Both the position numbers and the translations under genes were made by a program. A stretch of 64,000 bases of DNA from Myxococcaceae bacterium JPH2. Lineage in GTDB: Bacteria; Myxococcota; Myxococcia; Myxococcales; Myxococcaceae. Numbering within the stretch: position 1 is the stretch's first letter; every line of letters begins with the position of its first letter. Positions 1 through 64,000 of this stretch are shown piece by piece. Under the pieces are notes generated by a model, which worked only from the letters and a program-made list of their open reading frames with translations, did not search any database and had not been told where the DNA came from. The stretch lies in the NCBI GenBank assembly GCA_016458225.1, contig JAEMGR010000030.1:62001-126000 (forward strand), written 5' to 3'.

Positions 1-237
1 GCTGGTGCCATCCAGGAGGATGGTGCCGGTGTGGTGCGTGCCCGGGATGAGGTCGTTCATCCGGTTGAGCGAGCGCAGGAAGGTGGACTTGCCGCAGCCG
101 GACGGGCCGATGAGCGCCGTCACCTGATGCTCGGGGATGGCCAGCGAGATGGTGCGGATGGCCACCTTGCTGCCATAGCGGAGGGTGAGCTCCCGCGCCT
201 CCATCTTGTTGCGCGGGGAAGGGGACTGGAGGGGCAT
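1..237 (-). CDS. pstB: Phosphate ABC transporter ATP-binding protein PstB (partial)
   Basis: This is the N-terminal 79 residues of the ATPase that powers high-affinity phosphate import through PstCA; the rest lies beyond the left edge. The Walker A motif GPSGCGKST (residues 44-52) is followed by the PstB-typical [10 protein letters not shown]. The ATG at 237 is 15 bases after the pstA stop, so the gene ends the pstS-pstC-pstA-pstB series. A second ATG at residue 12 is possible. The family assignment rests on motif and context and is very safe. Confidence 0.95.
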
Positions 238-252
238 GGTGGGCGTGTACCG

Positions 253-1167
253 TCAGTGTCCGGCGGAGGCGGCCTTGCGGCGCGTGCGCGACCGGATGAT
301 GACCGCGACGAGGTTGAGGGCGAAGGTGAGCATCAGCAGCACCAGCACGGTGGCGTAGAGCAGCGGCCGCGTGGCCTCCACGTCCGGTGACTGCGTGGCC
401 AGCACGTACGTGTGGTAGCCCAGGTGCATGAACTGCGAGTTCAGGTGCGTGGGCAGGTCCGGCAGGAAGTAGGCCGCGCCCGTGAAGAGGATGGGGGCCA
501 CCTCGCCCGCGCCGCGGGAGATGGCCAGCACCGCGCCCGTGAGGATGCCCGGCAAGGCTCCCGGCAGCACCACGCGCACGAGCGTCTGGGATTGCGTGGC
601 GCCCAGCGCGAGGCTCGCCGTGCGGTGATCCAACGGAACGGCGCGCAGCGCCTCCTCGGTGGAGACGATGACGACGGGCAAGGTCAGCACCGCCAGGGTG
701 AGCGCGGCCCAGAGGATGCCGGGCTGCGCCCAGTGCATCTCCTCGTAGCCGAGCGCGCGGTCCAGGCCCTTGCCGACGAAGAGGATGAAGAAGCCCAGGC
801 CGAACAGGCCGAAGACGACGGAGGGCACGCCCGCCAGATTGGCCACGGCCACGCGCACCCAGCGCGCCATGCGCGAGTTGGGCGGCGCGTACTCGTGCAG
901 ATAGAGCGCGGTGAGCACGCCCACCGGCATCACCGCCAGCGTCATGAGGAGCGTGAGCGCCGCGGTGCCGAAGATGGCGGGGAAGATGCCGCCGCCCATC
1001 ATGCCGTCGCTGGGGGGCTGGGTGAGGAAGGCCCAGGTGACGTTCGCCGCGCCCCCGCGGAAGACGTCCAGGAGGATGAGCGCCAGCACGGCCACGATGA
1101 CGAACGCGGCCAGCCCGGTGAGCGACGTGAGCGCCAGGCCCACCGCCTTGCGCGTGGTGTGCTTCAT
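253..1167 (-). CDS. pstA: Phosphate ABC transporter permease PstA
   Basis: Inner-membrane permease subunit of the Pst phosphate importer, 304 residues, the usual length. Hydrophobic segments begin at about residues 13-35 and continue through the protein in the six-helix pattern of the family. The cytoplasmic EAA-type loop that docks PstB is visible as ASLALGATQSQTLVRVVLPG. The ATG overlaps the pstC stop by 4 bases (ATGA), so the two permeases are translationally coupled. Confidence 0.96.
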   Translation of the reverse strand: MKHTTRKAVGLALTSLTGLAAFVIVAVLALILLDVFRGGAANVTWAFLTQPPSDGMMGGGIFPAIFGTAALTLLMTLAVMPVGVLTALYLHEYAPPNSRMARWVRVAVANLAGVPSVVFGLFGLGFFILFVGKGLDRALGYEEMHWAQPGILWAALTLAVLTLPVVIVSTEEALRAVPLDHRTASLALGATQSQTLVRVVLPGALPGILTGAVLAISRGAGEVAPILFTGAAYFLPDLPTHLNSQFMHLGYHTYVLATQSPDVEATRPLLYATVLVLLMLTFALNLVAVIIRSRTRRKAASAGH

Positions 1168-2177
1168 CCCGCGCCTCCCGTCAGTCGCTTCATGACCTTG
1201 CGGGTCCAGGACGTGGCGAACATGTTGAGCACGAAGGTGAAGGCGAAGAGCTCCACCCCGATGAAGAAGAGCAGCGAGTAGTGCGGGCTGCCCACCACCA
1301 CCTCGCCCATCTCCGCGGCGATGGTGGCGCTGAGCGAGCGCACCGAGTCTCCCAGCCGCGCCGACACGATGGCGGCGTTGCCGGAGGCCATGAGGACAAT
1401 CATCGTCTCACCGATGGCGCGCCCGAAGCCCAGCACGCACGCGGCGAGGATGCCGGGCGCCGCCGCGGGCAGGACGACCTTCCACGCCGTCTCCCAGGGC
1501 GTGGCGCCCAGCGCGAGCGAGGCCTCGCGGTAGCTGCGTGGCACGGCGGTGAGCGCGTCCTCGGACACGGTGAAGATGACCGGGACGATGGCCAGCGCCA
1601 GGCCCAGGCCCGCCAGCACCGCGTTGAGCCGCGACTCCAGGCCGAAGAAGTCCTGGACGAAGCTGGCCATCACCATCAGCGCGAAGAAGCCGAGCACCAC
1701 CGAGGGGATTCCGGCGAGCAGCTCGATGGTGGGCTTGAGCACCTCGCGCAGCCGGCGCGGGGCGAACTCCGCCGCGAACAGGGCGCCGAAGACGCCCAGC
1801 GGCACGGCGACGAACATGGAGACGAGGGTCGTCTTCAGCGTCCCGATGAACAGCGGAATCATGCTGACCTTCGGGACGCTGGACACGGGCTGCCACACGA
1901 ACGTGGCCGGACGTCCGGGCCGCGTCACCTGGGGCAGGAACATCTTGGAGAGGCTGGCCTCCTGACGGGCATGCGGATCCGTGAAGAGCCCCATCGCCTC
2001 CTTCGCCACGAAGATGAGGATGAGGACGAGGGCCGCGATGCCCGTGAAAGCCACCGCGGTGACCAACCCCGCGATGAGCTTCTCCTTCAACTGCCGGCGC
2101 CGCGCCGCCGCCGACAGCGTCGGCACGGGCACCGGTGACGCGAGACTCTGCTCCTGCATGAGCGCCTGTCTATCCAT
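1164..2177 (-). CDS. pstC: Phosphate ABC transporter permease PstC
   Basis: Partner permease of PstA in the Pst importer, 337 residues. A polar N-terminus of about 35 residues precedes the first membrane helix. The EAA loop reads EASLALGATPWETAWKVVLP and is followed by the PstC-typical GRAIGETMIVLMASG. Only 39 bases separate it from the upstream pstS, and that gap holds an 11-bp-spaced Pho-box-like repeat, so pstC may have its own phosphate-controlled promoter as well as read-through from pstS. Confidence 0.96.
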   Translation of the reverse strand: MDRQALMQEQSLASPVPVPTLSAAARRRQLKEKLIAGLVTAVAFTGIAALVLILIFVAKEAMGLFTDPHARQEASLSKMFLPQVTRPGRPATFVWQPVSSVPKVSMIPLFIGTLKTTLVSMFVAVPLGVFGALFAAEFAPRRLREVLKPTIELLAGIPSVVLGFFALMVMASFVQDFFGLESRLNAVLAGLGLALAIVPVIFTVSEDALTAVPRSYREASLALGATPWETAWKVVLPAAAPGILAACVLGFGRAIGETMIVLMASGNAAIVSARLGDSVRSLSATIAAEMGEVVVGSPHYSLLFFIGVELFAFTFVLNMFATSWTRKVMKRLTGGAG

Positions 2178-2195
2178 AGCAGCCGAGGGCCTCGC

Positions 2196-2217
2196 GTGAC
2201 ATTCGTGTGACGCTCGT
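2196..2217. promoter_or_regulatory. Putative Pho box upstream of pstC
   Basis: Two direct repeats, GTGACATTCGT and GTGACGCTCGT, lie end to end, giving GTGAC half-sites at 2196 and 2207, exactly 11 bp apart. PhoB sites are known to be direct repeats of TGTCA-like half-sites at 11-bp spacing; read on the minus strand these are GTCAC repeats. The site lies 19 bases before the pstC start. PhoB binding is inferred. Confidence 0.6.
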
Positions 2218-3041
2218 TACTTCACGGGGAAGTAGCCGACCTTGGTGACGACGGCCTGGCCCTCGGGCGAGAGCGTGAAGTCGATGAACGCCTTCGCCTC
2301 GCCGGACGGCTTGTTGCGCAGGTAGAAGAAGAGGTTGCGCGAGAGCGGGTACTTGCCGCTCTTGACGTTGTCCGCCGTCGGGGCGAACTCCTCGCTGCCC
2401 TTCTTGATCTTCAGCTCCTTGACGCCCTTGGCGTACGCGGCGCCGCCGTAGCCGATGCCGTTCTTCTCCTTGGCCACCGCGTTGACGACCGCGGCGGTGC
2501 CCGGCAGCGTCTGGGCGTTGGAGGCGTAGTCATCGCCGCCCAGCACGTTGTCCTTCACGAAGGAGTAGGTGCCCGAGGAGTTCTCGCGGGAGTAGAGGAC
2601 GATGGTGGCCGCGGGGCCGCCCACGTCCTTCCAGTTCGTGGTGTCACCCAGGTAGATGCCCTTGAGCTGATCCACGGTGAGGGACGTCACGGGGTTGGTG
2701 TCGTTCACGTAGAACGTGACGCCGTCCTTGGCGACGGGAATCTCCACGCCGGTGGTGCTGAAGCGGGCGCGCAGCTTCTCCTGCTCCGCCTCCTTCATCT
2801 CGCGGCTGGACATGGCGATGTCCGTGGTGCCGTTCTGGAGCGCGGAGAGGCCCGTGCCGGAGCCGCCGCCGGTCACCTGGACCTTGGTGCCCGGGTTCTT
2901 CTTCATGAACTCCTCGGCCCAGCGCTGGACGAGGATGACCATGGTGTCCGAGCCCTTCACGGTGATTGTGCCGGCCTGGGCGGCCAGCGGGGTGGCCAGG
3001 GCGAGCAGGGCGGTGAGGGACGAGAGCAGAGTCTTCTTCAT
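2217..3041 (-). CDS. pstS: Periplasmic phosphate-binding protein PstS
   Basis: Phosphate-binding protein that delivers Pi to PstCA, 274 residues. The ATG at 3041 is chosen because it follows an AGGAGA ribosome site and opens a clear signal peptide (MKKTLLSSLTALLALATPLA) with likely cleavage after AQA. The longer reading frame upstream has an Arg/Pro-rich, non-family N-terminus. Phosphate-contact stretches visible are GSDTM, GGGSGTG with TTDIAMSSRE, and SRENSSGTY. It lies 34 bases downstream of the porin gene, so the two are probably co-transcribed. Confidence 0.95.
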   Translation of the reverse strand: MKKTLLSSLTALLALATPLAAQAGTITVKGSDTMVILVQRWAEEFMKKNPGTKVQVTGGGSGTGLSALQNGTTDIAMSSREMKEAEQEKLRARFSTTGVEIPVAKDGVTFYVNDTNPVTSLTVDQLKGIYLGDTTNWKDVGGPAATIVLYSRENSSGTYSFVKDNVLGGDDYASNAQTLPGTAAVVNAVAKEKNGIGYGGAAYAKGVKELKIKKGSEEFAPTADNVKSGKYPLSRNLFFYLRNKPSGEAKAFIDFTLSPEGQAVVTKVGYFPVK

Positions 3042-3075
3042 GGGAATTGTCTCCTGGGGAAAGGTAGGTCGTGGC

Positions 3076-4284
3076 CTAGAAGCGCGCCTGCATCTGCAGG
3101 GTGAAGAGATTGTCCTTCGGGTCCTTGGCGTCATCGACCTTGGCGGTCATGGGGATCTCGTAGACCGCCGAAACCTTCAGGTTCTCACCAAAGTAGTGCT
3201 GCACGAGCAGGCCCACCGTGTTGACGGTGTTGTTGGCGCCCGGCACGCCGTTGGCGGCCACGTTGGCCGCGCCGTTGCGAGGATCGAAGCTGTCGAAGCG
3301 CACCGCCACCGCGTCGCTCAGGCCCAGGTTCTGCACCAGCAAGAGCCAGTAGCCGTGGGCCGCGGCGTTCAGGTTGGTGGCGTTGTTGGCACCGCCAAAC
3401 GTCTTGCCGGCGATGAACTCGCCCTTGAGGGCGGTGCCACCGATGGGCAGCACATCCAGGTAGACCTGGAGGTCCGCGCCAATGCGGGTGCGCTTGTAGG
3501 CGGTGCGGAACTCGTCATTGGCCAGCTTGCCGAGCGAGTCGCCGTACCAGCCGGACACGCCGCCGGAGATCCACTTGAGGTCGAACCCGACGCGGCCGAT
3601 GACGTCCTTGTCCTTGTCGTTGTCCTGGACGGTGCCGGAGTCCGTGCCGTTGCCGTCGAACACGCCGATGTTGAGGCGCAGGAAGTCATAGCGGCCGTTG
3701 AGCTTCACGCCGCGGTCGCGCTCGCTGGGCAGGAAGGCGCGGATGACGCGGCTGCGCTCGGGGAACTCGCGGTCGCCGGAGGACTGGGGCGCCTCGTAGC
3801 CGAACGGCCACTTGGTCTGGCCCGCGGTGAGCGACCACGTCTGCTTGGTGCCGGGGATGAACAGGGTGGCCTCGGCGTCCTTCAGGACCACGCCCGCGGG
3901 AGACGCGTCGATCTGCAGCATCGCCTGGGCCAGGTCCGTGGTGTACGTGGCCTTGAGGCGGCCCCGGCGCACGGTGAAGCGGCTGAAGCCGCCATTGCCG
4001 TAGTCATCGAGCGACTCCTGGTACTGGTAGCGCGACTGGATGTAGCCGGAGATCTTCAGCTTCTTCAGGGCGGAGAGGTCGGACTGCGCCGTCGTGTTCT
4101 GCTCTTCCAGGGCGGCGACCTTGCCTTCGTCCATCGCGATCCGCTCCTCGATGGTCGGCTCGGCGGCGGCAGGGGCGGCCTCGGTGCTCTGCGCTTCGGA
4201 GGGGGCGGGCGTCTGGGGCTCCGCGGACTGCGCCAGGGCCGCGCTGGTGGTCAGGGTGAAGAGGGCAACAAGGAGGTTACGCAT
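3076..4284 (-). CDS. Phosphate-selective porin O/P-like outer membrane protein
   Basis: Predicted outer-membrane porin of the OprP/OprO (Porin_O_P) type, 402 residues. It has a signal peptide (MRNLLVALFTLTTSAALAQS), an Ala/Pro/Glu-rich linker, a short coiled coil around IEERIAMDEGKVAALEEQ, then a beta-barrel region starting KISGYIQSRYQYQ and ending in the aromatic LQMQARF expected of barrel proteins. Its place upstream of pstS and downstream of a Pho-box-like site suggests it brings phosphate across the outer membrane in starvation. Substrate specificity is inferred. Confidence 0.88.
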   Translation of the reverse strand: MRNLLVALFTLTTSAALAQSAEPQTPAPSEAQSTEAAPAAAEPTIEERIAMDEGKVAALEEQNTTAQSDLSALKKLKISGYIQSRYQYQESLDDYGNGGFSRFTVRRGRLKATYTTDLAQAMLQIDASPAGVVLKDAEATLFIPGTKQTWSLTAGQTKWPFGYEAPQSSGDREFPERSRVIRAFLPSERDRGVKLNGRYDFLRLNIGVFDGNGTDSGTVQDNDKDKDVIGRVGFDLKWISGGVSGWYGDSLGKLANDEFRTAYKRTRIGADLQVYLDVLPIGGTALKGEFIAGKTFGGANNATNLNAAAHGYWLLLVQNLGLSDAVAVRFDSFDPRNGAANVAANGVPGANNTVNTVGLLVQHYFGENLKVSAVYEIPMTAKVDDAKDPKDNLFTLQMQARF

Positions 4285-4357
4285 GGGTTTGAAGGGCTCC
4301 TGAGAAGACCGCGGACTGTCTTCTACGGAGCACTTGTGGCCATTTGACGGCCCCCGC

Positions 4358-4379
4358 GTGACAACGTGGCAACGAGTTT
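4358..4379. promoter_or_regulatory. Putative Pho box upstream of the porin-pstSCAB genes
   Basis: Half-sites GTGAC (4358-4362) and GCAAC (4369-4373) are spaced exactly 11 bp. The flanks (CCGCGTGACA..., ...GCAACNAGTT) match the site before phoB almost base for base. It sits about 74 bases before the porin start and ends at the phoB stop codon, so it is placed to drive porin-pstS-pstC-pstA-pstB. PhoB binding is inferred. Confidence 0.6.
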
Positions 4380-5068
4380 CAGGAGGCCGACGGATCCACG
4401 ATTCGGTAGCCCACGCCTCGGACCGTCTCCAGGAGCGCGCGCGCCGTGCCCAGCTTGTCGCGCAGGCGCATCACGTGCGTGTCGATGGTGCGCGTCTCCA
4501 GCGAGCTGGACAGCCCCCAGACCTCCTCCAGGAGCAGCTCGCGCGTCTGCACGCGACCCAGCCGCGTCATGAGGTGCTCCAGCAGGCGGAACTCCAGCGC
4601 GGTGAGCGCCACCTCGCGCTCGTCGACGTAGAAGCGATGGGACGCCACATCCAGGCGCAAGGGCCCGAGCGTGAGCGGCTGCTGGCCGTCCTTGGGCGAG
4701 CCGCCGCGGCGGACGATGGCCTTGAGGCGCAAGACCAGCTCGCGCACGGAGAAGGGCTTGACCACGTAGTCGTCCGCGCCCACCTCGAAGCCCCGGATGC
4801 GGTCGGCCTCTTCGCTCTTGGCGGTGAGCATGACGATGAGCACGTCACGCGAGTGCGCGTTCGCCCGGAGCTGGCGGCAGACGTCCACGCCGGACATGTC
4901 CGGCAGCATGAGGTCCAGCAGAACGACATCAGGGGGCTGCTCCCGTGCCGAGGTCAGGGCTGCTTCTCCAGTGCCCGCCACCCGGGTGGTGAAGCCAGAG
5001 GCGCGCAGGTTGAAATCGATCAGCTCGGCGAGGTCGCGCTCGTCGTCAACGATGAGGACATGGGACAT
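4379..5068 (-). CDS. phoB: PhoB-like response regulator (OmpR family)
   Basis: DNA-binding response regulator, 229 residues. The receiver domain (1-120) has acidic residues D8/D9, phosphoacceptor D52 in LLDLMLPD, and the KPF switch lysine. The C-terminal winged helix (about 130-229) has the OmpR-type TALEFRLLEHL and RVGYRIV ends. The start at 5068 (MSHVLIVDDE) is chosen over a longer frame from 5158 because the extra 30 residues are not receiver-like and would read through a Pho-box-like site at 5107-5133. No kinase is adjacent; the nearest PhoR-like kinase is at 17-18.3 kb. Expected to activate the pst/porin genes. Confidence 0.9.
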   Translation of the reverse strand: MSHVLIVDDERDLAELIDFNLRASGFTTRVAGTGEAALTSAREQPPDVVLLDLMLPDMSGVDVCRQLRANAHSRDVLIVMLTAKSEEADRIRGFEVGADDYVVKPFSVRELVLRLKAIVRRGGSPKDGQQPLTLGPLRLDVASHRFYVDEREVALTALEFRLLEHLMTRLGRVQTRELLLEEVWGLSSSLETRTIDTHVMRLRDKLGTARALLETVRGVGYRIVDPSAS

Positions 5069-5106
5069 GGCGGCCTCGCACTCTGAGCGCGTCGCTTTGC
5101 TGCCGC

Positions 5107-5133
5107 GTGACACGCCGGCAACAAGTTCGTGAC
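5107..5133. promoter_or_regulatory. Putative three-half-site Pho box upstream of phoB
   Basis: GTGAC (5107), GCAAC (5118) and GTGAC (5129) lie at exact 11-bp steps, 39 bases before the phoB start. The first two half-sites and their flanks match the site at 4358. This suggests autoregulation of phoB. It is the most complete of the three sites in the locus. Confidence 0.6.
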
Positions 5134-5182
5134 TGCGCTCCCCGCCCGCGTCACGCAAGGGCGCGGGCGGGGGAGCGGTCCC

Positions 5183-6130
5183 TTAGCTCCGCGGCAGGGG
5201 CTTGGCCGCGCGCTCCATCGCGTTGGGCTCGTGGCCGGCGTGCTCGCGTCCCGCGTGCTCAGCGCCCGCGGGGTTCAGCAGCATGGCGGCATCCACCGCG
5301 CGCAGCTCGCCGTTGAAGCCGCTGAACGCGATGGTGCGATGCGGCCGGATGAGGGACAGCTCGTACAGCTCCTGGTACGCCACCAGGACCTCGGGCTCGT
5401 GGCTCAGCGCGGAGAGCGCACGGCCCACCGCGGACGGGTACTGGCCCTTGGCTTCGGCGACCATGCCCGCGATGTGCGCCTCGGTCTCCGCCTCGAGGAG
5501 CGCCACGCGCTGTCGGCCCTCCTCTTCGATGTCCGCCTTGGCGCGCTCCAGTCGCGCGGAGATGGTCTCCAGCACTTGATTGGACACCTCGGGCAGCAGG
5601 CTGACGTTGCGGATGAGGACGGCGTCCACCTCCAGGCCCCAGCGCGCCGTCTCGGAGGCGACGTCGCGCTGCAAGAGGTCTCCCAGCTCGTTGCGGTCGC
5701 AGAGGATCTGCTGGAACTCGCGGTTGCCGAGGATGGAGATGGCCGAGTGGGTGACGAGGTTGTTGAGCGAGCGATCCCAGTCCGCCACGTCGAACAGGGC
5801 CTTGGCCGGGTCCGCGATGCGGAACTCCAGCCACAGGTCCACGATGACGGTGGTGCCGCGCGCGTCGTTGACGTGGATGTTGTTGAACTCGCGGAAGTCT
5901 CGTCGCAGCGAGACGGGCACCGTCTTCACCCAGGGCAGGGCGCGGGCGAAGAACCAGTGCCAGCCGGGGCGGGTGATGACGCGCTCCAGCCTGCCGAAGC
6001 GCGTGATGAGCACGGCCTCCTCGTCCTCCACCTGGAGGGCGAGCCGCTGGAGGATGCCGAAGAGGAAGGGAAGGGCCGCGAGTCCGAGGACGAGGCCGCC
6101 GAGGAAGTGCAGGGTGTCAGGGGAGTTCAT
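5183..6130 (-). CDS. SPFH/band-7 membrane protein (HflC-like)
   Basis: Membrane-anchored SPFH/prohibitin-family protein, 315 residues. An N-terminal hydrophobic anchor (about 8-28) is followed by a band-7 domain (LALQVEDEEAVLITRFGRLERVI) and an alpha-helical Ala/Glu-rich stretch (RLERAKADIEEEGRQRVALLEAE) typical of oligomerising stomatin-like proteins. Its ATG overlaps the stop of the upstream SPFH gene by 4 bases, so the two likely form a hetero-oligomer like HflK/HflC. No FtsH-type protease is nearby, so the partner and role are open. The short C-terminal tail is His/Glu-rich (EHAGREHAGHE). Confidence 0.82.
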   Translation of the reverse strand: MNSPDTLHFLGGLVLGLAALPFLFGILQRLALQVEDEEAVLITRFGRLERVITRPGWHWFFARALPWVKTVPVSLRRDFREFNNIHVNDARGTTVIVDLWLEFRIADPAKALFDVADWDRSLNNLVTHSAISILGNREFQQILCDRNELGDLLQRDVASETARWGLEVDAVLIRNVSLLPEVSNQVLETISARLERAKADIEEEGRQRVALLEAETEAHIAGMVAEAKGQYPSAVGRALSALSHEPEVLVAYQELYELSLIRPHRTIAFSGFNGELRAVDAAMLLNPAGAEHAGREHAGHEPNAMERAAKPLPRS

Positions 6131-6996
6131 CGCGAGTCCTTCCGGTAGATGGTGCGGGCATCGGACGTCACCTCGGAGCGGCGGCGGGCGACGTAGTGGT
6201 GCAGGGTGTTCTTCTGGGCCAGCTCGCGCAGGTAGCGGCCCAGGGTGCCAATCTCCGTCTCCACGGCCTTGGAGTGCGCGCGCGCGATGGCGAGCCCGCG
6301 CTCGGCGGCGAGCACGCGCTGCTGCGTCTCGGCCTCGGCGCGCGCGTGGGTGGCGTCCGCCTCGGAGCGCGCCTGGATGACGGCGTTGAGCGCGTCGGCC
6401 AGTTCGTCCGGGGGCAGCACGTCCGTGAGGTCCACCGCGTTGAAGCCCACGCCGTAGCGCCGGCCGATGCGCGCGCGGCAGAACTCCTCGATGCGCGCGT
6501 TGAGCAGGCGCCGCTCGCGGCGGATGAGCGCGTACGAGCCCGGCTCCTCCGCTCCGCTGGGGGCCTTGTCCGGCGCCTCGCGGAAGTTGGCGATCTCATT
6601 GCGCAACAGGCAGGTGAACAGGCCGGTGATGTGCTCGATGGGCGAGCGCAGGCCGAAGAGGAAGTGGCTCAGCTCCCGCTCCACCGGCACGTAGCGGAGG
6701 ATGGAGTCCAGCCGGAGGATCGTGCCGTCCGCCGCCATGGCGGTGCGGCCCCCCTCCTCGCCGGACAGGTCCAGGTTCTGCTCCATCATCGGGACGTGGA
6801 TGACCTTCTCCCAGGGCCGCTTCTGGTGCAGCCCGGGGCCGTAGGTGCGCAGCCGCTGCGAGTCATCCTCGCGATGCACGGCGCGACCGAAGGACGTGAG
6901 CACCGCGAGCTGGCCCTGCTCTACTTGGAAGAAGCAACGGCTCAGGATGAAGGCGCCGTAGAGGGCGACGCCGCCCAGGATTCCGAACAAGAACAT
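6127..6996 (-). CDS. SPFH/band-7 membrane protein (HflK-like)
   Basis: First of a coupled pair of SPFH-domain proteins, 289 residues from the ATG at 6996. A membrane anchor (MFLFGILGGVALYGAFILS) leads into a band-7 domain (FFQVEQGQLAVLTSFGRAV), then a helical region with ARAEAETQQRVLAAERG. The start at 6996 has a GGAGG upstream and clears the end of the SulP gene at 7031; a longer frame from 7089 would overlap that gene and add a non-membrane leader. Probably assembles with its neighbour into a membrane ring or microdomain scaffold; function unknown. Confidence 0.8.
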   Translation of the reverse strand: MFLFGILGGVALYGAFILSRCFFQVEQGQLAVLTSFGRAVHREDDSQRLRTYGPGLHQKRPWEKVIHVPMMEQNLDLSGEEGGRTAMAADGTILRLDSILRYVPVERELSHFLFGLRSPIEHITGLFTCLLRNEIANFREAPDKAPSGAEEPGSYALIRRERRLLNARIEEFCRARIGRRYGVGFNAVDLTDVLPPDELADALNAVIQARSEADATHARAEAETQQRVLAAERGLAIARAHSKAVETEIGTLGRYLRELAQKNTLHHYVARRRSEVTSDARTIYRKDSR

Positions 6997-7030
6997 CACG
7001 AGAGAAACCTCCGAAAGGGATGGAAGGGAG

Positions 7031-9055
7031 TCAGAAGCGGCCCGGGCCTCGCGGCCTGCGGGAGTTCGCTCCGGGACTGCTCGGGACAAGGGCCTCGCCG
7101 TGCGGTCCGTGCCCGGTGGGCACGTGCACGAGGGCGCCGGACTTGACGTACTTGTGGTAGGCGGACGCGAGCCCGCGGTTCACGTCGACCACGTCCTCGT
7201 TGAACTCGAGGTGCGACGCCGAGACGAGCGGCAGCTTCTCCGCCTTCTCCGCGGTGTCGACGATCATCCCGTGCGGCACGAAGCGACCGTCGGGGACTTC
7301 CACGCCCACCACCACGGCGCCGATGCCGATGTAGCAGTGCGAGCCGACGATGGAGTCGTGCACCACCGCCTTGAAGCCCACGAAGGTGTCGTCCCCGATG
7401 AAGCACGGGCCATGCACCAGCGCGTCGTGGGCCATGGACACGTTGCGGCCCACGTAGACGGCCCACTCCTCGCCGCCCACGCGCACGCGCTTGTCCTTGA
7501 GGGCGTGGATGACCACGCCGTCCTGCACGTTGGAGTTGTCTCCGATGAAGAACGGCGAGCCCTCGTCCGCGCGCACGGAGCTGCCCGCGGCGATGTGCAC
7601 GTGCTCGCCCATGGTGACGCGCCCGATGACGGCGGCCTGCTCATGGACGAAGGCCGATGCGGCCCGGTGCGCCCGCGCGCGGATGTTGCGCAGCCACGCG
7701 TGGTCCTGCGGCGGAGCCTCGTGGCCGTGGGGATGGCGGGCCTCGGCGCGGTCCTTGTGCAGCACCGCGCGGATGCCGGTGGCCTTGCGCGCCTGCGTCT
7801 CGCGCGCCTGCGCCCGCGACTTGCGGGTGAGCAGGAGGTGCACGCCGTGGATGGCCATGCCCGCCGCGAGCCCCGCCACCAGGTGCCCCGTGACGGTGCC
7901 GGCCGCGGTGACGATGAAGGCCACCGCGCCCAGCTTCTCCGTGTGCCACAGGTGCCGGAGCGTCTTCAGCTCGATGAGGCGCATGCCCACCACGCAGAGC
8001 AGTCCGGCCAGCGCCGCCAGGGGGATGATGGAGAGCTGCTGGGACAGGTAGAGCACCGCGAGCAGCAGCGCGGCGGCGTGCACCAGCGCGGACAGCCGCG
8101 TCTTCGCTCCGCTCTGGACGTTGACGCCCGAGCGCACGATGACGCCCGTGACGGGCATGCCGCCAAAGAGCGCCGAGCCCGTGTTGGCCACGCCCTGGCC
8201 AATCAGCTCCAGGTCCAGGTGGGGCGGCGGGGCCGTGGGCGCCATGCGCTCCACCGCGCGCGCCGCGAGCAGGGACTCGGCGGCCGCGAGCAGCGCCAGG
8301 GGCAGGACCTTCCACGCGAGGGAGAGCCACTGGCTGCCCTCCATCACGGGCAGCGCGGGGAAGGGGAGCGACGAGGGCACATCGCCCACCCGCGCGATGC
8401 CCCAGCCGAGGTACTCGGCCAGCGCGGTGATGAGCGCGATGCCCACCAGCGCCGCGGGGAAGCGCTTGAACTGCTGCGTGGAGACGACCAGGAACGCGAC
8501 GAACAGGCCGCAGAGCACGGCCGTGTACGAGACCTCGCGCAGCCACTCCGGGCGGTCCAGCATCTGCGCCAGCTGCGCCACGGTGTAGTCGAAGCCGAAG
8601 AGCTCCGGGAGCTGGCCATCCAGGAGCTTGATGCCGACGCCGGTGGTGAAGCCCACGAGCACCGACTCCGGCACCACGCGGATGAGCTTGCCGCCGCGCG
8701 CCAGGCCCATGGTGATTTGCAGCCCACCGATGAGCAGCGCCGCCGCCGCCGCGCCCGCCACGCCGAACTCCGCGACGATGGCCAGCACCATGACGTTGAG
8801 CGCCGCGGCCGGTCCCGTCACCTGGAGGGGCGCGCCTCCGAAGATGGCCGCGAGCCCCCCTCCGATGGCCCCCGCGATGAGGCCCGCGGCCGGAGGCAGT
8901 CCGCTCGCCACCGCGAGGGCGAGGTTGAGCGGCAGCGCCACCGCCGCCACGGTGACGCCCGCCAGGAGATCCGCGGGCAGGTGGCGGCCGGTGAAGACCT
9001 CGCCCCAGGCGCGAGTCCAGGCCTGGAACAGCTCGCGCGAGGGGTGCCGGGGCAT
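7031..9055 (-). CDS. SulP-family anion permease fused to gamma-type carbonic anhydrase
   Basis: A 674-residue fusion, probably a bicarbonate transporter. Residues about 15-430 form a SulP permease with the family entry motif LPADLLAGVTVAAVALPLNLA and about ten or more hydrophobic segments. The usual C-terminal STAS domain is not seen. Residues about 470-640 form a left-handed beta-helix of the gamma carbonic anhydrase/CcmM type, with three possible zinc ligands: H517 (NVQDGVVIH), H543 and H548 (MAHDALVH), the last two five apart as in known gamma enzymes. The ATG at 9055 follows GGAG at good spacing; upstream ATGs lack one. SulP fusions to beta carbonic anhydrases are known; a gamma fusion is less usual. 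Confidence 0.88.
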   Translation of the reverse strand: MPRHPSRELFQAWTRAWGEVFTGRHLPADLLAGVTVAAVALPLNLALAVASGLPPAAGLIAGAIGGGLAAIFGGAPLQVTGPAAALNVMVLAIVAEFGVAGAAAAALLIGGLQITMGLARGGKLIRVVPESVLVGFTTGVGIKLLDGQLPELFGFDYTVAQLAQMLDRPEWLREVSYTAVLCGLFVAFLVVSTQQFKRFPAALVGIALITALAEYLGWGIARVGDVPSSLPFPALPVMEGSQWLSLAWKVLPLALLAAAESLLAARAVERMAPTAPPPHLDLELIGQGVANTGSALFGGMPVTGVIVRSGVNVQSGAKTRLSALVHAAALLLAVLYLSQQLSIIPLAALAGLLCVVGMRLIELKTLRHLWHTEKLGAVAFIVTAAGTVTGHLVAGLAAGMAIHGVHLLLTRKSRAQARETQARKATGIRAVLHKDRAEARHPHGHEAPPQDHAWLRNIRARAHRAASAFVHEQAAVIGRVTMGEHVHIAAGSSVRADEGSPFFIGDNSNVQDGVVIHALKDKRVRVGGEEWAVYVGRNVSMAHDALVHGPCFIGDDTFVGFKAVVHDSIVGSHCYIGIGAVVVGVEVPDGRFVPHGMIVDTAEKAEKLPLVSASHLEFNEDVVDVNRGLASAYHKYVKSGALVHVPTGHGPHGEALVPSSPGANSRRPRGPGRF

Positions 9056-9373
9056 CGCGGCTCCGGTGGCGAGTCGGGGCGTGCCCTTCGCCCGCTCATG
9101 CATGGGGCGGGGCGCGGGGAGGGGCGTGCGCCTTCTTCTCCCGTCGTGAGGTCGACGGGGTACGGCGTCGATGGATTGAGGATGTGTGGGATTGAGCATG
9201 TTACCGAATGAAGGGTGGGCCTCCGGCCATGAGTGTCGCTTCGTGGGTCCAAAGACACACGAAGAGCGATACGCCCGCGAGAGGACGTTCAGGATGGCGC
9301 GCGCGACGAGGCCATTCGGCGTCTGGTGTTGCCAGACGCCGATACACACGGGTCGCGAGTCAGACTGCGAGGA
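9056..9373. other. Intergenic region of 318 bases before the SulP-CA gene
   Basis: No convincing gene is seen; the short frames here lack family resemblance and ribosome sites. The region should hold the promoter of the SulP-carbonic anhydrase gene. It also contains the strong hairpin listed separately at 9316-9342. I could not pick a promoter with confidence. Confidence 0.5.
9316..9342 (-). terminator. Hairpin downstream of the 9.4-kb hypothetical gene
   Basis: A perfect 11-bp stem (TCGGCGTCTGG / CCAGACGCCGA) closes a 5-base loop. It lies 32 bases beyond the stop codon at 9374, in the direction of minus-strand transcription. No T-run follows on the minus strand, so it may be a non-canonical terminator or an RNA processing signal. 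Confidence 0.5.
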
Positions 9374-9862
9374 TTAGACGAGCGGCTCGTCTTCGGGCGC
9401 GGCGCAGCGCCGAGGAAGCTGTCGGCGGCGCAAGCGCGAGGCCACGTCATCCGGCGGCTCGCTGGGGCCAGAGAGGCCCGCGGCGGGCAGCGGATGGGCC
9501 TTCAAGAGGCGGGCGAGGAAGGCATCCAGCTCGGGGCCGCCGAGGAGGGGACGACCTCCCAGCCGAGGCGCGCTCCGAGGCTTCGCGGCGAAGACCTTGA
9601 ACTCGAGGTCCGCCCGGTGATGGTCCTCCTCGAAGGGACTCTGCTGGCCGTTGCCCTGTCCCTGGCCCACACGGACCGTGGAGGTGAAGGGCTTGGCGGG
9701 CGCCATCACGCCGGGGAGGAACCCCAGGCCAATGATGATCAGCGCCAGCAGAGGCAAGCGAAGCGCCGAGCGGAGCCCGTGGGTGGCCTGCGCGTCTCGC
9801 GCTGACTCACCGCTCGGACCCTGAGCCGATGCCTTGTCGTGTCTGGCCTTCTGAAGACACAT
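9374..9862 (-). CDS. Hypothetical protein with one membrane segment
   Basis: I do not recognise this protein. From the ATG at 9862 it has 162 residues: a polar N-terminus, one hydrophobic segment (LRLPLLALIIIGLGFLPGVM, about residues 32-51), then a polar Pro/Gly/Arg-rich tail without recognisable motifs. The open frame runs further upstream to 10111, but that part overlaps sixA. A strong hairpin just after the stop supports a real 3' end. The ribosome site is weak, so the start is uncertain. Confidence 0.42.
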   Translation of the reverse strand: MCLQKARHDKASAQGPSGESARDAQATHGLRSALRLPLLALIIIGLGFLPGVMAPAKPFTSTVRVGQGQGNGQQSPFEEDHHRADLEFKVFAAKPRSAPRLGGRPLLGGPELDAFLARLLKAHPLPAAGLSGPSEPPDDVASRLRRRQLPRRCAAPEDEPLV

Positions 9863-9949
9863 CACCTGCACCCCGAACACTTCGCCGCAGGGCGTATTCC
9901 TGACCTGGAATTGTGTGCGGCGCAAGCCTTGTTCAAGGGCCTTCCGCAC

Positions 9950-9967
9950 TCTCCGATTTCTCGGAGA
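9950..9967 (-). terminator. Hairpin downstream of sixA
   Basis: TCTCCGA and TCGGAGA form a perfect 7-bp stem with a 4-base loop in the gap between the sixA stop (10053) and the hypothetical gene start (9862). No T-run is present. It may end the sixA transcript. Confidence 0.35.
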
Positions 9968-10052
9968 ATGGGGAGTCGCGCGGGGATGATTGGCAGTGGT
10001 CGCGCCGCTCGTCCCGTCGTCGCGGAAGTCGGCGTGGTGGGGCGAGCCGATG

Positions 10053-10532
10053 TCAGGGGCGAAGCAAGGCGCGGCCCGGCGAGGCGACCCACCCGAGTGT
10101 GAAGCCTTCATCGTTCGGGATGAGCGCGACGGCGGCGCCCTTCCTCAATTTGTCCGGAAGGCTGTGTCCCAGCGCGAGCGCCACGGCGCGCTCCAGCGAG
10201 GGGTTGTGGCCCACCAGCGCCCAACCCGGGCCTCGCTCGCGCGCCAGCTTGACGATGCGCTTGTGCGCGCCATTGAGCGGCATGAGCGCGGGCGAGACCT
10301 CCACCTCCGAGAGGCCGAACGCCTCCGCGAGCAGCTCCGCGGTCTGCACCGCGCGGACGAGGGGACTGGTGAGGATGCCTCGCAGGGGCACGCGGCGCGC
10401 CAGCTTGCGCGCGTGCTGGCGGAAGGCGATGCGGCCCTCGGAGGTGAGGGCGCGGGCTTCATCGCCCAGCGAGTTCGAGTCCTCGGCCACGGCGTGGCGA
10501 ACGATGAGCAGGGGCAGGTCGTGTGCGGCCAT
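10053..10532 (-). CDS. sixA: Phosphohistidine phosphatase SixA-like
   Basis: Histidine-phosphatase (phosphoglycerate mutase) superfamily protein of 159 residues, matching the short SixA class. The catalytic RHA motif (LLIVRHAVAED, H13) is near the N-terminus, with later motifs TSPLVRAVQTAELL and ALVGHNPSLE supplying the second His and substrate contacts. SixA enzymes are known to remove phosphate from phosphohistidine. The ATG at 10532 places RHA at the expected position; a TTG 42 bases upstream is a weaker choice. The exact substrate here is not shown. Confidence 0.85.
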   Translation of the reverse strand: MAAHDLPLLIVRHAVAEDSNSLGDEARALTSEGRIAFRQHARKLARRVPLRGILTSPLVRAVQTAELLAEAFGLSEVEVSPALMPLNGAHKRIVKLARERGPGWALVGHNPSLERAVALALGHSLPDKLRKGAAVALIPNDEGFTLGWVASPGRALLRP

Positions 10533-10598
10533 GGGCGCGCGTTGTAGAGCAGCCCGTTCGTCCGCGTTTGACAAGCGCGCAAACTGCGCGGGCGTTGT

Positions 10599-11039
10599 CT
10601 ACTCCACGCCACCCACGAAGAAGGACACGAGCAGCAGCGCGAGCACTCCCGCGGTGATGGCGACGAAGACGCGATCCCTCTGGAGGCGGAACACGCCCAG
10701 GGACAGCGCCACCCGCAGCACGGGCACGGACATCATCACCAGCAGGCCCGCCATGACGAAGGACTGCCCGCGCACCGCGAGCACGCCTTGAAAGACATCC
10801 GTGAGGCGATGCAGGCCGTGGTCCGGCGCGGTGAGTCGCTCCAGCGCCGTGGGAGACGAGAAGTAGTCGGGGTGGTGGAAGAACGTCAGCCCCATGCCCA
10901 CGGCGACCAGCGACAGGCTCAGCATGACGCCGCCGCGAAGCAGCATGCTGATGAGCAGCTCCGGCGTGAGCGCGGGCGCCTGGGGAATGGGGGCCGCGAC
11001 GGGAGCGCTCGGCCGCGGCTCGGGAGAGGACAGGCTCAT
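10599..11039 (-). CDS. DUF1634 membrane protein
   Basis: Small integral membrane protein, 146 residues. A Pro/Ala-rich N-terminus precedes three hydrophobic segments (around SMLLRGGVMLSLSLVAVGMG, FVMAGLLVMMSVPVLRVALS and VFVAITAGVLALLLVSFFVG). The pattern and the PxLRVAL and RDRVFV stretches fit DUF1634. Its ATG overlaps the TSUP transporter stop by 4 bases. DUF1634 genes commonly sit beside TauE/SafE-type transporters, so it is probably an accessory subunit of the neighbour. Confidence 0.75.
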   Translation of the reverse strand: MSLSSPEPRPSAPVAAPIPQAPALTPELLISMLLRGGVMLSLSLVAVGMGLTFFHHPDYFSSPTALERLTAPDHGLHRLTDVFQGVLAVRGQSFVMAGLLVMMSVPVLRVALSLGVFRLQRDRVFVAITAGVLALLLVSFFVGGVE

Positions 11040-11884
11040 CCGTGCACGCCCTTGCGCAGCATCTCGAAGGCCACCCACAGCAGCACGACGACGAACAGGG
11101 CCCGCAGCCAGCCGCTGCTCAGCTTCGTCATGAAGCGCGAGCCCGCGAACGCGCCCAGCGTGACGCCCACGCACACCGGACCGGCGATGAACGGGTCGAT
11201 GTCTCCGCGCGCGAAGTAGATGCCCGCGCTCGCCGCCGCCGTCACGCCAATCATGAAGTTGCTGGTGGCCGAGGACACCTTGATGGGCAGTCCCATGGCC
11301 AGGTCCATGGCGGGCACCTTCAGGGCGCCCGACCCGATGCCCAGCAGGCCACTCACCGTCCCAGCCACGTACATGAGCCCGAGCCCGATGAGCGGCCGGC
11401 GCACGCGATAGGCCACCTCGCTCCCGGAGGACTCATCGAAGTAGCTGCTGTGCAGGCCCAGGCGATCCGCCAGCGCGTCGTTCGACTCCACCGCGCGCGA
11501 GGGTTGCTCCCGCAGCTTGCGCAGCATCGCGAGCGCCGAGTACGCCATCACCGCGCCGAAGAGGAGGTAGAGCCCGCGGCCTCCCACCACGCCCGCCAGC
11601 AGCGCCCCGGTGAGCGCGCCGGCCGTGGTGGCCAGCTCCAGGAACATCGCCACGCGCATGTTCGCCAGGCCATCGCGCACATACGCCGCGGCGGCGCCAC
11701 TGGACGTGGCGATGACGGAGACGATGGACGCGCCCACCGCGTAGCGGATGTCCACCTTCAGCACGAGGGTGAGGATGGGGATGAGGATGAGCCCGCCGCC
11801 GAGTCCCAGCAGCGAGCCGAGCAGGCCCGCCACGACGGAGACGACCATCACGAGCGCGACGAAGTTGAAGGGGGTGGCGAGCAC
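11036..11884 (-). CDS. TSUP family (TauE/SafE) membrane transporter
   Basis: Integral membrane protein of 282 residues with the TauE/SafE hallmark near the N-terminus (GLLGSLLGLGGGLILIPILT) and its internal repeat (GTVSGLLGIGSGALKVPAMD). The family exports or imports sulfur-containing or organic anions; the substrate cannot be told from sequence. A GTG at 11884 is taken as start; an ATG 12 codons later is possible. It is coupled to the DUF1634 gene. Confidence 0.87.
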   Translation of the reverse strand: MLATPFNFVALVMVVSVVAGLLGSLLGLGGGLILIPILTLVLKVDIRYAVGASIVSVIATSSGAAAAYVRDGLANMRVAMFLELATTAGALTGALLAGVVGGRGLYLLFGAVMAYSALAMLRKLREQPSRAVESNDALADRLGLHSSYFDESSGSEVAYRVRRPLIGLGLMYVAGTVSGLLGIGSGALKVPAMDLAMGLPIKVSSATSNFMIGVTAAASAGIYFARGDIDPFIAGPVCVGVTLGAFAGSRFMTKLSSGWLRALFVVVLLWVAFEMLRKGVHG

Positions 11885-11976
11885 GCGACGCGCATCATCC
11901 TCTCCCGCGCCCCGCGCACAACCCCTTTGGCAGCCCCTGGCTCGGCTGGCCGGCTGCTCACGGGCCCGGAAGGACG

Positions 11977-12222
11977 TTACGGCGGGGGCTTTGGCTCGGG
12001 ATGCTCTGGAGCGGGTGGGGTCTCCGGCACCTGGGGCAGGGGCCAGCCTTGGAACATGGGCCAGGCGCGGTACGCGTCATAGGGGTGCTCCGGCGCGGTG
12101 GGGGCGGGCTCGGGGCGCTCCGGACGCATCGGGTGGGGTGGCGAGCGCAGCAGCACGTAGGAGAGCACGGAGCACAGCAGGGCCAGGGCGGCGATGCTCC
12201 ACGCGCGGGCCCGGTTGTCCAT
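11977..12222 (-). CDS. Small proline-rich single-pass membrane protein
   Basis: An 81-residue protein with one N-terminal membrane helix (WSIAALALLCSVLSYVLL, about 8-25) followed by a Pro/Glu-rich tail ending PEPKPPP. The ATG at 12222 follows GAGGAGA at good spacing, and the start is 23 bases after the ClC gene stop, so it is probably co-transcribed. No family recognised; the role could be structural or accessory to the channel. Confidence 0.65.
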   Translation of the reverse strand: MDNRARAWSIAALALLCSVLSYVLLRSPPHPMRPERPEPAPTAPEHPYDAYRAWPMFQGWPLPQVPETPPAPEHPEPKPPP

Positions 12223-12245
12223 GCGGTGAGTCTCCTCGTGAGGGG

Positions 12246-14021
12246 CTAGAAGCGCCCGTGTTTCAACACCTCGGTCTTGGAGATGGTGCCCAGCAGGTGC
12301 CGCGCGTCATCCACCACGGGCAGTCGCTCCAGGGGCGTGCGAGCGAAGCGGGTGGCCACCTCCGCGAGTGACAGGCCCGGCGTGATGGGCTGCACGCGTC
12401 GGTCCATGACGTCCGCGGCCACCGTGGCCTGGAGGAGCGAGTGGTCCGGCAGGTGCCCCTTCAGCTCGTCCAGGACGATGACACCCAGCAGGCGCCCGCT
12501 CTCGTCCGTGACGTAGAGGTCCATGCCCGGGGGCTGCTCCAAGAGGAGCACCACCACCTCGTCGAAGGGCGCAGAGGGCGGCACGCGCAAGGTGACTGGC
12601 GTGAGCATGCCGCGCACACCCTCCTCGCGAAGCCAGTAGGGGACCGAGTCGGGCACGCGCACGTCGCGGCGGTTGAGCACCGACGTATAGAGGGACTCGG
12701 GCTCGAGCCATCGGCTCACCGCCGTGGAGACCACGGCGCCCAGCATGAGGGGCAGGATGAGGCCATAGTCACCGGTCATCTCGAAGATCATCAGCACCGC
12801 GGACACGGACGCGTGCGTGGTGCCCGCCAGCACCGCGCCCATGCCCAGCAGGGCGTACGCGCCGCTCGGTGCGCCACCGGGCGCGAAGTGCCCCACGACG
12901 ACACCGAACGCGCCACCCAGCAGCGCGCCGAAGAAGAGCGATGGCGTGAAGAGCCCGCCCGGAACACCCGCGCCCGCGCACAGCGACGTGACGGCGAGCT
13001 TGGCCAAGGGCAGGCCCAACAACAGCAGCAAGGGGAGTCTCCCATGCAGCGCCATGTTCACCGGGTCGTATCCATTGCCGAGCAGATAGGGCCAGCCCAT
13101 CGCGGCCAGGCCCACCACCGTCATGGCCGCGAGCGGGAGGAATGGAGCCAGCCACGTCGGCGCGCGGTCGAGCAGATCCGACAGCGCGTTGATGCCACGC
13201 ACGTAGCCCGCGGACGCGGCGCCCAGCAACACGCCGAGCAGGAGCGTGAGGAGCAGCTCGCGCGGATGGGTGAGGACGTAGTGCGGGATGACGTAGCTGG
13301 GGTGATCCGCGATGAGCGTGCGGGACACCAGTGTTGCCACGACGCACGACACGACGATGGGGCCGAACAGCTCCAGCGCGAAGCTGCCGAGCAGGACCTC
13401 GAGCCCGAAGAGTGCCGCGCCGATGGGCACGTTGTACGCGGAGGCAATGCCCGCCGCGGCGCCGCAGGCCACGAGCAACCGGGCTTGGCCGGGGCCCAAT
13501 CGCAGACGCTGCGCGAGCGCGGATCCGCTGGCCGCGCCCGTCTGCAACAGGGCACCTTCGCGTCCCAGCGGCGCGCCGAGTCCCACGACGATGATGGACA
13601 CGAGCCCGCGGAACAACGCGCGAGGCAGGGGCAGACGTCCGGACTTCACCCAGATGGACTCGATGATGCCCGCGGTGCCGTGGCCGCGCAGCGGCTGGCC
13701 CACGAGCAGGGACACCAGCGACACGAGCGCGCCGCCGAGGACGGGAACGAGGAAGCGGCGCCAGGTAGGAGAGGCCATCGCGCCCGCGATGAACTCGTCG
13801 CCGTTGACGTGCCAGAACAGGTTCTGGGTGACGCGCAGCACCTGGAGCAGGGCCACGGCGCCCAGTCCGGAGATGAGGCCCACGCCCACCACCATGGCCC
13901 AGAAGCGCCGCTCCTGATTCGTCAGGCCCTTGAGCAATCCACCGAGCTGGGGCGACAAGGGCCGGCGTGCCCGCCCGCCTGGGAGGGAATCACCTCGCGC
14001 TGATTCAGGGGTGGTGTCCAC
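12246..14021 (-). CDS. ClC-family chloride channel/transporter with CBS domains
   Basis: ClC anion channel or exchanger of 591 residues. The membrane core (about 40-440) shows three filter regions: GHGTAG, GREGA with the gating glutamate, and GLFTPS. The ion-contact tyrosine is probably in ESLYTSV. A CBS pair fills the C-terminus (about 455-591). At the position of the ClC-ec1 proton glutamate E203, hand alignment of YNVPIGAALFGLEVLL puts Val, with the Glu one residue earlier. That resembles channel-type members, but this is an eye alignment. The start is a GTG at 14021. The following small membrane protein may share its transcript. Confidence 0.92.
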   Translation of the reverse strand: MDTTPESARGDSLPGGRARRPLSPQLGGLLKGLTNQERRFWAMVVGVGLISGLGAVALLQVLRVTQNLFWHVNGDEFIAGAMASPTWRRFLVPVLGGALVSLVSLLVGQPLRGHGTAGIIESIWVKSGRLPLPRALFRGLVSIIVVGLGAPLGREGALLQTGAASGSALAQRLRLGPGQARLLVACGAAAGIASAYNVPIGAALFGLEVLLGSFALELFGPIVVSCVVATLVSRTLIADHPSYVIPHYVLTHPRELLLTLLLGVLLGAASAGYVRGINALSDLLDRAPTWLAPFLPLAAMTVVGLAAMGWPYLLGNGYDPVNMALHGRLPLLLLLGLPLAKLAVTSLCAGAGVPGGLFTPSLFFGALLGGAFGVVVGHFAPGGAPSGAYALLGMGAVLAGTTHASVSAVLMIFEMTGDYGLILPLMLGAVVSTAVSRWLEPESLYTSVLNRRDVRVPDSVPYWLREEGVRGMLTPVTLRVPPSAPFDEVVVLLLEQPPGMDLYVTDESGRLLGVIVLDELKGHLPDHSLLQATVAADVMDRRVQPITPGLSLAEVATRFARTPLERLPVVDDARHLLGTISKTEVLKHGRF

Positions 14022-14281
14022 GTTCTCGCAATGTAGGGACGCGACTGAGGATGCACCGCCCGCGAGGGAAGGGCTCCTCGCTCGTCCCCCGGCATGGCGC
14101 CCAAGCGCCGCACGTGCTCATCGGTACGGCTTCGAAGCCTCACGCTCGCTCGACGGTACATCTCCGGAGCGTCGCGCTCGGCCCGCGGGGACCTGGGCAC
14201 TTGCCCGCTCGACCGCACAGAACGCGAGGGAGGGCCGATGGTGCTGCTTGCTCTCCGCGCCGAACGAACACGCCGATGCCG

Positions 14282-15862
14282 CTACTGTGCCGCAGGGCGG
14301 GACGGCGCGGAGTCGTTCCTCGCCTCGCGTTGGGTCGCAGGCGTGGATGCAGGCGCCCGTGGTGCGCGAGGCGGCGTGGCCGGCGCCGCGCCCAGGTGGA
14401 GCCCCACGCCCGACGGCGGAGGTCGCGGCAGCGTCAGGAGTGTCTCCGCCAGGGTCGCCGCGTCCGTGGGCTTGGGTGCCAGGTGGTCCGCCAGCTCCGC
14501 GGCGGTATCGCTGAGGTCGCGATGCGCATTGATGGCGCGGTCGAGCGCCTTCTGCATCCGGGCCGTGGCGTCGAAGGTCTGCCGCGACTCCGCGGATGAA
14601 GGCAGTGCCTCCTGGAAGGAGAAGGCGAGCGTCGCGTCCCGGCGCAGCGCATCCAGCAGTCGCGCGAGCTGTTGCTGCAGCTCCGCGTCCTGTTCGGCGC
14701 GGATGCTCTCGCGCAGACCTCGCTCACCACCGAACCACACGCGCCCGGGCTCACCGAAGGCGCCGGCCACGCGCGCCTTGAGGTCCTCGAGCACCACGAG
14801 CGGATAGACCTTGCGCGGGAAGTCCTGCCCGTAGATGGCGAAGAGCAGCGAGCCATCCGTGCGCGGATACACCGCGGCGGTGTGGTTCCCGAAAGGGAAG
14901 AACGGCGTGGCGGTGGCCTCCACTCGCTTGGCCATGCGCTCGCGCGCGGACGCATCCAGCGGTGCGTTCTCCTCGAAGGCTCGCCGCGTGCTGCGGCGCA
15001 GCGTCGTCATCAGCTCGCGCACTTGATCGATTCCCACGACGACGTTGAGCGCGCTGCCTCGCGAGTACCCCGCGTGATAGACGCCCACCAGCTCGAACTC
15101 GCCCGTCTTGCACGAGATGGCCAGCACCGGCGAGCCCGAGTTGCCCGGAGACAAGAGCGCGTCCACGACGAAGTCATCGTGGTTCCAGTCCTTGTACTCG
15201 TCGTGGTCGAACGCGGAGATGACCTTCCCGACGTTGGTCGCGTTGAACACGCCCAGCGGGAAGCCGCGCACGTCCACCACGGTTCGCTCGCGCAGCGATG
15301 CACTGCGGCCCACCTTCCACGGCATCACCGCGAGCGGCGACTTCGTCTTGATGATGGACATGTCGAGCTGGGGATCACTCACCACGCGGGACAACGGAAT
15401 GTCATCCCGCTCGAAGGCATCCGACTCGTTGTCCACGATGCGCAGCCCGTCCCCCACGCGCTTGCACCCCGGCGCCACGCCCTCCACCGGATGGGACTCG
15501 TCGGTGACGGCGGGCCACTCGGTGACGTGCTCGTTGGTGAGCAGCAGCGTCTCGCCGCCTTGCTGCCGATAGGCGAACGCCGTGCCGTGCGCCGACACCT
15601 GGGTCCGGCTGCGGCGCACGTTGCCCTCGGGGCCGTACGACAGGCACTCATACGTCGCGGTGCTGCGCACGCAGTAGGTGTACTTGCGCGTGGACTGCTC
15701 ATACGCCCGTGCCTGGGCGGACAGCGACGAGAAGCTGTCTGCGTACTCGCCCTCGCAGAAGGGGGCGCTGTCGGGGTGCGTGGTTCGGGGGGACTCGGGA
15801 GGAGGGCCCGCCTGGGCGAGCGACAGCGTCACCACCGACAGTCCGACCGTCCACCAGGACAT
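14282..15862 (-). CDS. Secreted trypsin-like serine protease
   Basis: Exported protease of 526 residues with a signal peptide (MSWWTVGLSVVTLSLAQAG). The chymotrypsin-fold domain (about 85-290) carries a full triad: H112 in LTNEHV, D167 in QLDMSII, and S242 in SPGNSGSP. The downstream half is helical and charged, without a recognised domain; the last 60 residues are Pro/Ala-rich. The ATG at 15862 has an AGGAGG ribosome site. The fold resembles DegP/V8-type single-domain proteases without PDZ domains. Substrate unknown; predatory or envelope roles would be guesses. Confidence 0.86.
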   Translation of the reverse strand: MSWWTVGLSVVTLSLAQAGPPPESPRTTHPDSAPFCEGEYADSFSSLSAQARAYEQSTRKYTYCVRSTATYECLSYGPEGNVRRSRTQVSAHGTAFAYRQQGGETLLLTNEHVTEWPAVTDESHPVEGVAPGCKRVGDGLRIVDNESDAFERDDIPLSRVVSDPQLDMSIIKTKSPLAVMPWKVGRSASLRERTVVDVRGFPLGVFNATNVGKVISAFDHDEYKDWNHDDFVVDALLSPGNSGSPVLAISCKTGEFELVGVYHAGYSRGSALNVVVGIDQVRELMTTLRRSTRRAFEENAPLDASARERMAKRVEATATPFFPFGNHTAAVYPRTDGSLLFAIYGQDFPRKVYPLVVLEDLKARVAGAFGEPGRVWFGGERGLRESIRAEQDAELQQQLARLLDALRRDATLAFSFQEALPSSAESRQTFDATARMQKALDRAINAHRDLSDTAAELADHLAPKPTDAATLAETLLTLPRPPPSGVGLHLGAAPATPPRAPRAPASTPATQREARNDSAPSRPAAQ

Positions 15863-16028
15863 GCGCCCCTCCTCTCGAGCCGCCGCCCTCCATGGCTAAG
15901 GCGTCGGAGCGGTGGATGCACCTGGAGGCGCGCGAGGAAATGCGTGGCATCGGGTGTGAAAGCCCGCTGCACGTCACAACAGGGCACGCACGTCCGGGAG
16001 TGGACACGCCCGCTGGTCGACGGGGAAC

Positions 16029-16976
16029 CTACCCGTCCAGGTCGTGCAGCACGTCGAGCGGCAGCGGCGTCGCGTCCGTCACCGTGCCGTCCATGTCGGT
16101 GGGCAGCGACGACGGATCCACATCGGGAGGCGGGGCGTCATCGCAAGGCGCGGCGACAGGCCGACGCGAGGCAGAGCCCGGAGGCGGTCGCAGCACGGGC
16201 CCCGGTGGGGGCAGGCCCGAGTGGCGGCGCGCGGCCTCCATGAGCGCGTGGTGGTGCCGGTAGCGCGCCTCCACCAGCTTGTGGATGAGCAGCGGTCCAC
16301 CGGGCACGCGCCGCGCGGTGAGCGCCTGGGTGGCCTTGCGCACCGGGTAGCGCACGCGGCGGATCTGCACCCGCCAGCCCTTGGGCGTGAAGGTGAAGAC
16401 GCCGTAGGCGGGGCGCAGGTCACCATCACGGGGAATGCCCGCGCTGGCGACATCGGCGATGAGCATCCGCCCCACGCGGCGGCGATAGGGAAAGTGCAGG
16501 TGCCCGAACGCGCACGCCGCGGCATCCAGGTGCGTGAAGAAGCGCCGCACCGCCTGGTCATCCAGCGTGGGGTCCAGGGACTCTTCGAGGTTGCGGGGAT
16601 TGGCGTGGCAGACGAACAGGTCCTGCCCCTTGCGCGGCGTGTAGCGCACGGAGAAGGGCAGGCCCCCCAACTGCTGCAAGAGCGTGTCGCCGAGCTGATC
16701 CCGCGTCCAGCGCAGCAGCTCCGTCTTCCAGTGGTCCCGCTCGCGGTACGCCCCGCCCAGGTAGTTCCCCGCGAGGTAGCAGTCGGTGTTGCCCATCAGC
16801 AGCGAGTCGCAGCGGCTGGTGAGCAGCTCCACCGTCTCTCGAGGGTGGGCACCGCGCAGCGCCAGGTCACCGGCCGCGACGATGTAGTCGGGGGCGACCG
16901 AGCGCGCGATGTCCTCGAGGACCGCCTCGCAGGCAGGAAGATTGCCGTGTATGTCCGCGAGGATGGCGACCCGCAT
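16029..16976 (-). CDS. Calcineurin-like metallophosphoesterase
   Basis: Predicted cytoplasmic phosphodiesterase/phosphatase, 315 residues. Metal-binding motifs are D8-x-H10 (LADIHGN), GD at 36-37 (AAGDLA), GN at 62-63 (MGNTD), and GHLH later. The N-terminal 220 residues resemble the YfcE/MJ0936 class; the Pro-rich C-terminal 90 residues have no match. The start at residue MRVAIL is chosen because the family begins there and AGGA lies about 11 bases upstream; an ATG four codons earlier (16988) is possible. It follows the PhoR-like kinase by 13 bases and is likely in its operon. Confidence 0.82.
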   Translation of the reverse strand: MRVAILADIHGNLPACEAVLEDIARSVAPDYIVAAGDLALRGAHPRETVELLTSRCDSLLMGNTDCYLAGNYLGGAYRERDHWKTELLRWTRDQLGDTLLQQLGGLPFSVRYTPRKGQDLFVCHANPRNLEESLDPTLDDQAVRRFFTHLDAAACAFGHLHFPYRRRVGRMLIADVASAGIPRDGDLRPAYGVFTFTPKGWRVQIRRVRYPVRKATQALTARRVPGGPLLIHKLVEARYRHHHALMEAARRHSGLPPPGPVLRPPPGSASRRPVAAPCDDAPPPDVDPSSLPTDMDGTVTDATPLPLDVLHDLDG

Positions 16977-16989
16977 GGTCGCGCCCATC

Positions 16990-18345
16990 CTATCCGGTCG
17001 CCGCCTCCGGGGTAGCCGCGGGCAGAAAAATCGTGAAGGTGCTGCCCACGTTCGGCTGGCTCTCCACCTTGATCTCCCCCGCCATGGCGCCCACCAGATG
17101 TTTCACGATGGAGAGGCCCAGCCCCGTGCCGCCCATGTCCCGGCTGCGGCCCTTGTCCACCCGGTAGAATCTCTCGAATATACGATAAAGATGCTTTTGC
17201 TCGATTCCGACGCCGGTGTCCTGGACGCGCACCACGCAGCGGCCATCCTCGAGGGTGCCGTAGACATCCACGCGGCCGCCGGCGGGGGTGTACTTCACGG
17301 CGTTGTCGAGCAGGTTGAGGAGCACCTGCTCGATGGCCCGCTCGTCGCCCTGGGCGCGCAGGTCGGGGGGGACGTGCAGCTCGATGTGCTGTGACTTGCC
17401 CTCGGCCTTGAGCCGCACGGCCTCCGCGGCGCGCGCGGACGCGATGGCCAGGGGGACGCGGGCCTGCTGGAGATGCACCTCACGGGCCTCCAGGCGGGAG
17501 AGCTCGAGCAGGTCCTCCACCAGCTCGGAGAGGCGCTCGGACTGGCGGTGGATGATGTCCACCATCTTGGGGGCCACCTGCGGGTCGTTCAGCGCGCCGC
17601 CCTGGAGCGTCTCGGCGTAGCCGCGAATCGCGGTGATGGGCGTGCGCAGTTCGTGCGAGACGTTGGCGACGAAGTCCTTGCGCACCTTCTCCAGGCGGCG
17701 CAGCTCGGTGACGTCGTGGAAGACGGCGGCGCTGCCGGGCAGGTCCCCACCGAGCGGCGTCACCCGCAGCGACAGGGTGCGGGGGAACAGGCCCTCGAGT
17801 GTCAGCTCCAGCCGCGTGGACTCTCCCTCCCGGCACGCGCGGCTCACCGCGTCGTTGAGGGCCTCGTTGCGGATGAGGGCGAGGGGGCGCTGGCCGATGA
17901 TTCCGCCCGCGGGCTGGTGGAGCAGCTGCGTGAGCGCGTCGTTGTGGCGCACCACGGTGCCCTCGGCATCGGTGACCCAGATGCCCTCGGCCATGCCATC
18001 CAGGACGGCGGTCAGCGTGCGAGCGCCCTGGATGAGCTCCGCGTTGCGCGCGGATAGCTGGGAGTGGAGCGAGTCGATGGCGCCCTCCAGGCTCGTGAAC
18101 TCATCGAGCCGGTCCGACGGCGGGGCCATGGTGGACGTCCCGTCGGCGCGCCCGAGCGTCTTGCGCGCCAGGGCGCGGAGCTGCTGCTCGGACACCTGTC
18201 GGCTCGTCCCCAGCGCGATGGCGGAGCCCGCCAGCGTCACGAGCGACGCGGCCAGCGCGCCTCCCGGCTGACCAAAGAGCGCGAGCAACACGGCCACCAG
18301 CGCGGCTGGAAGCAGCAGCGGGACCAGGAGGGTGCGCAGGGACAT
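16990..18345 (-). CDS. phoR: PhoR-like sensor histidine kinase
   Basis: Membrane histidine kinase of 451 residues. Two hydrophobic helices (about 5-24 and 30-48) with almost no loop between them are followed by a linker, a PAS domain (about 108-215), HisKA with H231 in NVSHELRTPITAIRGY, and the ATPase domain with N-box LLNLLDNAVKYTP, G1 DTGVGI, F-box RIFERFYRVD and G2 GTGLGLSIV. This is the layout of PhoR, which senses phosphate through the Pst complex rather than by a periplasmic domain. The regulator gene lies 6 bases upstream. It could also serve the phoB-like orphan at 4.4-5.1 kb. Confidence 0.87.
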   Translation of the reverse strand: MSLRTLLVPLLLPAALVAVLLALFGQPGGALAASLVTLAGSAIALGTSRQVSEQQLRALARKTLGRADGTSTMAPPSDRLDEFTSLEGAIDSLHSQLSARNAELIQGARTLTAVLDGMAEGIWVTDAEGTVVRHNDALTQLLHQPAGGIIGQRPLALIRNEALNDAVSRACREGESTRLELTLEGLFPRTLSLRVTPLGGDLPGSAAVFHDVTELRRLEKVRKDFVANVSHELRTPITAIRGYAETLQGGALNDPQVAPKMVDIIHRQSERLSELVEDLLELSRLEAREVHLQQARVPLAIASARAAEAVRLKAEGKSQHIELHVPPDLRAQGDERAIEQVLLNLLDNAVKYTPAGGRVDVYGTLEDGRCVVRVQDTGVGIEQKHLYRIFERFYRVDKGRSRDMGGTGLGLSIVKHLVGAMAGEIKVESQPNVGSTFTIFLPAATPEAATG

Positions 18346-18351
18346 GTCGCC

Positions 18352-19032
18352 TCAGGGGGGGCTGAGCTTGTAGCCAACGCCTCGCACCGTCTCGATGATG
18401 TCGCCGGCGGGGCCGAGCTTCTCGCGAAGGCGCTTGATGTGCGTGTCCACCGTGCGGGTGTGGATCTCCGCCTGGATGCCCCAGACATCGGACAGGAGCA
18501 CCTCGCGCGTCTGCACGCGGTCGCTGCGCTCCAGCAGGGTGCGCAGCAGCCGGAACTCCAGCGCGGTGAGCACCACTTCCTCGCCCTTGACGCGCACCTG
18601 ATGCCGCGACGTGTCCAGGCTGATGTCCCCCGCCGAGAGCACCGCCGCGGGCCCTTCCTCCGCGTCCGCGCGGCGCAGCACGGCCTTGACGCGCAGGAGC
18701 AGCTCGCGGACCGAGAAGGGCTTCACCACGTAGTCATCCGCGCCCAGCTCCAACCCCTGGATGCGGTCGGCTTCCTGTCCGCGCGCGCTGACGATGACGA
18801 CGGCGGTCTTCTTGAGGTCGGGATCGCTCTTGAGCATCCGCAGGACCTCGCCGCCCGCGACATCGGGCAGCATGAGGTCCAGCAGGACGAGGTCCGGCGG
18901 GGCGGCGCGAGCACGGGCCAATCCTCCAGCTCCCGTGTTCGACGACTCGGTCTCGAAGCCCGCGGCGCGAAGGTTGTAGTCGACGAGCCCGGCGAGGTCC
19001 TGCTCGTCCTCGATGATCAGGATGCGTGCCAT
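18352..19032 (-). CDS. PhoB/PhoP-like response regulator
   Basis: OmpR-family regulator of 226 residues, first gene of a regulator-kinase pair. The receiver has D8/E9-type acidic residues, phosphoacceptor D52 (LLDLMLPD) and KPF; the winged helix ends with GVGYKLS. It is very similar in layout to the phoB-like gene at 4.4 kb, and the two are clear paralogues. No 11-bp GTGAC repeat is seen upstream, unlike the other copy, so it may not be under the same feedback. Confidence 0.9.
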   Translation of the reverse strand: MARILIIEDEQDLAGLVDYNLRAAGFETESSNTGAGGLARARAAPPDLVLLDLMLPDVAGGEVLRMLKSDPDLKKTAVVIVSARGQEADRIQGLELGADDYVVKPFSVRELLLRVKAVLRRADAEEGPAAVLSAGDISLDTSRHQVRVKGEEVVLTALEFRLLRTLLERSDRVQTREVLLSDVWGIQAEIHTRTVDTHIKRLREKLGPAGDIIETVRGVGYKLSPP

Positions 19033-19102
19033 GTGTCCGGCCCCCCTACCAGAATCCGTGTCGTGCGCTTTGTAGCAAGCCTGCGACGAAACCCCAGCGC
19101 TC

Positions 19103-19130
19103 CGGGCTTGCCCTCTCGCCGGGCAACCCG
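19103..19130 (-). terminator. Bulged hairpin after the lipoprotein gene
   Basis: TTGCCC/GGGCAA (6 bp) extended by CGGG/CCCG across one bulged base, 7-base loop, beginning 9 bases after the stop codon at 19139. No T-run. It probably separates the TPR-lipoprotein transcript from the regulator-kinase genes. Confidence 0.4.
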
Positions 19131-19138
19131 AAGGCCGC

Positions 19139-19636
19139 TCACTGCGCGAGCGTGGGGTCGCAGTCCTGGGCGGCGAGCGTCAGCGGCGCGGCGACCAGCG
19201 TGGCGTTGCGGCCCCCGTTGACCTCTCGGAGGTAGTTGCAGGAGCTGCCCAGGAAGCGCGGCGGGCTGTCCGAGGACAGCGCCTCGATGACCAGGGCGTA
19301 GTCGCGGCCCACGGGCACATCCACCTCCAGCGCCTGGGATGCGCTCTCCAGGTTGACCGGAAAGCGCAGCGCGCGGGCCTGGTGCCCGGAGCCATTGGTC
19401 AGCATGAGGAGGTCGTTGGAGGTCACCTGCCCGGCCAGACAGGTGCGCTGCAGGTCGGCGCAGCTGCGGCGCGAGCCGTCCTTGAGGACGACCACCTGGA
19501 AGGCCCCGAGCTGGCTGGCGGCCGAGGCGCTGACGCGCAGCTCCATGCCCAGGTTTCCACCCGCATCGGCGGACTCGGCGCCGCACGCGGAGAGCCCCAG
19601 GCACAGCACGGCGGAAAGAAAGAGGCGCTTGCTCAT
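19139..19636 (-). CDS. Predicted lipoprotein
   Basis: 165-residue protein with a lipoprotein signal ending in LGLSAC (lipobox Cys at about 18), then a beta-rich domain with paired cysteines (SCADLQRTC, SSCNY, QDC). No family recognised. Its ATG overlaps the stop of the upstream TPR-like gene by 4 bases (ATGA), so the two are made together. Probably on the periplasmic side of an envelope membrane. The longer frame upstream (to 19744) is out of keeping with the lipobox and is rejected. Confidence 0.75.
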   Translation of the reverse strand: MSKRLFLSAVLCLGLSACGAESADAGGNLGMELRVSASAASQLGAFQVVVLKDGSRRSCADLQRTCLAGQVTSNDLLMLTNGSGHQARALRFPVNLESASQALEVDVPVGRDYALVIEALSSDSPPRFLGSSCNYLREVNGGRNATLVAAPLTLAAQDCDPTLAQ

Positions 19637-20547
19637 TGCGGATCCACGCGGACGGTGATGGGGACGCGACCACGCTCCCCCGAGGACGACAGGGCCACGA
19701 CGCCCGCCGTGCCCCCGATGGCGACCGCGCCCACGGCCACCCACAGCCAGGGGCTCTTGTACCAGGGCCGGGAGGTGTCCTCGGCGACGGCCGGAGCCGC
19801 CACGGCCCGGGGCATCACCTGGAACACGAGCGGCTGATACGAGTCCCCGCGTCCGGCCAGCCGGCGCTGCGCCGCGTCCGCGACCTCGAAGTAGTACTCG
19901 ACCTCGTACGAGGTGGGCTCCGCCGGCAGTTCGTAGGCGGGCACCGTCGCGCGGTAGTGCTCCGGCGCGCCACGCTCACGCGAGAAGTCCACCGAGTTGA
20001 AGCCCTGCGCGCCCACGCGCCGGTAGAAGAGGCGCGCCCGGGCGCCGAGCGCCATGTCCTGGATGGTCGCGGTCACCACCACGGGCTCGCCCGGAGTGGG
20101 GTCCGGGATGGGGTCCACCTCCAGTGTGACGGGGCGCAGCCGGCGGCTCTTGATGTCCTCCTTCAGCTTCGCGAACAGCGCTCGAATTTTCGGCGGCGCG
20201 CTGCGGGCCAGCTCGAAGTCCGGACGGGCCTGGAGCAGCTTCTCGTAGGCCGCGCGCGCGAGCGTCTCGTCACCGAGGTAGAGCGCCGTGAGGCCCTGCA
20301 GGCGGTAGAGCTCCACCAGCTGATCATCGGTCACGTCCGGCGCGTCCAGGCCGGCCTGCACCGTCTTCAGGGCCGCCTCGAACTCACCGGCGTCCAGCTG
20401 GGCCCGTGCCTGGGTGATCTCCGGACTCGCGAGCCCAATCTGTGAGAAAGGAAGAGGAGGGTAGAGGGGACGGGCGGAGCTGGGCACGGCGAGCGCCACG
20501 CCCAGAATACAGACACCCACACGCATGCTGGTGGCTTGACGACGCAT
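19633..20547 (-). CDS. TPR-like exported protein with C-terminal membrane helix
   Basis: About 304 residues from the ATG at 20547. A signal-like N-terminus (MRVGVCILGVALAVPSSA) precedes helical TPR-like repeats (QARAQLDAGEFEAALKTVQ, LGDETLARAAYEKLLQARPD), a beta-sandwich-like middle (VVVTATIQDMALGARARLFY), and one membrane helix near the end (WLWVAVGAVAIGGTAGVVAL). This architecture is common in myxobacterial proteins of unknown role. No good ribosome site marks the start; an ATG seven codons later is possible. It is coupled to the lipoprotein gene. Confidence 0.72.
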   Translation of the reverse strand: MRRQATSMRVGVCILGVALAVPSSARPLYPPLPFSQIGLASPEITQARAQLDAGEFEAALKTVQAGLDAPDVTDDQLVELYRLQGLTALYLGDETLARAAYEKLLQARPDFELARSAPPKIRALFAKLKEDIKSRRLRPVTLEVDPIPDPTPGEPVVVTATIQDMALGARARLFYRRVGAQGFNSVDFSRERGAPEHYRATVPAYELPAEPTSYEVEYYFEVADAAQRRLAGRGDSYQPLVFQVMPRAVAAPAVAEDTSRPWYKSPWLWVAVGAVAIGGTAGVVALSSSGERGRVPITVRVDPQ

Positions 20548-20656
20548 CAGTGGGCGGAAAGTACCAGAGGCGTGTCTGGGGGATCCATGGTGGGCGTGAG
20601 CCGACGCGTTACGATGGGGCAACGGGGACACGGAGCCGATCGTGGAATCCGGCGTG

Positions 20657-20685
20657 TTGACTGCAAGGGGGAGTCCCTCTATGTT
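20657..20685 (+). promoter_or_regulatory. Putative sigma-70-type promoter of the yceD-rpmF-plsX-fab operon
   Basis: A -35 TTGACT (20657-20662), 17-base spacer, and -10 TATGTT (20680-20685) lie 30 bases before the yceD start. This is close to the housekeeping consensus and unusually AT-rich for the region. It sits in the 167-base gap between divergent genes. Confidence 0.55.
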
Positions 20686-20714
20686 GCGCGCCCTTTTGCC
20701 TGGAAGCCTTGTAG

Positions 20715-21314
20715 ATGGTCGTAAAGATTGAACAAATCAAAGAGACGGGGCTGACGCTCGACGAGCCCGTGGGTCTCCCTCTGCTGACGGAGGTGCTGGA
20801 GGGCGCGGCGTCCGGCACGGACACCGGCTTTCAGGCGACCGGTCCGTCCACGCTCCACGCGACCTTCCGCAAGGTCAGCGGCGGCGTGCTGCTCGAGGGC
20901 AAGCTCACGGCGCACCTGAAGGCGCCCTGCAAGCGCTGCCTCGCCGACGTGTCGCTCGACCTGCCTGTGTCCTTCCTGCTCAACCTGGTGCCCGCGTCCC
21001 TGGCCCGGGGCGACGACTTCAAGGATGACGACGAGTCCTCCATGGAGAAGAAGGAGCGAGGGCAGGGGGAGTCCGGCGGCTCGTTCGAGTTGGAGTCGGC
21101 GGACCAGCAGGTCTTCGATGGAAAGACGATCGATCTGGATCCGATCGTCCGGGAACAGGTATTGCTCGCGCTCCCGATGAACGCTGTCTGTCGGGAAGAC
21201 TGCCAGGGGCTCTGTGCGCAGTGCGGCCAGAACCTCAATGAGAAGAAGTGCGGCTGTGAGACGAAGGTCGTTGACCCTCGGCTGGCACCGCTCAAGAACA
21301 TCAAGCTGAACTGA
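20715..21314 (+). CDS. yceD: DUF177 (YceD) protein
   Basis: 199-residue DUF177/YceD protein, nearly always found just before rpmF; linked in E. coli to 23S rRNA processing or ribosome assembly. The family core is LKAPCKRCLADVSLDLPVSF, and the C-terminal cysteine cluster is CREDCQGLCAQCG...CGC, a probable metal-binding knuckle. An acidic, charged insert (about 98-130) is present. It lies 58 bases before rpmF. Confidence 0.88.
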   Translation: MVVKIEQIKETGLTLDEPVGLPLLTEVLEGAASGTDTGFQATGPSTLHATFRKVSGGVLLEGKLTAHLKAPCKRCLADVSLDLPVSFLLNLVPASLARGDDFKDDDESSMEKKERGQGESGGSFELESADQQVFDGKTIDLDPIVREQVLLALPMNAVCREDCQGLCAQCGQNLNEKKCGCETKVVDPRLAPLKNIKLN

Positions 21315-21372
21315 CGGTCCCTATGCCCCTCGCAAGGCGCGAGGGGGGACGGGATCGAAGCCGAGGTGAGTC

Positions 21373-21558
21373 GTGGGAGTTCCCAAGAAGCGGACGTCGA
21401 AGATGCGCCGGGATCGCCGCCGGGCGGCCAACAACAACCTGCGGTCGGCCGTGCAGGTCATCAAGTGCGCCAAGTGCAAGGAGCCGGTGCTTCCTCACCG
21501 CGCCTGCGCGGCGTGCGGAACGTACGGCGGCCGAGAGGTCATCGCGACGCAGGCGTAG
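21373..21558 (+). CDS. rpmF: 50S ribosomal protein L32
   Basis: 61-residue L32 with the family start MGVPKKRTSKMRRDRRRAAN (GTG start) and a zinc ribbon of two CxxC pairs (CAKCKE and CAACGTYGG). It is the zinc-binding form. It lies between yceD and plsX as in many Gram-negative bacteria. Confidence 0.96.
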   Translation: MGVPKKRTSKMRRDRRRAANNNLRSAVQVIKCAKCKEPVLPHRACAACGTYGGREVIATQA

Positions 21559-21576
21559 TCCACGGACGCCACGCCA

Positions 21577-22638
21577 GTGCGCCTCGTCCTCGATGCCATG
21601 GGCGGCGATCACGCCCCCGGTGCCGTCGTTGATGGGGGCGTACTGTTCGCGCGGGCCTACCCCGGGCACGAAGTCGTGCTGGTCGGGGATGAGGCCCGCG
21701 TGCGTCCCGTGCTGGAAAAAGCGGAGCCGCCCGAGAACGTCCTCTTCCGCCATGCCTCCGAGGTGGTGGAGATGGACGAACACGCGTCGGCGGCCTTCCG
21801 ACGCAAGCGTGATTCCTCGCTCCGGGTGGGCTTCGAGCTCGTCCGAGATGGCGAGGCGTCCGCGTTGGTGTCAGCTGGCAACTCGGGCGCGGTGATGGCC
21901 GGAGGGCTGCTGACGCTGGGGCGCATCCCCGGAGTCGAGCGGCCTGCCATCGCGGCGCTGTTCCCAGCGCTCAAGGGCGGTGGGCGGTGCCTGCTGTTGG
22001 ACGCGGGCGCCAATGTGGACTGCCGGCCCTTGCACCTGGCCCAGTTCGCCGTGCTCGGCGAGGCGTACGTGCGGATGCGATTGGGCATCGCGCGTCCTCG
22101 CGTGGCGGTGCTCTCCAACGGTGAGGAGCCCTCCAAGGGCACGGTGCTCACCCGCGAGGCGAGCGCGCTGCTGCGCGGCTCCCCGCTGGAGTTCGTGGGC
22201 TACGTTGAGGGCAAGGACCTGTTCTCCGGCGACGTGGAGGTCGTCGTGACGGATGGGTTCACCGGAAATGTCGTGCTCAAGACATCCGAGGGCGTGGGCA
22301 TGGGCATGGCGGGGCTCATGCGGCAGGCCATCGAGAAGCGGGGCGGCCTGCCCGAGAAGCTCGGTGCGCTGCTCCTCAAGCCGACCCTCGCGGGGCTGCG
22401 CCGCGTCATGGATTACGCCGAGTACGGCGGTGCGCCGCTCCTCGGAATCCAGGGCGTGGGCATCGTCGCCCATGGTCGTTCCTCGCCTCGCGCCATCTTC
22501 AACGCGCTCGTCACGGCGCTGCAGGCGGCGCGCGCGGGCATGCAGGAGGAAATGACACGTTGCATTCGCAACGCAGCTGCATGGCTCCCTGCCCAGCAGA
22601 AGGGAAAGAAGGCGACAGACGCTAACGAATCCGATTAG
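21577..22638 (+). CDS. plsX: Phosphate acyltransferase PlsX
   Basis: 353-residue cytoplasmic acyltransferase that makes acyl-phosphate from acyl-ACP for phospholipid synthesis. It opens with the PlsX-typical VLDAMGGDHAPGAVVDG and carries SAGNSGAVMAG, DAGANVDCRP and VVTDGFTGNVVLKTSEG. The start is a GTG 18 bases after rpmF. The C-terminus has about 20 extra basic residues after the core. It leads into fabH. Confidence 0.97.
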   Translation: MRLVLDAMGGDHAPGAVVDGGVLFARAYPGHEVVLVGDEARVRPVLEKAEPPENVLFRHASEVVEMDEHASAAFRRKRDSSLRVGFELVRDGEASALVSAGNSGAVMAGGLLTLGRIPGVERPAIAALFPALKGGGRCLLLDAGANVDCRPLHLAQFAVLGEAYVRMRLGIARPRVAVLSNGEEPSKGTVLTREASALLRGSPLEFVGYVEGKDLFSGDVEVVVTDGFTGNVVLKTSEGVGMGMAGLMRQAIEKRGGLPEKLGALLLKPTLAGLRRVMDYAEYGGAPLLGIQGVGIVAHGRSSPRAIFNALVTALQAARAGMQEEMTRCIRNAAAWLPAQQKGKKATDANESD

Positions 22639-22684
22639 AGAACGATGGCCGAGCGTTGGGTTCCGAAGACACTCCGGAGTTCCC

Positions 22685-23683
22685 GTGGAACGCACCCAAA
22701 TCGTCGGAACCGGTTCGTACGCCCCAGCGCGCGTCCTCACCAATCAGGACTTGGAGCGCCTCGTTGACACCACCGATGCGTGGATTCGAGAGCGCACCGG
22801 CATCGAGGAGCGCCGTCAGGCCGCTCCAGATGAGTCCACGAGCGACATGGCCGTCCAGGCGGCAAGGCCCGCGCTGGCCATGGCGGGGCTCCAGCCCGAA
22901 GACCTGGACCTCATCGTCGTCGGCACCGTGACGCCCGACATGCCCATGCCCTCCTGCGCGGCCTTCGTGCAGGCGAAGCTGGGGGCTCGGCGCGCCTTTG
23001 CCTTCGACGTTGCCGCGGCCTGCTCGGGCTCGCTCTACGCGCTCAGCGTCGCGGACCAGTTCGTGCGCACGGGCCAGGCACGGCGCGCCCTGGTGATTGG
23101 GGCGGAGCTCTTCAGCCGGTCGCTCGACTGGTCGGACCGCAATACCTGTGTGCTCTTCGGCGATGGGGCGGGGGCGTTGGTGCTGGCGCCCGCGTCGGAG
23201 GCGGAGGACTCCGGCCCTCCGCGCGGCATCCTCTCCACGCACCTGCGCACGGACGGCGCCCACGCGGAGATTCTCACCATCCCTGGCGGCGGCTCGCGCA
23301 TGCCCATGACGGAGGAGGTGCTGCACGAGCGGCTGAACACCGTCCACATGAATGGCCGGGAGGTCTTCAAGTTCGCCGTGCGAGCCCTGGTCGACTGCAC
23401 CCAGGAGGCCCTGGCGGCGCATGGGCTCGAAGCGGGCCAGGTGGACCACGTCATTGCGCACCAAGCCAATCTGCGAATCCTGGAGGCGGTGCTGGCTCGG
23501 CTGGAGATTCCGCGTGAAAAGTGCTGGCTCAACCTGCACAAGTACGGCAACACGTCGTCCGCTTCGCTGCCCATTTCCCTGGATGAAGCGCTGCGCGCTG
23601 GTCGCCTGAAGCGCGGGGACATCATCGTGATGATGGCCATTGGCGCGGGGATGACCTGGGGAACCGCGGTGGTGCGCTGGTAG
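22685..23683 (+). CDS. fabH: 3-oxoacyl-ACP synthase III FabH
   Basis: Starts fatty acid chains by condensing acetyl-CoA (or branched starters) with malonyl-ACP. 332 residues. The catalytic triad is visible: C113 (AAACSGS), H259 (IAHQANLRI) and N289 (KYGNTSS). The start is a GTG, 46 bases after plsX. Myxobacteria make much iso-branched fatty acid, so a branched-chain primer is plausible, but specificity is not readable here. Confidence 0.97.
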   Translation: MERTQIVGTGSYAPARVLTNQDLERLVDTTDAWIRERTGIEERRQAAPDESTSDMAVQAARPALAMAGLQPEDLDLIVVGTVTPDMPMPSCAAFVQAKLGARRAFAFDVAAACSGSLYALSVADQFVRTGQARRALVIGAELFSRSLDWSDRNTCVLFGDGAGALVLAPASEAEDSGPPRGILSTHLRTDGAHAEILTIPGGGSRMPMTEEVLHERLNTVHMNGREVFKFAVRALVDCTQEALAAHGLEAGQVDHVIAHQANLRILEAVLARLEIPREKCWLNLHKYGNTSSASLPISLDEALRAGRLKRGDIIVMMAIGAGMTWGTAVVRW

Positions 23684-23707
23684 GACAACAGGAGGTAGGA
23701 CCGCAAC

Positions 23708-24646
23708 ATGTCGAAGGTCGCGTTCGTTTTCCCGGGGCAGGGCAGTCAGGTCGTTGGGATGGGCAAGGATCTCTACGAGGCATTCCCCGAGGCCCGGGCC
23801 GTCTTCGACGCCGTGGATGATGCGCTCGGCGAGAAGCTCTCCACGACGTGCTTCGAGGGCCCCGAAGAGGCGCTCAAGCTCACCGCCAACACGCAGCCCG
23901 CCATCCTGACGGTGTCCCTGGCCGTCCACGCGGTCTTCGCCAAGCGCGGACCCGCGCCGGCCTTCGTGGCGGGCCACTCGCTGGGCGAGTACTCCGCGCT
24001 GGTGGCCGCTGGGGCCATGGGGCTGGCGGATGCCGCCCGGTCCGTGCGCGCGCGCGGCACCTTCATGCAGGACGCCGTGCCCGCGGGCGTGGGGGCCATG
24101 GCCGCCGTGCTTGGCCTGGCGCCTGAGAAGGTGAAGGCCGCGTGTGATGCGGCCGCGCAGGGGCAGGTGGTGTCCCCGGCCAACTACAATTCACCCGAGC
24201 AGACCGTCATCGCCGGAGACGCCGCCGCCGTCGAGCGCGCGGGCGTCCTGTGCAAGGAGGCGGGCGCCAAGAAGGTCATGCCGCTGCCCGTGTCCGCGCC
24301 GTTCCACTGCGCGCTGATGGACCCCGTGAAGCCGCGGCTCGCCGAGGTGCTGGGCCGCGTGTCGCTCTCCGCGCCCCAGGTGCCGGTGGTGACCAACGTG
24401 GAGGCGCGGCCGAACTCGGACGTGGCCCGCGTGGTGCCGCTGCTGCTCGAGCAGGTGAGCGCGCCGGTGCGGTGGATCGAGTGCGTGGAGGCCCTCAAGG
24501 CCGAGGGCGTCACGCGCGTGATTGAGCTGGGGCCGGGCAAGGTGCTGTGCGGACTCGTGAAGCGCATCACGAAGGACATCGAGACGTTCAACGTGGAGAA
24601 CACCGCGACCCTGGACAAGGTGCTCGCGGCGCTGGGGGCGCAATGA
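23708..24646 (+). CDS. fabD: Malonyl-CoA:ACP transacylase FabD
   Basis: Loads malonyl groups on ACP; 312 residues, the normal length. FVFPGQGSQ at the N-terminus and catalytic S91 in GHSLGEYSAL are present, with the second-site His in APFHCALM. A ribosome site AGGAGG lies before the ATG. Its stop overlaps the fabG start (ATGA). Confidence 0.97.
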   Translation: MSKVAFVFPGQGSQVVGMGKDLYEAFPEARAVFDAVDDALGEKLSTTCFEGPEEALKLTANTQPAILTVSLAVHAVFAKRGPAPAFVAGHSLGEYSALVAAGAMGLADAARSVRARGTFMQDAVPAGVGAMAAVLGLAPEKVKAACDAAAQGQVVSPANYNSPEQTVIAGDAAAVERAGVLCKEAGAKKVMPLPVSAPFHCALMDPVKPRLAEVLGRVSLSAPQVPVVTNVEARPNSDVARVVPLLLEQVSAPVRWIECVEALKAEGVTRVIELGPGKVLCGLVKRITKDIETFNVENTATLDKVLAALGAQ

Positions 24647-25392
24647 GCGGCTTCAAGGACAAGGTCGTGCTGGTGACAGGCGGTTCGCGCGGCATCGGCC
24701 GGGCGTGTGCGCTGGCGTTCGCGAAGGCGGGCGCGGCCACCGTGGTCATCAGCTACGTGGGCAACGAGGCGGCCGCGCAGGAGACGGTGGCCCTCCTCCA
24801 GAAGGAAGGCGCCAAGGCCGAGGCCGTGCGCTTCGACGTGGCGGACGCCACCGCGTGTGGCAGCGCGGTGGACAGCATCATCAAGGCCCACGGCCGGCTG
24901 GACGTGCTCGTCAACAACGCGGGCGTCGCGGTGGACGGGCTCGTGATGCGCGTGAAGGACGAGGACTGGGACAAGCAGCTCGACACCAACCTCAAGGGCG
25001 CCTTCGCCCTCATCCGCGCCGCCAGCCGTCCCATGATGAAGCAGCGCGGCGGGGCCATCATCAACCTCACCTCCGTGGTGGGCGAGATGGGCAACGGCGG
25101 CCAGGCCGCCTACGCGGCCTCCAAGGCGGGCCTCATCGGCTTGACCAAGTCCGTGGCCAAGGAGCTGGCGAGTCGGAATATCCGCGTGAACGCGGTATCT
25201 CCGGGTTTCATCGGAACGGACATGACGTCTCACCTCGATGACGACCTGCGGCAGAAGATGACCGCGGGCATCCCGCTGGGGCGGTTGGGCAATGCGGATG
25301 AGGTCGCGGGGGCTGTGTTGTTCCTCGCGGGTGACGCGGCGTCCTACATCACCGGTGAGGTCCTGAAGGTAAACGGCGGCATGTACATGTAA
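24643..25392 (+). CDS. fabG: 3-oxoacyl-ACP reductase FabG
   Basis: NADPH-dependent reductase of the elongation cycle, 249 residues, short-chain dehydrogenase fold. The Rossmann motif is VTGGSRGIGR (11-20), NNAG at 91-94, catalytic S144, Y157 and K161 (YAASK). The start at 24643 is fixed by the 4-base overlap with fabD and the family N-terminus; the longer frame upstream reads through fabD out of frame. Confidence 0.97.
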   Translation: MSGFKDKVVLVTGGSRGIGRACALAFAKAGAATVVISYVGNEAAAQETVALLQKEGAKAEAVRFDVADATACGSAVDSIIKAHGRLDVLVNNAGVAVDGLVMRVKDEDWDKQLDTNLKGAFALIRAASRPMMKQRGGAIINLTSVVGEMGNGGQAAYAASKAGLIGLTKSVAKELASRNIRVNAVSPGFIGTDMTSHLDDDLRQKMTAGIPLGRLGNADEVAGAVLFLAGDAASYITGEVLKVNGGMYM

Positions 25393-25399
25393 GCCACGG

Positions 25400-25428
25400 T
25401 TGGATTGCCGCCGGGCGTGGGATATACC
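25400..25428 (+). promoter_or_regulatory. Putative promoter of acpP
   Basis: TTGGAT (25400-25405), a 17-base spacer and TATACC (25423-25428) lie 72 bases before the acpP start in the 107-base fabG-acpP gap. An extra promoter for the abundant acyl carrier protein is expected. The match is by eye. Confidence 0.45.
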
Positions 25429-25499
25429 GCGCCCGCCTTACATCGGCCCGGGAGTAACGCCGGGGCCCCATCTGGTTCCCCCTGGAGGGTTCTACACTT

Positions 25500-25757
25500 A
25501 TGTCGACGTCAACCATCGACCCCAAGGTCGTCGAGTCCAAGGTCAAGTCCATCATCGCCGACCAGCTCGGGGTGGGGGAGGATGAGATCAAGCCTGAGTC
25601 CTCCTTCATCGAGGACCTCGGCGCGGACAGCCTCGACATCGTGGAGCTCGTGATGGCGATGGAGGAGGAGTTCGAGGTCGAGATCCCCGACGAGGAGGCC
25701 GAGAACATCAAGACCGTCGGGGATGCCATCAACTACATCAACACCCACAAGAAGTAG
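25500..25757 (+). CDS. acpP: Acyl carrier protein
   Basis: 85-residue acidic four-helix carrier. The phosphopantetheine attachment serine is S44 in [18 protein letters not shown] ribosome site lies upstream of the ATG. It is placed between fabG and fabF as in E. coli. It is slightly longer than E. coli AcpP because of a Ser/Thr-rich N-terminus. Confidence 0.98.
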
Positions 25758-25840
25758 CTTGTAGCACCACGGCGTGTCGGGGCAGGTGGAGCGCTGGTAA
25801 CGGCGTTCCCATGCCCTTCGCGGCCAGCGCGGAGAGGAAC

Positions 25841-27097
<1,257 letters not shown>

Positions 27098-27156
27098 TCC
27101 ACGGCTCGGCGGCTCGCGTCCTTCCAGGCGCGGGCCTCGCCGAGACCCTCTCTTCC

Positions 27157-27186
27157 GGGGCGGGGGGCGCAAGCCCTGACCGCCCC
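27157..27186 (+). terminator. GC hairpin between fabF and rpiB
   Basis: GGGGCGG (27157-27163) pairs with CCGCCCC (27180-27186), followed by a short T-containing stretch (GCCTTCTTC). It could end the fab transcript, but it also sits only 20 bases before rpiB. Weak call. Confidence 0.3.
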
Positions 27187-27205
27187 GCCTTCTTCGGAGT
27201 CCCGG

Positions 27206-27649
27206 GTGAGAATCCTCCTTGCTTCCGACCACGCGGGCATCGAGCTGCGCCAGGAGCTGGTCGCGGCGCTCAAGGAGCGCGGCGTCGCCTTCGAGGACGC
27301 GGGCCCTCAGACGCGTGAGTCGGTGGACTACCCCGACTTCGCGTCCAAGGTGTCGCGGGCCGTGGCGGCGGGCGAGGCCACGCTCGGCGTACTCGTGTGC
27401 GGCACGGGCATTGGGATGAGCATCGTGGCCAACAAGCACCGCGGCGTGCGCGCGGCCTTGTGCACCACCGAGTTCGAGGCGCGGATGGCGCGTGCCCACA
27501 ACGACGCCAACGTGCTGTGCCTGGGCCAGCGCGTGGTGGGGGCCGGCGTGGCGCGCGGCATCCTGGAGGCGTTCCTGTCCACCGCCTTCGAGGGCGGGCG
27601 CCACGAGAAGCGCGTTCAGAAGATTCGCGAGGCGGAATCGCAGGGCTAG
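27206..27649 (+). CDS. rpiB: Ribose-5-phosphate isomerase B
   Basis: 147-residue RpiB/LacAB-family sugar-phosphate isomerase for the pentose phosphate pathway. [10 protein letters not shown] at the N-terminus and catalytic C65 in [17 protein letters not shown] are clear. GTG start. rpiB next to glyA is a common arrangement. Confidence 0.95.
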
Positions 27650-27687
27650 TTCGCCCGTTACCCGCAGTCTTTGCACCGAGGGAACCC

Positions 27688-28944
27688 ATGGAGAACACCC
27701 GCACGCTGGTCCAGGTTGATCCGGAGATCGCGCACGTCCTCCGCGAGGAGACGCAGCGCCAGGAAGAGGGCCTGGAGCTCATCGCCTCGGAGAACTTCGT
27801 CAGTCCGGCGGTGATGGAGGCGGTGGGCTCGGTGCTCACCAACAAGTACGCCGAAGGCTACCCCGGCAAGCGCTACTACGGCGGTTGCGAGGTGGTGGAC
27901 GTGGCCGAGAACCTGGCCATCAGCCGCGCGAAGGAGCTGTTCGGCGCGGACTCGGTCAACGTGCAGGCGCACTCGGGCAGCCAGGCGAACATGGGCGCGT
28001 ACATGGCGCTGATGAAGCCGGGTGACACCATGCTGTCCCTGGACCTGAACTCCGGCGGACACCTCACCCACGGCGCGGCCTTCAACTTCTCCGGCAAGCT
28101 CTACAAGGTCGTCCACTACGGCCTGACGCGCGACACGGAGACCATCGACTTCGCGCAGGTGGAGTCGCTGGCCAAGGAGCACAAGCCCAAGGTCATCGTC
28201 GTGGGCGCGAGCGCCTATCCGCGCACCATCGACTTCGCGAAGTTCCGTGAGATCGCCGACGCCGTGGGCGCCGCCATGATGGTGGACATGGCCCACATCG
28301 CGGGCCTGGTGGCCGCGGGCGTGCACCCCTCGCCGGTGCCCTTCGCGGAGATCGTCACCACCACCACGCACAAGACGCTGCGCGGTCCGCGCGGCGGCAT
28401 GGTGCTCAGCCGCGAGCCGTTCGCCAAGGTCATCAACAGCCAGATCTTCCCGGGCATCCAGGGCGGACCGCTGATGCACGTCATCGCGGGCAAGGCCGTG
28501 GCCTTCAAGGAAGCGCTGACGCCCGAATTCAAGGCCTACCAGCGGCAGCTCGTCGCCAACGCGAAGGCGCTGGCCGAGGCGCTGAAGTCGGCGGGGCTGC
28601 GGCTGACGTCGGGCGGCACGGACAACCACCTGATGCTGGTGGACCTGCGCCCCAAGAACCTCACCGGCAAGGTGGCCGAGGCGGTCCTGGACAAGGCTGG
28701 CATCACGGTGAACAAGAACATGATTCCGTTCGACCCGGAGAAGCCGATGGTCACGTCCGGCATCCGGGTGGGCACGCCCGCCATCACCACGCGCGGCATG
28801 CGCGAGGCGGACATGGCCGTGGTGGGCCGGCTCATCGGCGACGCGCTGGACCACGCGCAGGACGATGCGGCGCTGGCGCGGATCCGCGGGCAGGTGAAGG
28901 AGCTGGCGAAGGGCTTCCCGCTGTATGCCTCGCGGCTGAAGTAG
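27688..28944 (+). CDS. glyA: Serine hydroxymethyltransferase
   Basis: PLP enzyme that converts serine and tetrahydrofolate to glycine and methylene-THF; 418 residues. The PLP lysine is K229 in [14 protein letters not shown], matching the E. coli position. Other family stretches are LIASENFVS and [15 protein letters not shown]. The start MENTRTL follows GAGGGAACCC; the longer frame upstream reads through rpiB. Confidence 0.98.
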
Positions 28945-28963
28945 AAGGAGCCTGTCCCCTCCC

Positions 28964-29467
28964 GTGCGCTGCCCCTTCTGCCAGGACGCCGAGAACAAGG
29001 TCATCGACTCGCGCGAGTCGCACGAGGGCTCGGTCATCCGCCGACGCCGCGAGTGCCTGGCGTGCAAGCGACGCTTCACCACGTATGAGCGGGTGGAGGA
29101 GCTCTACCCGCTCATCGTGAAGAAGGACGGCCGGCGCGAGGCGTTCGACCGGGAGAAGATCCTCAATGGCCTGAAGAAGGCCTGCGAGAAGCGGCCGGTG
29201 TCGGTGGACCAGATGGAGTCCACCATCGAGGACATCGAGCGGGTGCTCCAGGGGATGGGGGAGAAGGAAGTCCCCTCGTCCTATCTGGGCGAGCAGGTGA
29301 TGCGCCGGCTCCAGCAGATGGACGAAGTGGCGTATGTGCGCTTCGCGTCCGTGTACCGCAGCTTCCGCGACATCGCCGAGTTCATGCACGAGTTGAAGGA
29401 CCTGCTCGAGGACTCGGAGCGCGAGCGAAAGGCAAAGCCTGCTGCGCCTCCGGTCAAGGGCGGTTAG
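28964..29467 (+). CDS. nrdR: Transcriptional repressor NrdR
   Basis: 167-residue NrdR: an N-terminal zinc ribbon with C3, C6, C31 and C34, then an ATP-cone ([16 protein letters not shown]) that senses dATP/ATP. It represses ribonucleotide reductase genes. GTG start. Lies 19 bases after glyA and 9 before ribD, so the promoter is shared. Confidence 0.96.
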
Positions 29468-29476
29468 GAAGGGCGT

Positions 29477-30640
29477 ATGCGGTTGCTGACGCGGGCACGG
29501 TTGGAGGCCTCCCGGACGCCTCGGGCGAAGCGCGCGGCGGACTTCGACCGCGCGGTGGCCGAGTTCTTCATGCGCATCGCCCTGGAGGAAGCCTCCAAGG
29601 GCCTGGGGCGCACCAGCCCCAACCCCGTGGTGGGCGCGGTGCTGGTGAAGGGCGGCAGGATCATCGCGCGCGGCTTTCACAAGAAAGCCGGCACGGCCCA
29701 CGCGGAGGTCGTCGCGCTGGAGGCCGCTGGCACCAAGGCGCGCGGCGCGGACCTCTACACGACGCTGGAGCCGTGCGACCACTATGGCCGCACGCCGCCG
29801 TGCAGCCTGGCCATCCTGGAGGCCGGCGTGCGCCGCGTCTTCTGTGGCTCGGCGGATCCGAACCCGCTGGTGAGCGGCAAGGGCGTGGCGCGGCTGCGGC
29901 GCGGCGGGGTGAAGGTGGTGACGGGCGTGCTCCAGGAGGAAGCGGACGCGCTCAACCGGCCCTTCTTCCACGTGCTGCGCACGGGCCTGCCGTGGGTGAC
30001 GATGAAGGCGGCGGTGACGCTCGACGGCAAGCTGGCCACGGCCACCGGCGACTCTCGCTGGGTGACGGGCGAGGCGGCGCGCGCGTGGGTGCATCAGCTT
30101 CGCGACCGGGTGGACGCCATCCTCGTGGGCGCCAACACGGTGCGGCTGGACGACCCGAAGCTCACCACGCGGCTCCCCGGTGGCGGCGGCAAGGACGCGG
30201 TGCGCGTGGTGGTGGACTCGCGGCTGCGGCTGTCGGCCAACGCCACGGTCTTCACGCAGCGCAGCTCGGCGCGCACGGTGGTGGCCACGCTGGAGGACCC
30301 CGAGGGCCGCAAGGCGCGGAAGCTCGCGGCGTTGGGCGTGGACGTGTGGCAGGTGCGCGCCAAGAAGGACCGCGTGGACCTGACCGCCCTGTTGCGCCGC
30401 ATGGCCAAGGCGGGGATGAGCCACGTGCTCGTCGAGGGTGGCTCCGAGCTGTACGCCTCCCTGCTGCGCGAGCGGCGGGCCAACGCGCTCGCCCTCTTCC
30501 TGGCGCCCAAGCTGATTGGCGCCTCCGGCCTGTCCTGGGCGGGCGACCTGGGCGTCCAGGCCATGTCCCAGGCCTTGAAGGTGAAGAACCTCACCTTGGA
30601 GCACATCGGCGAGGACGTCCTGCTCCAAGCGCTGCTGTGA
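29477..30640 (+). CDS. ribD: Bifunctional riboflavin deaminase/reductase RibD
   Basis: 387-residue enzyme for the second and third steps of riboflavin synthesis. The deaminase half has zinc ligands H75 (HAE), C100 and C109 (PCDHYGRTPPC); the reductase half starts near LPWVTMKAAVTLDGKLATATG. An N-terminal extension of about 25 residues, rich in Arg and Ala, precedes the family start. Confidence 0.96.
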   Translation: MRLLTRARLEASRTPRAKRAADFDRAVAEFFMRIALEEASKGLGRTSPNPVVGAVLVKGGRIIARGFHKKAGTAHAEVVALEAAGTKARGADLYTTLEPCDHYGRTPPCSLAILEAGVRRVFCGSADPNPLVSGKGVARLRRGGVKVVTGVLQEEADALNRPFFHVLRTGLPWVTMKAAVTLDGKLATATGDSRWVTGEAARAWVHQLRDRVDAILVGANTVRLDDPKLTTRLPGGGGKDAVRVVVDSRLRLSANATVFTQRSSARTVVATLEDPEGRKARKLAALGVDVWQVRAKKDRVDLTALLRRMAKAGMSHVLVEGGSELYASLLRERRANALALFLAPKLIGASGLSWAGDLGVQAMSQALKVKNLTLEHIGEDVLLQALL

Positions 30641-30685
30641 CGCGCGGGCGCATCCGGGCTCGCCTTTGGTGATAAGCCCGGCGCC

Positions 30686-31339
30686 ATGTTCACCGGTCTC
30701 ATTCAGGATGTGGGGGTCGTGGAGCGCGTCGTCCCCGGCGCGATGACCGACCTGTGGATTCGCACCGCGCTGGGCGCGGCCCAGTTCGAGCTGGGCGAGT
30801 CCATCGCCGTGGAGGGCGCGTGCCTCACGGTGGTGTCGCGCTCGGCGGACACCTTCCAGGTCCAAGCGGCGCCCGAGACGCTGCGGCGCACCACCCTGGG
30901 GGCCTTCCGGCCCGGGGACAAGGTGAACCTGGAGCGCGCCCTGGCGCTGGGGGACCGGCTGGGCGGGCACCTGGTGGCGGGGCACGTGGACGCCGTCAGC
31001 CAGGTGCTGGAGACGTACGCCGAAGGGGGCTCATGGGTGATGGTCTTCGCGCTGCCCCCCGAGCTGGCCCCGTGCTTCATCGAGAAGGGCTCGGTGGCCA
31101 TCGACGGCATCAGTCTGACGGTGAACACCGTGGGGGCGGACCGGTTCAGCGTCCAGCTCATCCCGGAGACGCAGGAGCGCACCACCCTGCGGGCCAAGGG
31201 GGTGGGGTCGCGGGTGAACCTGGAGGGGGACCTGATTGGCAAGTACGTGGCCCGGCTGTTCACGCTCCGGGGCGGGCAGGCGGGCCCGGGGCTGACCGAG
31301 GCGGCCTTGCGGGCCGCGGGCTTCGGGGCTCGGGAGTAG
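30686..31339 (+). CDS. ribE: Riboflavin synthase alpha subunit
   Basis: 217-residue enzyme that dismutates two lumazines to riboflavin. It shows the two-fold internal repeat: [13 protein letters not shown] with a first barrel, then [12 protein letters not shown] with a second. It sits between ribD and ribH. No ribBA gene lies between it and ribH, unlike many delta-proteobacteria. Confidence 0.96.
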
Positions 31340-31374
31340 CGACGCGGGCGCGCGGATGGTGTAGGACGCGCGCC

Positions 31375-31875
31375 ATGCCTCGCTATTTCGAAGGGGATTT
31401 CCTCCCGCCCAAGGGCCGGTTCGCCATCTGCGTGGCGCGCTTCAACAGCTTCATCACCGAGGAGCTGCTGAAGGGCGCAGTGGACACGCTGGTGCGTCAC
31501 GGCGTGGCGGACGGGGACATCGATGTCTTCCGCTGTCCGGGGACGTATGAGCTTCCCGGCCTCACGCGCCGCGTCGCGGAGACGCGCCAGTACGCGGGAA
31601 TGATTACGCTGGGCGCCGTCATCCGGGGCGGCACGCCTCACTTCGACTACGTGGCCGGGGAGTGCGCCAAGGGCATCGGCTCGGTGGCGTTCAACGCGGC
31701 GGCGGGCACTCCGGCGACGGCGGTGACGTTCGGCGTGCTGACGTGCGATACGGTGGAGCAGGCCATTGACCGGGCGGGCGTGAAGGCGGGCAACAAGGGC
31801 GCCGAGGCCGCGGTGGCGTGCATCGAGATGGTGAATCTCTTCGCGCGCATGGCCGCGCCGGAGAAGAAGGGTTAA
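31375..31875 (+). CDS. ribH: 6,7-dimethyl-8-ribityllumazine synthase
   Basis: 166-residue lumazine synthase. Family motifs are [40 protein letters not shown] (catalytic His) and [12 protein letters not shown]. It supplies the substrate of RibE. The ATG at 31375 matches the family start; the longer frame overlaps ribE. Confidence 0.96.
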
Positions 31876-31880
31876 CGCGG

Positions 31881-32306
31881 ATGGGCGCGCGTAGAACGGG
31901 ACGCGAGCGGGCGCTTCAGGCGCTCTACCAGCTCGAGATGACCCCGAGTGGCAGCTCGGCCGAGGCGCTTGCCTCGGCGTGGGCGGCCTCCCAGGAGGAC
32001 GGCAAGCCGGAGCCCGACGCGGTGAAGTTCGCCCGCGAGCTGGTGGACGGGGTGCAGGGCCACCTGACCGAGATTGATCAGCTCATCGAGAAGCACAGCC
32101 ACAACTGGCGGCTGGACCGCATGTCCCGCATCGACCGGAACGTGCTGCGGCTGGGCATCTTCGAGCTGAAGTACCGCCCGGACATCCCCCGCAAGGTGTC
32201 CATCAACGAGGCGGTGGAGCTGGGCAAGAACTTCGGGACGGAGGAGTCGAGCGCCTTCGTCAACGGACTCCTGGACCGCGTGGCGGTCGCACTCGGGAAG
32301 CCGTGA
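31881..32306 (+). CDS. nusB: Transcription antitermination factor NusB
   Basis: 141-residue all-helical RNA-binding protein for rRNA antitermination. Family stretches are RTGRERALQALYQLEM, NWRLDRMSRIDRNVLRLG and PRKVSINEAVELGKNFG. The ATG lies 5 bases after ribH; the ribH-nusB order is widely conserved. Its stop overlaps the next gene start by 4 bases. Confidence 0.96.
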   Translation: MGARRTGRERALQALYQLEMTPSGSSAEALASAWAASQEDGKPEPDAVKFARELVDGVQGHLTEIDQLIEKHSHNWRLDRMSRIDRNVLRLGIFELKYRPDIPRKVSINEAVELGKNFGTEESSAFVNGLLDRVAVALGKP

Positions 32307-32794
32307 GCCAGACGACCCCCCTGGATGTGGGCTTCGAGGGCCTGGACGCGCTGGGCGACGTGGATGCCCTGTGTCTGTTCGTGGCCGAGGACGATCGCCC
32401 CCTGCCGGCCACGGCGGGGTTCGTGGACTGGCGCCTGTGCGGCGCGCTGTCTCGGGTACTCCAGGGGGGCTTCTTCACCGGAGTGAAGGACGACTGGCTC
32501 CTGTTGCCATCGGACGGGAAGCTGCCCGTGCCGCGCATCTTCGTGGTGGGCCTGGGCCCCCGGAAGAAGCTCGACGCCGCTTCTCTGGGAGCGGCGTTGG
32601 CCGGCGCGGCGACGGTGCTGGGCCGGGCGAAGGTGAACGCGGTGGCCCTGGAGGTCCCGGCGGGGGGGCTCCTGGATGACACCGCCCGGATGGAGGCCTA
32701 CCAGCGGCACTTCCTGCCGGCGTTCAAGGGAGGACGGGTGTCCCTCCTGGCGGACAAGGCGCTCGTGCGATTGCTGCCAGCCCGCAAGGGCTGA
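32303..32794 (+). CDS. Stand-alone M17 leucyl aminopeptidase N-terminal domain
   Basis: 163-residue protein matching only the N-terminal macro-like domain of M17 leucyl aminopeptidases (VDALCLFVAEDDRPLP, KLPVPRIFVVGLGPRKKL, SLGAALAGAATVLGRAKVNAVALEVP). The metal-binding catalytic domain is absent and nothing like it follows. The GTG start overlaps the nusB stop (GTGA). It is presumably non-catalytic, perhaps a binding or regulatory protein. Confidence 0.8.
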   Translation: MSQTTPLDVGFEGLDALGDVDALCLFVAEDDRPLPATAGFVDWRLCGALSRVLQGGFFTGVKDDWLLLPSDGKLPVPRIFVVGLGPRKKLDAASLGAALAGAATVLGRAKVNAVALEVPAGGLLDDTARMEAYQRHFLPAFKGGRVSLLADKALVRLLPARKG

Positions 32795-32851
32795 CGCTCG
32801 GCGGACGCACCCCGAGTCTGGTAGCATCGGGGGCCCGGGGCGAGAGCGCGC

Positions 32852-33226
32852 ATGAGGTTCAAGGTGCTGATCGTGGAGGACTCCAAGGCGTCGCGCGAGT
32901 TCATCGCCGCGACCGTGGAGGCCGTGGACGAGGTGGAAGCCATCAGCACCTCCAGCGGCTTCGAGGCGCTCAAGCTGCTGCCGCGCCACCGGTTCGACCT
33001 CATCATCACCGACATCAACATGCCCGACATCAACGGGCTGGAGCTCATCAACTTCGTCAAGAAGAACCCCAACTACCGGGACGTGCCGCTGTTCATCATC
33101 ACGACCGAGGGGCGTGACCAGGACCGAGAGCGCGGCATGGCCCTGGGCGCGGCGGAGTACCTGGTGAAGCCGTTCGTGCCGGGCAGCCTGGAAGGGCTCC
33201 TGCGGCGGTACCTGAAGCTCCCGTGA
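32852..33226 (+). CDS. cheY: CheY-like single-domain response regulator
   Basis: 124-residue receiver with E9/D10, phosphoacceptor D54 (TDINMPD) and K in YLVKPF. It opens the chemosensory operon and overlaps the cheA start. No output domain, so it acts through protein contacts or as a phosphate sink. A second such protein ends the Che block at 40.6 kb. Confidence 0.92.
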   Translation: MRFKVLIVEDSKASREFIAATVEAVDEVEAISTSSGFEALKLLPRHRFDLIITDINMPDINGLELINFVKKNPNYRDVPLFIITTEGRDQDRERGMALGAAEYLVKPFVPGSLEGLLRRYLKLP

Positions 33227-35460
33227 TGACCGGCGCCAAGGCATTGGCGGAGTTCGTCGCCGAGGCCACGGAGATCCTGGATGCCCTCGGGCGGGACCTG
33301 CTCGCCCTGGACGAGGTGCGCGGGCGCGACGACGCGGACCCCGAGCGGGTCAACGGCCTGTTCCGCGCGGCGCACTCGCTCAAGGGGCTGGCGGGCCTGT
33401 TCGGGCAGGAGCGCATCGCTCGGCTGGCGAACGGCGCCGAGGACCTGCTGGACCGGCTGCGACTGGGGCGCCTGCGGCTGGACGACGCGGTGCTGGACTC
33501 GCTGGTGGACGCGCTGGACACGTTCCAGTCCCTCCTGGCCGAAGCGTCGCGAGGCGAGGAGACGGACGGCCTGAGCCGGCGCGCCGAGGACATGGCGACG
33601 CGGCTGGCCCGACTGGGTTCGCCGCCGCGCGCCGCCGAGGAGGATCCGCTCGAGCGGTTGGAGCTGGACCCGCAGGTCCGCGCCGTCTTCACCGAGTACG
33701 AGGAGCACCGGCTGCGCGAGAACGTGCGCCGGGAGGTGTCGCTCTGGCGGGTGCGTGCCGCGTTCGATTTGTCCGATTTTGATCAAGGGCTGGCGGACCT
33801 GAACGCGCGCCTCAAGCCGCTCGGGGAGATCATCAGCACCTTGCCGTCGGCGCGGCCGGGCGGGGTGAACGGCATCGCGTTCGATCTCATCTTCGGCGCG
33901 CAGGTCAACGGCGACGCGCTCACGGCGGGGCTGCTGGGCACTCCCGCGGAGCTGTTCCAGCTTCCGGTGCGTCCGGTGCTCGGGGCGATGCCCGTGGCGG
34001 CGGTGGCTCCGACCGAGGCCGCTCCCAGCCCGAAGGCACGACGCGGAGGCGGCCGGAAGAAGGCGGCCCGCGCGCCGACTCCCTCGGAAGAGCCCCCGGT
34101 GCTCCCAGCGACGGAGGGCAAGACGGGCGAGGCTCCTCGCCCCGCGCCCGTGGCTCCGCCGCGCATGCGCGCCGTGCCGGCGGTGGAGAGCGCGGCACCC
34201 GTGGTGACAGAGGCCGGCTCGGCGCGTCCCGAGGTGGAGCCGTCGCTGCGCTCGCTGACGCAGACGGTGCGCGTGGACATCGGGCGGCTGGATGGGCTCA
34301 TCAACATGGTGGGAGAGCTCCTGCTCATCAAGGCGAACCTCCAGCGGCTCGCGGAGACGACGCGGCAGGATGGCGCCATCGCGGTGTCGAAGCTCTTCGG
34401 GCAAGAGCTGGCGCGCGAGACGCGGCAGCTCGAGCGCAAGCTGGAGGCGCTCCAGGAAGGGCTGCTCGAGGCGCGCATGGTGCCGGTGGGTCAGGTGTTC
34501 GACAAGCTGGCCCGACTGGTGCGTCGCATCGCCCGCGATGCGGGGAAGGAGATCGACTTCGTCATCAGCGGCGGCGAGGTCGAGCTGGACAAGCTCATCG
34601 TCGAGGAGCTGAGCGATCCGCTCATGCACCTCATCCGCAACGCCATCGACCATGGCGCGGAGCCTCCGGAGGCGCGGCTCGCGGCGGGCAAGTCGCGGCG
34701 CGCGGTGGTGCAGCTGCACGCCGAGCAGAAGGGCAACCACGTCGTCATCAGCGTGAGCGACGACGGCTCGGGCATCGACGAGACCGGGGTGCGAGACGTG
34801 GCGCTCGCGCGGCGGCTCGTCACGCCCGCGCAGGCGGCGGAGATGAGCCGTCGTGAGCTGCTCAACCTCATCTTCCTGCCTGGCTTCTCCACGCGCGACC
34901 GGGTGAGCGAGCTGTCCGGCCGAGGCGTGGGCCTGGACGTGGTGAAGAACAACCTGGGCAACCTGTCCGGCATCATCGACGTGTGGAGCGAGCGAGGGCG
35001 CGGCACCGCGTTCCACCTGACCTTGCCGGTGACGCTGGCCATCATCCGCGCGCTGGTGGTGGGCGTGAGCGGCCGCACGTACGCGGTGCCGCTCAACAGC
35101 GTGCTGGAGATCCTCGCGGTGCGGCCGGAGGACATCAGCACGGTGGAGCGCCGGGAGGTGCTGGACCTGCGGGGCCAGACGCTGCCGTTCCTGCGCCTCG
35201 CGCGGCTGTTCCATCTGCCGGAGCGCCCGGTGGGGCGTCACTTCGTGGTGGTGGTGGGCCTGGCGCAGCAGCGCATGGGCATCGCGGTGGACGAGTTGCA
35301 TGGGCAACAGGACATCGTCACCAAGCCCCTGGGTGGTCGCTTGCGCTCGGTCCGGGGCATCTCGGGGGCCACGGACCTGGGCAACCGCCGCACCGTGTTG
35401 GTGCTGGATGTGGCGGAGCTGCTGGAGGAAGGCATCGCCCAGGAGCGGCGCCGCGCCTGA
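33223..35460 (+). CDS. cheA: Chemosensory histidine kinase CheA
   Basis: 745-residue CheA. The Hpt domain has phosphoacceptor H51 (AAHSLKGLAG). It is followed by an alternative middle domain (about 150-240, GEIISTLPS...FDLIFGAQV), a Pro/Ala-rich linker, the dimer helix region (VDIGRLDGLINMVGELLLIKA), the ATPase domain (LIRNAIDHG, DDGSGI, FSTRDRVSELSGRGVGLDVV) and a CheW-like end (about 600-740). No receiver is attached. The start is GTG 33223 or ATG 33226. Kinase of an array whose receptor is not encoded here. Confidence 0.95.
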   Translation: MMTGAKALAEFVAEATEILDALGRDLLALDEVRGRDDADPERVNGLFRAAHSLKGLAGLFGQERIARLANGAEDLLDRLRLGRLRLDDAVLDSLVDALDTFQSLLAEASRGEETDGLSRRAEDMATRLARLGSPPRAAEEDPLERLELDPQVRAVFTEYEEHRLRENVRREVSLWRVRAAFDLSDFDQGLADLNARLKPLGEIISTLPSARPGGVNGIAFDLIFGAQVNGDALTAGLLGTPAELFQLPVRPVLGAMPVAAVAPTEAAPSPKARRGGGRKKAARAPTPSEEPPVLPATEGKTGEAPRPAPVAPPRMRAVPAVESAAPVVTEAGSARPEVEPSLRSLTQTVRVDIGRLDGLINMVGELLLIKANLQRLAETTRQDGAIAVSKLFGQELARETRQLERKLEALQEGLLEARMVPVGQVFDKLARLVRRIARDAGKEIDFVISGGEVELDKLIVEELSDPLMHLIRNAIDHGAEPPEARLAAGKSRRAVVQLHAEQKGNHVVISVSDDGSGIDETGVRDVALARRLVTPAQAAEMSRRELLNLIFLPGFSTRDRVSELSGRGVGLDVVKNNLGNLSGIIDVWSERGRGTAFHLTLPVTLAIIRALVVGVSGRTYAVPLNSVLEILAVRPEDISTVERREVLDLRGQTLPFLRLARLFHLPERPVGRHFVVVVGLAQQRMGIAVDELHGQQDIVTKPLGGRLRSVRGISGATDLGNRRTVLVLDVAELLEEGIAQERRRA

Positions 35461-35502
35461 GCCCCGCGCACCTCACCGTGCGGGCTGCTATCCTTGGCCG
35501 CT

Positions 35503-36066
35503 GTGCCCCGCTTCGACTCGCTGCTCGACGACTTCTTCTACCGACCGGACGAGGACGTCTCGGGGCTGGTGGACTTCGCGGCTGGCAGCCACGGCGCGAC
35601 GCCCCAGGCCGTGGAAGAAGTGCCCGAGGAGTACCTGTCCTTCCTGCTGGAGGACGAGTGCTACGCGGTGCCGCTGCTCGCCGTGCGGGAGATCTGCAAG
35701 GTGCCGCCCCTGACGGAGATTCCGCGCGCGGAGCCCTGGCTGTTGGGCGTGATGAACCTGCGCGGCGAGCTGCTGCCCGTGTACGACGTGAAGCTGCGCC
35801 TGCGGCTCGCGGAGGTGCCCGCGAAGGTGGCGGGGCCGGAGGCGCTGCCTGCGCCCCGTGCGGCGCGCATCCTGGTGCTGAAGACGGAGGAGGGGCCCGC
35901 GGGTGTGTGGGTGGACAGCGTGCTGGGGGTGGTGCGGCTCAAGCCCTCGATGTTGGAGGCGGCGCCGCCGGGACTTCGTGGCGAGCGCGACTGCGTGGTG
36001 GGGCTGGGCCGCCGAGGCTCGCAGCTCTACATCCTCCTGGACCCCGAGCTGGCGCTCGCCTCATGA
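35503..36066 (+). CDS. cheW: CheW-like coupling protein (first)
   Basis: 187-residue CheW-domain protein. The core runs from about residue 45 (YLSFLLEDECYAVPLLAVREI) through GVMNLRGELLPVYDVKLRLRL and GVWVDSVLGVVRL. About 40 acidic residues precede it. GTG 35503 is taken as start; a TTG nine bases upstream is possible. Expected to link receptors and CheA. It overlaps the next cheW by 4 bases. Confidence 0.88.
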   Translation: MPRFDSLLDDFFYRPDEDVSGLVDFAAGSHGATPQAVEEVPEEYLSFLLEDECYAVPLLAVREICKVPPLTEIPRAEPWLLGVMNLRGELLPVYDVKLRLRLAEVPAKVAGPEALPAPRAARILVLKTEEGPAGVWVDSVLGVVRLKPSMLEAAPPGLRGERDCVVGLGRRGSQLYILLDPELALAS

Positions 36067-36593
36067 CGAACCCCGTGAACCTGTTGGCGCGCCGCCCTCG
36101 CGCGGTGACGGAAGCGGACGCCGCCGCGCATGACCCCGTCGTGCAGTTGTGCGCCTTCTTCGTGGGCCGCGAGGAGTACGTGCTCGACATCCAGCGGGTG
36201 GAGGAGATCCTCCCGCTCCAGCGCGTCATCCCCATCCCGCACACGCCCTCGTTCGTGGAGGGCGTGCTGCACTTGCGCGGCGCCATCCTCCCCGTGGTGG
36301 ATTTGCGGCGGCGTTTGCAGGGACAAGAGGGGCCCGCGACGCCCAAGACGCGGCTGCTCGTGTGCAGGGTGGGGAATCGGCGCGTGGTGGTGCGGGTGGA
36401 CCGGGTGGCCGAGGTGCTGCGGGTGCGCCGGGCCGACATCCAGCCCGCGCCCGCCGTGGTGAGCGCGGGACGTTCTCCGTTCGTGGTGGGCGTGTGCGGG
36501 CCTCCCGAGCGGCTGCGCCTGTTGCTGGACATCAAGGCGCTCCTGCGCTCGGAGCTGGAGCGTGAGGCAGCGCGGCCCGGAGGGGCGGAATGA
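36063..36593 (+). CDS. cheW: CheW-like coupling protein (second)
   Basis: 176-residue CheW: LCAFFVGREEYVLDIQRVEEIL, GVLHLRGAILPVVDLRRRL and VVVRVDRVAEVLRV. Less acidic than the first copy and with a longer basic loop. Two unlike CheW proteins in one operon could couple different receptors or form CheW rings. ATGA overlaps on both sides. Confidence 0.92.
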   Translation: MTNPVNLLARRPRAVTEADAAAHDPVVQLCAFFVGREEYVLDIQRVEEILPLQRVIPIPHTPSFVEGVLHLRGAILPVVDLRRRLQGQEGPATPKTRLLVCRVGNRRVVVRVDRVAEVLRVRRADIQPAPAVVSAGRSPFVVGVCGPPERLRLLLDIKALLRSELEREAARPGGAE

Positions 36594-38584
36594 GCGACGT
36601 GGCCGACGTGCCTTCGCGCGAGGAGGCGCGCTACCGGGCGATGCAGGCCTTGGATCCGCTCGCGTCGGACGCGCTGGAGTCCTTCATCGGGGGCCTGCAC
36701 GACGAGAGCTGGCGGGTGAGGCACGCCGCCGCGGAAGGACTCCAGCGGCTGCCGGAGGCCTCCCGGGTCGCGACGCGGCTGATCTCCGTCCTGGGAGAGC
36801 GTGGCGAAGCGGGCGCACGCAATGCCGCGGCCGAGGCGCTGGCGGGCCTGGGCGACGCGGCGCTGGGGCCGCTGGTGCGCTTGCTCGCGCACGAGGACCC
36901 GGATCAGCGCAAGTTCGCGGCGGACATCCTGGGGCAGCTCGGGCGGCGGGGCGACGTGGTGGAGTCCGTGCTCGTGCGAGCCCTGGGCGATGGGGACCTC
37001 AACGTGCGCGTGTCCGCCGCCGAAGCGCTGGGGCGCGTGGGGGGCGCGGGCGCGGCGCGGGCGCTGGAGTCCCTCCTGGACGCCGATGAGTCGCTGCTCC
37101 GGCTGGCGGCGCTGGAGGGCCTGGCGCTGCTGGGCCAGCCGCCGCCGCTGGACGTGGCGCTGGCGCTGGCGGACGACGTGAGCCTGCGGCGCAGCGCCCT
37201 GCGCGTGCTGGGGCTGAGGCCCGAGCGCGCGGCCCTGGAGCGCGTCTGCGCGGGGCTGGGGGTGGCGTCTCGCTCGGTGCTCGAGGCGGCCCTGGGCGCG
37301 CTGGGGACGCAGGTGGCGCGGCGTGACGGAGCCCGGCGCGACGAGCTGGATGTGCTCGTGCGAGGTGCGCTGGCGAAGCTGCCCGACGCAGCCTCGCGCG
37401 TGCAGCGGGCGCTGGAGTCGGAGGACGTGTCGGTGCGGGCAGGCGCGTTGCTCGCCGCGGGCGTGCTGGAGGACGCGGCGCTCGCGGTGCCCGTGGCGGA
37501 GGTGGCGCGAGAGGATCGGCTGCTGCGCGAGGTGCTTCACACGCTGGGGCGACTGGGGCCCGAGGGCGGACGGGTCCTGCTGCGGCACATGGGTGAGCTG
37601 TCCCTGCCTGCGCGCACGGCGGCGACCGAGGCGCTGGTGGACCTGGTGGATGCCGACTCCGTGCCGGCGCTGGAGTCGCTGCTCGACTGGGCCGAGGACG
37701 ATCTGCGCGCCGTGGTGGTTCGGGCGCTCGGGCGCACGAGCGCTCCCGAGGCGGTGCGTCCGCTGGTCGAACTGCTCGGAGACCCATCACTGTCGGGCGC
37801 GGCGATGCGCGCGTTGGTCGCGCTGGCCGAGCCCCATGCGAGCGCGGTGCTGAAGGCGCTGGATGAGTCCGTGTCTCGACGCGCGACGCCCGCGGCGGTG
37901 GCGGTGCTCGGTCGGGTCGGGGGAGCGCTCGCGCTGCCGGTGCTGCGGCGCCTGGCTCGGGATGCGGAGCCCGCGTGGCGCGCGGCGGCGGTGGAGGCCG
38001 CGGGCGAGGTGGACTTCCGCGCGGGCGGCGAGCTGGCGCGTGGCGCGCTCGCGGACGAGGCCGCGGCGGTTCGCATCGCGGCGGTGCGCGCCACGGGACG
38101 TCTGGGCGGGCCGGACGCGGCCGCGCTGCTGCGCCCCGCGCTCGCGGATGAGGACCTGGGCGTGCGGCTGGCGGGCGTGGACGCGGTGGGCGAGTGTGGC
38201 GCGCTGGAGCGGGTGCCGGAGCTGGAGATGCTCGCGCGTCACGAGGACGGCGCGCTGGCGGTGCAGGCCGTGCGCGCGCTCGCGAGGCTGGGCGCGGCGG
38301 GGCCGGAGGTGCTCCGAGGCGCGGCGGGCCATGCGGACTCGGAGGTGGTCAAGGCCGCGCTGGCGGCGGGCGCGGGGACGCCACCGGGATGGACGTTGGC
38401 CGAAGCGCTGTTGGGCCATGCCGAGTGGGATGTTCGCGCGGCGGCGGCGCGGGTACTGGGGGACGTGGAGGGGCCTGGAGCCGAAGAGGCCCTGCGGCTG
38501 GCGCAGCGAGCGTTGGGCGCCGAGACGGACAGCCTGGCGCGGCGGGCGCTCCTGGACACGGTGGAGCGCCTGTCGCGGCGATAG
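36590..38584 (+). CDS. HEAT-repeat protein within the Che operon
   Basis: 664-residue protein made almost wholly of HEAT/PBS-lyase-type repeats of about 31 residues (for example DPDQRKFAADILGQLGRRGD, DGDLNVRVSAAEALGRVGGA, DEDLGVRLAGVDAVGECGAL). It has no signal peptide or membrane segment, so it is a cytoplasmic solenoid. It overlaps cheW by 4 bases and precedes cheR by 20, so it belongs to the pathway. A scaffold or output-binding role is likely but unproven. Small HEAT proteins occur in some myxobacterial Che clusters; this one is large. Confidence 0.85.
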   Translation: MSDVADVPSREEARYRAMQALDPLASDALESFIGGLHDESWRVRHAAAEGLQRLPEASRVATRLISVLGERGEAGARNAAAEALAGLGDAALGPLVRLLAHEDPDQRKFAADILGQLGRRGDVVESVLVRALGDGDLNVRVSAAEALGRVGGAGAARALESLLDADESLLRLAALEGLALLGQPPPLDVALALADDVSLRRSALRVLGLRPERAALERVCAGLGVASRSVLEAALGALGTQVARRDGARRDELDVLVRGALAKLPDAASRVQRALESEDVSVRAGALLAAGVLEDAALAVPVAEVAREDRLLREVLHTLGRLGPEGGRVLLRHMGELSLPARTAATEALVDLVDADSVPALESLLDWAEDDLRAVVVRALGRTSAPEAVRPLVELLGDPSLSGAAMRALVALAEPHASAVLKALDESVSRRATPAAVAVLGRVGGALALPVLRRLARDAEPAWRAAAVEAAGEVDFRAGGELARGALADEAAAVRIAAVRATGRLGGPDAAALLRPALADEDLGVRLAGVDAVGECGALERVPELEMLARHEDGALAVQAVRALARLGAAGPEVLRGAAGHADSEVVKAALAAGAGTPPGWTLAEALLGHAEWDVRAAAARVLGDVEGPGAEEALRLAQRALGAETDSLARRALLDTVERLSRR

Positions 38585-38604
38585 GGTGAGGAGGGGGGAC
38601 TCGG

Positions 38605-39477
38605 GTGGCACGCTTCGATGAGAGTCGGCCAGAGATGACGGTGGAGCAGTTCCGCCTGCTGCGTGACCACGTCTACTCGCACTGCGGCATCCTGGTTCAT
38701 GACGACATGAAGTTCGTGATGGAGCGCCGGCTGTGGCCTCGCTTGGAGGCGCTGGGCCTGGCGGACTTCGGCGCCTACCACCGCTTCCTGCGCTACGACG
38801 TCCAGCGCCACGCGGAGCTGGAGGCCGCCGTCGAGTCGCTCACCACGCACGAGACGTACTTCTTCCGCGAGCCCGTTCAGCTCCGAGCCTTCACCGACGA
38901 GCTGTTCCCCCTGCTGGAGAAGCGGAACGGACGGTTGAAGCGGCTGCGCCTGTGGTCGGCGGGATGTTCGTCCGGCGAAGAGGCCTACACGCTGGCCATG
39001 CTGCTCAAGGAGAGCCGGCGCTTCGACGAGTGGGACGTGGAAGTGTACGGGACGGATATCTCCAGGCGTGTGCTGGCCACGGCCCGGCGAGCGGAGTACG
39101 GGCCGAGCGCGCTCCGGGCCACGGCGCCGGAGATGCTGGAGCGCTACTTCGTGCCGCTGCCGGGCAACCGCGTTCGCGTGCGCGACGACGTGCGGGCGTG
39201 GGTGAGCTTCGGACACCAGAACCTGCTGGACGAGGCCAGCAGCCATCTCGTCGCCCGGATGGACGTCGTCTTCTGCCGCAACGTGATGATCTACTTTGAT
39301 CAATCCGCGCGGCGCCGCGTGCTGCGCATCATCCGCGACCGGCTCAACCCGGGCGGCTACCTGCTGCTGGGCCACTCGGAGAACCTGCTCAACCTGGGCG
39401 CGGACTTCGAACTGGTGCACCTGCGCGGGGACCTCGTCTACCGCAAGCCCGAGCTGCCGGGTGGAGAGGTGCGCTGA
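38605..39477 (+). CDS. cheR: Chemoreceptor methyltransferase CheR
   Basis: 290-residue SAM-dependent methyltransferase. The N-terminal helical domain (FRLLRDHVYSHCGILVHDD) precedes the SAM site (LWSAGCSSGEEAYTLAMLL) and the RNVMIYFD motif. No TPR extension. It should methylate glutamates on a receptor, yet none is encoded in the window. Its stop shares a base with the cheB start. Confidence 0.95.
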   Translation: MARFDESRPEMTVEQFRLLRDHVYSHCGILVHDDMKFVMERRLWPRLEALGLADFGAYHRFLRYDVQRHAELEAAVESLTTHETYFFREPVQLRAFTDELFPLLEKRNGRLKRLRLWSAGCSSGEEAYTLAMLLKESRRFDEWDVEVYGTDISRRVLATARRAEYGPSALRATAPEMLERYFVPLPGNRVRVRDDVRAWVSFGHQNLLDEASSHLVARMDVVFCRNVMIYFDQSARRRVLRIIRDRLNPGGYLLLGHSENLLNLGADFELVHLRGDLVYRKPELPGGEVR

Positions 39478-40511
39478 TGATCCGGCCGCTCTCCGTGCTC
39501 GTCATCGACGACTCGGCGCAGAACCGTCGCACGCTCACCACGCTGCTGGAGTCGGCCTCGGACGTGCGGGTGTTGGATCGGGCCGCGGATGGCGAGGAGG
39601 GGCTGCGCAAGGTCCTCGAGCTCAAGCCGGACGTGGTGACGTTGGACCTGGAGATGCCTCGACTGGGGGGCTACACGTTCCTGCGGCTCTTGATGCGCAC
39701 GGCGCCCACGCCGGTCATCGTCATCTCCAGCTACGCGCACCGGTCGGACGTCTTCAAGGCGCTGGAGCTGGGCGCCTTCGACTTCATCGCGAAGCCCGCG
39801 CGAGGCACGCCCGAATCCTTGGAGCAGCTTCGCGCGGAGCTGCTGGAGAAGGTGCGCGCCGCTCGCCACGTGCGGACGGCCGCGCGCATGCCCGCGCCCG
39901 CTCGGGGCCCGGTGGTGGCGGGCGAGGCGCCTCAGGTGCTCGCCATCGGCGCGTCGACGGGCGGGCCTCCCGCGGTGCAGCGACTGTTGGAGGGACTGAC
40001 GTCCGAGCCCTCGCCGTGCGTGCTCGTGGGCCAGCACATGCCCGCGCACTTCACGCGCGCGTTCGCGGACCGCTTGGATCGAATGGGCCCCTTCACGGTG
40101 ACCGAGGCGCGCGAGGGCGACGTGGTCGAGCCCGGGCACGTCTTCATCGCGCCAGGCGGGCGGCACCTCGTGGTGTCGGAGCGCTCGGGGCGGCTGGAGC
40201 TGCACACGCCGGCGCCGGTGGGACAGGACAAGTACGCGCCCTCGGTGGACCGCTTGTTCGAGAGCGTGGCGCAGGTGCTCGGCGCTCGGGCGGTGGCGGT
40301 GGTGCTGACGGGCATGGGCTCGGATGGCGCTCAGGGCGCCCGGGCCGTGCACGCGGCGGGTGGCGAGGTCTGGGCCGAGTCCGAGGAGACAGCGGTCGTC
40401 TTCGGGATGCCGCAAGAGGCCATCGCCACGGGCGCGGTGAAGCGGGTGTTGCCGTTGGGGGAGATGGGGCCGGCCCTGGCGTCGCTGGTGCGCAGGCGGC
40501 GAGGCACCTGA
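39477..40511 (+). CDS. cheB: Chemotaxis methylesterase/response regulator CheB
   Basis: 344-residue CheB. The receiver has D11/D12 and phosphoacceptor D57 (VVTLDLEMP), then a linker and the esterase domain with catalytic Ser in IGASTGGPPA, His in VGQHMPAHFT and Asp in GMGSDGAQGA. It opposes CheR. An unattached CheY follows after 78 bases. Confidence 0.95.
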   Translation: MIRPLSVLVIDDSAQNRRTLTTLLESASDVRVLDRAADGEEGLRKVLELKPDVVTLDLEMPRLGGYTFLRLLMRTAPTPVIVISSYAHRSDVFKALELGAFDFIAKPARGTPESLEQLRAELLEKVRAARHVRTAARMPAPARGPVVAGEAPQVLAIGASTGGPPAVQRLLEGLTSEPSPCVLVGQHMPAHFTRAFADRLDRMGPFTVTEAREGDVVEPGHVFIAPGGRHLVVSERSGRLELHTPAPVGQDKYAPSVDRLFESVAQVLGARAVAVVLTGMGSDGAQGARAVHAAGGEVWAESEETAVVFGMPQEAIATGAVKRVLPLGEMGPALASLVRRRRGT

Positions 40512-40589
40512 GGGGCGTTGTCGGATTTCGAGCGGGGAGCGCCGGACACATTCCGGGGCCGCGCGAGGCCAGGGTGTTAGGCTGCGAGC

Positions 40590-40973
40590 ATGTCGCAGCA
40601 GATCCGCGCGCTGGTGGTGGATGACTCGCAAGCCATGCGGCGCAGCATCATGTACGCACTCCAGCGTCTCGGCGGGGTCACCTGCATCGAGGCGCAGGAC
40701 GGCGCCGAGGGCCTGAAGAAGCTCACCACGCAGGGGCGCTTCGACCTGGTGCTGACGGACATCAACATGCCGTTGATGGACGGGTTGAAGTTGATCAGCC
40801 ACATCCGGCAGGCGACCGACCACCGCACCGTGCCCATCGTCGTCATCACCACCGAGGCCGCTGCGGTGGATCGCCAGCGCGCGATGGTGTTGGGCGCGAG
40901 CGCGTATCTGGTGAAACCCGTGCAGGCCAAGGTGGTGGTGGATACGGTGAAGGAACTGCTGAACCTCGAATGA
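40590..40973 (+). CDS. cheY: CheY-like single-domain response regulator
   Basis: 127-residue receiver with D11/D12, phosphoacceptor D57 (LTDINMP) and K in YLVKPV. It differs from the first CheY of the operon. Its stop overlaps the start of an ABC transporter ATPase by 4 bases, which ties the transporter to the Che proteins. Confidence 0.93.
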   Translation: MSQQIRALVVDDSQAMRRSIMYALQRLGGVTCIEAQDGAEGLKKLTTQGRFDLVLTDINMPLMDGLKLISHIRQATDHRTVPIVVITTEAAAVDRQRAMVLGASAYLVKPVQAKVVVDTVKELLNLE

Positions 40974-41767
40974 CTTCCCTGGAGCCGCGCAGGCGAATGG
41001 AAACCGTCCTGGACGTGCAAGGGCTGGCGAAGACGTATGGCGCGGTGCGGGCGGTGGAGGGGCTGACCTTTCGGGTGGCGCCCGGTGAGGTGCTGGGCTT
41101 GGTGGGGCCCAACGGCGCGGGGAAGACCTCCACGCTGCGCTGCCTCGCGGGAATCCTGCCGCCCTCGACCGGGCGCGTGCGCGTGGCGGGCTTTGACCTC
41201 GCGATGATGTCGGTGGAGGCGAAGCGAGAGCTGGCCTTCCTGCCGGATGAACCGCGCTTCTTCGAGTACCTCACGGTGTGGGAGCACCTCAACTTCACGG
41301 CACGGCTCTACGGCGTGGAGGACTGGGAGGCTCGGGCGCGCGGGCTGCTGGAGGAGATGGAGCTGGGGGGCCGCGAGCGTGCACTGCCTGGAGAGCTGTC
41401 CCGCGGCATGAAGCAGAAGCTGTCCATCGCGTGCGGCTTCCTGCACTCGCCTCGGCTCATCCTCCTGGACGAGCCGCTCACGGGGTTGGATCCGCTGGGC
41501 ATCCGCCGGATGAAGGCATCGCTGCGGCGCAGGGCGGAGCAGGGCTCGGCGCTGGTGCTGTCGTCGCACTTGCTCCCGCTGGTGGAGGAGCTGTGCCACC
41601 GCATCCTCGTCATCGCCAAGGGACAGGTGGTGGCGCTGGGCACGCTCGCGGAGATCCGGGAGCGATTGAGCGGACCTGGGGGCGCGAACACCTCGCTCGA
41701 AGACTTGTTCGTGCGCATCACGGGGGGCGATTTGGACCACGCGCGGACGGAGCTTGGCGGACCGTGA
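40970..41767 (+). CDS. ABC transporter ATP-binding protein
   Basis: 265-residue ABC-2-type ATPase. Walker A is GPNGAGKT, signature LSRGMKQKLS, Walker B LILLDEPLTGLDP, H-loop SSHLL. It resembles exporters of the CcmA/NatA type. It overlaps cheY upstream and the permease downstream, each by 4 bases. Substrate unknown. Confidence 0.92.
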   Translation: MTSLEPRRRMETVLDVQGLAKTYGAVRAVEGLTFRVAPGEVLGLVGPNGAGKTSTLRCLAGILPPSTGRVRVAGFDLAMMSVEAKRELAFLPDEPRFFEYLTVWEHLNFTARLYGVEDWEARARGLLEEMELGGRERALPGELSRGMKQKLSIACGFLHSPRLILLDEPLTGLDPLGIRRMKASLRRRAEQGSALVLSSHLLPLVEELCHRILVIAKGQVVALGTLAEIRERLSGPGGANTSLEDLFVRITGGDLDHARTELGGP

Positions 41768-43488
41768 GTCTGCACGGCGCGGTGTTTTTCGTGTGGCTGC
41801 GCTCGGGGCGCAATCGCGTCCTGCGTCAGCTCCAGCGGCTGAAGCGCCCGCGCTATCTCGTGGGCGCGCTGGTGGGGCTCGCCTATCTGTACTCCCTCGT
41901 GGGGCGCACGCTGCTGTTCCGCGAGGGGGCAGGGAGCGCACCTCCGGGCGTGCGGCTCTTCGCTGAGCTGTCCTTGGTGGTGTCGGTGTGGGGGACGCTG
42001 TTCAGCGCCTGGGCGCTGGGCGCGGATCGCCCCTCGCTGACGTTCACGGAGACCGAGGTGCAGCAGTTGTTTCCGGCGCCCGTCACGCGTGGCGCCTTGC
42101 TGCACTACAAGCTCGCGAGGAGCGTCATGGGCACCGCCGCGGGCGCGCTGGCGGCGACACTCTTCGTCGGGCGATGGGTCAGCTCCACTCCAGGGCTCTT
42201 CTTCCTGGGCGCATGTCTGTCTTTGACGACGCTGTCGCTACATGGCACCGCGGCTTCGTTCATGCGCACGCGGTTCGCGGCGCGCGGTGGATGGGCCGTG
42301 TTCGCGAGATGGGCCGTGCTGGCCTTGGTGCTCGCGGGCGTGGGATGGGTGGTCCTGGACGCGCTGCGAACGCATCCGCTGCCTTCGGGCATTGGGTCGG
42401 CGCGGCAGGGACGCCAGTGGCTGCTGTCCTTCCTCGACGCTCCGGGCCCGCGCGCGGTGCTGTGGCCGGGGCGTTTGTTGGTGGGCCCGGCCCTGGCCAA
42501 GAGCACCGATGACTTCCTTGCCGCGCTCCCGCCCGTGCTCTTGCTCCTGGTGGCGCATTACGTCTGGGTGTTGTGGGCGCAGACGCCCTTCGAGGAGTCC
42601 GCGCTCGTCCGCGCCGAGGCCCGCGAGCGGGAGCGGGCCGTGCGAGCCCCGGGGCGTGGTGCCGCGATGGGAGGCATTCGCGTGGGGCGCCAGCCGTTCA
42701 CGCTGAGGGCGCGCGGCCGGCCGGAAGTGGCGCTGATCTGGAAGAACCTCATCGCCCGCAAGCGGATGGGCGGAGGGCTGATCTGGCTGCTCATCACCGT
42801 GGTGCTCGGCGGGACGCTGGCGGCGCTGTTGGGAGATCCGACGGTGCTGGAGGACTCGCGGCGGGTCGTGAGCCCGCTGTGTCTCACGCTGGCGGTGGTG
42901 ATGGCGGTGGTGGGCCCGAGCGCGTTCCGGATGGATCTCCGCATGGACCTGCCGAAGCTGGAGCTGCTGCGAGTGATGCCGCTGGCGGGCTGGCAGGTGG
43001 TGGGCGCGGAGCTGGCGGCCTCCGCGCTGACGCTGGGCGCGTTCCAGGTGGCGCTGTTGGCGGGAGCGCTGCTCGTGGGCCGTGAGGAAGACCTGGGCTT
43101 CGAGGGCGCATGGGTGCCCGCGCTGCTCGGGCTGATGGCGTTCTTACCCGCGCTCTCGCTGGCGGGCTTGTTCGTGCAGAATGCGGCGGTGGTGCTGCTG
43201 CCCTCGTGGGTGCCCGTGGGCATGGAGCGCGCGCGCGGCATCGAGGCGCTGGGGCAGCGGTTGCTGACCTTGGCGGGGACGCTCGTCGTGACGTTGGTGG
43301 GGCTGGTCCCCGCGGCCTTCGTGGCGCTGGTGGTGGGCTACCCGCTGTTCGACCGGTTCGGCGCGTGGGCCTTCTTCGTCGCGGGACTCGTGGCGGCGGC
43401 TGTCCTCGCGGGCGAGGTCTCGTTGGGCACTCGCTGGCTCGGAGGAGTCTTCGAGGCGCTCGACCTCGCGGATGAGCAGACGGAGTAG
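41764..43488 (+). CDS. ABC-2-type exporter permease
   Basis: 574-residue membrane protein with about ten or more hydrophobic segments (for example YLVGALVGLAYLYSLVGRT, LLITVVLGGTLAALLG, FVALVVGYPLFDRFGAWAFF). It starts at a GTG overlapping the ATPase stop. No family name fits strongly; it resembles large ABC exporter permeases of unknown substrate. A basic cytoplasmic stretch (about 285-325) lies between membrane blocks. Confidence 0.82.
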   Translation: MSLHGAVFFVWLRSGRNRVLRQLQRLKRPRYLVGALVGLAYLYSLVGRTLLFREGAGSAPPGVRLFAELSLVVSVWGTLFSAWALGADRPSLTFTETEVQQLFPAPVTRGALLHYKLARSVMGTAAGALAATLFVGRWVSSTPGLFFLGACLSLTTLSLHGTAASFMRTRFAARGGWAVFARWAVLALVLAGVGWVVLDALRTHPLPSGIGSARQGRQWLLSFLDAPGPRAVLWPGRLLVGPALAKSTDDFLAALPPVLLLLVAHYVWVLWAQTPFEESALVRAEARERERAVRAPGRGAAMGGIRVGRQPFTLRARGRPEVALIWKNLIARKRMGGGLIWLLITVVLGGTLAALLGDPTVLEDSRRVVSPLCLTLAVVMAVVGPSAFRMDLRMDLPKLELLRVMPLAGWQVVGAELAASALTLGAFQVALLAGALLVGREEDLGFEGAWVPALLGLMAFLPALSLAGLFVQNAAVVLLPSWVPVGMERARGIEALGQRLLTLAGTLVVTLVGLVPAAFVALVVGYPLFDRFGAWAFFVAGLVAAAVLAGEVSLGTRWLGGVFEALDLADEQTE

Positions 43489-43627
43489 CCACACGATGCG
43501 CCGCCCGTTGAACACTGCCGGAACCTCGTGACGGGTCGGCACGCGCGGCCTCACTACACTCCGCGCGCTCGCGAGACGTGTCGCTTCGGTGAGGAAGGCG
43601 GCCACTGCCCGAGCGAGGAGGCGGCAC

Positions 43628-44521
43628 ATGAAGGTCGGCTTCATCGGGTTGGGAAACATGGGCTCGGCGATGGCGCGCAATCTGATCGCCGCTGGACACT
43701 CCCTCGCGGTGTGGAACCGGACGCCCGCGAAGGCCGAGCCCCTGAAGCAAGCGGGCGCGACAGTGGCCGCCACGCCCGCCGATGCCGCGCGGGAGGCCGA
43801 GGTCGTCATCAGCATGGTCGCGGACGATGCGGCCGCCGAGACCGCCACGTTGGGACTGGCGGGCATCCATGCGGGGCTCGCGCGGGGCGCGGTGCATGTC
43901 TCGTCGAGCACCATCTCGGTGGCGCTCGCGCGGAAGCTGGCCCAGGTGCACGCGGGCTCGGGCCAGGGCTATGTGGCCGCGCCCGTCTTCGGACGTCCCG
44001 CCGCCGCTGAATCGAAACAGCTCTGGGTCCTCGCGGCCGGGCCCTCGCCGCATGTGGAGCGCGTGCGCCCGTTGCTCTCGGCTTTGGGGCGTGGCGTGAC
44101 GGAGCTGGGCGAGGAGGCCTCGGCGGCCAACGTCGTGAAGCTGTCCGGGAACTTCCTCATCGCGTCGATGCTGGAGGCCCTGTCGGAGTCCTTCGCGCTG
44201 GTGCGCAAGTCCGGAGTGGAGCCGGCCCGCTTCCTGGAGGTGTTCCATGCCGTCTTCGCGCGCTCGCCTGTGTTCGAGGGCTACGCGACAGCCGTCGCCA
44301 AGGAGCAGTACTCGCCCGCTGGCTTCGCGCTGCGCCTGGGATTGAAGGACGTGTCGCTGGTGCTGGACGCGGCGCGCGCCGCGGAGGTCCCCATGCCCCT
44401 GGCCAGCCTCATCCGAGACAACTTTCTCGGCGGGCTGGCGCAGGGAATGGGTGCGTTGGACTGGTCGGCCTTGGGCGCCATCGCCGCGCAGCGAGCGGGG
44501 CTTGAGCCACCTGCGAAGTAG
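43628..44521 (+). CDS. NAD(P)-dependent beta-hydroxyacid dehydrogenase
   Basis: 297-residue 3-hydroxyisobutyrate/glyoxylate-reductase-type enzyme. Rossmann motif GFIGLGNMGSAMARNL, the substrate stretch SSSTISVALARKLA, and the catalytic Lys in NVVKLSGNFL are present. The VWNRTP after the second strand suggests NADP use. Start at ATG 43628 (MKVGFIG). Substrate could be glyoxylate or succinic semialdehyde; not decided. Confidence 0.85.
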   Translation: MKVGFIGLGNMGSAMARNLIAAGHSLAVWNRTPAKAEPLKQAGATVAATPADAAREAEVVISMVADDAAAETATLGLAGIHAGLARGAVHVSSSTISVALARKLAQVHAGSGQGYVAAPVFGRPAAAESKQLWVLAAGPSPHVERVRPLLSALGRGVTELGEEASAANVVKLSGNFLIASMLEALSESFALVRKSGVEPARFLEVFHAVFARSPVFEGYATAVAKEQYSPAGFALRLGLKDVSLVLDAARAAEVPMPLASLIRDNFLGGLAQGMGALDWSALGAIAAQRAGLEPPAK

Positions 44522-44530
44522 TGGCCGGGC

Positions 44531-44728
44531 CTATTGCTTCTTGCGCAGCACCTCCGCGGGAAGGTTGCGCCGCTCCCGGTGGATGAACGCGGAGAGGACC
44601 ATGACGAGGGGGTTGGGCAGGGCGACGAGGATGAGAATCAGCGTGAGCTTGCAGGCGCGCGTGAGCAGGCGCGCGCCCGTCGCGAGACCCCGCCCGAAGG
44701 CGCGGCCCGCACGTGCGAACGAAGACAT
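44531..44728 (-). CDS. Small single-pass membrane protein
   Basis: 65-residue protein: basic N-terminus (SSFARAGRAFGRGLATGARL), one membrane helix (LTLILILVALPNPLVMVLSA), charged tail ending LRKKQ. GGAG lies 7 bases before the ATG. It converges with the dehydrogenase gene, with 9 bases between their stops. No family recognised. Confidence 0.55.
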   Translation of the reverse strand: MSSFARAGRAFGRGLATGARLLTRACKLTLILILVALPNPLVMVLSAFIHRERRNLPAEVLRKKQ

Positions 44729-44781
44729 GACGTGCTCCAGGGCACGAGAGAACACTTCCGGGGACAGGCCTCGGAAGCGGC

Positions 44782-45066
44782 TCAGTGCAGGAGCGCGCGA
44801 TGGTGGAGGAACAGGCGCCGAGGAGGCGCCGTGCCGCGCGTGGTCGTCCAATGCGCGCGAGGGCGTGAAGCCTCGACGCGGCGAACTCGAACGCGAGGCG
44901 GGGAAGCGAGCGCCGCGCGCCGCACGGCACTGGGGCGCGCGGCTGCAGCGCTCCGGCCGATGACGACCGCGATCGAATCTTCGCGAGTGGGGAGGGGATG
45001 CGCCGATGCGCCCGCGCCGAGGGCGAGCATGGCGCAGGTCAGCGCCAGGCTCAGTCCACGAATCAT
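44782..45066 (-). CDS. Small exported protein, uncharacterised
   Basis: About 94 residues from the ATG at 45066, with a good signal peptide (MIRGLSLALTCAMLALGAGA, cleavage near ASA) and an Arg/Ala/His-rich mature part. An ATG three codons upstream is possible. No ribosome site is evident and the mature part has no family, so this is a tentative gene. It may share a transcript with the next small gene. Confidence 0.42.
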   Translation of the reverse strand: MIRGLSLALTCAMLALGAGASAHPLPTREDSIAVVIGRSAAAARPSAVRRAALASPPRVRVRRVEASRPRAHWTTTRGTAPPRRLFLHHRALLH

Positions 45067-45150
45067 CTGACGCATGCGCCGGAGCACCGCCTCACGATAG
45101 CCACGGCCTCCCTGGCGTCAATCCAGGGAGGTCGCGAGGCGGTGGATTCA

Positions 45151-46551
<1,401 letters not shown>

Positions 46552-46582
46552 GACGCTCTCCCTTGAGCGAAGTCGGAAAAGC

Positions 46583-46611
46583 GAGTTAGCCGCGCCCGGG
46601 CCCGAGGGCAA
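46583..46611 (-). promoter_or_regulatory. Putative asnS promoter
   Basis: On the minus strand, TTGCCC (46606-46611), a 17-base spacer and TAACTC (46583-46588) lie about 30 bases before the asnS start. Spacing is ideal, the -10 match partial. By-eye call. Confidence 0.4.
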
Positions 46612-46838
46612 GCCTGGAGACCATCCTTCCCGCGCTTCCCGTCCGCCGGCACGCGGCCGGCCGGGCGCCGCCCCGACCCAGGGGGCCCCGACGTGGAGGC
46701 CTGACCCCTGGGGCCTGGCGGGAGGGAAGGGGGCGGACCCGGAGGTTTTCACCTGTCAGCCGGGTGTGATGGCGTCGTCCGCCCGTCTTGGGGCTCGCAT
46801 TGCCTGATAGGCGGGCAACTCCCGTGCGGTGAGACTTG

Positions 46839-46866
46839 TTGCTCGGGGGGGCGGGCCTCTCATAAG
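46839..46866 (+). promoter_or_regulatory. Putative leuS promoter
   Basis: TTGCTC (46839-46844), 16-base spacer, CATAAG (46861-46866). The start of transcription would fall close to the leuS ATG at 46880, implying a very short leader. Weak match. Confidence 0.3.
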
Positions 46867-46879
46867 AGACTCACACGCC

Positions 46880-49381
46880 ATGGCGATGAACGAGAGTTAC
46901 GAGCCGCAGTCAATCGAAGGCAAGTGGCAAACCCGTTGGGAGAGCGAGGGCCTCTTCCGGGCAGGCACGAGCCCGGACGCCCCGAAGAAGTACATCCTGG
47001 AGATGCTGCCGTACCCCAGCGGGAAGATGCACATGGGGCACGTGCGCAACTACCTCATCGGGGATGTCTTCGCGCGCTACTTCCAGATGAAGGGTTTCGA
47101 CGTCCTGCACCCGATGGGGTGGGATGCCTTCGGACTGCCGGCGGAGAACGCGGCCATCAAGGACGGCGTGCACCCGGCCGTGCGCACCGAGGAGAACATC
47201 GCCTCGTTCAAGAAGGAGATGCGCAGCCTCGGGTACAGCTACGACTGGACGCGCGAGGTCAACACCAGCAAGCCCGAGTACTACCGCTGGAACCAGTGGT
47301 TCTTCATCCAGATGCTGGAGCGTGGGCTCGTCTACCGCCGCTTCAGCAAGGTGAACTGGTGTACCGGCTGCCTCACCGTCATCGCCAACGAGCAGGTGAA
47401 GGAAGGCGTCTGCGAGCGCTGCGACTCGCCCGTGGTGGACAAGGAGATGCCCGAGTGGGCGTTCCGCATCACCCGCTACTCGCAGGACCTGCTCGACTCG
47501 CTGGACACGCTCAAGGAGTGGCCCGAGCGCATCACGGCCATGCAGCGCAACTGGATTGGCCGCTCGGATGGCGCCGAGGCCGAGTTCAAGGTCCAGGGGC
47601 ATGACGCCTCGATGCGCGTCTTCACCACCCGCATCGACACCCTCTACGGCTGCACCTACGTGGTGCTGGCGCCGGACCACAAGCTCGTGGCGCAGGTGAC
47701 GACGCCGGAGCGGCGCGCGGACGTCGAGGCGTTCGCGAAGCGGATGAGCGCGCAGTCGAAGACGGAGCGGTTGGGCGAGGACGCGGAGAAGGAAGGCGTC
47801 TTCACCGGTGCGCACGCGATGAATCCGTTCACGGGCCAGCCGGTGCCCATCTGGATCGCCAACTTCGTGGTGAGCGACTACGGCACGGGCGCGGTGATGA
47901 GCGTGCCCGCGCATGACGTGCGCGACTTCGCCTTCGCGCGCAAGTACCAGCTGCCCGTGAAGGTCGTCATCCAGCCGGCCACGGGGGAAAAGCTCCCCTC
48001 GGGCGATGCGCTCGAGGCGGCGTTCACGGAGTACGGCGTGCTGGTGGACTCGGGTGAGTACACCGGGCTTACGTCCGCGGCGGCGCGGCAGAAGATGGCC
48101 GCGAAGCTGGAGGCGGAAGGTCGCGGGCGGTCCACGGTGACGTACCGCCAGAAGGACTGGGGCTTCAGCCGCCAGCGCTACTGGGGCACGCCCATCCCCA
48201 TCGTGTACTGCGAGACGTGCGATCCCGAGCGCAAGGGCATCCCCGTGCCCGTGGAGCAGCTCCCGGTGCGCCTGCCCGAGATCGACGTGCAGGAGGTGCT
48301 GACGGGCAAGGGCGAGCCGCCGCTCGCCAAGGTGCCGTCGTTCGTCAACGCGACGTGCCCGAAGTGCAAGGGCCCCGCGCGCCGCGAGACGGAGACGATG
48401 GACACCTTCGTCGACTCCTGCTGGTACTTCGCGCGCTACCTCTCGCCGCACTTCGAAGGGGCCCCCTTCGACCCCAAGGAGGCGCAGCGCTGGTTGCCGG
48501 TGGACGTGTACGTGGGCGGCCCCGAGCACGCCGTGATGCACCTGCTCTACTTCCGGTTCTGGACCCGGGTGATGAAGCTCCTCGGGCTGTCGCCGGTGGA
48601 CGAGCCCGTCACGCGGCTCATCACCCAGGGCATCGTCAACGGGCCGGATGCCCGGAAGATGTCCAAGCGGTGGGGCAACGTGGTGGCGCCCGCGAGCATC
48701 GTGGAGAAGTACGGCGCGGACACGGCGCGCGCCTACGTGCTGTTCGCCGGTCCGCCGGAGCGCGACTTCGACTGGTCCGACAAGCAGGTGGAGGGCGTGT
48801 TCCGCTTCCTCAAGCGCGTGTGGACGCTCGCGGCCACGCACCACGCCGCCGTGGTGGGTGCCACGCACGAGGGGCCGTATGAGGGCAAGGCGCTCGACAT
48901 CCGCCGCGTGGCGCACAAGTGCCTCAAGCGCGTGGGCGAGGCCATCGAGCGGCTGTCGTTCAACACGGCCATCGCCGGGGTGATGGAGTGCGTCAACGCG
49001 CTCTACCTGCTCGGCACGCCGGAGACGCCCGCGGAGAAGGCGGCCATGGCCGAGGCCATCCGCATCCTCGCGGTGGTGCTCACTCCCATCGCGCCGCACA
49101 TCGCGGACGAGCTGGCGGAGGCCTACGGCGCGAAGCGCTTCACGGTGCAGGACGGCTGGCCCGCGTTCGACCCCGCGCTCGTGGTGGACGAGACGATTCC
49201 GTACGCCGTGCAGGTCAACGGCAAGCTGCGCGCGGAGATCCACGTCGCGGCGGACGCGGTCGAGGCGGATGTGCGCGCCGCGGCCGAGGCGGACGAGAAG
49301 GTGCAGGCCGCGTTGGCGGGCAAGACGCTGCGCAAGTTCGTCTTCGTCCCCAAGCGCCTGGTGAACTTCGTCGTCGGCTGA
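46880..49381 (+). CDS. leuS: Leucyl-tRNA synthetase
   Basis: 833-residue class I synthetase. HIGH signature HMGH at 51-54 (PYPSGKMHMGH), zinc-type cysteines (CTGC, CERC), editing domain (about 220-420), the WYFARYLSPH region, and KMSKR at 593-597. ATG 46880 or the in-frame ATG two codons later may be used. Confidence 0.98.
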   Translation: MAMNESYEPQSIEGKWQTRWESEGLFRAGTSPDAPKKYILEMLPYPSGKMHMGHVRNYLIGDVFARYFQMKGFDVLHPMGWDAFGLPAENAAIKDGVHPAVRTEENIASFKKEMRSLGYSYDWTREVNTSKPEYYRWNQWFFIQMLERGLVYRRFSKVNWCTGCLTVIANEQVKEGVCERCDSPVVDKEMPEWAFRITRYSQDLLDSLDTLKEWPERITAMQRNWIGRSDGAEAEFKVQGHDASMRVFTTRIDTLYGCTYVVLAPDHKLVAQVTTPERRADVEAFAKRMSAQSKTERLGEDAEKEGVFTGAHAMNPFTGQPVPIWIANFVVSDYGTGAVMSVPAHDVRDFAFARKYQLPVKVVIQPATGEKLPSGDALEAAFTEYGVLVDSGEYTGLTSAAARQKMAAKLEAEGRGRSTVTYRQKDWGFSRQRYWGTPIPIVYCETCDPERKGIPVPVEQLPVRLPEIDVQEVLTGKGEPPLAKVPSFVNATCPKCKGPARRETETMDTFVDSCWYFARYLSPHFEGAPFDPKEAQRWLPVDVYVGGPEHAVMHLLYFRFWTRVMKLLGLSPVDEPVTRLITQGIVNGPDARKMSKRWGNVVAPASIVEKYGADTARAYVLFAGPPERDFDWSDKQVEGVFRFLKRVWTLAATHHAAVVGATHEGPYEGKALDIRRVAHKCLKRVGEAIERLSFNTAIAGVMECVNALYLLGTPETPAEKAAMAEAIRILAVVLTPIAPHIADELAEAYGAKRFTVQDGWPAFDPALVVDETIPYAVQVNGKLRAEIHVAADAVEADVRAAAEADEKVQAALAGKTLRKFVFVPKRLVNFVVG

Positions 49382-49393
49382 GCCGAGGGCCTG

Positions 49394-49957
49394 GTGCCGG
49401 CCGAGGTCCTCGTCATGTGTCGCGCGTGCGGCAGGCCCCAGCCCGAGGGCCCGCCGCGCTGCGCGTTCTGTGGCGAGCCTCTGCCGGAGGCCCCACGGCC
49501 CGCCGCGGAAGTCCGTTTGGAGCTGGGCCGTGGCCGGGGCCTCTTCGTGGGGCCCGAGCAGCTGACCTATCGGGGCCGGCCGGCCGGGCCTCCCGCCACG
49601 GTGCCGTGGTCGCAGGTGCGGCGCTTGGAGTGGGAGCGCCGGCCGTACCTGGAGGCGCTCGGGTTGCTCGCGTTCGCGGTGCTGGGACTGTGGGCGCCCA
49701 CGCGGGACATGGAGGTCATGGGGCTCGTCGCGGGTGTCATGGGCCTGCTGCTGGCCGGGCTCTACCGTCACTGCGCCCTCACGCTGGAGGTGACGGGCGG
49801 TGCGCGGCTGCGGTGGCCGCTGGGCATGGCGCTCCGGGGCTCGGCGCGGCAGGCGCGCGTGGAGGCCGTCTGGAGGGCGCTCGCGGCGATGGCGCGTGAG
49901 CGAGGCGTCGCAGTGGCTCCCGAGGCTCAAGAAGAGTCTGAGCGCCCGCGCGCTTGA
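49394..49957 (+). CDS. Zinc-ribbon membrane protein
   Basis: 187-residue protein: an N-terminal zinc ribbon (CRAC, ten residues, CAFC), a PH-like beta region (LELGRGRGLFVGPEQLTY), two membrane helices (ALGLLAFAVLGLWA; GLVAGVMGLLLAGLY) and a charged tail. GTG 49394 is taken; ATG 49415, also with a GAGG, is possible. It lies 12 bases after leuS. Function unknown. Confidence 0.72.
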   Translation: MPAEVLVMCRACGRPQPEGPPRCAFCGEPLPEAPRPAAEVRLELGRGRGLFVGPEQLTYRGRPAGPPATVPWSQVRRLEWERRPYLEALGLLAFAVLGLWAPTRDMEVMGLVAGVMGLLLAGLYRHCALTLEVTGGARLRWPLGMALRGSARQARVEAVWRALAAMARERGVAVAPEAQEESERPRA

Positions 49958-49989
49958 CGGAGGGGCGAGGGCGGGTAGGGTGCTCCGCC

Positions 49990-50499
49990 ATGCGTCCCTT
50001 CTGGTGCGTCCGCCGGCCTCGCGCGGGCGCGGCGCTGGTCCTCGTGTCGTGGCTGAGCGTCGGGTGTGGTTATCGCTTCACGCCTTGGGGCGCGAACCTG
50101 CCCGAGGGGCTCCACTCCGTCTGCGCCCCGGTGATGGGCAACGAAACGGCCGAGCCCGCGCTGGAGACGCTCTTCACGCGCTTCCTGCGCCAGCAGCTCA
50201 CGCAGGCCGGACGCCTCGGCACCGGCGCCGCGTGTGACGGCCGCATCGAGGGGACGGTGATGAACGTGGGCACGTCCCCCACCATCATCGCCAACAACTA
50301 CCGCGTCACGTCCATGGTCCGACTGCGACTCATGAAGGACGAGCGGGTGCTCGGCGAGACGGTGGTCTCCGGGACGGAGGACTACCTTCAGGGAACAGGA
50401 GACATCCTGGAGGCGGAGGCCAACCGGCAGGCAGCGCTCGCGCGCCTGGCGGAGGCGCTCATGCGGGACGGCTACGCTCGGTTGGCCAGCGCCTGGTGA
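49990..50499 (+). CDS. lptE: LptE-like lipoprotein
   Basis: 169-residue lipoprotein with lipobox LSVGC and the family-like opening GCGYRFTPWG after the Cys, then an alpha/beta fold with DGRIEGTVMNVG and a helical end (EAEANRQAALARLAEALMRDGY). LptE plugs the LptD barrel for LPS export to the outer membrane, and lptE often follows leuS. The usual holA partner gene is not next to it. Moderate sequence divergence, so the name is likely but not certain. Confidence 0.75.
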   Translation: MRPFWCVRRPRAGAALVLVSWLSVGCGYRFTPWGANLPEGLHSVCAPVMGNETAEPALETLFTRFLRQQLTQAGRLGTGAACDGRIEGTVMNVGTSPTIIANNYRVTSMVRLRLMKDERVLGETVVSGTEDYLQGTGDILEAEANRQAALARLAEALMRDGYARLASAW

Positions 50500-50518
50500 G
50501 GGCCGGGAATCGGCCCTC
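50498..50518. terminator. Convergent hairpin between lptE and rpsT
   Basis: GAGGGCCG and CGGCCCTC form a perfect 8-bp stem with a 5-base loop, starting inside the lptE stop codon and ending 17 bases before the rpsT stop. Symmetric placement between convergent genes suggests a bidirectional terminator. There is no T-run. Confidence 0.55.
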
Positions 50519-50535
50519 CACGACGTGAGTCGCGC

Positions 50536-50799
50536 TCAGGCCTGCTTGGCGGCGGCCTTGGCCAGCCGGGAGATACGGCGCGCGGCGGTGCGCTTGTGGA
50601 GGACGCCCTTGGACGCGGCCTTGTTCAGGCTCTTGGACGCGGCCTTCAGCGAGTCCGTCTTCTTCGCCGAGTCCTTCGTGGCGATCGCCTCGCGGGCGGC
50701 CTTGACGGCGTCCTTCACGTTGGTCCGCACCGTGATGTTCCGGGCGCGGCGCTTCAGGGACTGGCGGTGACGCTTCTCTGCGGACTTGGTGTTGGCCAA
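50536..50799 (-). CDS. rpsT: 30S ribosomal protein S20
   Basis: 87-residue S20 with the family pattern ANTKSAEKRHRQSLKRRARN and the Lys/Ala-rich helical body ending SRLAKAAAKQA. It binds 16S rRNA early in 30S assembly. Single-gene unit with its own promoter. Confidence 0.97.
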   Translation of the reverse strand: MANTKSAEKRHRQSLKRRARNITVRTNVKDAVKAAREAIATKDSAKKTDSLKAASKSLNKAASKGVLHKRTAARRISRLAKAAAKQA

Positions 50800-50838
50800 G
50801 GCAATGCTCCAGCGGAAGGCAAGGAAAAAGAGGGGCCG

Positions 50839-50867
50839 TCCTTACTGCGACGCCCCCGTGGCGTCAA
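50839..50867 (-). promoter_or_regulatory. Putative rpsT promoter
   Basis: Minus strand TTGACG (50862-50867), 17-base spacer, TAAGGA (50839-50844), about 40 bases before the rpsT start. Good -35, moderate -10. Confidence 0.5.
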
Positions 50868-50946
50868 GGCGCGCGTGCGCTCCGGGCCCGGATTTCCGGC
50901 TCCTGGACGCCCGCGCGCAGGATCTGACGACGATTGCGGGGAGGAA

Positions 50947-52119
50947 TCATGGTGCAGGGGCGACGTATTCCCACACCAGCCCCGCAGGATCACGGAACGC
51001 CAGCCGGCCGGGCGCATGGGCCTGGACGCTGCCTGGGTGGTTTGCCTCCAACAGGCGCGCCAGGCGGCCCACGGCGTGGGGGGAGAGGGCCTCCACGGTC
51101 ATCCCCGTGCCCTGGGCGGGTGTGGGGCCCTGCTGGAACCGGATGCGCAGGGCGCCGTCTGTGTAGAAGGCGGCCTCGGGCGAGGGGGCCTCCACGGTCC
51201 AGCCGAGGCGGGGGGCCACGGCGTCCCAGAAGGCCCGCTGGGCGCTCAGGTCCGCCACGGGCAGGTTCAGGGTGGTGACCGGGGTCCGCGTGGCCTTCAC
51301 AGGAGGCGGGAGCGCCTTGCCGGCGGCCTTGGCGCCCTGCCAGTGGCGCTCCATCTGGGCCAGCGTCGCCTCGCCGAAGGGCACCCCTTCTTCCTGCAGG
51401 CGGGCCTCGATGTACTGGACGCGCGCGGTGAAGCGGCGGCTGGCCATGCGCAGCGCGTCCTCGGCGGGGGCTTTCACGAAGCGGGCGAGGTTGGCCAGCG
51501 AGAAGAGGACATCCCCCAGCTCGTGCTCGATGGCGTCCCGGTCGCCCGAGGCGATGGCCTCGTCCAACTCGCGCAGCTCCTCGTCCAGCTTGCCGCGAAC
51601 CCCGGCGAGGTCCGGCCAGTCGAAGCCGATGCGGCTGGCCTTCTCGGTGAGGCGCTCGGCGCGCAGGAGCGCCGGGGCCGCGGTGGGCACCCCGTCCAGC
51701 ACCGAGCCCGCGCGGCCCGTCTTGCGCTTGCGCTCCTCGGCCTTCAGCTTCGCCCAGTTGGCGAGCACGTGCTCGGCGCCCTCCACCTGCTCGGCGCCGA
51801 ACACATGGGGATGGCGGCTGGTGATCTTGTCGCTGATGGCCTGGCACACATCGGCCATGGTGAACTCGCCCAGCTCCGATGCGAGCTGCGCGTGGAAGAC
51901 GATCTGGAACAGCAGGTCGCCCAGCTCCTCGCAGAGCGGTCGCCACGGCCCGCCGAGCGCCACGCGGTCCATCTCGTCGAGGACCTCGAAGGCCTCCTCG
52001 ATGAGGTACGGGCGGAGCGAGCGCAGGTCCTGCTCGCGGTCCCAGGGGCAGCCGCCCTCGGCACGCAGCCGGCTCATGATTCCCACCAGTCGTTCCAGCT
52101 CGGTCCCGGGCGCCGCCAT
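50947..52119 (-). CDS. mazG: MazG nucleotide pyrophosphohydrolase fused to a glyoxalase/VOC-like domain
   Basis: 390-residue fusion. The first 265 residues form a two-copy MazG: LRAEGGCPWDREQDLRSLRP with YLIEEAFEVLDEMD and EELGDLLFQIVFHAQ, then a second copy with DAIEHELGDVLFSLANL. MazG hydrolyses non-canonical or stress-related NTPs. Residues about 278-390 look like a VOC domain (TTLNLPVADLSAQRAFWDAV ... FRDPAGLVWEYVAP). The ATG at 52119 follows GGAGGTGAAC. The fused domain is unusual. Confidence 0.88.
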   Translation of the reverse strand: MAAPGTELERLVGIMSRLRAEGGCPWDREQDLRSLRPYLIEEAFEVLDEMDRVALGGPWRPLCEELGDLLFQIVFHAQLASELGEFTMADVCQAISDKITSRHPHVFGAEQVEGAEHVLANWAKLKAEERKRKTGRAGSVLDGVPTAAPALLRAERLTEKASRIGFDWPDLAGVRGKLDEELRELDEAIASGDRDAIEHELGDVLFSLANLARFVKAPAEDALRMASRRFTARVQYIEARLQEEGVPFGEATLAQMERHWQGAKAAGKALPPPVKATRTPVTTLNLPVADLSAQRAFWDAVAPRLGWTVEAPSPEAAFYTDGALRIRFQQGPTPAQGTGMTVEALSPHAVGRLARLLEANHPGSVQAHAPGRLAFRDPAGLVWEYVAPAP

Positions 52120-52250
52120 GCGTTCACCTCCGCTCATTTCGCGCGTCCTGTAACACGCGCTGTGGCGGGGGCATGCTCGGAAATCCGAGGGCCCCGGAGT
52201 GGTCGTCCCCTTTGAGGGGCCCCGGGCGTGGCCTATCATCGGCGCCCCGG

Positions 52251-54398
52251 ATGATCCGCCTGTTCTCCCTGCTGGCCCTCTGCAGCGCCCTCGTGCTCCT
52301 CGTCCCTCTGGGGGCGTCCGCGCAGCTCCAGGCGCCCACGCGCCTTCAAGAGGTGGATCCGGACGCCGAGGATGCCACCTCGCCGGATGACACCCAGGAG
52401 CAGGACGACCCCGAGCCGGAGGCCGAGGAGCCGCCCGCTCGCTCGCGCCCTGGCAAGGGCAAGGCCGCGGCCGAGGTCGTGGCGCCTCCGCCCACGGCCC
52501 CCATCGCCGCGCCCGCCCCGGTGACGCCTCCGCCTCCGCCTCGCCCCGCGTTGACCCCGGTGCTGGCTCCGAAGGTGACGGACGCGGATCTGCTGGCGGT
52601 GTGGGACCATTGGCGCCAGGCGCGCAGTCGCAACGACAACGTCACGGCCGAGGCGGCGCTGAAGGACCTCGCCCGACTGAAGGACGAAGTGCTCGCGCTG
52701 GGCCTGGAGCCATTGAGCGTGGGGCTCGCGCGAGAGGCGAGCGTGCGGCGTCGCGCGGGAGATGTGTCCGGAGCGCTGCGCTTGTTGGATCTCGCGGTGG
52801 AGCTGTCACCCCGGCTGCCGTCGGTCCGCTTCGCGCGTGCCGAGACCTACGTGGCCGCGGATCCGTTGTCCGCCGGGCGCTGGGGCGGGGAGCTGCGCGA
52901 GGCCTTCATGTCCCTCGCGATGGACGCACGCTACCGAAGGCCCGCGCTGGCGGACCTGGGCGCGCTGGGGCTCTTGGCCTGGGCCGCGACGGCGATGGTG
53001 GTGGTGGCCGTCCTCATCCTGCGGCGGCTGCGCTATGCGCTGCATGACTTCCATCACCTCCTGCCCCGCGTCGTGTCCCGCTGGCAGTCCACCGTCCTGG
53101 GTGTGCTCCTGCTGAGCCTCCCGCTGGTGCTGGGCTGGGGCGTGCTGCCCGTCCTGCTCATCGGCTTCGCCGTGGTGGCGCTGTACCTCTCGGTCGCCGA
53201 GCGGGTGGTGGCCGCGGTGCTGCTGGCGGGCCTGGGTGTGCTGCCGCTGGCGGCCGGGGGGCTCGTGCGCGTCACGGCCTTCGCGGGCACGGTGGCCGAG
53301 GACGTCTATGTCCTGGAGCAGGGTGGGGTGTCCGCGCAGGACGCCGCCGAGCGGGTGCGCGCGCGGCTCGACCAGCGCAAGGCCACCTTCGCGGAGGCCG
53401 AGTCCCTGGCCTGGTACGAGGCACGGCGCGGGCTCCTGGAGGATGCGCGCACCCACTTCAAGGCGGCCTCGGCGCTGCGCGGCGGGGATGCGCGGATGCT
53501 GATCCGCTTCGGCAACACGCTCATGGGGCTGGGCGACACCGAAGGGGCGGTGCAGCTCTACACCCAGGCGGCGGGCGCGGACGCGACGCTCGCGGCACCC
53601 CACTACAACCTCGCGCAGATCCACCGCCGTCGCGCTCGGGCGCTCCCGGATGATCAGGTGGGCGCCGAGCTGGACCGAGCCGCCACCGCGAGCGCGGCCG
53701 CGCAGGCGCTGGATGTCTCGCTCTTGCGCCGAGAGCCCCCGCCGGATGAGCGGCCGCTGGTGAACCTGCTGATGCTGGCGCCCGCCATGCCGGATTCCGA
53801 GTGGCTCGGATTGGCCGATGGCTCGCGCGACGCGGAGCGCGTGGAGGCCCAGGTGGGACGGTGGCTCGCGAGCGGTGTGGCGCCAGGGCCCGTGGCCTGG
53901 GCCCTGCCCGCGGTCTGCGCCTTGCTCGCGGTGGCCTTCGGCGCGGCGGCCGGGCCGTTCAAGGCCGCTCGCGTCTGTGAGCGCTGTGGCCGCCCCGTGT
54001 GCACCCGCTGCGACCGCGAGCTGGGGCAGGGCAGCAAGCAGTGTGGCCAGTGTGTGAACGTCTTCTCGCGTCGCGGGCTGGTGCCCAAGGAGCTGCGGGC
54101 GCGCAAGGAGGACCAGGTCGAGCGCCATCGGACGTGGGGCTCGCGAGCGGCCTACGTGCTGGGCGGACTGGTGTCCGGCGCGGGCCACGTCTTCACGGGC
54201 CGACCGGTGCGCGGTGCCCTCTACGCCTTCGCGTTCCTCTTCGCGGTCGCAGTGCTGGTGCTGCGCCAGGGGCTCGTCCGAGGGCCGTATGGCGACGCGC
54301 CCCTGTACCTGAAGCTCGGGCCCGCGGTGCTGCTCCTGCTCCTCATCTACCTGTTGTCGCTGCGGGGGCTGTCGCGGCTCCAGCGGGGCGAGGCCTGA
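52251..54398 (+). CDS. TPR-containing membrane protein with zinc-finger and C-terminal helices
   Basis: 715 residues. Signal peptide (MIRLFSLLALCSALVLLVPL), acidic and Pro-rich linker (about 30-100), helical TPR-type region, membrane helices around 245-350, a second TPR block (LAWYEARRGLLEDARTHFKA; FGNTLMGLGDTEGAVQLYTQ), then a B-box-like cluster CERCGRPVCTRCD...CGQC, and two or three C-terminal helices. ATG 52251 begins the signal peptide. Family unknown; likely an envelope scaffold. Confidence 0.78.
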   Translation: MIRLFSLLALCSALVLLVPLGASAQLQAPTRLQEVDPDAEDATSPDDTQEQDDPEPEAEEPPARSRPGKGKAAAEVVAPPPTAPIAAPAPVTPPPPPRPALTPVLAPKVTDADLLAVWDHWRQARSRNDNVTAEAALKDLARLKDEVLALGLEPLSVGLAREASVRRRAGDVSGALRLLDLAVELSPRLPSVRFARAETYVAADPLSAGRWGGELREAFMSLAMDARYRRPALADLGALGLLAWAATAMVVVAVLILRRLRYALHDFHHLLPRVVSRWQSTVLGVLLLSLPLVLGWGVLPVLLIGFAVVALYLSVAERVVAAVLLAGLGVLPLAAGGLVRVTAFAGTVAEDVYVLEQGGVSAQDAAERVRARLDQRKATFAEAESLAWYEARRGLLEDARTHFKAASALRGGDARMLIRFGNTLMGLGDTEGAVQLYTQAAGADATLAAPHYNLAQIHRRRARALPDDQVGAELDRAATASAAAQALDVSLLRREPPPDERPLVNLLMLAPAMPDSEWLGLADGSRDAERVEAQVGRWLASGVAPGPVAWALPAVCALLAVAFGAAAGPFKAARVCERCGRPVCTRCDRELGQGSKQCGQCVNVFSRRGLVPKELRARKEDQVERHRTWGSRAAYVLGGLVSGAGHVFTGRPVRGALYAFAFLFAVAVLVLRQGLVRGPYGDAPLYLKLGPAVLLLLLIYLLSLRGLSRLQRGEA

Positions 54399-54404
54399 AC
54401 GACC

Positions 54405-55520
54405 ATGTCCCTGAAAGGCACGCTCAAGGACTTCGGCATCGGTGACATCCTCCAGCTCATCGGTCAGCAGCAGAAGACCGGGACGCTGGAGTTCCGCATC
54501 AAGGACCAGGAGGTGCGCGTCGGCTTCCGGGACGGCCACATCATCAAGGCCGAGAGCATCACCCGGAAGAAGAAGGACCTCATCGGCGCCATGCTGGTGC
54601 GCGCGGAGATCATCACCGAGACGCAGCTGGAGGCGGCGCTGGAGGCCCAGCGGCGGACGCTCAAGCGGCTGGGAGACGTGCTCGTCGCCAGCCACGCGCT
54701 CACCGCCGAGCGCTTCCAGCAGATGATGCAGCTTCAGGCCACGGAGACGCTCTACCGCCTCTTCACGTGGAAGACGGGCACCTACGAGTTCATCCAGGAG
54801 CCCGTGGAGCCGGACGCGGATGCCATCAGCCCGCTGCGCGCGGAGACGGTGCTGATGGAGGGCTTCCGGATGGTGGACGAGTGGCCCGTCATCCGGCGGA
54901 AGATCAACCGCGACGACATGTCGTTCGAGCGGCTCAAGGCCCTCCCCCAGGCGCGCCCAGGGGAAGAGGGCGGCGAGCTGGGCGTCATCGGGCCCGCCGA
55001 GCGGCGCGTGTACGAGGAGATCGCCGCGGGGCGCGACCTGCGCAAGCTCGTCGACCTGTGCTGCGTGGGTGAGTTCGAGACCTGCAAGGCGCTCTACAAC
55101 CTGGTCAACGGCGAGTACGTGCGGCCCATCTACCCCGAGGGGCGGGTTCCCGTGCCGGGGGAGGAGCGGCTGGCTGCTCGGGCTGCGGGCGCGGTGGCTC
55201 GCGTGGTGGCCACGATGGCGGTGCTCGCGGGCGTGGCCGTGGTGGGGGCGCGGGTGGAGTGGCCGGGCGCAGCGGACACGGCCGCCTCGGGCTTCGCGGA
55301 TCCGGCGGCGCAGCGTCAGATTTCTCAATCGCAGCGCGTGAGGATCGCCGCTGCGCTCGAGGTGTTCCAACTGGAGCACGGCGAACTACCAGAGCGGCTG
55401 GATGCTTTGGTGGGCGCCGGATTGTTGACCCAGGAGGAACTGCGCTACCCGTGGCGGGAAGAGTATTACTACCGACGGCTGCCCGCTCGGCGGTTCGTGC
55501 TTCTACCGCCCTTGCGCTAG
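54405..55520 (+). CDS. DUF4388 domain protein with pseudopilin-like C-terminus
   Basis: 371 residues, 6 bases after the TPR gene. The N-terminal DUF4388 (SLKGTLKDFGIGDILQLIGQ, about 1-100) and helical region (ITETQLEAALEAQRRTLKRL) match proteins common in myxobacteria. A membrane helix (about 258-280) is followed by a short domain (RIAAALEVFQLEHGELPERL ... YPWREEYYYRR) like the tail of type II pseudopilins. Role unknown; the pair with the TPR gene suggests a joint envelope function. Confidence 0.77.
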   Translation: MSLKGTLKDFGIGDILQLIGQQQKTGTLEFRIKDQEVRVGFRDGHIIKAESITRKKKDLIGAMLVRAEIITETQLEAALEAQRRTLKRLGDVLVASHALTAERFQQMMQLQATETLYRLFTWKTGTYEFIQEPVEPDADAISPLRAETVLMEGFRMVDEWPVIRRKINRDDMSFERLKALPQARPGEEGGELGVIGPAERRVYEEIAAGRDLRKLVDLCCVGEFETCKALYNLVNGEYVRPIYPEGRVPVPGEERLAARAAGAVARVVATMAVLAGVAVVGARVEWPGAADTAASGFADPAAQRQISQSQRVRIAAALEVFQLEHGELPERLDALVGAGLLTQEELRYPWREEYYYRRLPARRFVLLPPLR

Positions 55521-55602
55521 CCTGTGCCTCACGTCGTCTTTCGAAGCCCGAGGGCCGGCGTTACGTTGAGGACAGCGACAACTGACCGAGGAACCACGCG
55601 CA

Positions 55603-56685
55603 TTGCGAAACCCCGCCACGTTGGAAGTGCCCGCCGCCCGTCCTGCCTCTTCTCCCACCTCCGCCAAGGTCGACGTCCGTGACAACGAGACGGCCCTGGC
55701 GCTGTGCGGCAACCAGAACGAGAACCTGAAGTTGATGGAGCGGCGCCTCGGTGTCCGGGTGGGACAGCGTGGCACGGAGATGCTCCTGTCGGGCCCCGCG
55801 GACGCGGTGGCCTTCGCGGTGCGCCTGCTCGAGAACCTGGAAGGGATGATCCGCGCCGGTCGCCCCGTGTATCGCGAGGATGTGGAGCAGGGCATCAAGG
55901 TGCTCGGCCGCGGCGCCGAGAACCTCCAGGACGTGATGCTCGGCTCGGTCCTCAAGAGCTCCGGCAACCGGCAGATCTCCCCCAAGAGCATCGCGCAGAA
56001 GCGCTACGTGGACGCCATCCGCTCCCACGACATCGTGTTCGGCATCGGGCCCGCAGGCACGGGCAAGACGTACCTGGCGATGGCGATGGCGGTGGCGTTC
56101 CTGCAGGAGCGCAAGGTGAAGCGCATCGTCCTCGCGCGCCCCGCCGTGGAGGCGGGTGAAAAGCTCGGCTTCCTGCCGGGCGACCTCGCGGAGAAGGTGA
56201 ACCCCTACCTGCGCCCGCTGTACGACGCGCTCCACGACATGATGGCGGTGGATCGCGCCTCGCAGCTGGTGGAGCAGGGCGTGGTGGAGGTGGCTCCGCT
56301 GGCGTTCATGCGCGGCCGTACCCTCAACGACGCCTTCGTCATCCTCGACGAGGCGCAGAACACCACCGTCGAGCAGATGAAGATGTTCCTCACCCGCCTG
56401 GGCTACAACAGCAAGGCGGTCATCACGGGCGACGTCACCCAGGTGGACCTGCCCACCGGGAAGATGTCCGGGTTGAACCACGCCCGCTCCGTGCTGCGAG
56501 GCATCGAGGGCATCCACTTCGCCGAGTTCTCGGACCTGGATGTCGTGCGCCACCCGCTCGTCCAGGAGGTCATCCGCGCCTACGAGAAGGCGGAGGTGGC
56601 CCAGAAGGAGTCCGCCGCCGCCGCGCTCGCGACGGCTGAAAGCGCGCCGCCCGCGCCAGTCGCGCCCCCGGACTCGGCGGCCTGA
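55603..56685 (+). CDS. phoH: PhoH-family ATPase
   Basis: 360 residues. An N-terminal KH-like part ([20 protein letters not shown]) precedes the PhoH ATPase with Walker A GPAGTGKT (149-156) and Walker [11 protein letters not shown]. PhoH proteins are linked to RNA metabolism and usually sit with ybeY, as here. A TTG at 55603 is the only reasonable start found, so initiation may be weak. Pro/Ala-rich tail. Confidence 0.92.
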
Positions 56686-56877
56686 GGTAACCTGCCCCTT
56701 CCCGCGCTTCGCATGCGCGGGAGGGGTGTTGCTCCCTCCTACGTCTGGCTTCATCTGCCCACCCAAGTGTCTTGCCCTGGGGCTGGCAGGCGGACGATGG
56801 ATGACCCACCCTCACGAATATTTCGCGGGCGTGCGTCCTTGATGGATGCGCCACGCCTTTCTAGGGTGAGGAGCCCC

Positions 56878-59382
56878 ATGGCCGAACCAGAATCATCACC
56901 CCCCGGGCCCAGCCCATTGGACGCGCTCGCCAAGCGTCTGGGTTGGGGAGGGGGGGAGTGGGGGCGCCGAGCCATCCAGTTCGTCCTGCTGTTCGCCGTC
57001 GCGGTGGGAGCGGGCTTCGTCATCTCGCCGGGCCTCTACAGCCAGCAGATTCCCGCGCTCACCGAGGAGCATGTCGGGAAGCCGTTCCGTGCCAGCTCGC
57101 CTGCTGGGTTCAAGGCCGCGCGCGACTACGACATCGTCCACCAGGCGATGACGGAGAAGCGCCGCGTGGAGGCGCGGGGCGCCGTGCGGCCCGTGTACGA
57201 CCTCAACCCCGCGGTGGTCGGCAATGTGCGCACCTCGGTGCGGACCGCGTTCGCCACCATGCGCGAGCGGCTGGAGGAGCAGCGGCAGACCCAAGCGGAC
57301 GAGCATGGCGCGGAGGAAGGCCGCCGCCCGAAACGCACCCCGGCCCCCACGCCCGAGGCCCTGGAGCGCCAGCGCCGCGAGCGCGAGGACATGCTGGGCC
57401 AGTTCCAGGAACTCCTCTTTGGCCAGCGCGACGCGGGCCTGGAGGCCGAGGACTTCCAAGCGCTGCTCGCCGCGGGCTTCTCCGAGGAGTCCGAGGCCGC
57501 CACGCTCCTGCTGGTGGACCGTGCGTACCGCTCCGAGCGAGGCCCGGTGCACGTGGCTGGCTCCCGAGAGGAGCTGGCGCGCGAGGCCCCGCAGGGCCTC
57601 ACCGTGAGGGACCTGCGCCACAAGAACGAGGAGACGCTGTCGGGCGCCGCGCCCCAGGTCTCGGATGTTCGCGAGGCGCACCAGGAGCTGGACCGCTTCG
57701 CCTCCGTGCCGGGCAACGTCCTGGCCGATGCCCCGGGCGCTCAGCGCCGCGCGGTGTTGCGGTTGTCCAAGCGGCTGGTGCGGCCCAACCTCACCATCAA
57801 CATCGCGGAGTCGGACCTTCGCCGGAGGCTCGCGGTGGAGGCCGTGAAGGACGCGGTCATCTCCATCAAGAAGGGCCAGCGCGTCATCGGTGACGGCGAG
57901 CTCGTCAACGAGACCCACCTCGTCATGCTCCGCGGCATGCGCGCGCAGACGGACCGGTTGGATCTGCTCCAGCTCCAGGTGGGCGGCACGGGGCTCGTCG
58001 CGCTGCTCATCGTGGCCACGCACGCCTTCTGTCAGGCGGCCTTCCGGCGCTTCCGGCCCACGCGCAAGGACAGCGTGCTGCTGGGGCTCTTGCTGGTGGG
58101 GCTCTTGGGCCTCGTCCAGGTCTGGGTGTCCATCGCGGACGCGGTGCAGGACCGCTACACCGCGCTGCCCATTGAAGCCTTCTATTACGCGTTCCCGGTC
58201 GCCGCCGGCGCCATGTTGGTGCGCTTCATCCTCACGCAGGAGCTGGCGCTCTTCTTCGCGATCGTCTTCGCGTCCCTGGCGGGCGTGCTGTTGGGCAACT
58301 CGCTGTCGTTCGGCATCTACACGCTGGTGGGCTCGCTGGTCGCCGCCGACCGCATCGTGAAGGCCAAGGACCGCGTGGGCATCTTCCGCGCGGGACTCGT
58401 CACGGGTGGGGCCAACCTCGTCGCGGTCCTCGTGCTCTTCCTGGTGGAGGGCAAGGGGCTGGCGGCGGACACGCTCGTCACCGCGCTGTGCGCCTTCGTG
58501 GGCACGTCGCTCGCGGTGCCCGTGATGGTGATGGCGCTGACGCCGCTCATCGAGGCCACGTTCGGCTACGCGTCGGACATCAAGCTGCTGGAGCTGGCGA
58601 ACCTCAACCACCCGGCGCTCAAGGAACTCATCGTCCAGGCGCCCGGCACCTACCACCACTCCATCATCATCGGGACGCTGGTGGAGAACGCGGCCGAGAC
58701 GATTGGCGCCAACCCGCTCCTGGCCCGCTCGTGCGCGTACTACCACGACATCGGAAAGGGTCGGAACCCGCTCTACTTCGGTGAGAACCAGAAGGGCGAG
58801 AACCGGCACGACACGCTCGCGCCCGCGATGAGCGCGGTCATCATCAAGCGCCACGTGACGGAAGGCCTGGAGATGGCGCGCCAGTACCGCTTGCCCAAGC
58901 TGGTGGCGGACGCGATCCCGCAGCACCACGGCACGCGGACGGTGGGCTACTTCTTCCACAAGGCGATGAAGGAGCAGGAGGGCAAGGAGGGCGCGCCCCC
59001 CATCGACGAGAGCATCTATCGCTATCCCGGGCCCAAGCCGCAGTTCCGCGAGGCGGCCCTGGTGATGATCGCCGATGCGGTGGAGGCCTCGACGCGCTCG
59101 CTGCCGGACCCCACCACGGCCAAGCTCCAGGCCCAGGTGCAGAAGATCATCAACATCATCTTCTCGGAGGGTCAGCTCGACGAGTGTGACCTGACCTTGA
59201 AGGACCTCAACCTCATCGCCCAGTCCTTCCTGCACACGCTCGAAGGCATCTACCATGCGCGCCCGGTGTATCCGGCGGGCGCGGTGGGAGTTGGCCGGCT
59301 GCCGCAGCTCATGGTGGCCCAGGGTGGTGCTGCGAAGCCCGAGGCCAAGGACGCCAAGGCCCGGTCGGCGGGGGGAACATGA
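56878..59382 (+). CDS. 7TM-HD domain phosphodiesterase (PgpH-like)
   Basis: 834-residue membrane protein: one N-terminal helix (about 35-53), a periplasmic 7TMR-HDED domain with an Ala/Glu/Arg-rich insert, a block of about seven membrane helices (about 375-570), then an HD hydrolase with H623-D624 (YYHDIGKGRNPLYF) and later IPQHHGTRT. In Firmicutes such proteins (PgpH) hydrolyse c-di-AMP; whether this holds here is unknown. ATG 56878 has GAGGAG before it. It overlaps the ybeY fusion by 4 bases. Confidence 0.9.
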   Translation: MAEPESSPPGPSPLDALAKRLGWGGGEWGRRAIQFVLLFAVAVGAGFVISPGLYSQQIPALTEEHVGKPFRASSPAGFKAARDYDIVHQAMTEKRRVEARGAVRPVYDLNPAVVGNVRTSVRTAFATMRERLEEQRQTQADEHGAEEGRRPKRTPAPTPEALERQRREREDMLGQFQELLFGQRDAGLEAEDFQALLAAGFSEESEAATLLLVDRAYRSERGPVHVAGSREELAREAPQGLTVRDLRHKNEETLSGAAPQVSDVREAHQELDRFASVPGNVLADAPGAQRRAVLRLSKRLVRPNLTINIAESDLRRRLAVEAVKDAVISIKKGQRVIGDGELVNETHLVMLRGMRAQTDRLDLLQLQVGGTGLVALLIVATHAFCQAAFRRFRPTRKDSVLLGLLLVGLLGLVQVWVSIADAVQDRYTALPIEAFYYAFPVAAGAMLVRFILTQELALFFAIVFASLAGVLLGNSLSFGIYTLVGSLVAADRIVKAKDRVGIFRAGLVTGGANLVAVLVLFLVEGKGLAADTLVTALCAFVGTSLAVPVMVMALTPLIEATFGYASDIKLLELANLNHPALKELIVQAPGTYHHSIIIGTLVENAAETIGANPLLARSCAYYHDIGKGRNPLYFGENQKGENRHDTLAPAMSAVIIKRHVTEGLEMARQYRLPKLVADAIPQHHGTRTVGYFFHKAMKEQEGKEGAPPIDESIYRYPGPKPQFREAALVMIADAVEASTRSLPDPTTAKLQAQVQKIINIIFSEGQLDECDLTLKDLNLIAQSFLHTLEGIYHARPVYPAGAVGVGRLPQLMVAQGGAAKPEAKDAKARSAGGT

Positions 59383-60260
59383 GTCGCAAGGGCAACATCA
59401 GTGTGAGGCTGCGCAAGGGGCGGGTGATTCCCCGCGACGACGGCAAGCGCATCGAGGAGTTCGTGGGCGCCGCCAGCACGGGGACCGCATCGGCGTCCGT
59501 GGCGCGCATGCTCGCGCCGCCGGGCTGGGCCGAGCCCGCGCAATGCCCCGAGTTCGACGAGATGGTGCTGGTCCTCACGGGCGAGCTGACCCTCGTCGTG
59601 GACGGCAAGCGCGAGCGCATCCAACCGGGTGAGGTCGGGCTCGTGCCCCGGGGCAGGCGGGTGGTGTACCGCAACGACGGCCAGGGCGCGTGCGACTACT
59701 GGTCCATCTGCGCGCCAGCGTTCCGCCCCGAGCTGGCCCACATGGAGGAGCCCGAGGCGAAGCCCACGGACAATACGGTGACGGTCCAGGTGGCGCACAG
59801 CCAGGGCGAGGAATACGAGCGCCTGCTCACCACCCGGGCTCGGGACTACCTCAAGCGCCTGGGCCTCACCGGCTGCGAGCTGTCCCTGTCGCTCGTGGGA
59901 GACCGGGCCATCCGCCGGCTCAACCGCACCTGGCGCCAGAAGGACAAGGCCACCGACGTGTTGAGCTTCCCGGCCGGAGACCTGCCCAAGGGCACGCCCG
60001 GGCCGCGCCCGCTCGGCGACGTGGTCATCTCCCTGGATACGGCGAAGCGGCAGGCCAAGGAGTACGAGCGGACGCTGGAGTCGGAGATGTCCCGCTACCT
60101 GGCGCATGGGCTGCTGCACCTGCTGGGGCATGACCATGAGAAGCCCCGGGACGCCAAGCGCATGGCGGCCCTGGAGGAGCAGCTGTTGGGCGAGCGGGGA
60201 ATGGTCGCGGACTCGCTCCAAATCGACTCGCGCGCGCGCCGGGCCCGCAGCCTGATGTGA
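59379..60260 (+). CDS. ybeY: Cupin domain fused to YbeY endoribonuclease
   Basis: 293 residues where YbeY alone has about 155. Residues about 20-120 look like a small cupin barrel (CPEFDEMVLVLTGELTLVVD, QPGEVGLVPRGRRVVY). Residues about 135-280 are YbeY (LNRTWRQKDKATDVLSFPAG) with metal ligands H243, H247 and H253 in HGLLHLLGHDH. YbeY matures 16S rRNA. The overlap with the upstream 7TM-HD gene and nearby phoH is the conserved setting. The cupin fusion is unusual. Confidence 0.9.
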   Translation: MSRKGNISVRLRKGRVIPRDDGKRIEEFVGAASTGTASASVARMLAPPGWAEPAQCPEFDEMVLVLTGELTLVVDGKRERIQPGEVGLVPRGRRVVYRNDGQGACDYWSICAPAFRPELAHMEEPEAKPTDNTVTVQVAHSQGEEYERLLTTRARDYLKRLGLTGCELSLSLVGDRAIRRLNRTWRQKDKATDVLSFPAGDLPKGTPGPRPLGDVVISLDTAKRQAKEYERTLESEMSRYLAHGLLHLLGHDHEKPRDAKRMAALEEQLLGERGMVADSLQIDSRARRARSLM

Positions 60261-60365
60261 CACCGGGGGGCACCCGTCCGCCCGACAAAGGGGCGTCCTG
60301 ACGGTTGAGCCGGCGGGCGCGCGTGATAGGTAGGCGCGCCTGCCTCCCGTGTGTTGGATGGAACC

Positions 60366-61685
60366 ATGCACCGCCTGACGCTCGTCGCCACCTGCCTGCT
60401 CGGCCTGCTTTGGGGCGCATCTCCCGCCCACGCCGCCTCCGTCCCTCCCTGGGGCACCGGTGAGAGTCAGGGCTCGGACCTGTCCATCTGGCTGGTGACC
60501 TTCAGCCCGGGCGACGACGTGCCCTCGTGGTGGGGCCATGGCTCGCTGGTGGTGATGGACCGCCAGCACCAGGATCAGCGCCTCTACAACTACGGGATGT
60601 TCACCTTCGACGAGGCGATGCTCGCCCACTTCGCGATGGGCCGCCTGGAGTTCTGGGTGGGCGAGTCGAGCGTCAACGGCACGTTCCGCTTCTACAAGTC
60701 GGAGGACCGGGACGTGCGCGTCCAGGAGCTGAACCTGACGCCCGAGCAGCGTGTGCGGATGGCGAAGCTGCTCGCGGACAACGTGCTCCCGGAGAACCGC
60801 AACTACCTGTACCACCACTACGACGACAACTGCGTGACGCGGCTCCGGGACATGATTGACCAGGGGACGGGTGGGCGGCTGCGCGAGTACGACCGCGCGG
60901 CGGGGCGTATGACGTTGCGCGAGCACACGCGGCGGTACACCGCGGTGAATCCGCCCATGAGCGTCCTGCTCGACTTCATGATGAACAATGAGATCGACCA
61001 CCCCATCACCCGCTGGGAGGAGGCCTTCCTCCCGGACGAGTTGGAGCAGCAGGTGGCGGCGATCCAGGTGCCCGGCGCCGACGGCAAGCCCGTGCCGCTC
61101 GTGGCGAAGCAGTGGAACTATTACGAGGCCACGCGGGCCCGTCCTCCCGCCGAGCCGCCGAACTATGGCCCGTGGGTATTCGGGCTGGGCGTGCTGCTCG
61201 GAGGCGGAGCGCTGGGGCTGGCGGCCTGGGAGCGGCGCACGGGCAGCAAGCTGGCCCGGGTGCTGTGGGGCGTGGAGAACGCGGTGCTCGGGCTGGTGCT
61301 CGGCATTCCCGGCACCGCGCTGTTCGTCATGGGGCTGGTGACGAACCACACCGTGACGTACCACAACGAGAACCTGTTCCTGGCCAACCCCGTCACCCTG
61401 CTCGCGCTGCCGTATGGGGTGCGCCTGGCGTTCGGGAGCACGAAGGTCCGCGCCCGGCTCAAGTGGGTGTGGGCGCTGCTGGCGGTGAGTGGCGTGCTGG
61501 GCGTGGCGCTCAAAGTGCTGCCGCCGTTCGATCAGAACAACTGGCGGCTCATCGCCCTCATCCTGCCCATCTCGGTGGGGATGGCGGGTGCGTCCTGGCT
61601 GGACCGTCTGCTGGCCCGAGGGCCGGGCTCCGAGCGCGCCTCCGCGCGTCCGGGCGACTCGGTGCCCTCGCTGAAGACTTCCTGA
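60366..61685 (+). CDS. DUF4105 membrane protein
   Basis: 439 residues. A signal peptide (MHRLTLVATCLLGLLWGASP) precedes the DUF4105 domain with WLVTFSPGDD, SWWGHGSLVV and YLYHHYDDNCVTRLRD, where His, Asp and Cys suggest an enzyme-like site, and several membrane helices follow (about 265-420). The family is uncharacterised and common in Gram-negatives. ATG 60366. Confidence 0.83.
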   Translation: MHRLTLVATCLLGLLWGASPAHAASVPPWGTGESQGSDLSIWLVTFSPGDDVPSWWGHGSLVVMDRQHQDQRLYNYGMFTFDEAMLAHFAMGRLEFWVGESSVNGTFRFYKSEDRDVRVQELNLTPEQRVRMAKLLADNVLPENRNYLYHHYDDNCVTRLRDMIDQGTGGRLREYDRAAGRMTLREHTRRYTAVNPPMSVLLDFMMNNEIDHPITRWEEAFLPDELEQQVAAIQVPGADGKPVPLVAKQWNYYEATRARPPAEPPNYGPWVFGLGVLLGGGALGLAAWERRTGSKLARVLWGVENAVLGLVLGIPGTALFVMGLVTNHTVTYHNENLFLANPVTLLALPYGVRLAFGSTKVRARLKWVWALLAVSGVLGVALKVLPPFDQNNWRLIALILPISVGMAGASWLDRLLARGPGSERASARPGDSVPSLKTS

Positions 61686-61718
61686 GACGACCTTTTCACA
61701 CGAAGGACGAAGACGACC

Positions 61719-62841
61719 ATGGCGAACGATTCGATGGAGAAGATCAACGGCCTCAAGGAGCGCCTGTCCGCGCTCCGGGGGCATCTTTGACCTCGACCGC
61801 AAGCGGTCCCGCATCGCGCTGATTGAACGAGACTCCACCCAGCCGGGCTTCTGGGACGACAACACCAAGGCGCAGGCGCTGCTGAAGGAGAAGTCCACCT
61901 TGGAGTCCAAGGTGGGGACCTTCGACAAGGCCATGCGCGGGTTGGACGACGCGCAGGTGCTGCTGGAACTGGCCGCGGAGGCCAACGACGCGGACAGCGC
62001 GAAGGAGGCGGAGGACTCGCTCCAGTCGCTGGAGGGCGAGGTCGCCAAGCTCGAGCTGGCGCGCATGCTGTCCGGGCCGCAGGACCACAACAACTGCTTC
62101 ATGGACATCAACCCGGGCGCGGGCGGCACGGATGCCATGGACTGGGCGGCCATGCTCTTCCGCATGTACTCGCGCTACGCGGAGACGAAGGGCTGGACGG
62201 TCGAAATCAGCGACGAGCAGCCCGGCGAAGAGGCGGGCTTCAAGAACGTGTCGCTGCGCATCGCGGGCGAGAACGCCTACGGCTACCTCAAGGCCGAGGT
62301 GGGCGTGCACCGGCTCGTGCGCATCAGCCCGTTCGACGCCAACGCGCGGCGGCAGACGGCCTTCGCCTCGGTGGACGTGTATCCGGAGGTGGATGACACC
62401 ATCCACATCGACATCCCGGAGAAGGACATCGAGCTGAAGTTCATCCGAGGTGGCGGCGCGGGTGGCCAGAAGGTGAACAAGACGTCGTCCACGGCCCAGC
62501 TGCGCCACCTGCCCACGGGCATCATCATCACCTGCCAGACGGAGCGCTCGCAGTCGGCCAACAAGGACATGGCCTTCCAGATTCTGCGCGGCCGCCTCTT
62601 CGAGCTGGAGATGAAGAAGCGCGAGGCCGAGCGCGACGCGGCCGAGGCGCAGAAGAAGGACATCTCGTTCGGCTCGCAGATCCGCAGCTACGTGCTCGCC
62701 CCGTACCGCATGGTGAAGGACCTGCGCACGGGCGTGGAGACGGGCAACGTGGACTCGGTCCTGGACGGAGACCTGGACGAGTTCATCGTCTCGCAGCTGT
62801 TGGGCGTGAAGAACCCCAACCGCAACGCGGCGCTGGAGTAA
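61719..62841 (+). CDS. prfB: Peptide chain release factor 2 (programmed +1 frameshift)
   Basis: 373 residues made from two frames: 23 codons from ATG 61719, an in-frame TGA at 61788-61790, then a +1 shift (skipping T at 61788) into the frame ending at 62841. The site is CTCCGGGGGCATCTTTGAC, with the Shine-Dalgarno-like G-run three bases before CTT TGA C, as in E. coli. The SPF tripeptide (203-205) and GGQ (248-250) fall within two residues of the E. coli positions. Low RF2 lets TGA pause and shift, so the gene autoregulates. A start-only call in the second frame would lose the N-terminus. Confidence 0.95.
61776..61791 (+). promoter_or_regulatory. prfB recoding site
   Basis: The G-run (61777-61781), CAT, CTT (61785-61787) and TGA (61788-61790) followed by C form the standard +1 recoding element. 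See the prfB entry for how the frames join. Confidence 0.93.
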
Positions 62842-62855
62842 CGCGGGCCGCACCA

Positions 62856-62883
62856 GGTCCCTCTCCCTCGGGGGAGAGGGACC
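62856..62883. terminator. Convergent terminator between prfB and the PilZ gene
   Basis: GGTCCCTCTCCC and GGGAGAGGGACC form a perfect 12-bp stem with a TCGG tetraloop. It lies 14 bases after the prfB stop and ends 1 base before the PilZ stop on the other strand. The symmetric placement suggests bidirectional termination, although there are no T-runs. Confidence 0.65.
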
Positions 62884-62884
62884 G

Positions 62885-63976
62885 TCAGGTCGCGGCGGTG
62901 CGGCAGATCTCCTTGAGCTGCATGCGCCGACGCGGACTCATCCCGACGAACTGCACGCCCATGCCCATGCGGTAGGCATGGATGCGTCGCGGCCCCGGGC
63001 GATTGGCCCACGCGACGACGCCGGACACTTCGAAGGCGTCACGTGAGACGGGCAGGTGGATGCGCAGCTCCAGCGCGGCGCCCTCGGGCGCGGGTGCCAA
63101 CGTCCGCAGGAAGAGGCCACCCGGGCTCATCTCCTGGGCGAGGCTCGCGCTCCAGAGGCCGTCTCCGCGCGGCTCGCGAAACTCGACGGGGCAGTGGAAC
63201 GGGACGCGCTCGTGCACGCGCAAGTCAGGGAGCGGACGGCGCAGCAGGGCCTGCACGCGCGCGAGGATGGCGCCCGCGTCCCCCGACTCCCAGACGAGCA
63301 GCGGCGTTGGGAGCTGGGACAAGGGCCTTAGGCGGTCCGTCAGCACGGGCTCGGGCAGCGCGAGCCCCTCGGCGCGGACGACGATGAGCTGCAGCGGCGC
63401 CGCGCCCGGATGCGTGCCGAGCCGCGTGGCCCACTCCAAGGTCTGCGCATAGACGACGTGGAACCCGCTCAGCTCCAGCGCCGCGCCCAGTCCGTGGGGC
63501 GTGCCGGCGGCCTCGCCCACGAGCAGCACCCCCGGCGCGCTCGGATGCGTCGCTCCCGGCGCGCCTAGCAGCAGACGCACCCGGGAATGGAGCTGCGCCG
63601 CTCGGAGGGGGCCCAAGAGGCAGTCATCCGCGCCGCCCCGCGCGCTCGACTCCAGCACCTGCGCGGGCGCTTCCGAGTCCGCGAGGACGACGAGCGGTAC
63701 GTCGCCATGGGTGGGATGCGTGCGCAGCCGCTGGACCCCAGGGCTGTTCTCGGCCGTCAGCGCCGCGTGGCCCACCAGCACCATCAGCGGCCGGAACACG
63801 TCATACGCCGCGCGCGCCGCTTCCAATCCCGGGACGACGGTGCAGGCGCAGGCGGTGCCTTGAAGCAGGGAGGTCAGCCGTGCGGCGCGCTCGGAGCCGG
63901 GCTCCACCAGCAGCACCTGCGGCGGCGGTGGACGTCGTGCCGAGGCGGAATCCCAGGGTGCTCCAGGCAAGGGCAT
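62885..63976 (-). CDS. Receiver-like/PilZ domain protein
   Basis: 363 residues. Two receiver-like folds come first (about 20-135 and 145-245). The first reads PLMVLVGHAA where a phosphoacceptor Asp would stand, so it looks degenerate; the second also lacks a clear DD/D/K set. A C-terminal PilZ domain follows (about 250-355) with RVPFHCPVEF and EMSPGGLFLR, close to the RxxxR and D/NxSxxG c-di-GMP motifs but with imperfect residues. GGAG before ATG 63976. A c-di-GMP role is inferred. Confidence 0.8.
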   Translation of the reverse strand: MPLPGAPWDSASARRPPPPQVLLVEPGSERAARLTSLLQGTACACTVVPGLEAARAAYDVFRPLMVLVGHAALTAENSPGVQRLRTHPTHGDVPLVVLADSEAPAQVLESSARGGADDCLLGPLRAAQLHSRVRLLLGAPGATHPSAPGVLLVGEAAGTPHGLGAALELSGFHVVYAQTLEWATRLGTHPGAAPLQLIVVRAEGLALPEPVLTDRLRPLSQLPTPLLVWESGDAGAILARVQALLRRPLPDLRVHERVPFHCPVEFREPRGDGLWSASLAQEMSPGGLFLRTLAPAPEGAALELRIHLPVSRDAFEVSGVVAWANRPGPRRIHAYRMGMGVQFVGMSPRRRMQLKEICRTAAT

Positions 63977-64000
63977 CCGTGCTCCTGTCCCGGGCGTTGC

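Follow-up and report, generated by a model that had tools for sequence, protein, structure and literature searches.

Can a SulP anion transporter and a gamma-class carbonic anhydrase (gamma-CA) form one protein, and what would such a protein do? The question is raised by a gene in the window, the 64,000-nucleotide stretch of contig JAEMGR010000030.1 (positions 62,001 to 126,000) of Myxococcaceae bacterium JPH2. The gene occupies 7031..9055 of the minus strand; translation from the ATG at 9055, with GGAG 5 bases 5′ of it, to the stop codon at 7033-7031 gives 674 residues in a frame that is open throughout, without an internal stop. A preliminary description of this DNA, which named no strand, had read here one frame joining a SulP membrane domain without a visible STAS domain to a gamma-CA, and both statements are borne out. 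The SulP/SLC26 membrane domain (residues 10-413; 7817..9028, minus strand) is recognized by Pfam and by a fold match to BicA, with Sulfate_transp spanning residues 28-383 at profile positions 3-380 of 380 (E 1.4e-65). In SulP/SLC26 anion transporters a C-terminal STAS domain is usual, not universal; Pfam found no STAS match in the window's fusion protein, and none was found in the fusion proteins of loci L086, L088 and L089.

The rest of the protein, also on the minus strand, consists of a basic linker delimited by model and alignment (residues 414-455; 7691..7816), the left-handed beta-helix of the gamma-CA with its C-terminal helix, identified by profile, tree and fold match (residues 456-638; 7142..7690), and a tail that is disordered according to the structure model and the alignment (about residues 639-674; 7034..7141). 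The model (mean pLDDT 83) contains two well-predicted domains separated by a linker that is poorly ordered and of low confidence at residues 427-449, and its disordered tail covers the 33 residues 642-674. Its membrane domain is closest to BicA (Z 47.5, rmsd 2.5, 368 residues, 31% identity) and its beta-helix superimposes on Cam (Z 31, rmsd 1.7 Å, 187 residues, 45% identity; Foldseek was also run). Trp454 of the linker is invariant in the 41 aligned fusion proteins. The last residue of the tail is Phe in 41/41 proteins, the window's included; the remaining tail sequence is variable, and 36 of the 40 relatives have a Trp among their final 30 residues.

Could the frame be an artefact, either of a sequencing frame error that joined adjacent genes or of an acyltransferase domain misread as a gamma-CA? 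We found no point that supports this. The whole fusion is present in 17 of 195 genomes of the phylum (the window's own included; 57-100% identity, no internal stop), the 16 others having 57-97% identity to the window protein. A scan of 84,980 GTDB species genomes with two gamma-CA motifs, which misses divergent gamma-CAs, returned 43 further fusion loci (41 full length, 2 cut by contig ends), some of them in the same assemblies as the 17 genomes. Because the same open fusion recurs in 16 other genomes and in the 43 scan loci, a frame error or an assembly join is excluded; the preliminary description had named such a join as one danger to its reading and had suggested looking for the fusion across SulP proteins. 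Taken with the clear assignment of the C-terminal domain to Cam/CcmM given below, the 41 full-length frames among these loci leave the artefact a negligible probability. The hosts are Myxococcaceae, Archangiaceae, Polyangiaceae, Sandaracinaceae, Labilitrichaceae and two Bdellovibrionota, and include an isolate available for tests, Citreicoccus inhibens, whose fusion is 97% identical to the window's. Viral contigs contained no relative and plasmids no match covering 80% of the query, outcomes on which a mobile or viral origin was rejected.

The identity of the C-terminal domain was addressed with profiles, as the preliminary description had proposed. Residues ~447-636 match CcmM (NCBIfam E 3e-56; PDB 3kwc, E 8e-49) and Cam (PDB 1qrf, E 7.5e-45), and the scores of PaaY and CaiE are far lower in both NCBIfam and PDB, which rules out that the beta-helix is an acyltransferase. 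By maximum likelihood, the gamma-CA domains of all the fusions come together in a single clade (98/96) with cyanobacterial CcmM next to it and a Bacillota Cam-like sequence outside; two domains of this clade that seem to stand alone (L093 and L094) belong to fusions truncated where their contigs end. The domain thus groups with Cam and CcmM and not with a non-CA acyltransferase clade, and on sequence grounds we assign it firmly to the metal-binding Cam/CcmM clade of gamma-CAs. Within Myxococcota this type of gamma-CA is confined to the fusion (17 of 193 genomes), and elsewhere in the phylum only remote CaiE-like proteins occur.

The active site is intact. The three histidines proposed earlier as zinc ligands, His517 (7505..7507), His543 (7427..7429) and His548 (7412..7414; all minus strand), align with the Cam/CcmM ligands, in Cam numbering His81, His117 and His122, and are conserved in 41/41 proteins. 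R495, D497, E498, N509, Q511, D512 and N626 are likewise invariant in the 41 aligned proteins, and R495, D497, N509 and Q511 are the equivalents of Cam Arg59, Asp61, Asn73 and Gln75. The N-terminal gamma-CA domain of CcmM and Methanosarcina thermophila Cam share 44-46% identity with the fusion domain, together with the zinc ligands and second-shell residues. They differ from it in setting: CcmM, with its RbcS-like repeats, is a soluble scaffold of carboxysomes and Cam a free enzyme, whereas the gamma-CA of the fusion is tethered to a transporter. No RbcS-like repeats follow it; only the disordered tail does. The position of the Cam proton-shuttle residue Glu84 is occupied by Lys520 in 41/41 fusion proteins, which counts against the bicarbonate metabolon proposed below; CcmM, too, has no Cam Glu84 loop.

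These residues also bear on the idea that the domain is a sensor or scaffold in place of STAS, which binds HCO3−/CO2 or trimerises the transporter, gates the passage of an anion, be it bicarbonate or not, and catalyses little. The domain does occupy the STAS position, its closest relatives are scaffold proteins (CcmM), of which some cyanobacteria have inactive versions, and the Cam proton-shuttle Glu is absent. A mere scaffold, however, would be expected to lose the zinc ligands and second-shell residues in some lineages, yet all of these are invariant in 41/41 proteins, and active CcmM lacks the Cam acidic loop as well. We therefore regard a sensor or scaffold with little catalysis as quite improbable.

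SulP proteins joined to carbonic anhydrases are not without precedent. A passage of PMC6458275, citing Felce and Saier 2004, describes SulP-beta-CA fusions and can-sulP operons as predicted bicarbonate transporters, in which SulP is likewise joined to or placed beside a carbonic anhydrase. The enzyme there is of the beta class and that of the window's fusion of the gamma class, and the two folds are unrelated. Such arrangements are abundant in Myxococcota: at least 54 SulP genes in at least 53 genomes have a beta-CA gene on their own strand no more than 1.5 kb away, the beta-CA domain being found 100-465 bases past the part of SulP that matched (at least 53 genomes), and this neighbourhood is common in genera that have no gamma-CA fusion. 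Three-domain SulP-STAS-beta-CA fusions were also seen in other Myxococcota (L050:2981-5458 and L051:2939-5221); these retain STAS, in contrast to the window's fusion. A further frame of 1056 residues (L049:2438-5605) has SulP-STAS in its second half, and its first ~500 residues, which have no Pfam match, may reflect an over-long frame. The fusion is therefore a variant of the known SulP-carbonic anhydrase theme, not a new kind of system, and the earlier suggestion of a gamma-class solution to the coupling achieved by SulP-beta-CA fusions fits well with these fusions and pairs in the same phylum. If the assignment is true, an enzyme class unrelated to the beta-CAs has also been coupled to a bicarbonate transporter by gene fusion. 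In the open-access literature we found no precedent for SulP with a gamma-CA, or for an SPFH protein with a carbonic anhydrase. The most unusual parts of the system, absent from the preliminary description, are an SPFH gene pair and a transporter swap.

The pair lies directly downstream of the fusion on the minus strand. SPFH_a (SPFH/Band-7; 6127..6999) probably starts at GTG 6999 or ATG 6996 behind GGAGG, its open frame extending to TTG 7089, and SPFH_b (SPFH/Band-7; 5183..6130) shares 4 bases with the 3′ end of SPFH_a; the Pfam Band_7 matches of the pair have E values of 3e-25 and 8e-16. SPFH_a stands directly 3′ of the fusion on the same strand in all 41 loci whose contigs reach it, and SPFH_b comes next, again on the same strand, in 39 of 39, with the 4-base overlap kept in 32 of the 39. 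This order holds also in Bdellovibrionota and in the most divergent Myxococcota loci. The fusion, SPFH_a and SPFH_b thus form a conserved three-gene operon, as read directly from the gene order; scans for sigma-70 promoters and terminators gave nothing useful. Among 193 Myxococcota, SPFH_a homologues at E <= 1e-40 are found in exactly the 17 fusion genomes and in 0 of the 176 others (Fisher p 1e-24), the next matches having E values of 1e-24 and 1e-22. Since the pair is confined to fusion-bearing genomes, it appears to be dedicated to one client, and, judged against the available literature, this is a new and strict association; in the papers found, no strict SPFH pair is reported with SulP-beta-CA systems. 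The constant position of these genes 3′ of the fusion suggests a membrane-bound machine that handles bicarbonate.

Both proteins resemble HflC/HflK, stomatin and QmcA, and hflK-hflC are likewise two consecutive genes. As modelled (pLDDT 88), SPFH_a consists of a single TM helix at the N terminus, the SPFH fold and a C-terminal helix of 65 residues, and it matches HflC, prohibitin and stomatin complexes; this is the full layout of cage-forming subunits, and SPFH_a shares its fold and layout with HflK/HflC, QmcA and stomatin. As to the positive charges around the SPFH TM helix, the E. coli HflC control is likewise more charged after its own. In NCBIfam, SPFH_b scores 54.8 bits against an HflK/HflC equivalog cut-off of 159.4 and SPFH_a 25.2 bits against 134.4, and scores so far below the cut-offs count against the metabolon. 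They also differ from HflK/HflC, QmcA and stomatin in being dedicated to the SulP-gamma-CA gene and not to an FtsH or NfeD partner. The pair might instead be a quality-control adaptor of the HflK/C-FtsH type, which stabilises or degrades the fusion protein and has no microdomain or compartment role. That the best family resemblance, weak as it is, is to HflK/HflC would agree with this; we nevertheless consider it unlikely, because the pair is confined to fusion-bearing genomes with one dedicated client, and because we identified no FtsH gene next to the fusion (at other loci only homologues of the window's neighbours were sought). A complex of stomatin with aquaporin 1 has been solved, as the title of entry 9zd2 indicates, so that binding of a membrane transport protein by an SPFH protein has a precedent. 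If the association holds, an SPFH complex can be devoted to a transporter/carbonic anhydrase pair, and for bacterial SPFH complexes, whose client is usually unknown, the gene order here names one.

What does the SulP half carry? A swap that occurred in nature provides a clue. In three metagenome-assembled genomes of three lineages (L088-L090) the SulP half is just 28-30% identical to that of the window, while the gamma-CA half is 66-70% and the SPFH genes are 42-65% identical. The same SulP halves have 55-58% identity to unfused SulPs of four other genomes, compared with 27-31% to the SulP of the main fusion. As these loci differ in SulP but keep the gamma-CA and the SPFH genes, the module has acquired two distinct SulP partners. 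A SulP tree sets the two kinds apart with high support, and the topology test was borderline (p-AU 0.064); a single SulP origin of the whole fusion was thus rejected mainly on the identities of 55-58% versus 27-31%, the topology test alone being borderline. In two of the four genomes (L195 and L196) the relatives of the replacement SulP lie directly 3′ of a beta-CA gene. Since one of the two SulPs comes from this beta-CA-associated group, bicarbonate is favoured as the cargo, and the swap is the best indirect evidence for it. Independently, it argues that the gamma-CA/SPFH module can function with more than one SulP. At L195 the beta-CA is in turn preceded by a short gene for an SPFH-like protein of 181 aa, so that three genes, the last encoding a SulP without STAS, stand in a row (L195:4685-7350). 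The genome concerned (G068) also carries the SulP-gamma-CA cassette, so that there SPFH adjoins a beta-CA/SulP pair too.

The closest solved membrane domain to the window's SulP is that of BicA, the cyanobacterial SulP bicarbonate transporter. BicA is Na+-coupled and carries a STAS domain, and its Na+ site we take to be D258/T262. The fusion differs from it in having neither these residues nor STAS, and in the attached gamma-CA. At the corresponding positions it has E260 in 41/41 proteins, a residue that matches SLC26Dg, and A, S or C at 264. Na+ symport is therefore unlikely, and transport of HCO3− would more probably be coupled to H+ or to anion exchange. In the SLC26 topology the part after the last TM helix is cytoplasmic, and in the fusion 12 K/R fall within residues 414-470, just after that helix; the topology and this basic linker together place the gamma-CA on the cytoplasmic side.

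Homology and genome context lead us to propose that the SulP domain, the tethered cytoplasmic gamma-CA and an SPFH cage or microdomain probably make up a bicarbonate-transport metabolon, a reading in which we have moderate confidence. The SulP domain would move HCO3− across the inner membrane, and the gamma-CA, in the usual place of STAS, would equilibrate HCO3− and CO2 at the mouth of the transporter. SPFH_a and SPFH_b would form a hetero-oligomeric ring or cage like that of HflK/HflC, which may cluster the fusion protein in a membrane microdomain or surround it there. Because all 41 proteins end in Phe while the rest of the tail varies, the tail is a candidate docking peptide. The likely service, in heterotrophs, would be to supply or balance HCO3− for carboxylases and to control pH. 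A CO2-concentrating mechanism linked to RuBisCO was rejected, as RuBisCO was not found in the window's genome. Several points count against the metabolon in addition to those above. The SulP family includes sulfate and dicarboxylate transport, and the substrate is not readable from sequence; SulP proteins usually assemble as dimers, gamma-CAs as trimers, so that two symmetries meet within one fusion. The window's genome also encodes one stand-alone beta-CA, so that the gamma-CA is not its unique carbonic anhydrase; the query used detects one SulP in this genome. A stronger version, in which SPFH_a/b would close an inner-membrane cage around SulP-gamma-CA, with the Phe tail docking, to give a CO2/HCO3− chamber unrelated to carboxysomes where incoming bicarbonate is converted in a confined space, appears to us doubtful. 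The fusion could also serve as a compact part for engineering bicarbonate supply.

The same anatomy would fit net flux in the outward direction, with the gamma-CA hydrating respiratory CO2 at the membrane and the SulP exporting HCO3− in exchange for another anion, as a means of CO2 disposal or pH control. The hosts are heterotrophs with large genomes, the window's genome yielded no RuBisCO, and the window has a CLC gene (12246-14021), though in other genera this gene does not keep its place near the fusion. Well-studied bacterial SulP/carbonic anhydrase systems, however, are discussed as uptake systems, even if PMC6458275 also allows a pH role, and the direction of flux is not readable from sequence; export of this kind seems to us rather unlikely.

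The other neighbours of the three-gene cassette in the window (PstS, a Porin_O_P protein, a response regulator, a SixA-like protein, TauE/DUF1634 and CLC) accompany the fusion within the genus but are not kept next to it beyond. Immediately downstream of the cassette and on its strand, genes for a PstS-like binding protein, a Porin_O_P porin and a response regulator (2217-5158) look like a phosphate uptake system. Upstream, on the minus strand, adjacent DUF1634 and TauE/SafE genes are followed by that for a CLC chloride channel/transporter with a CBS domain (10599-14021 in all, CLC at 12246-14021), so that several anion transport genes lie close together.
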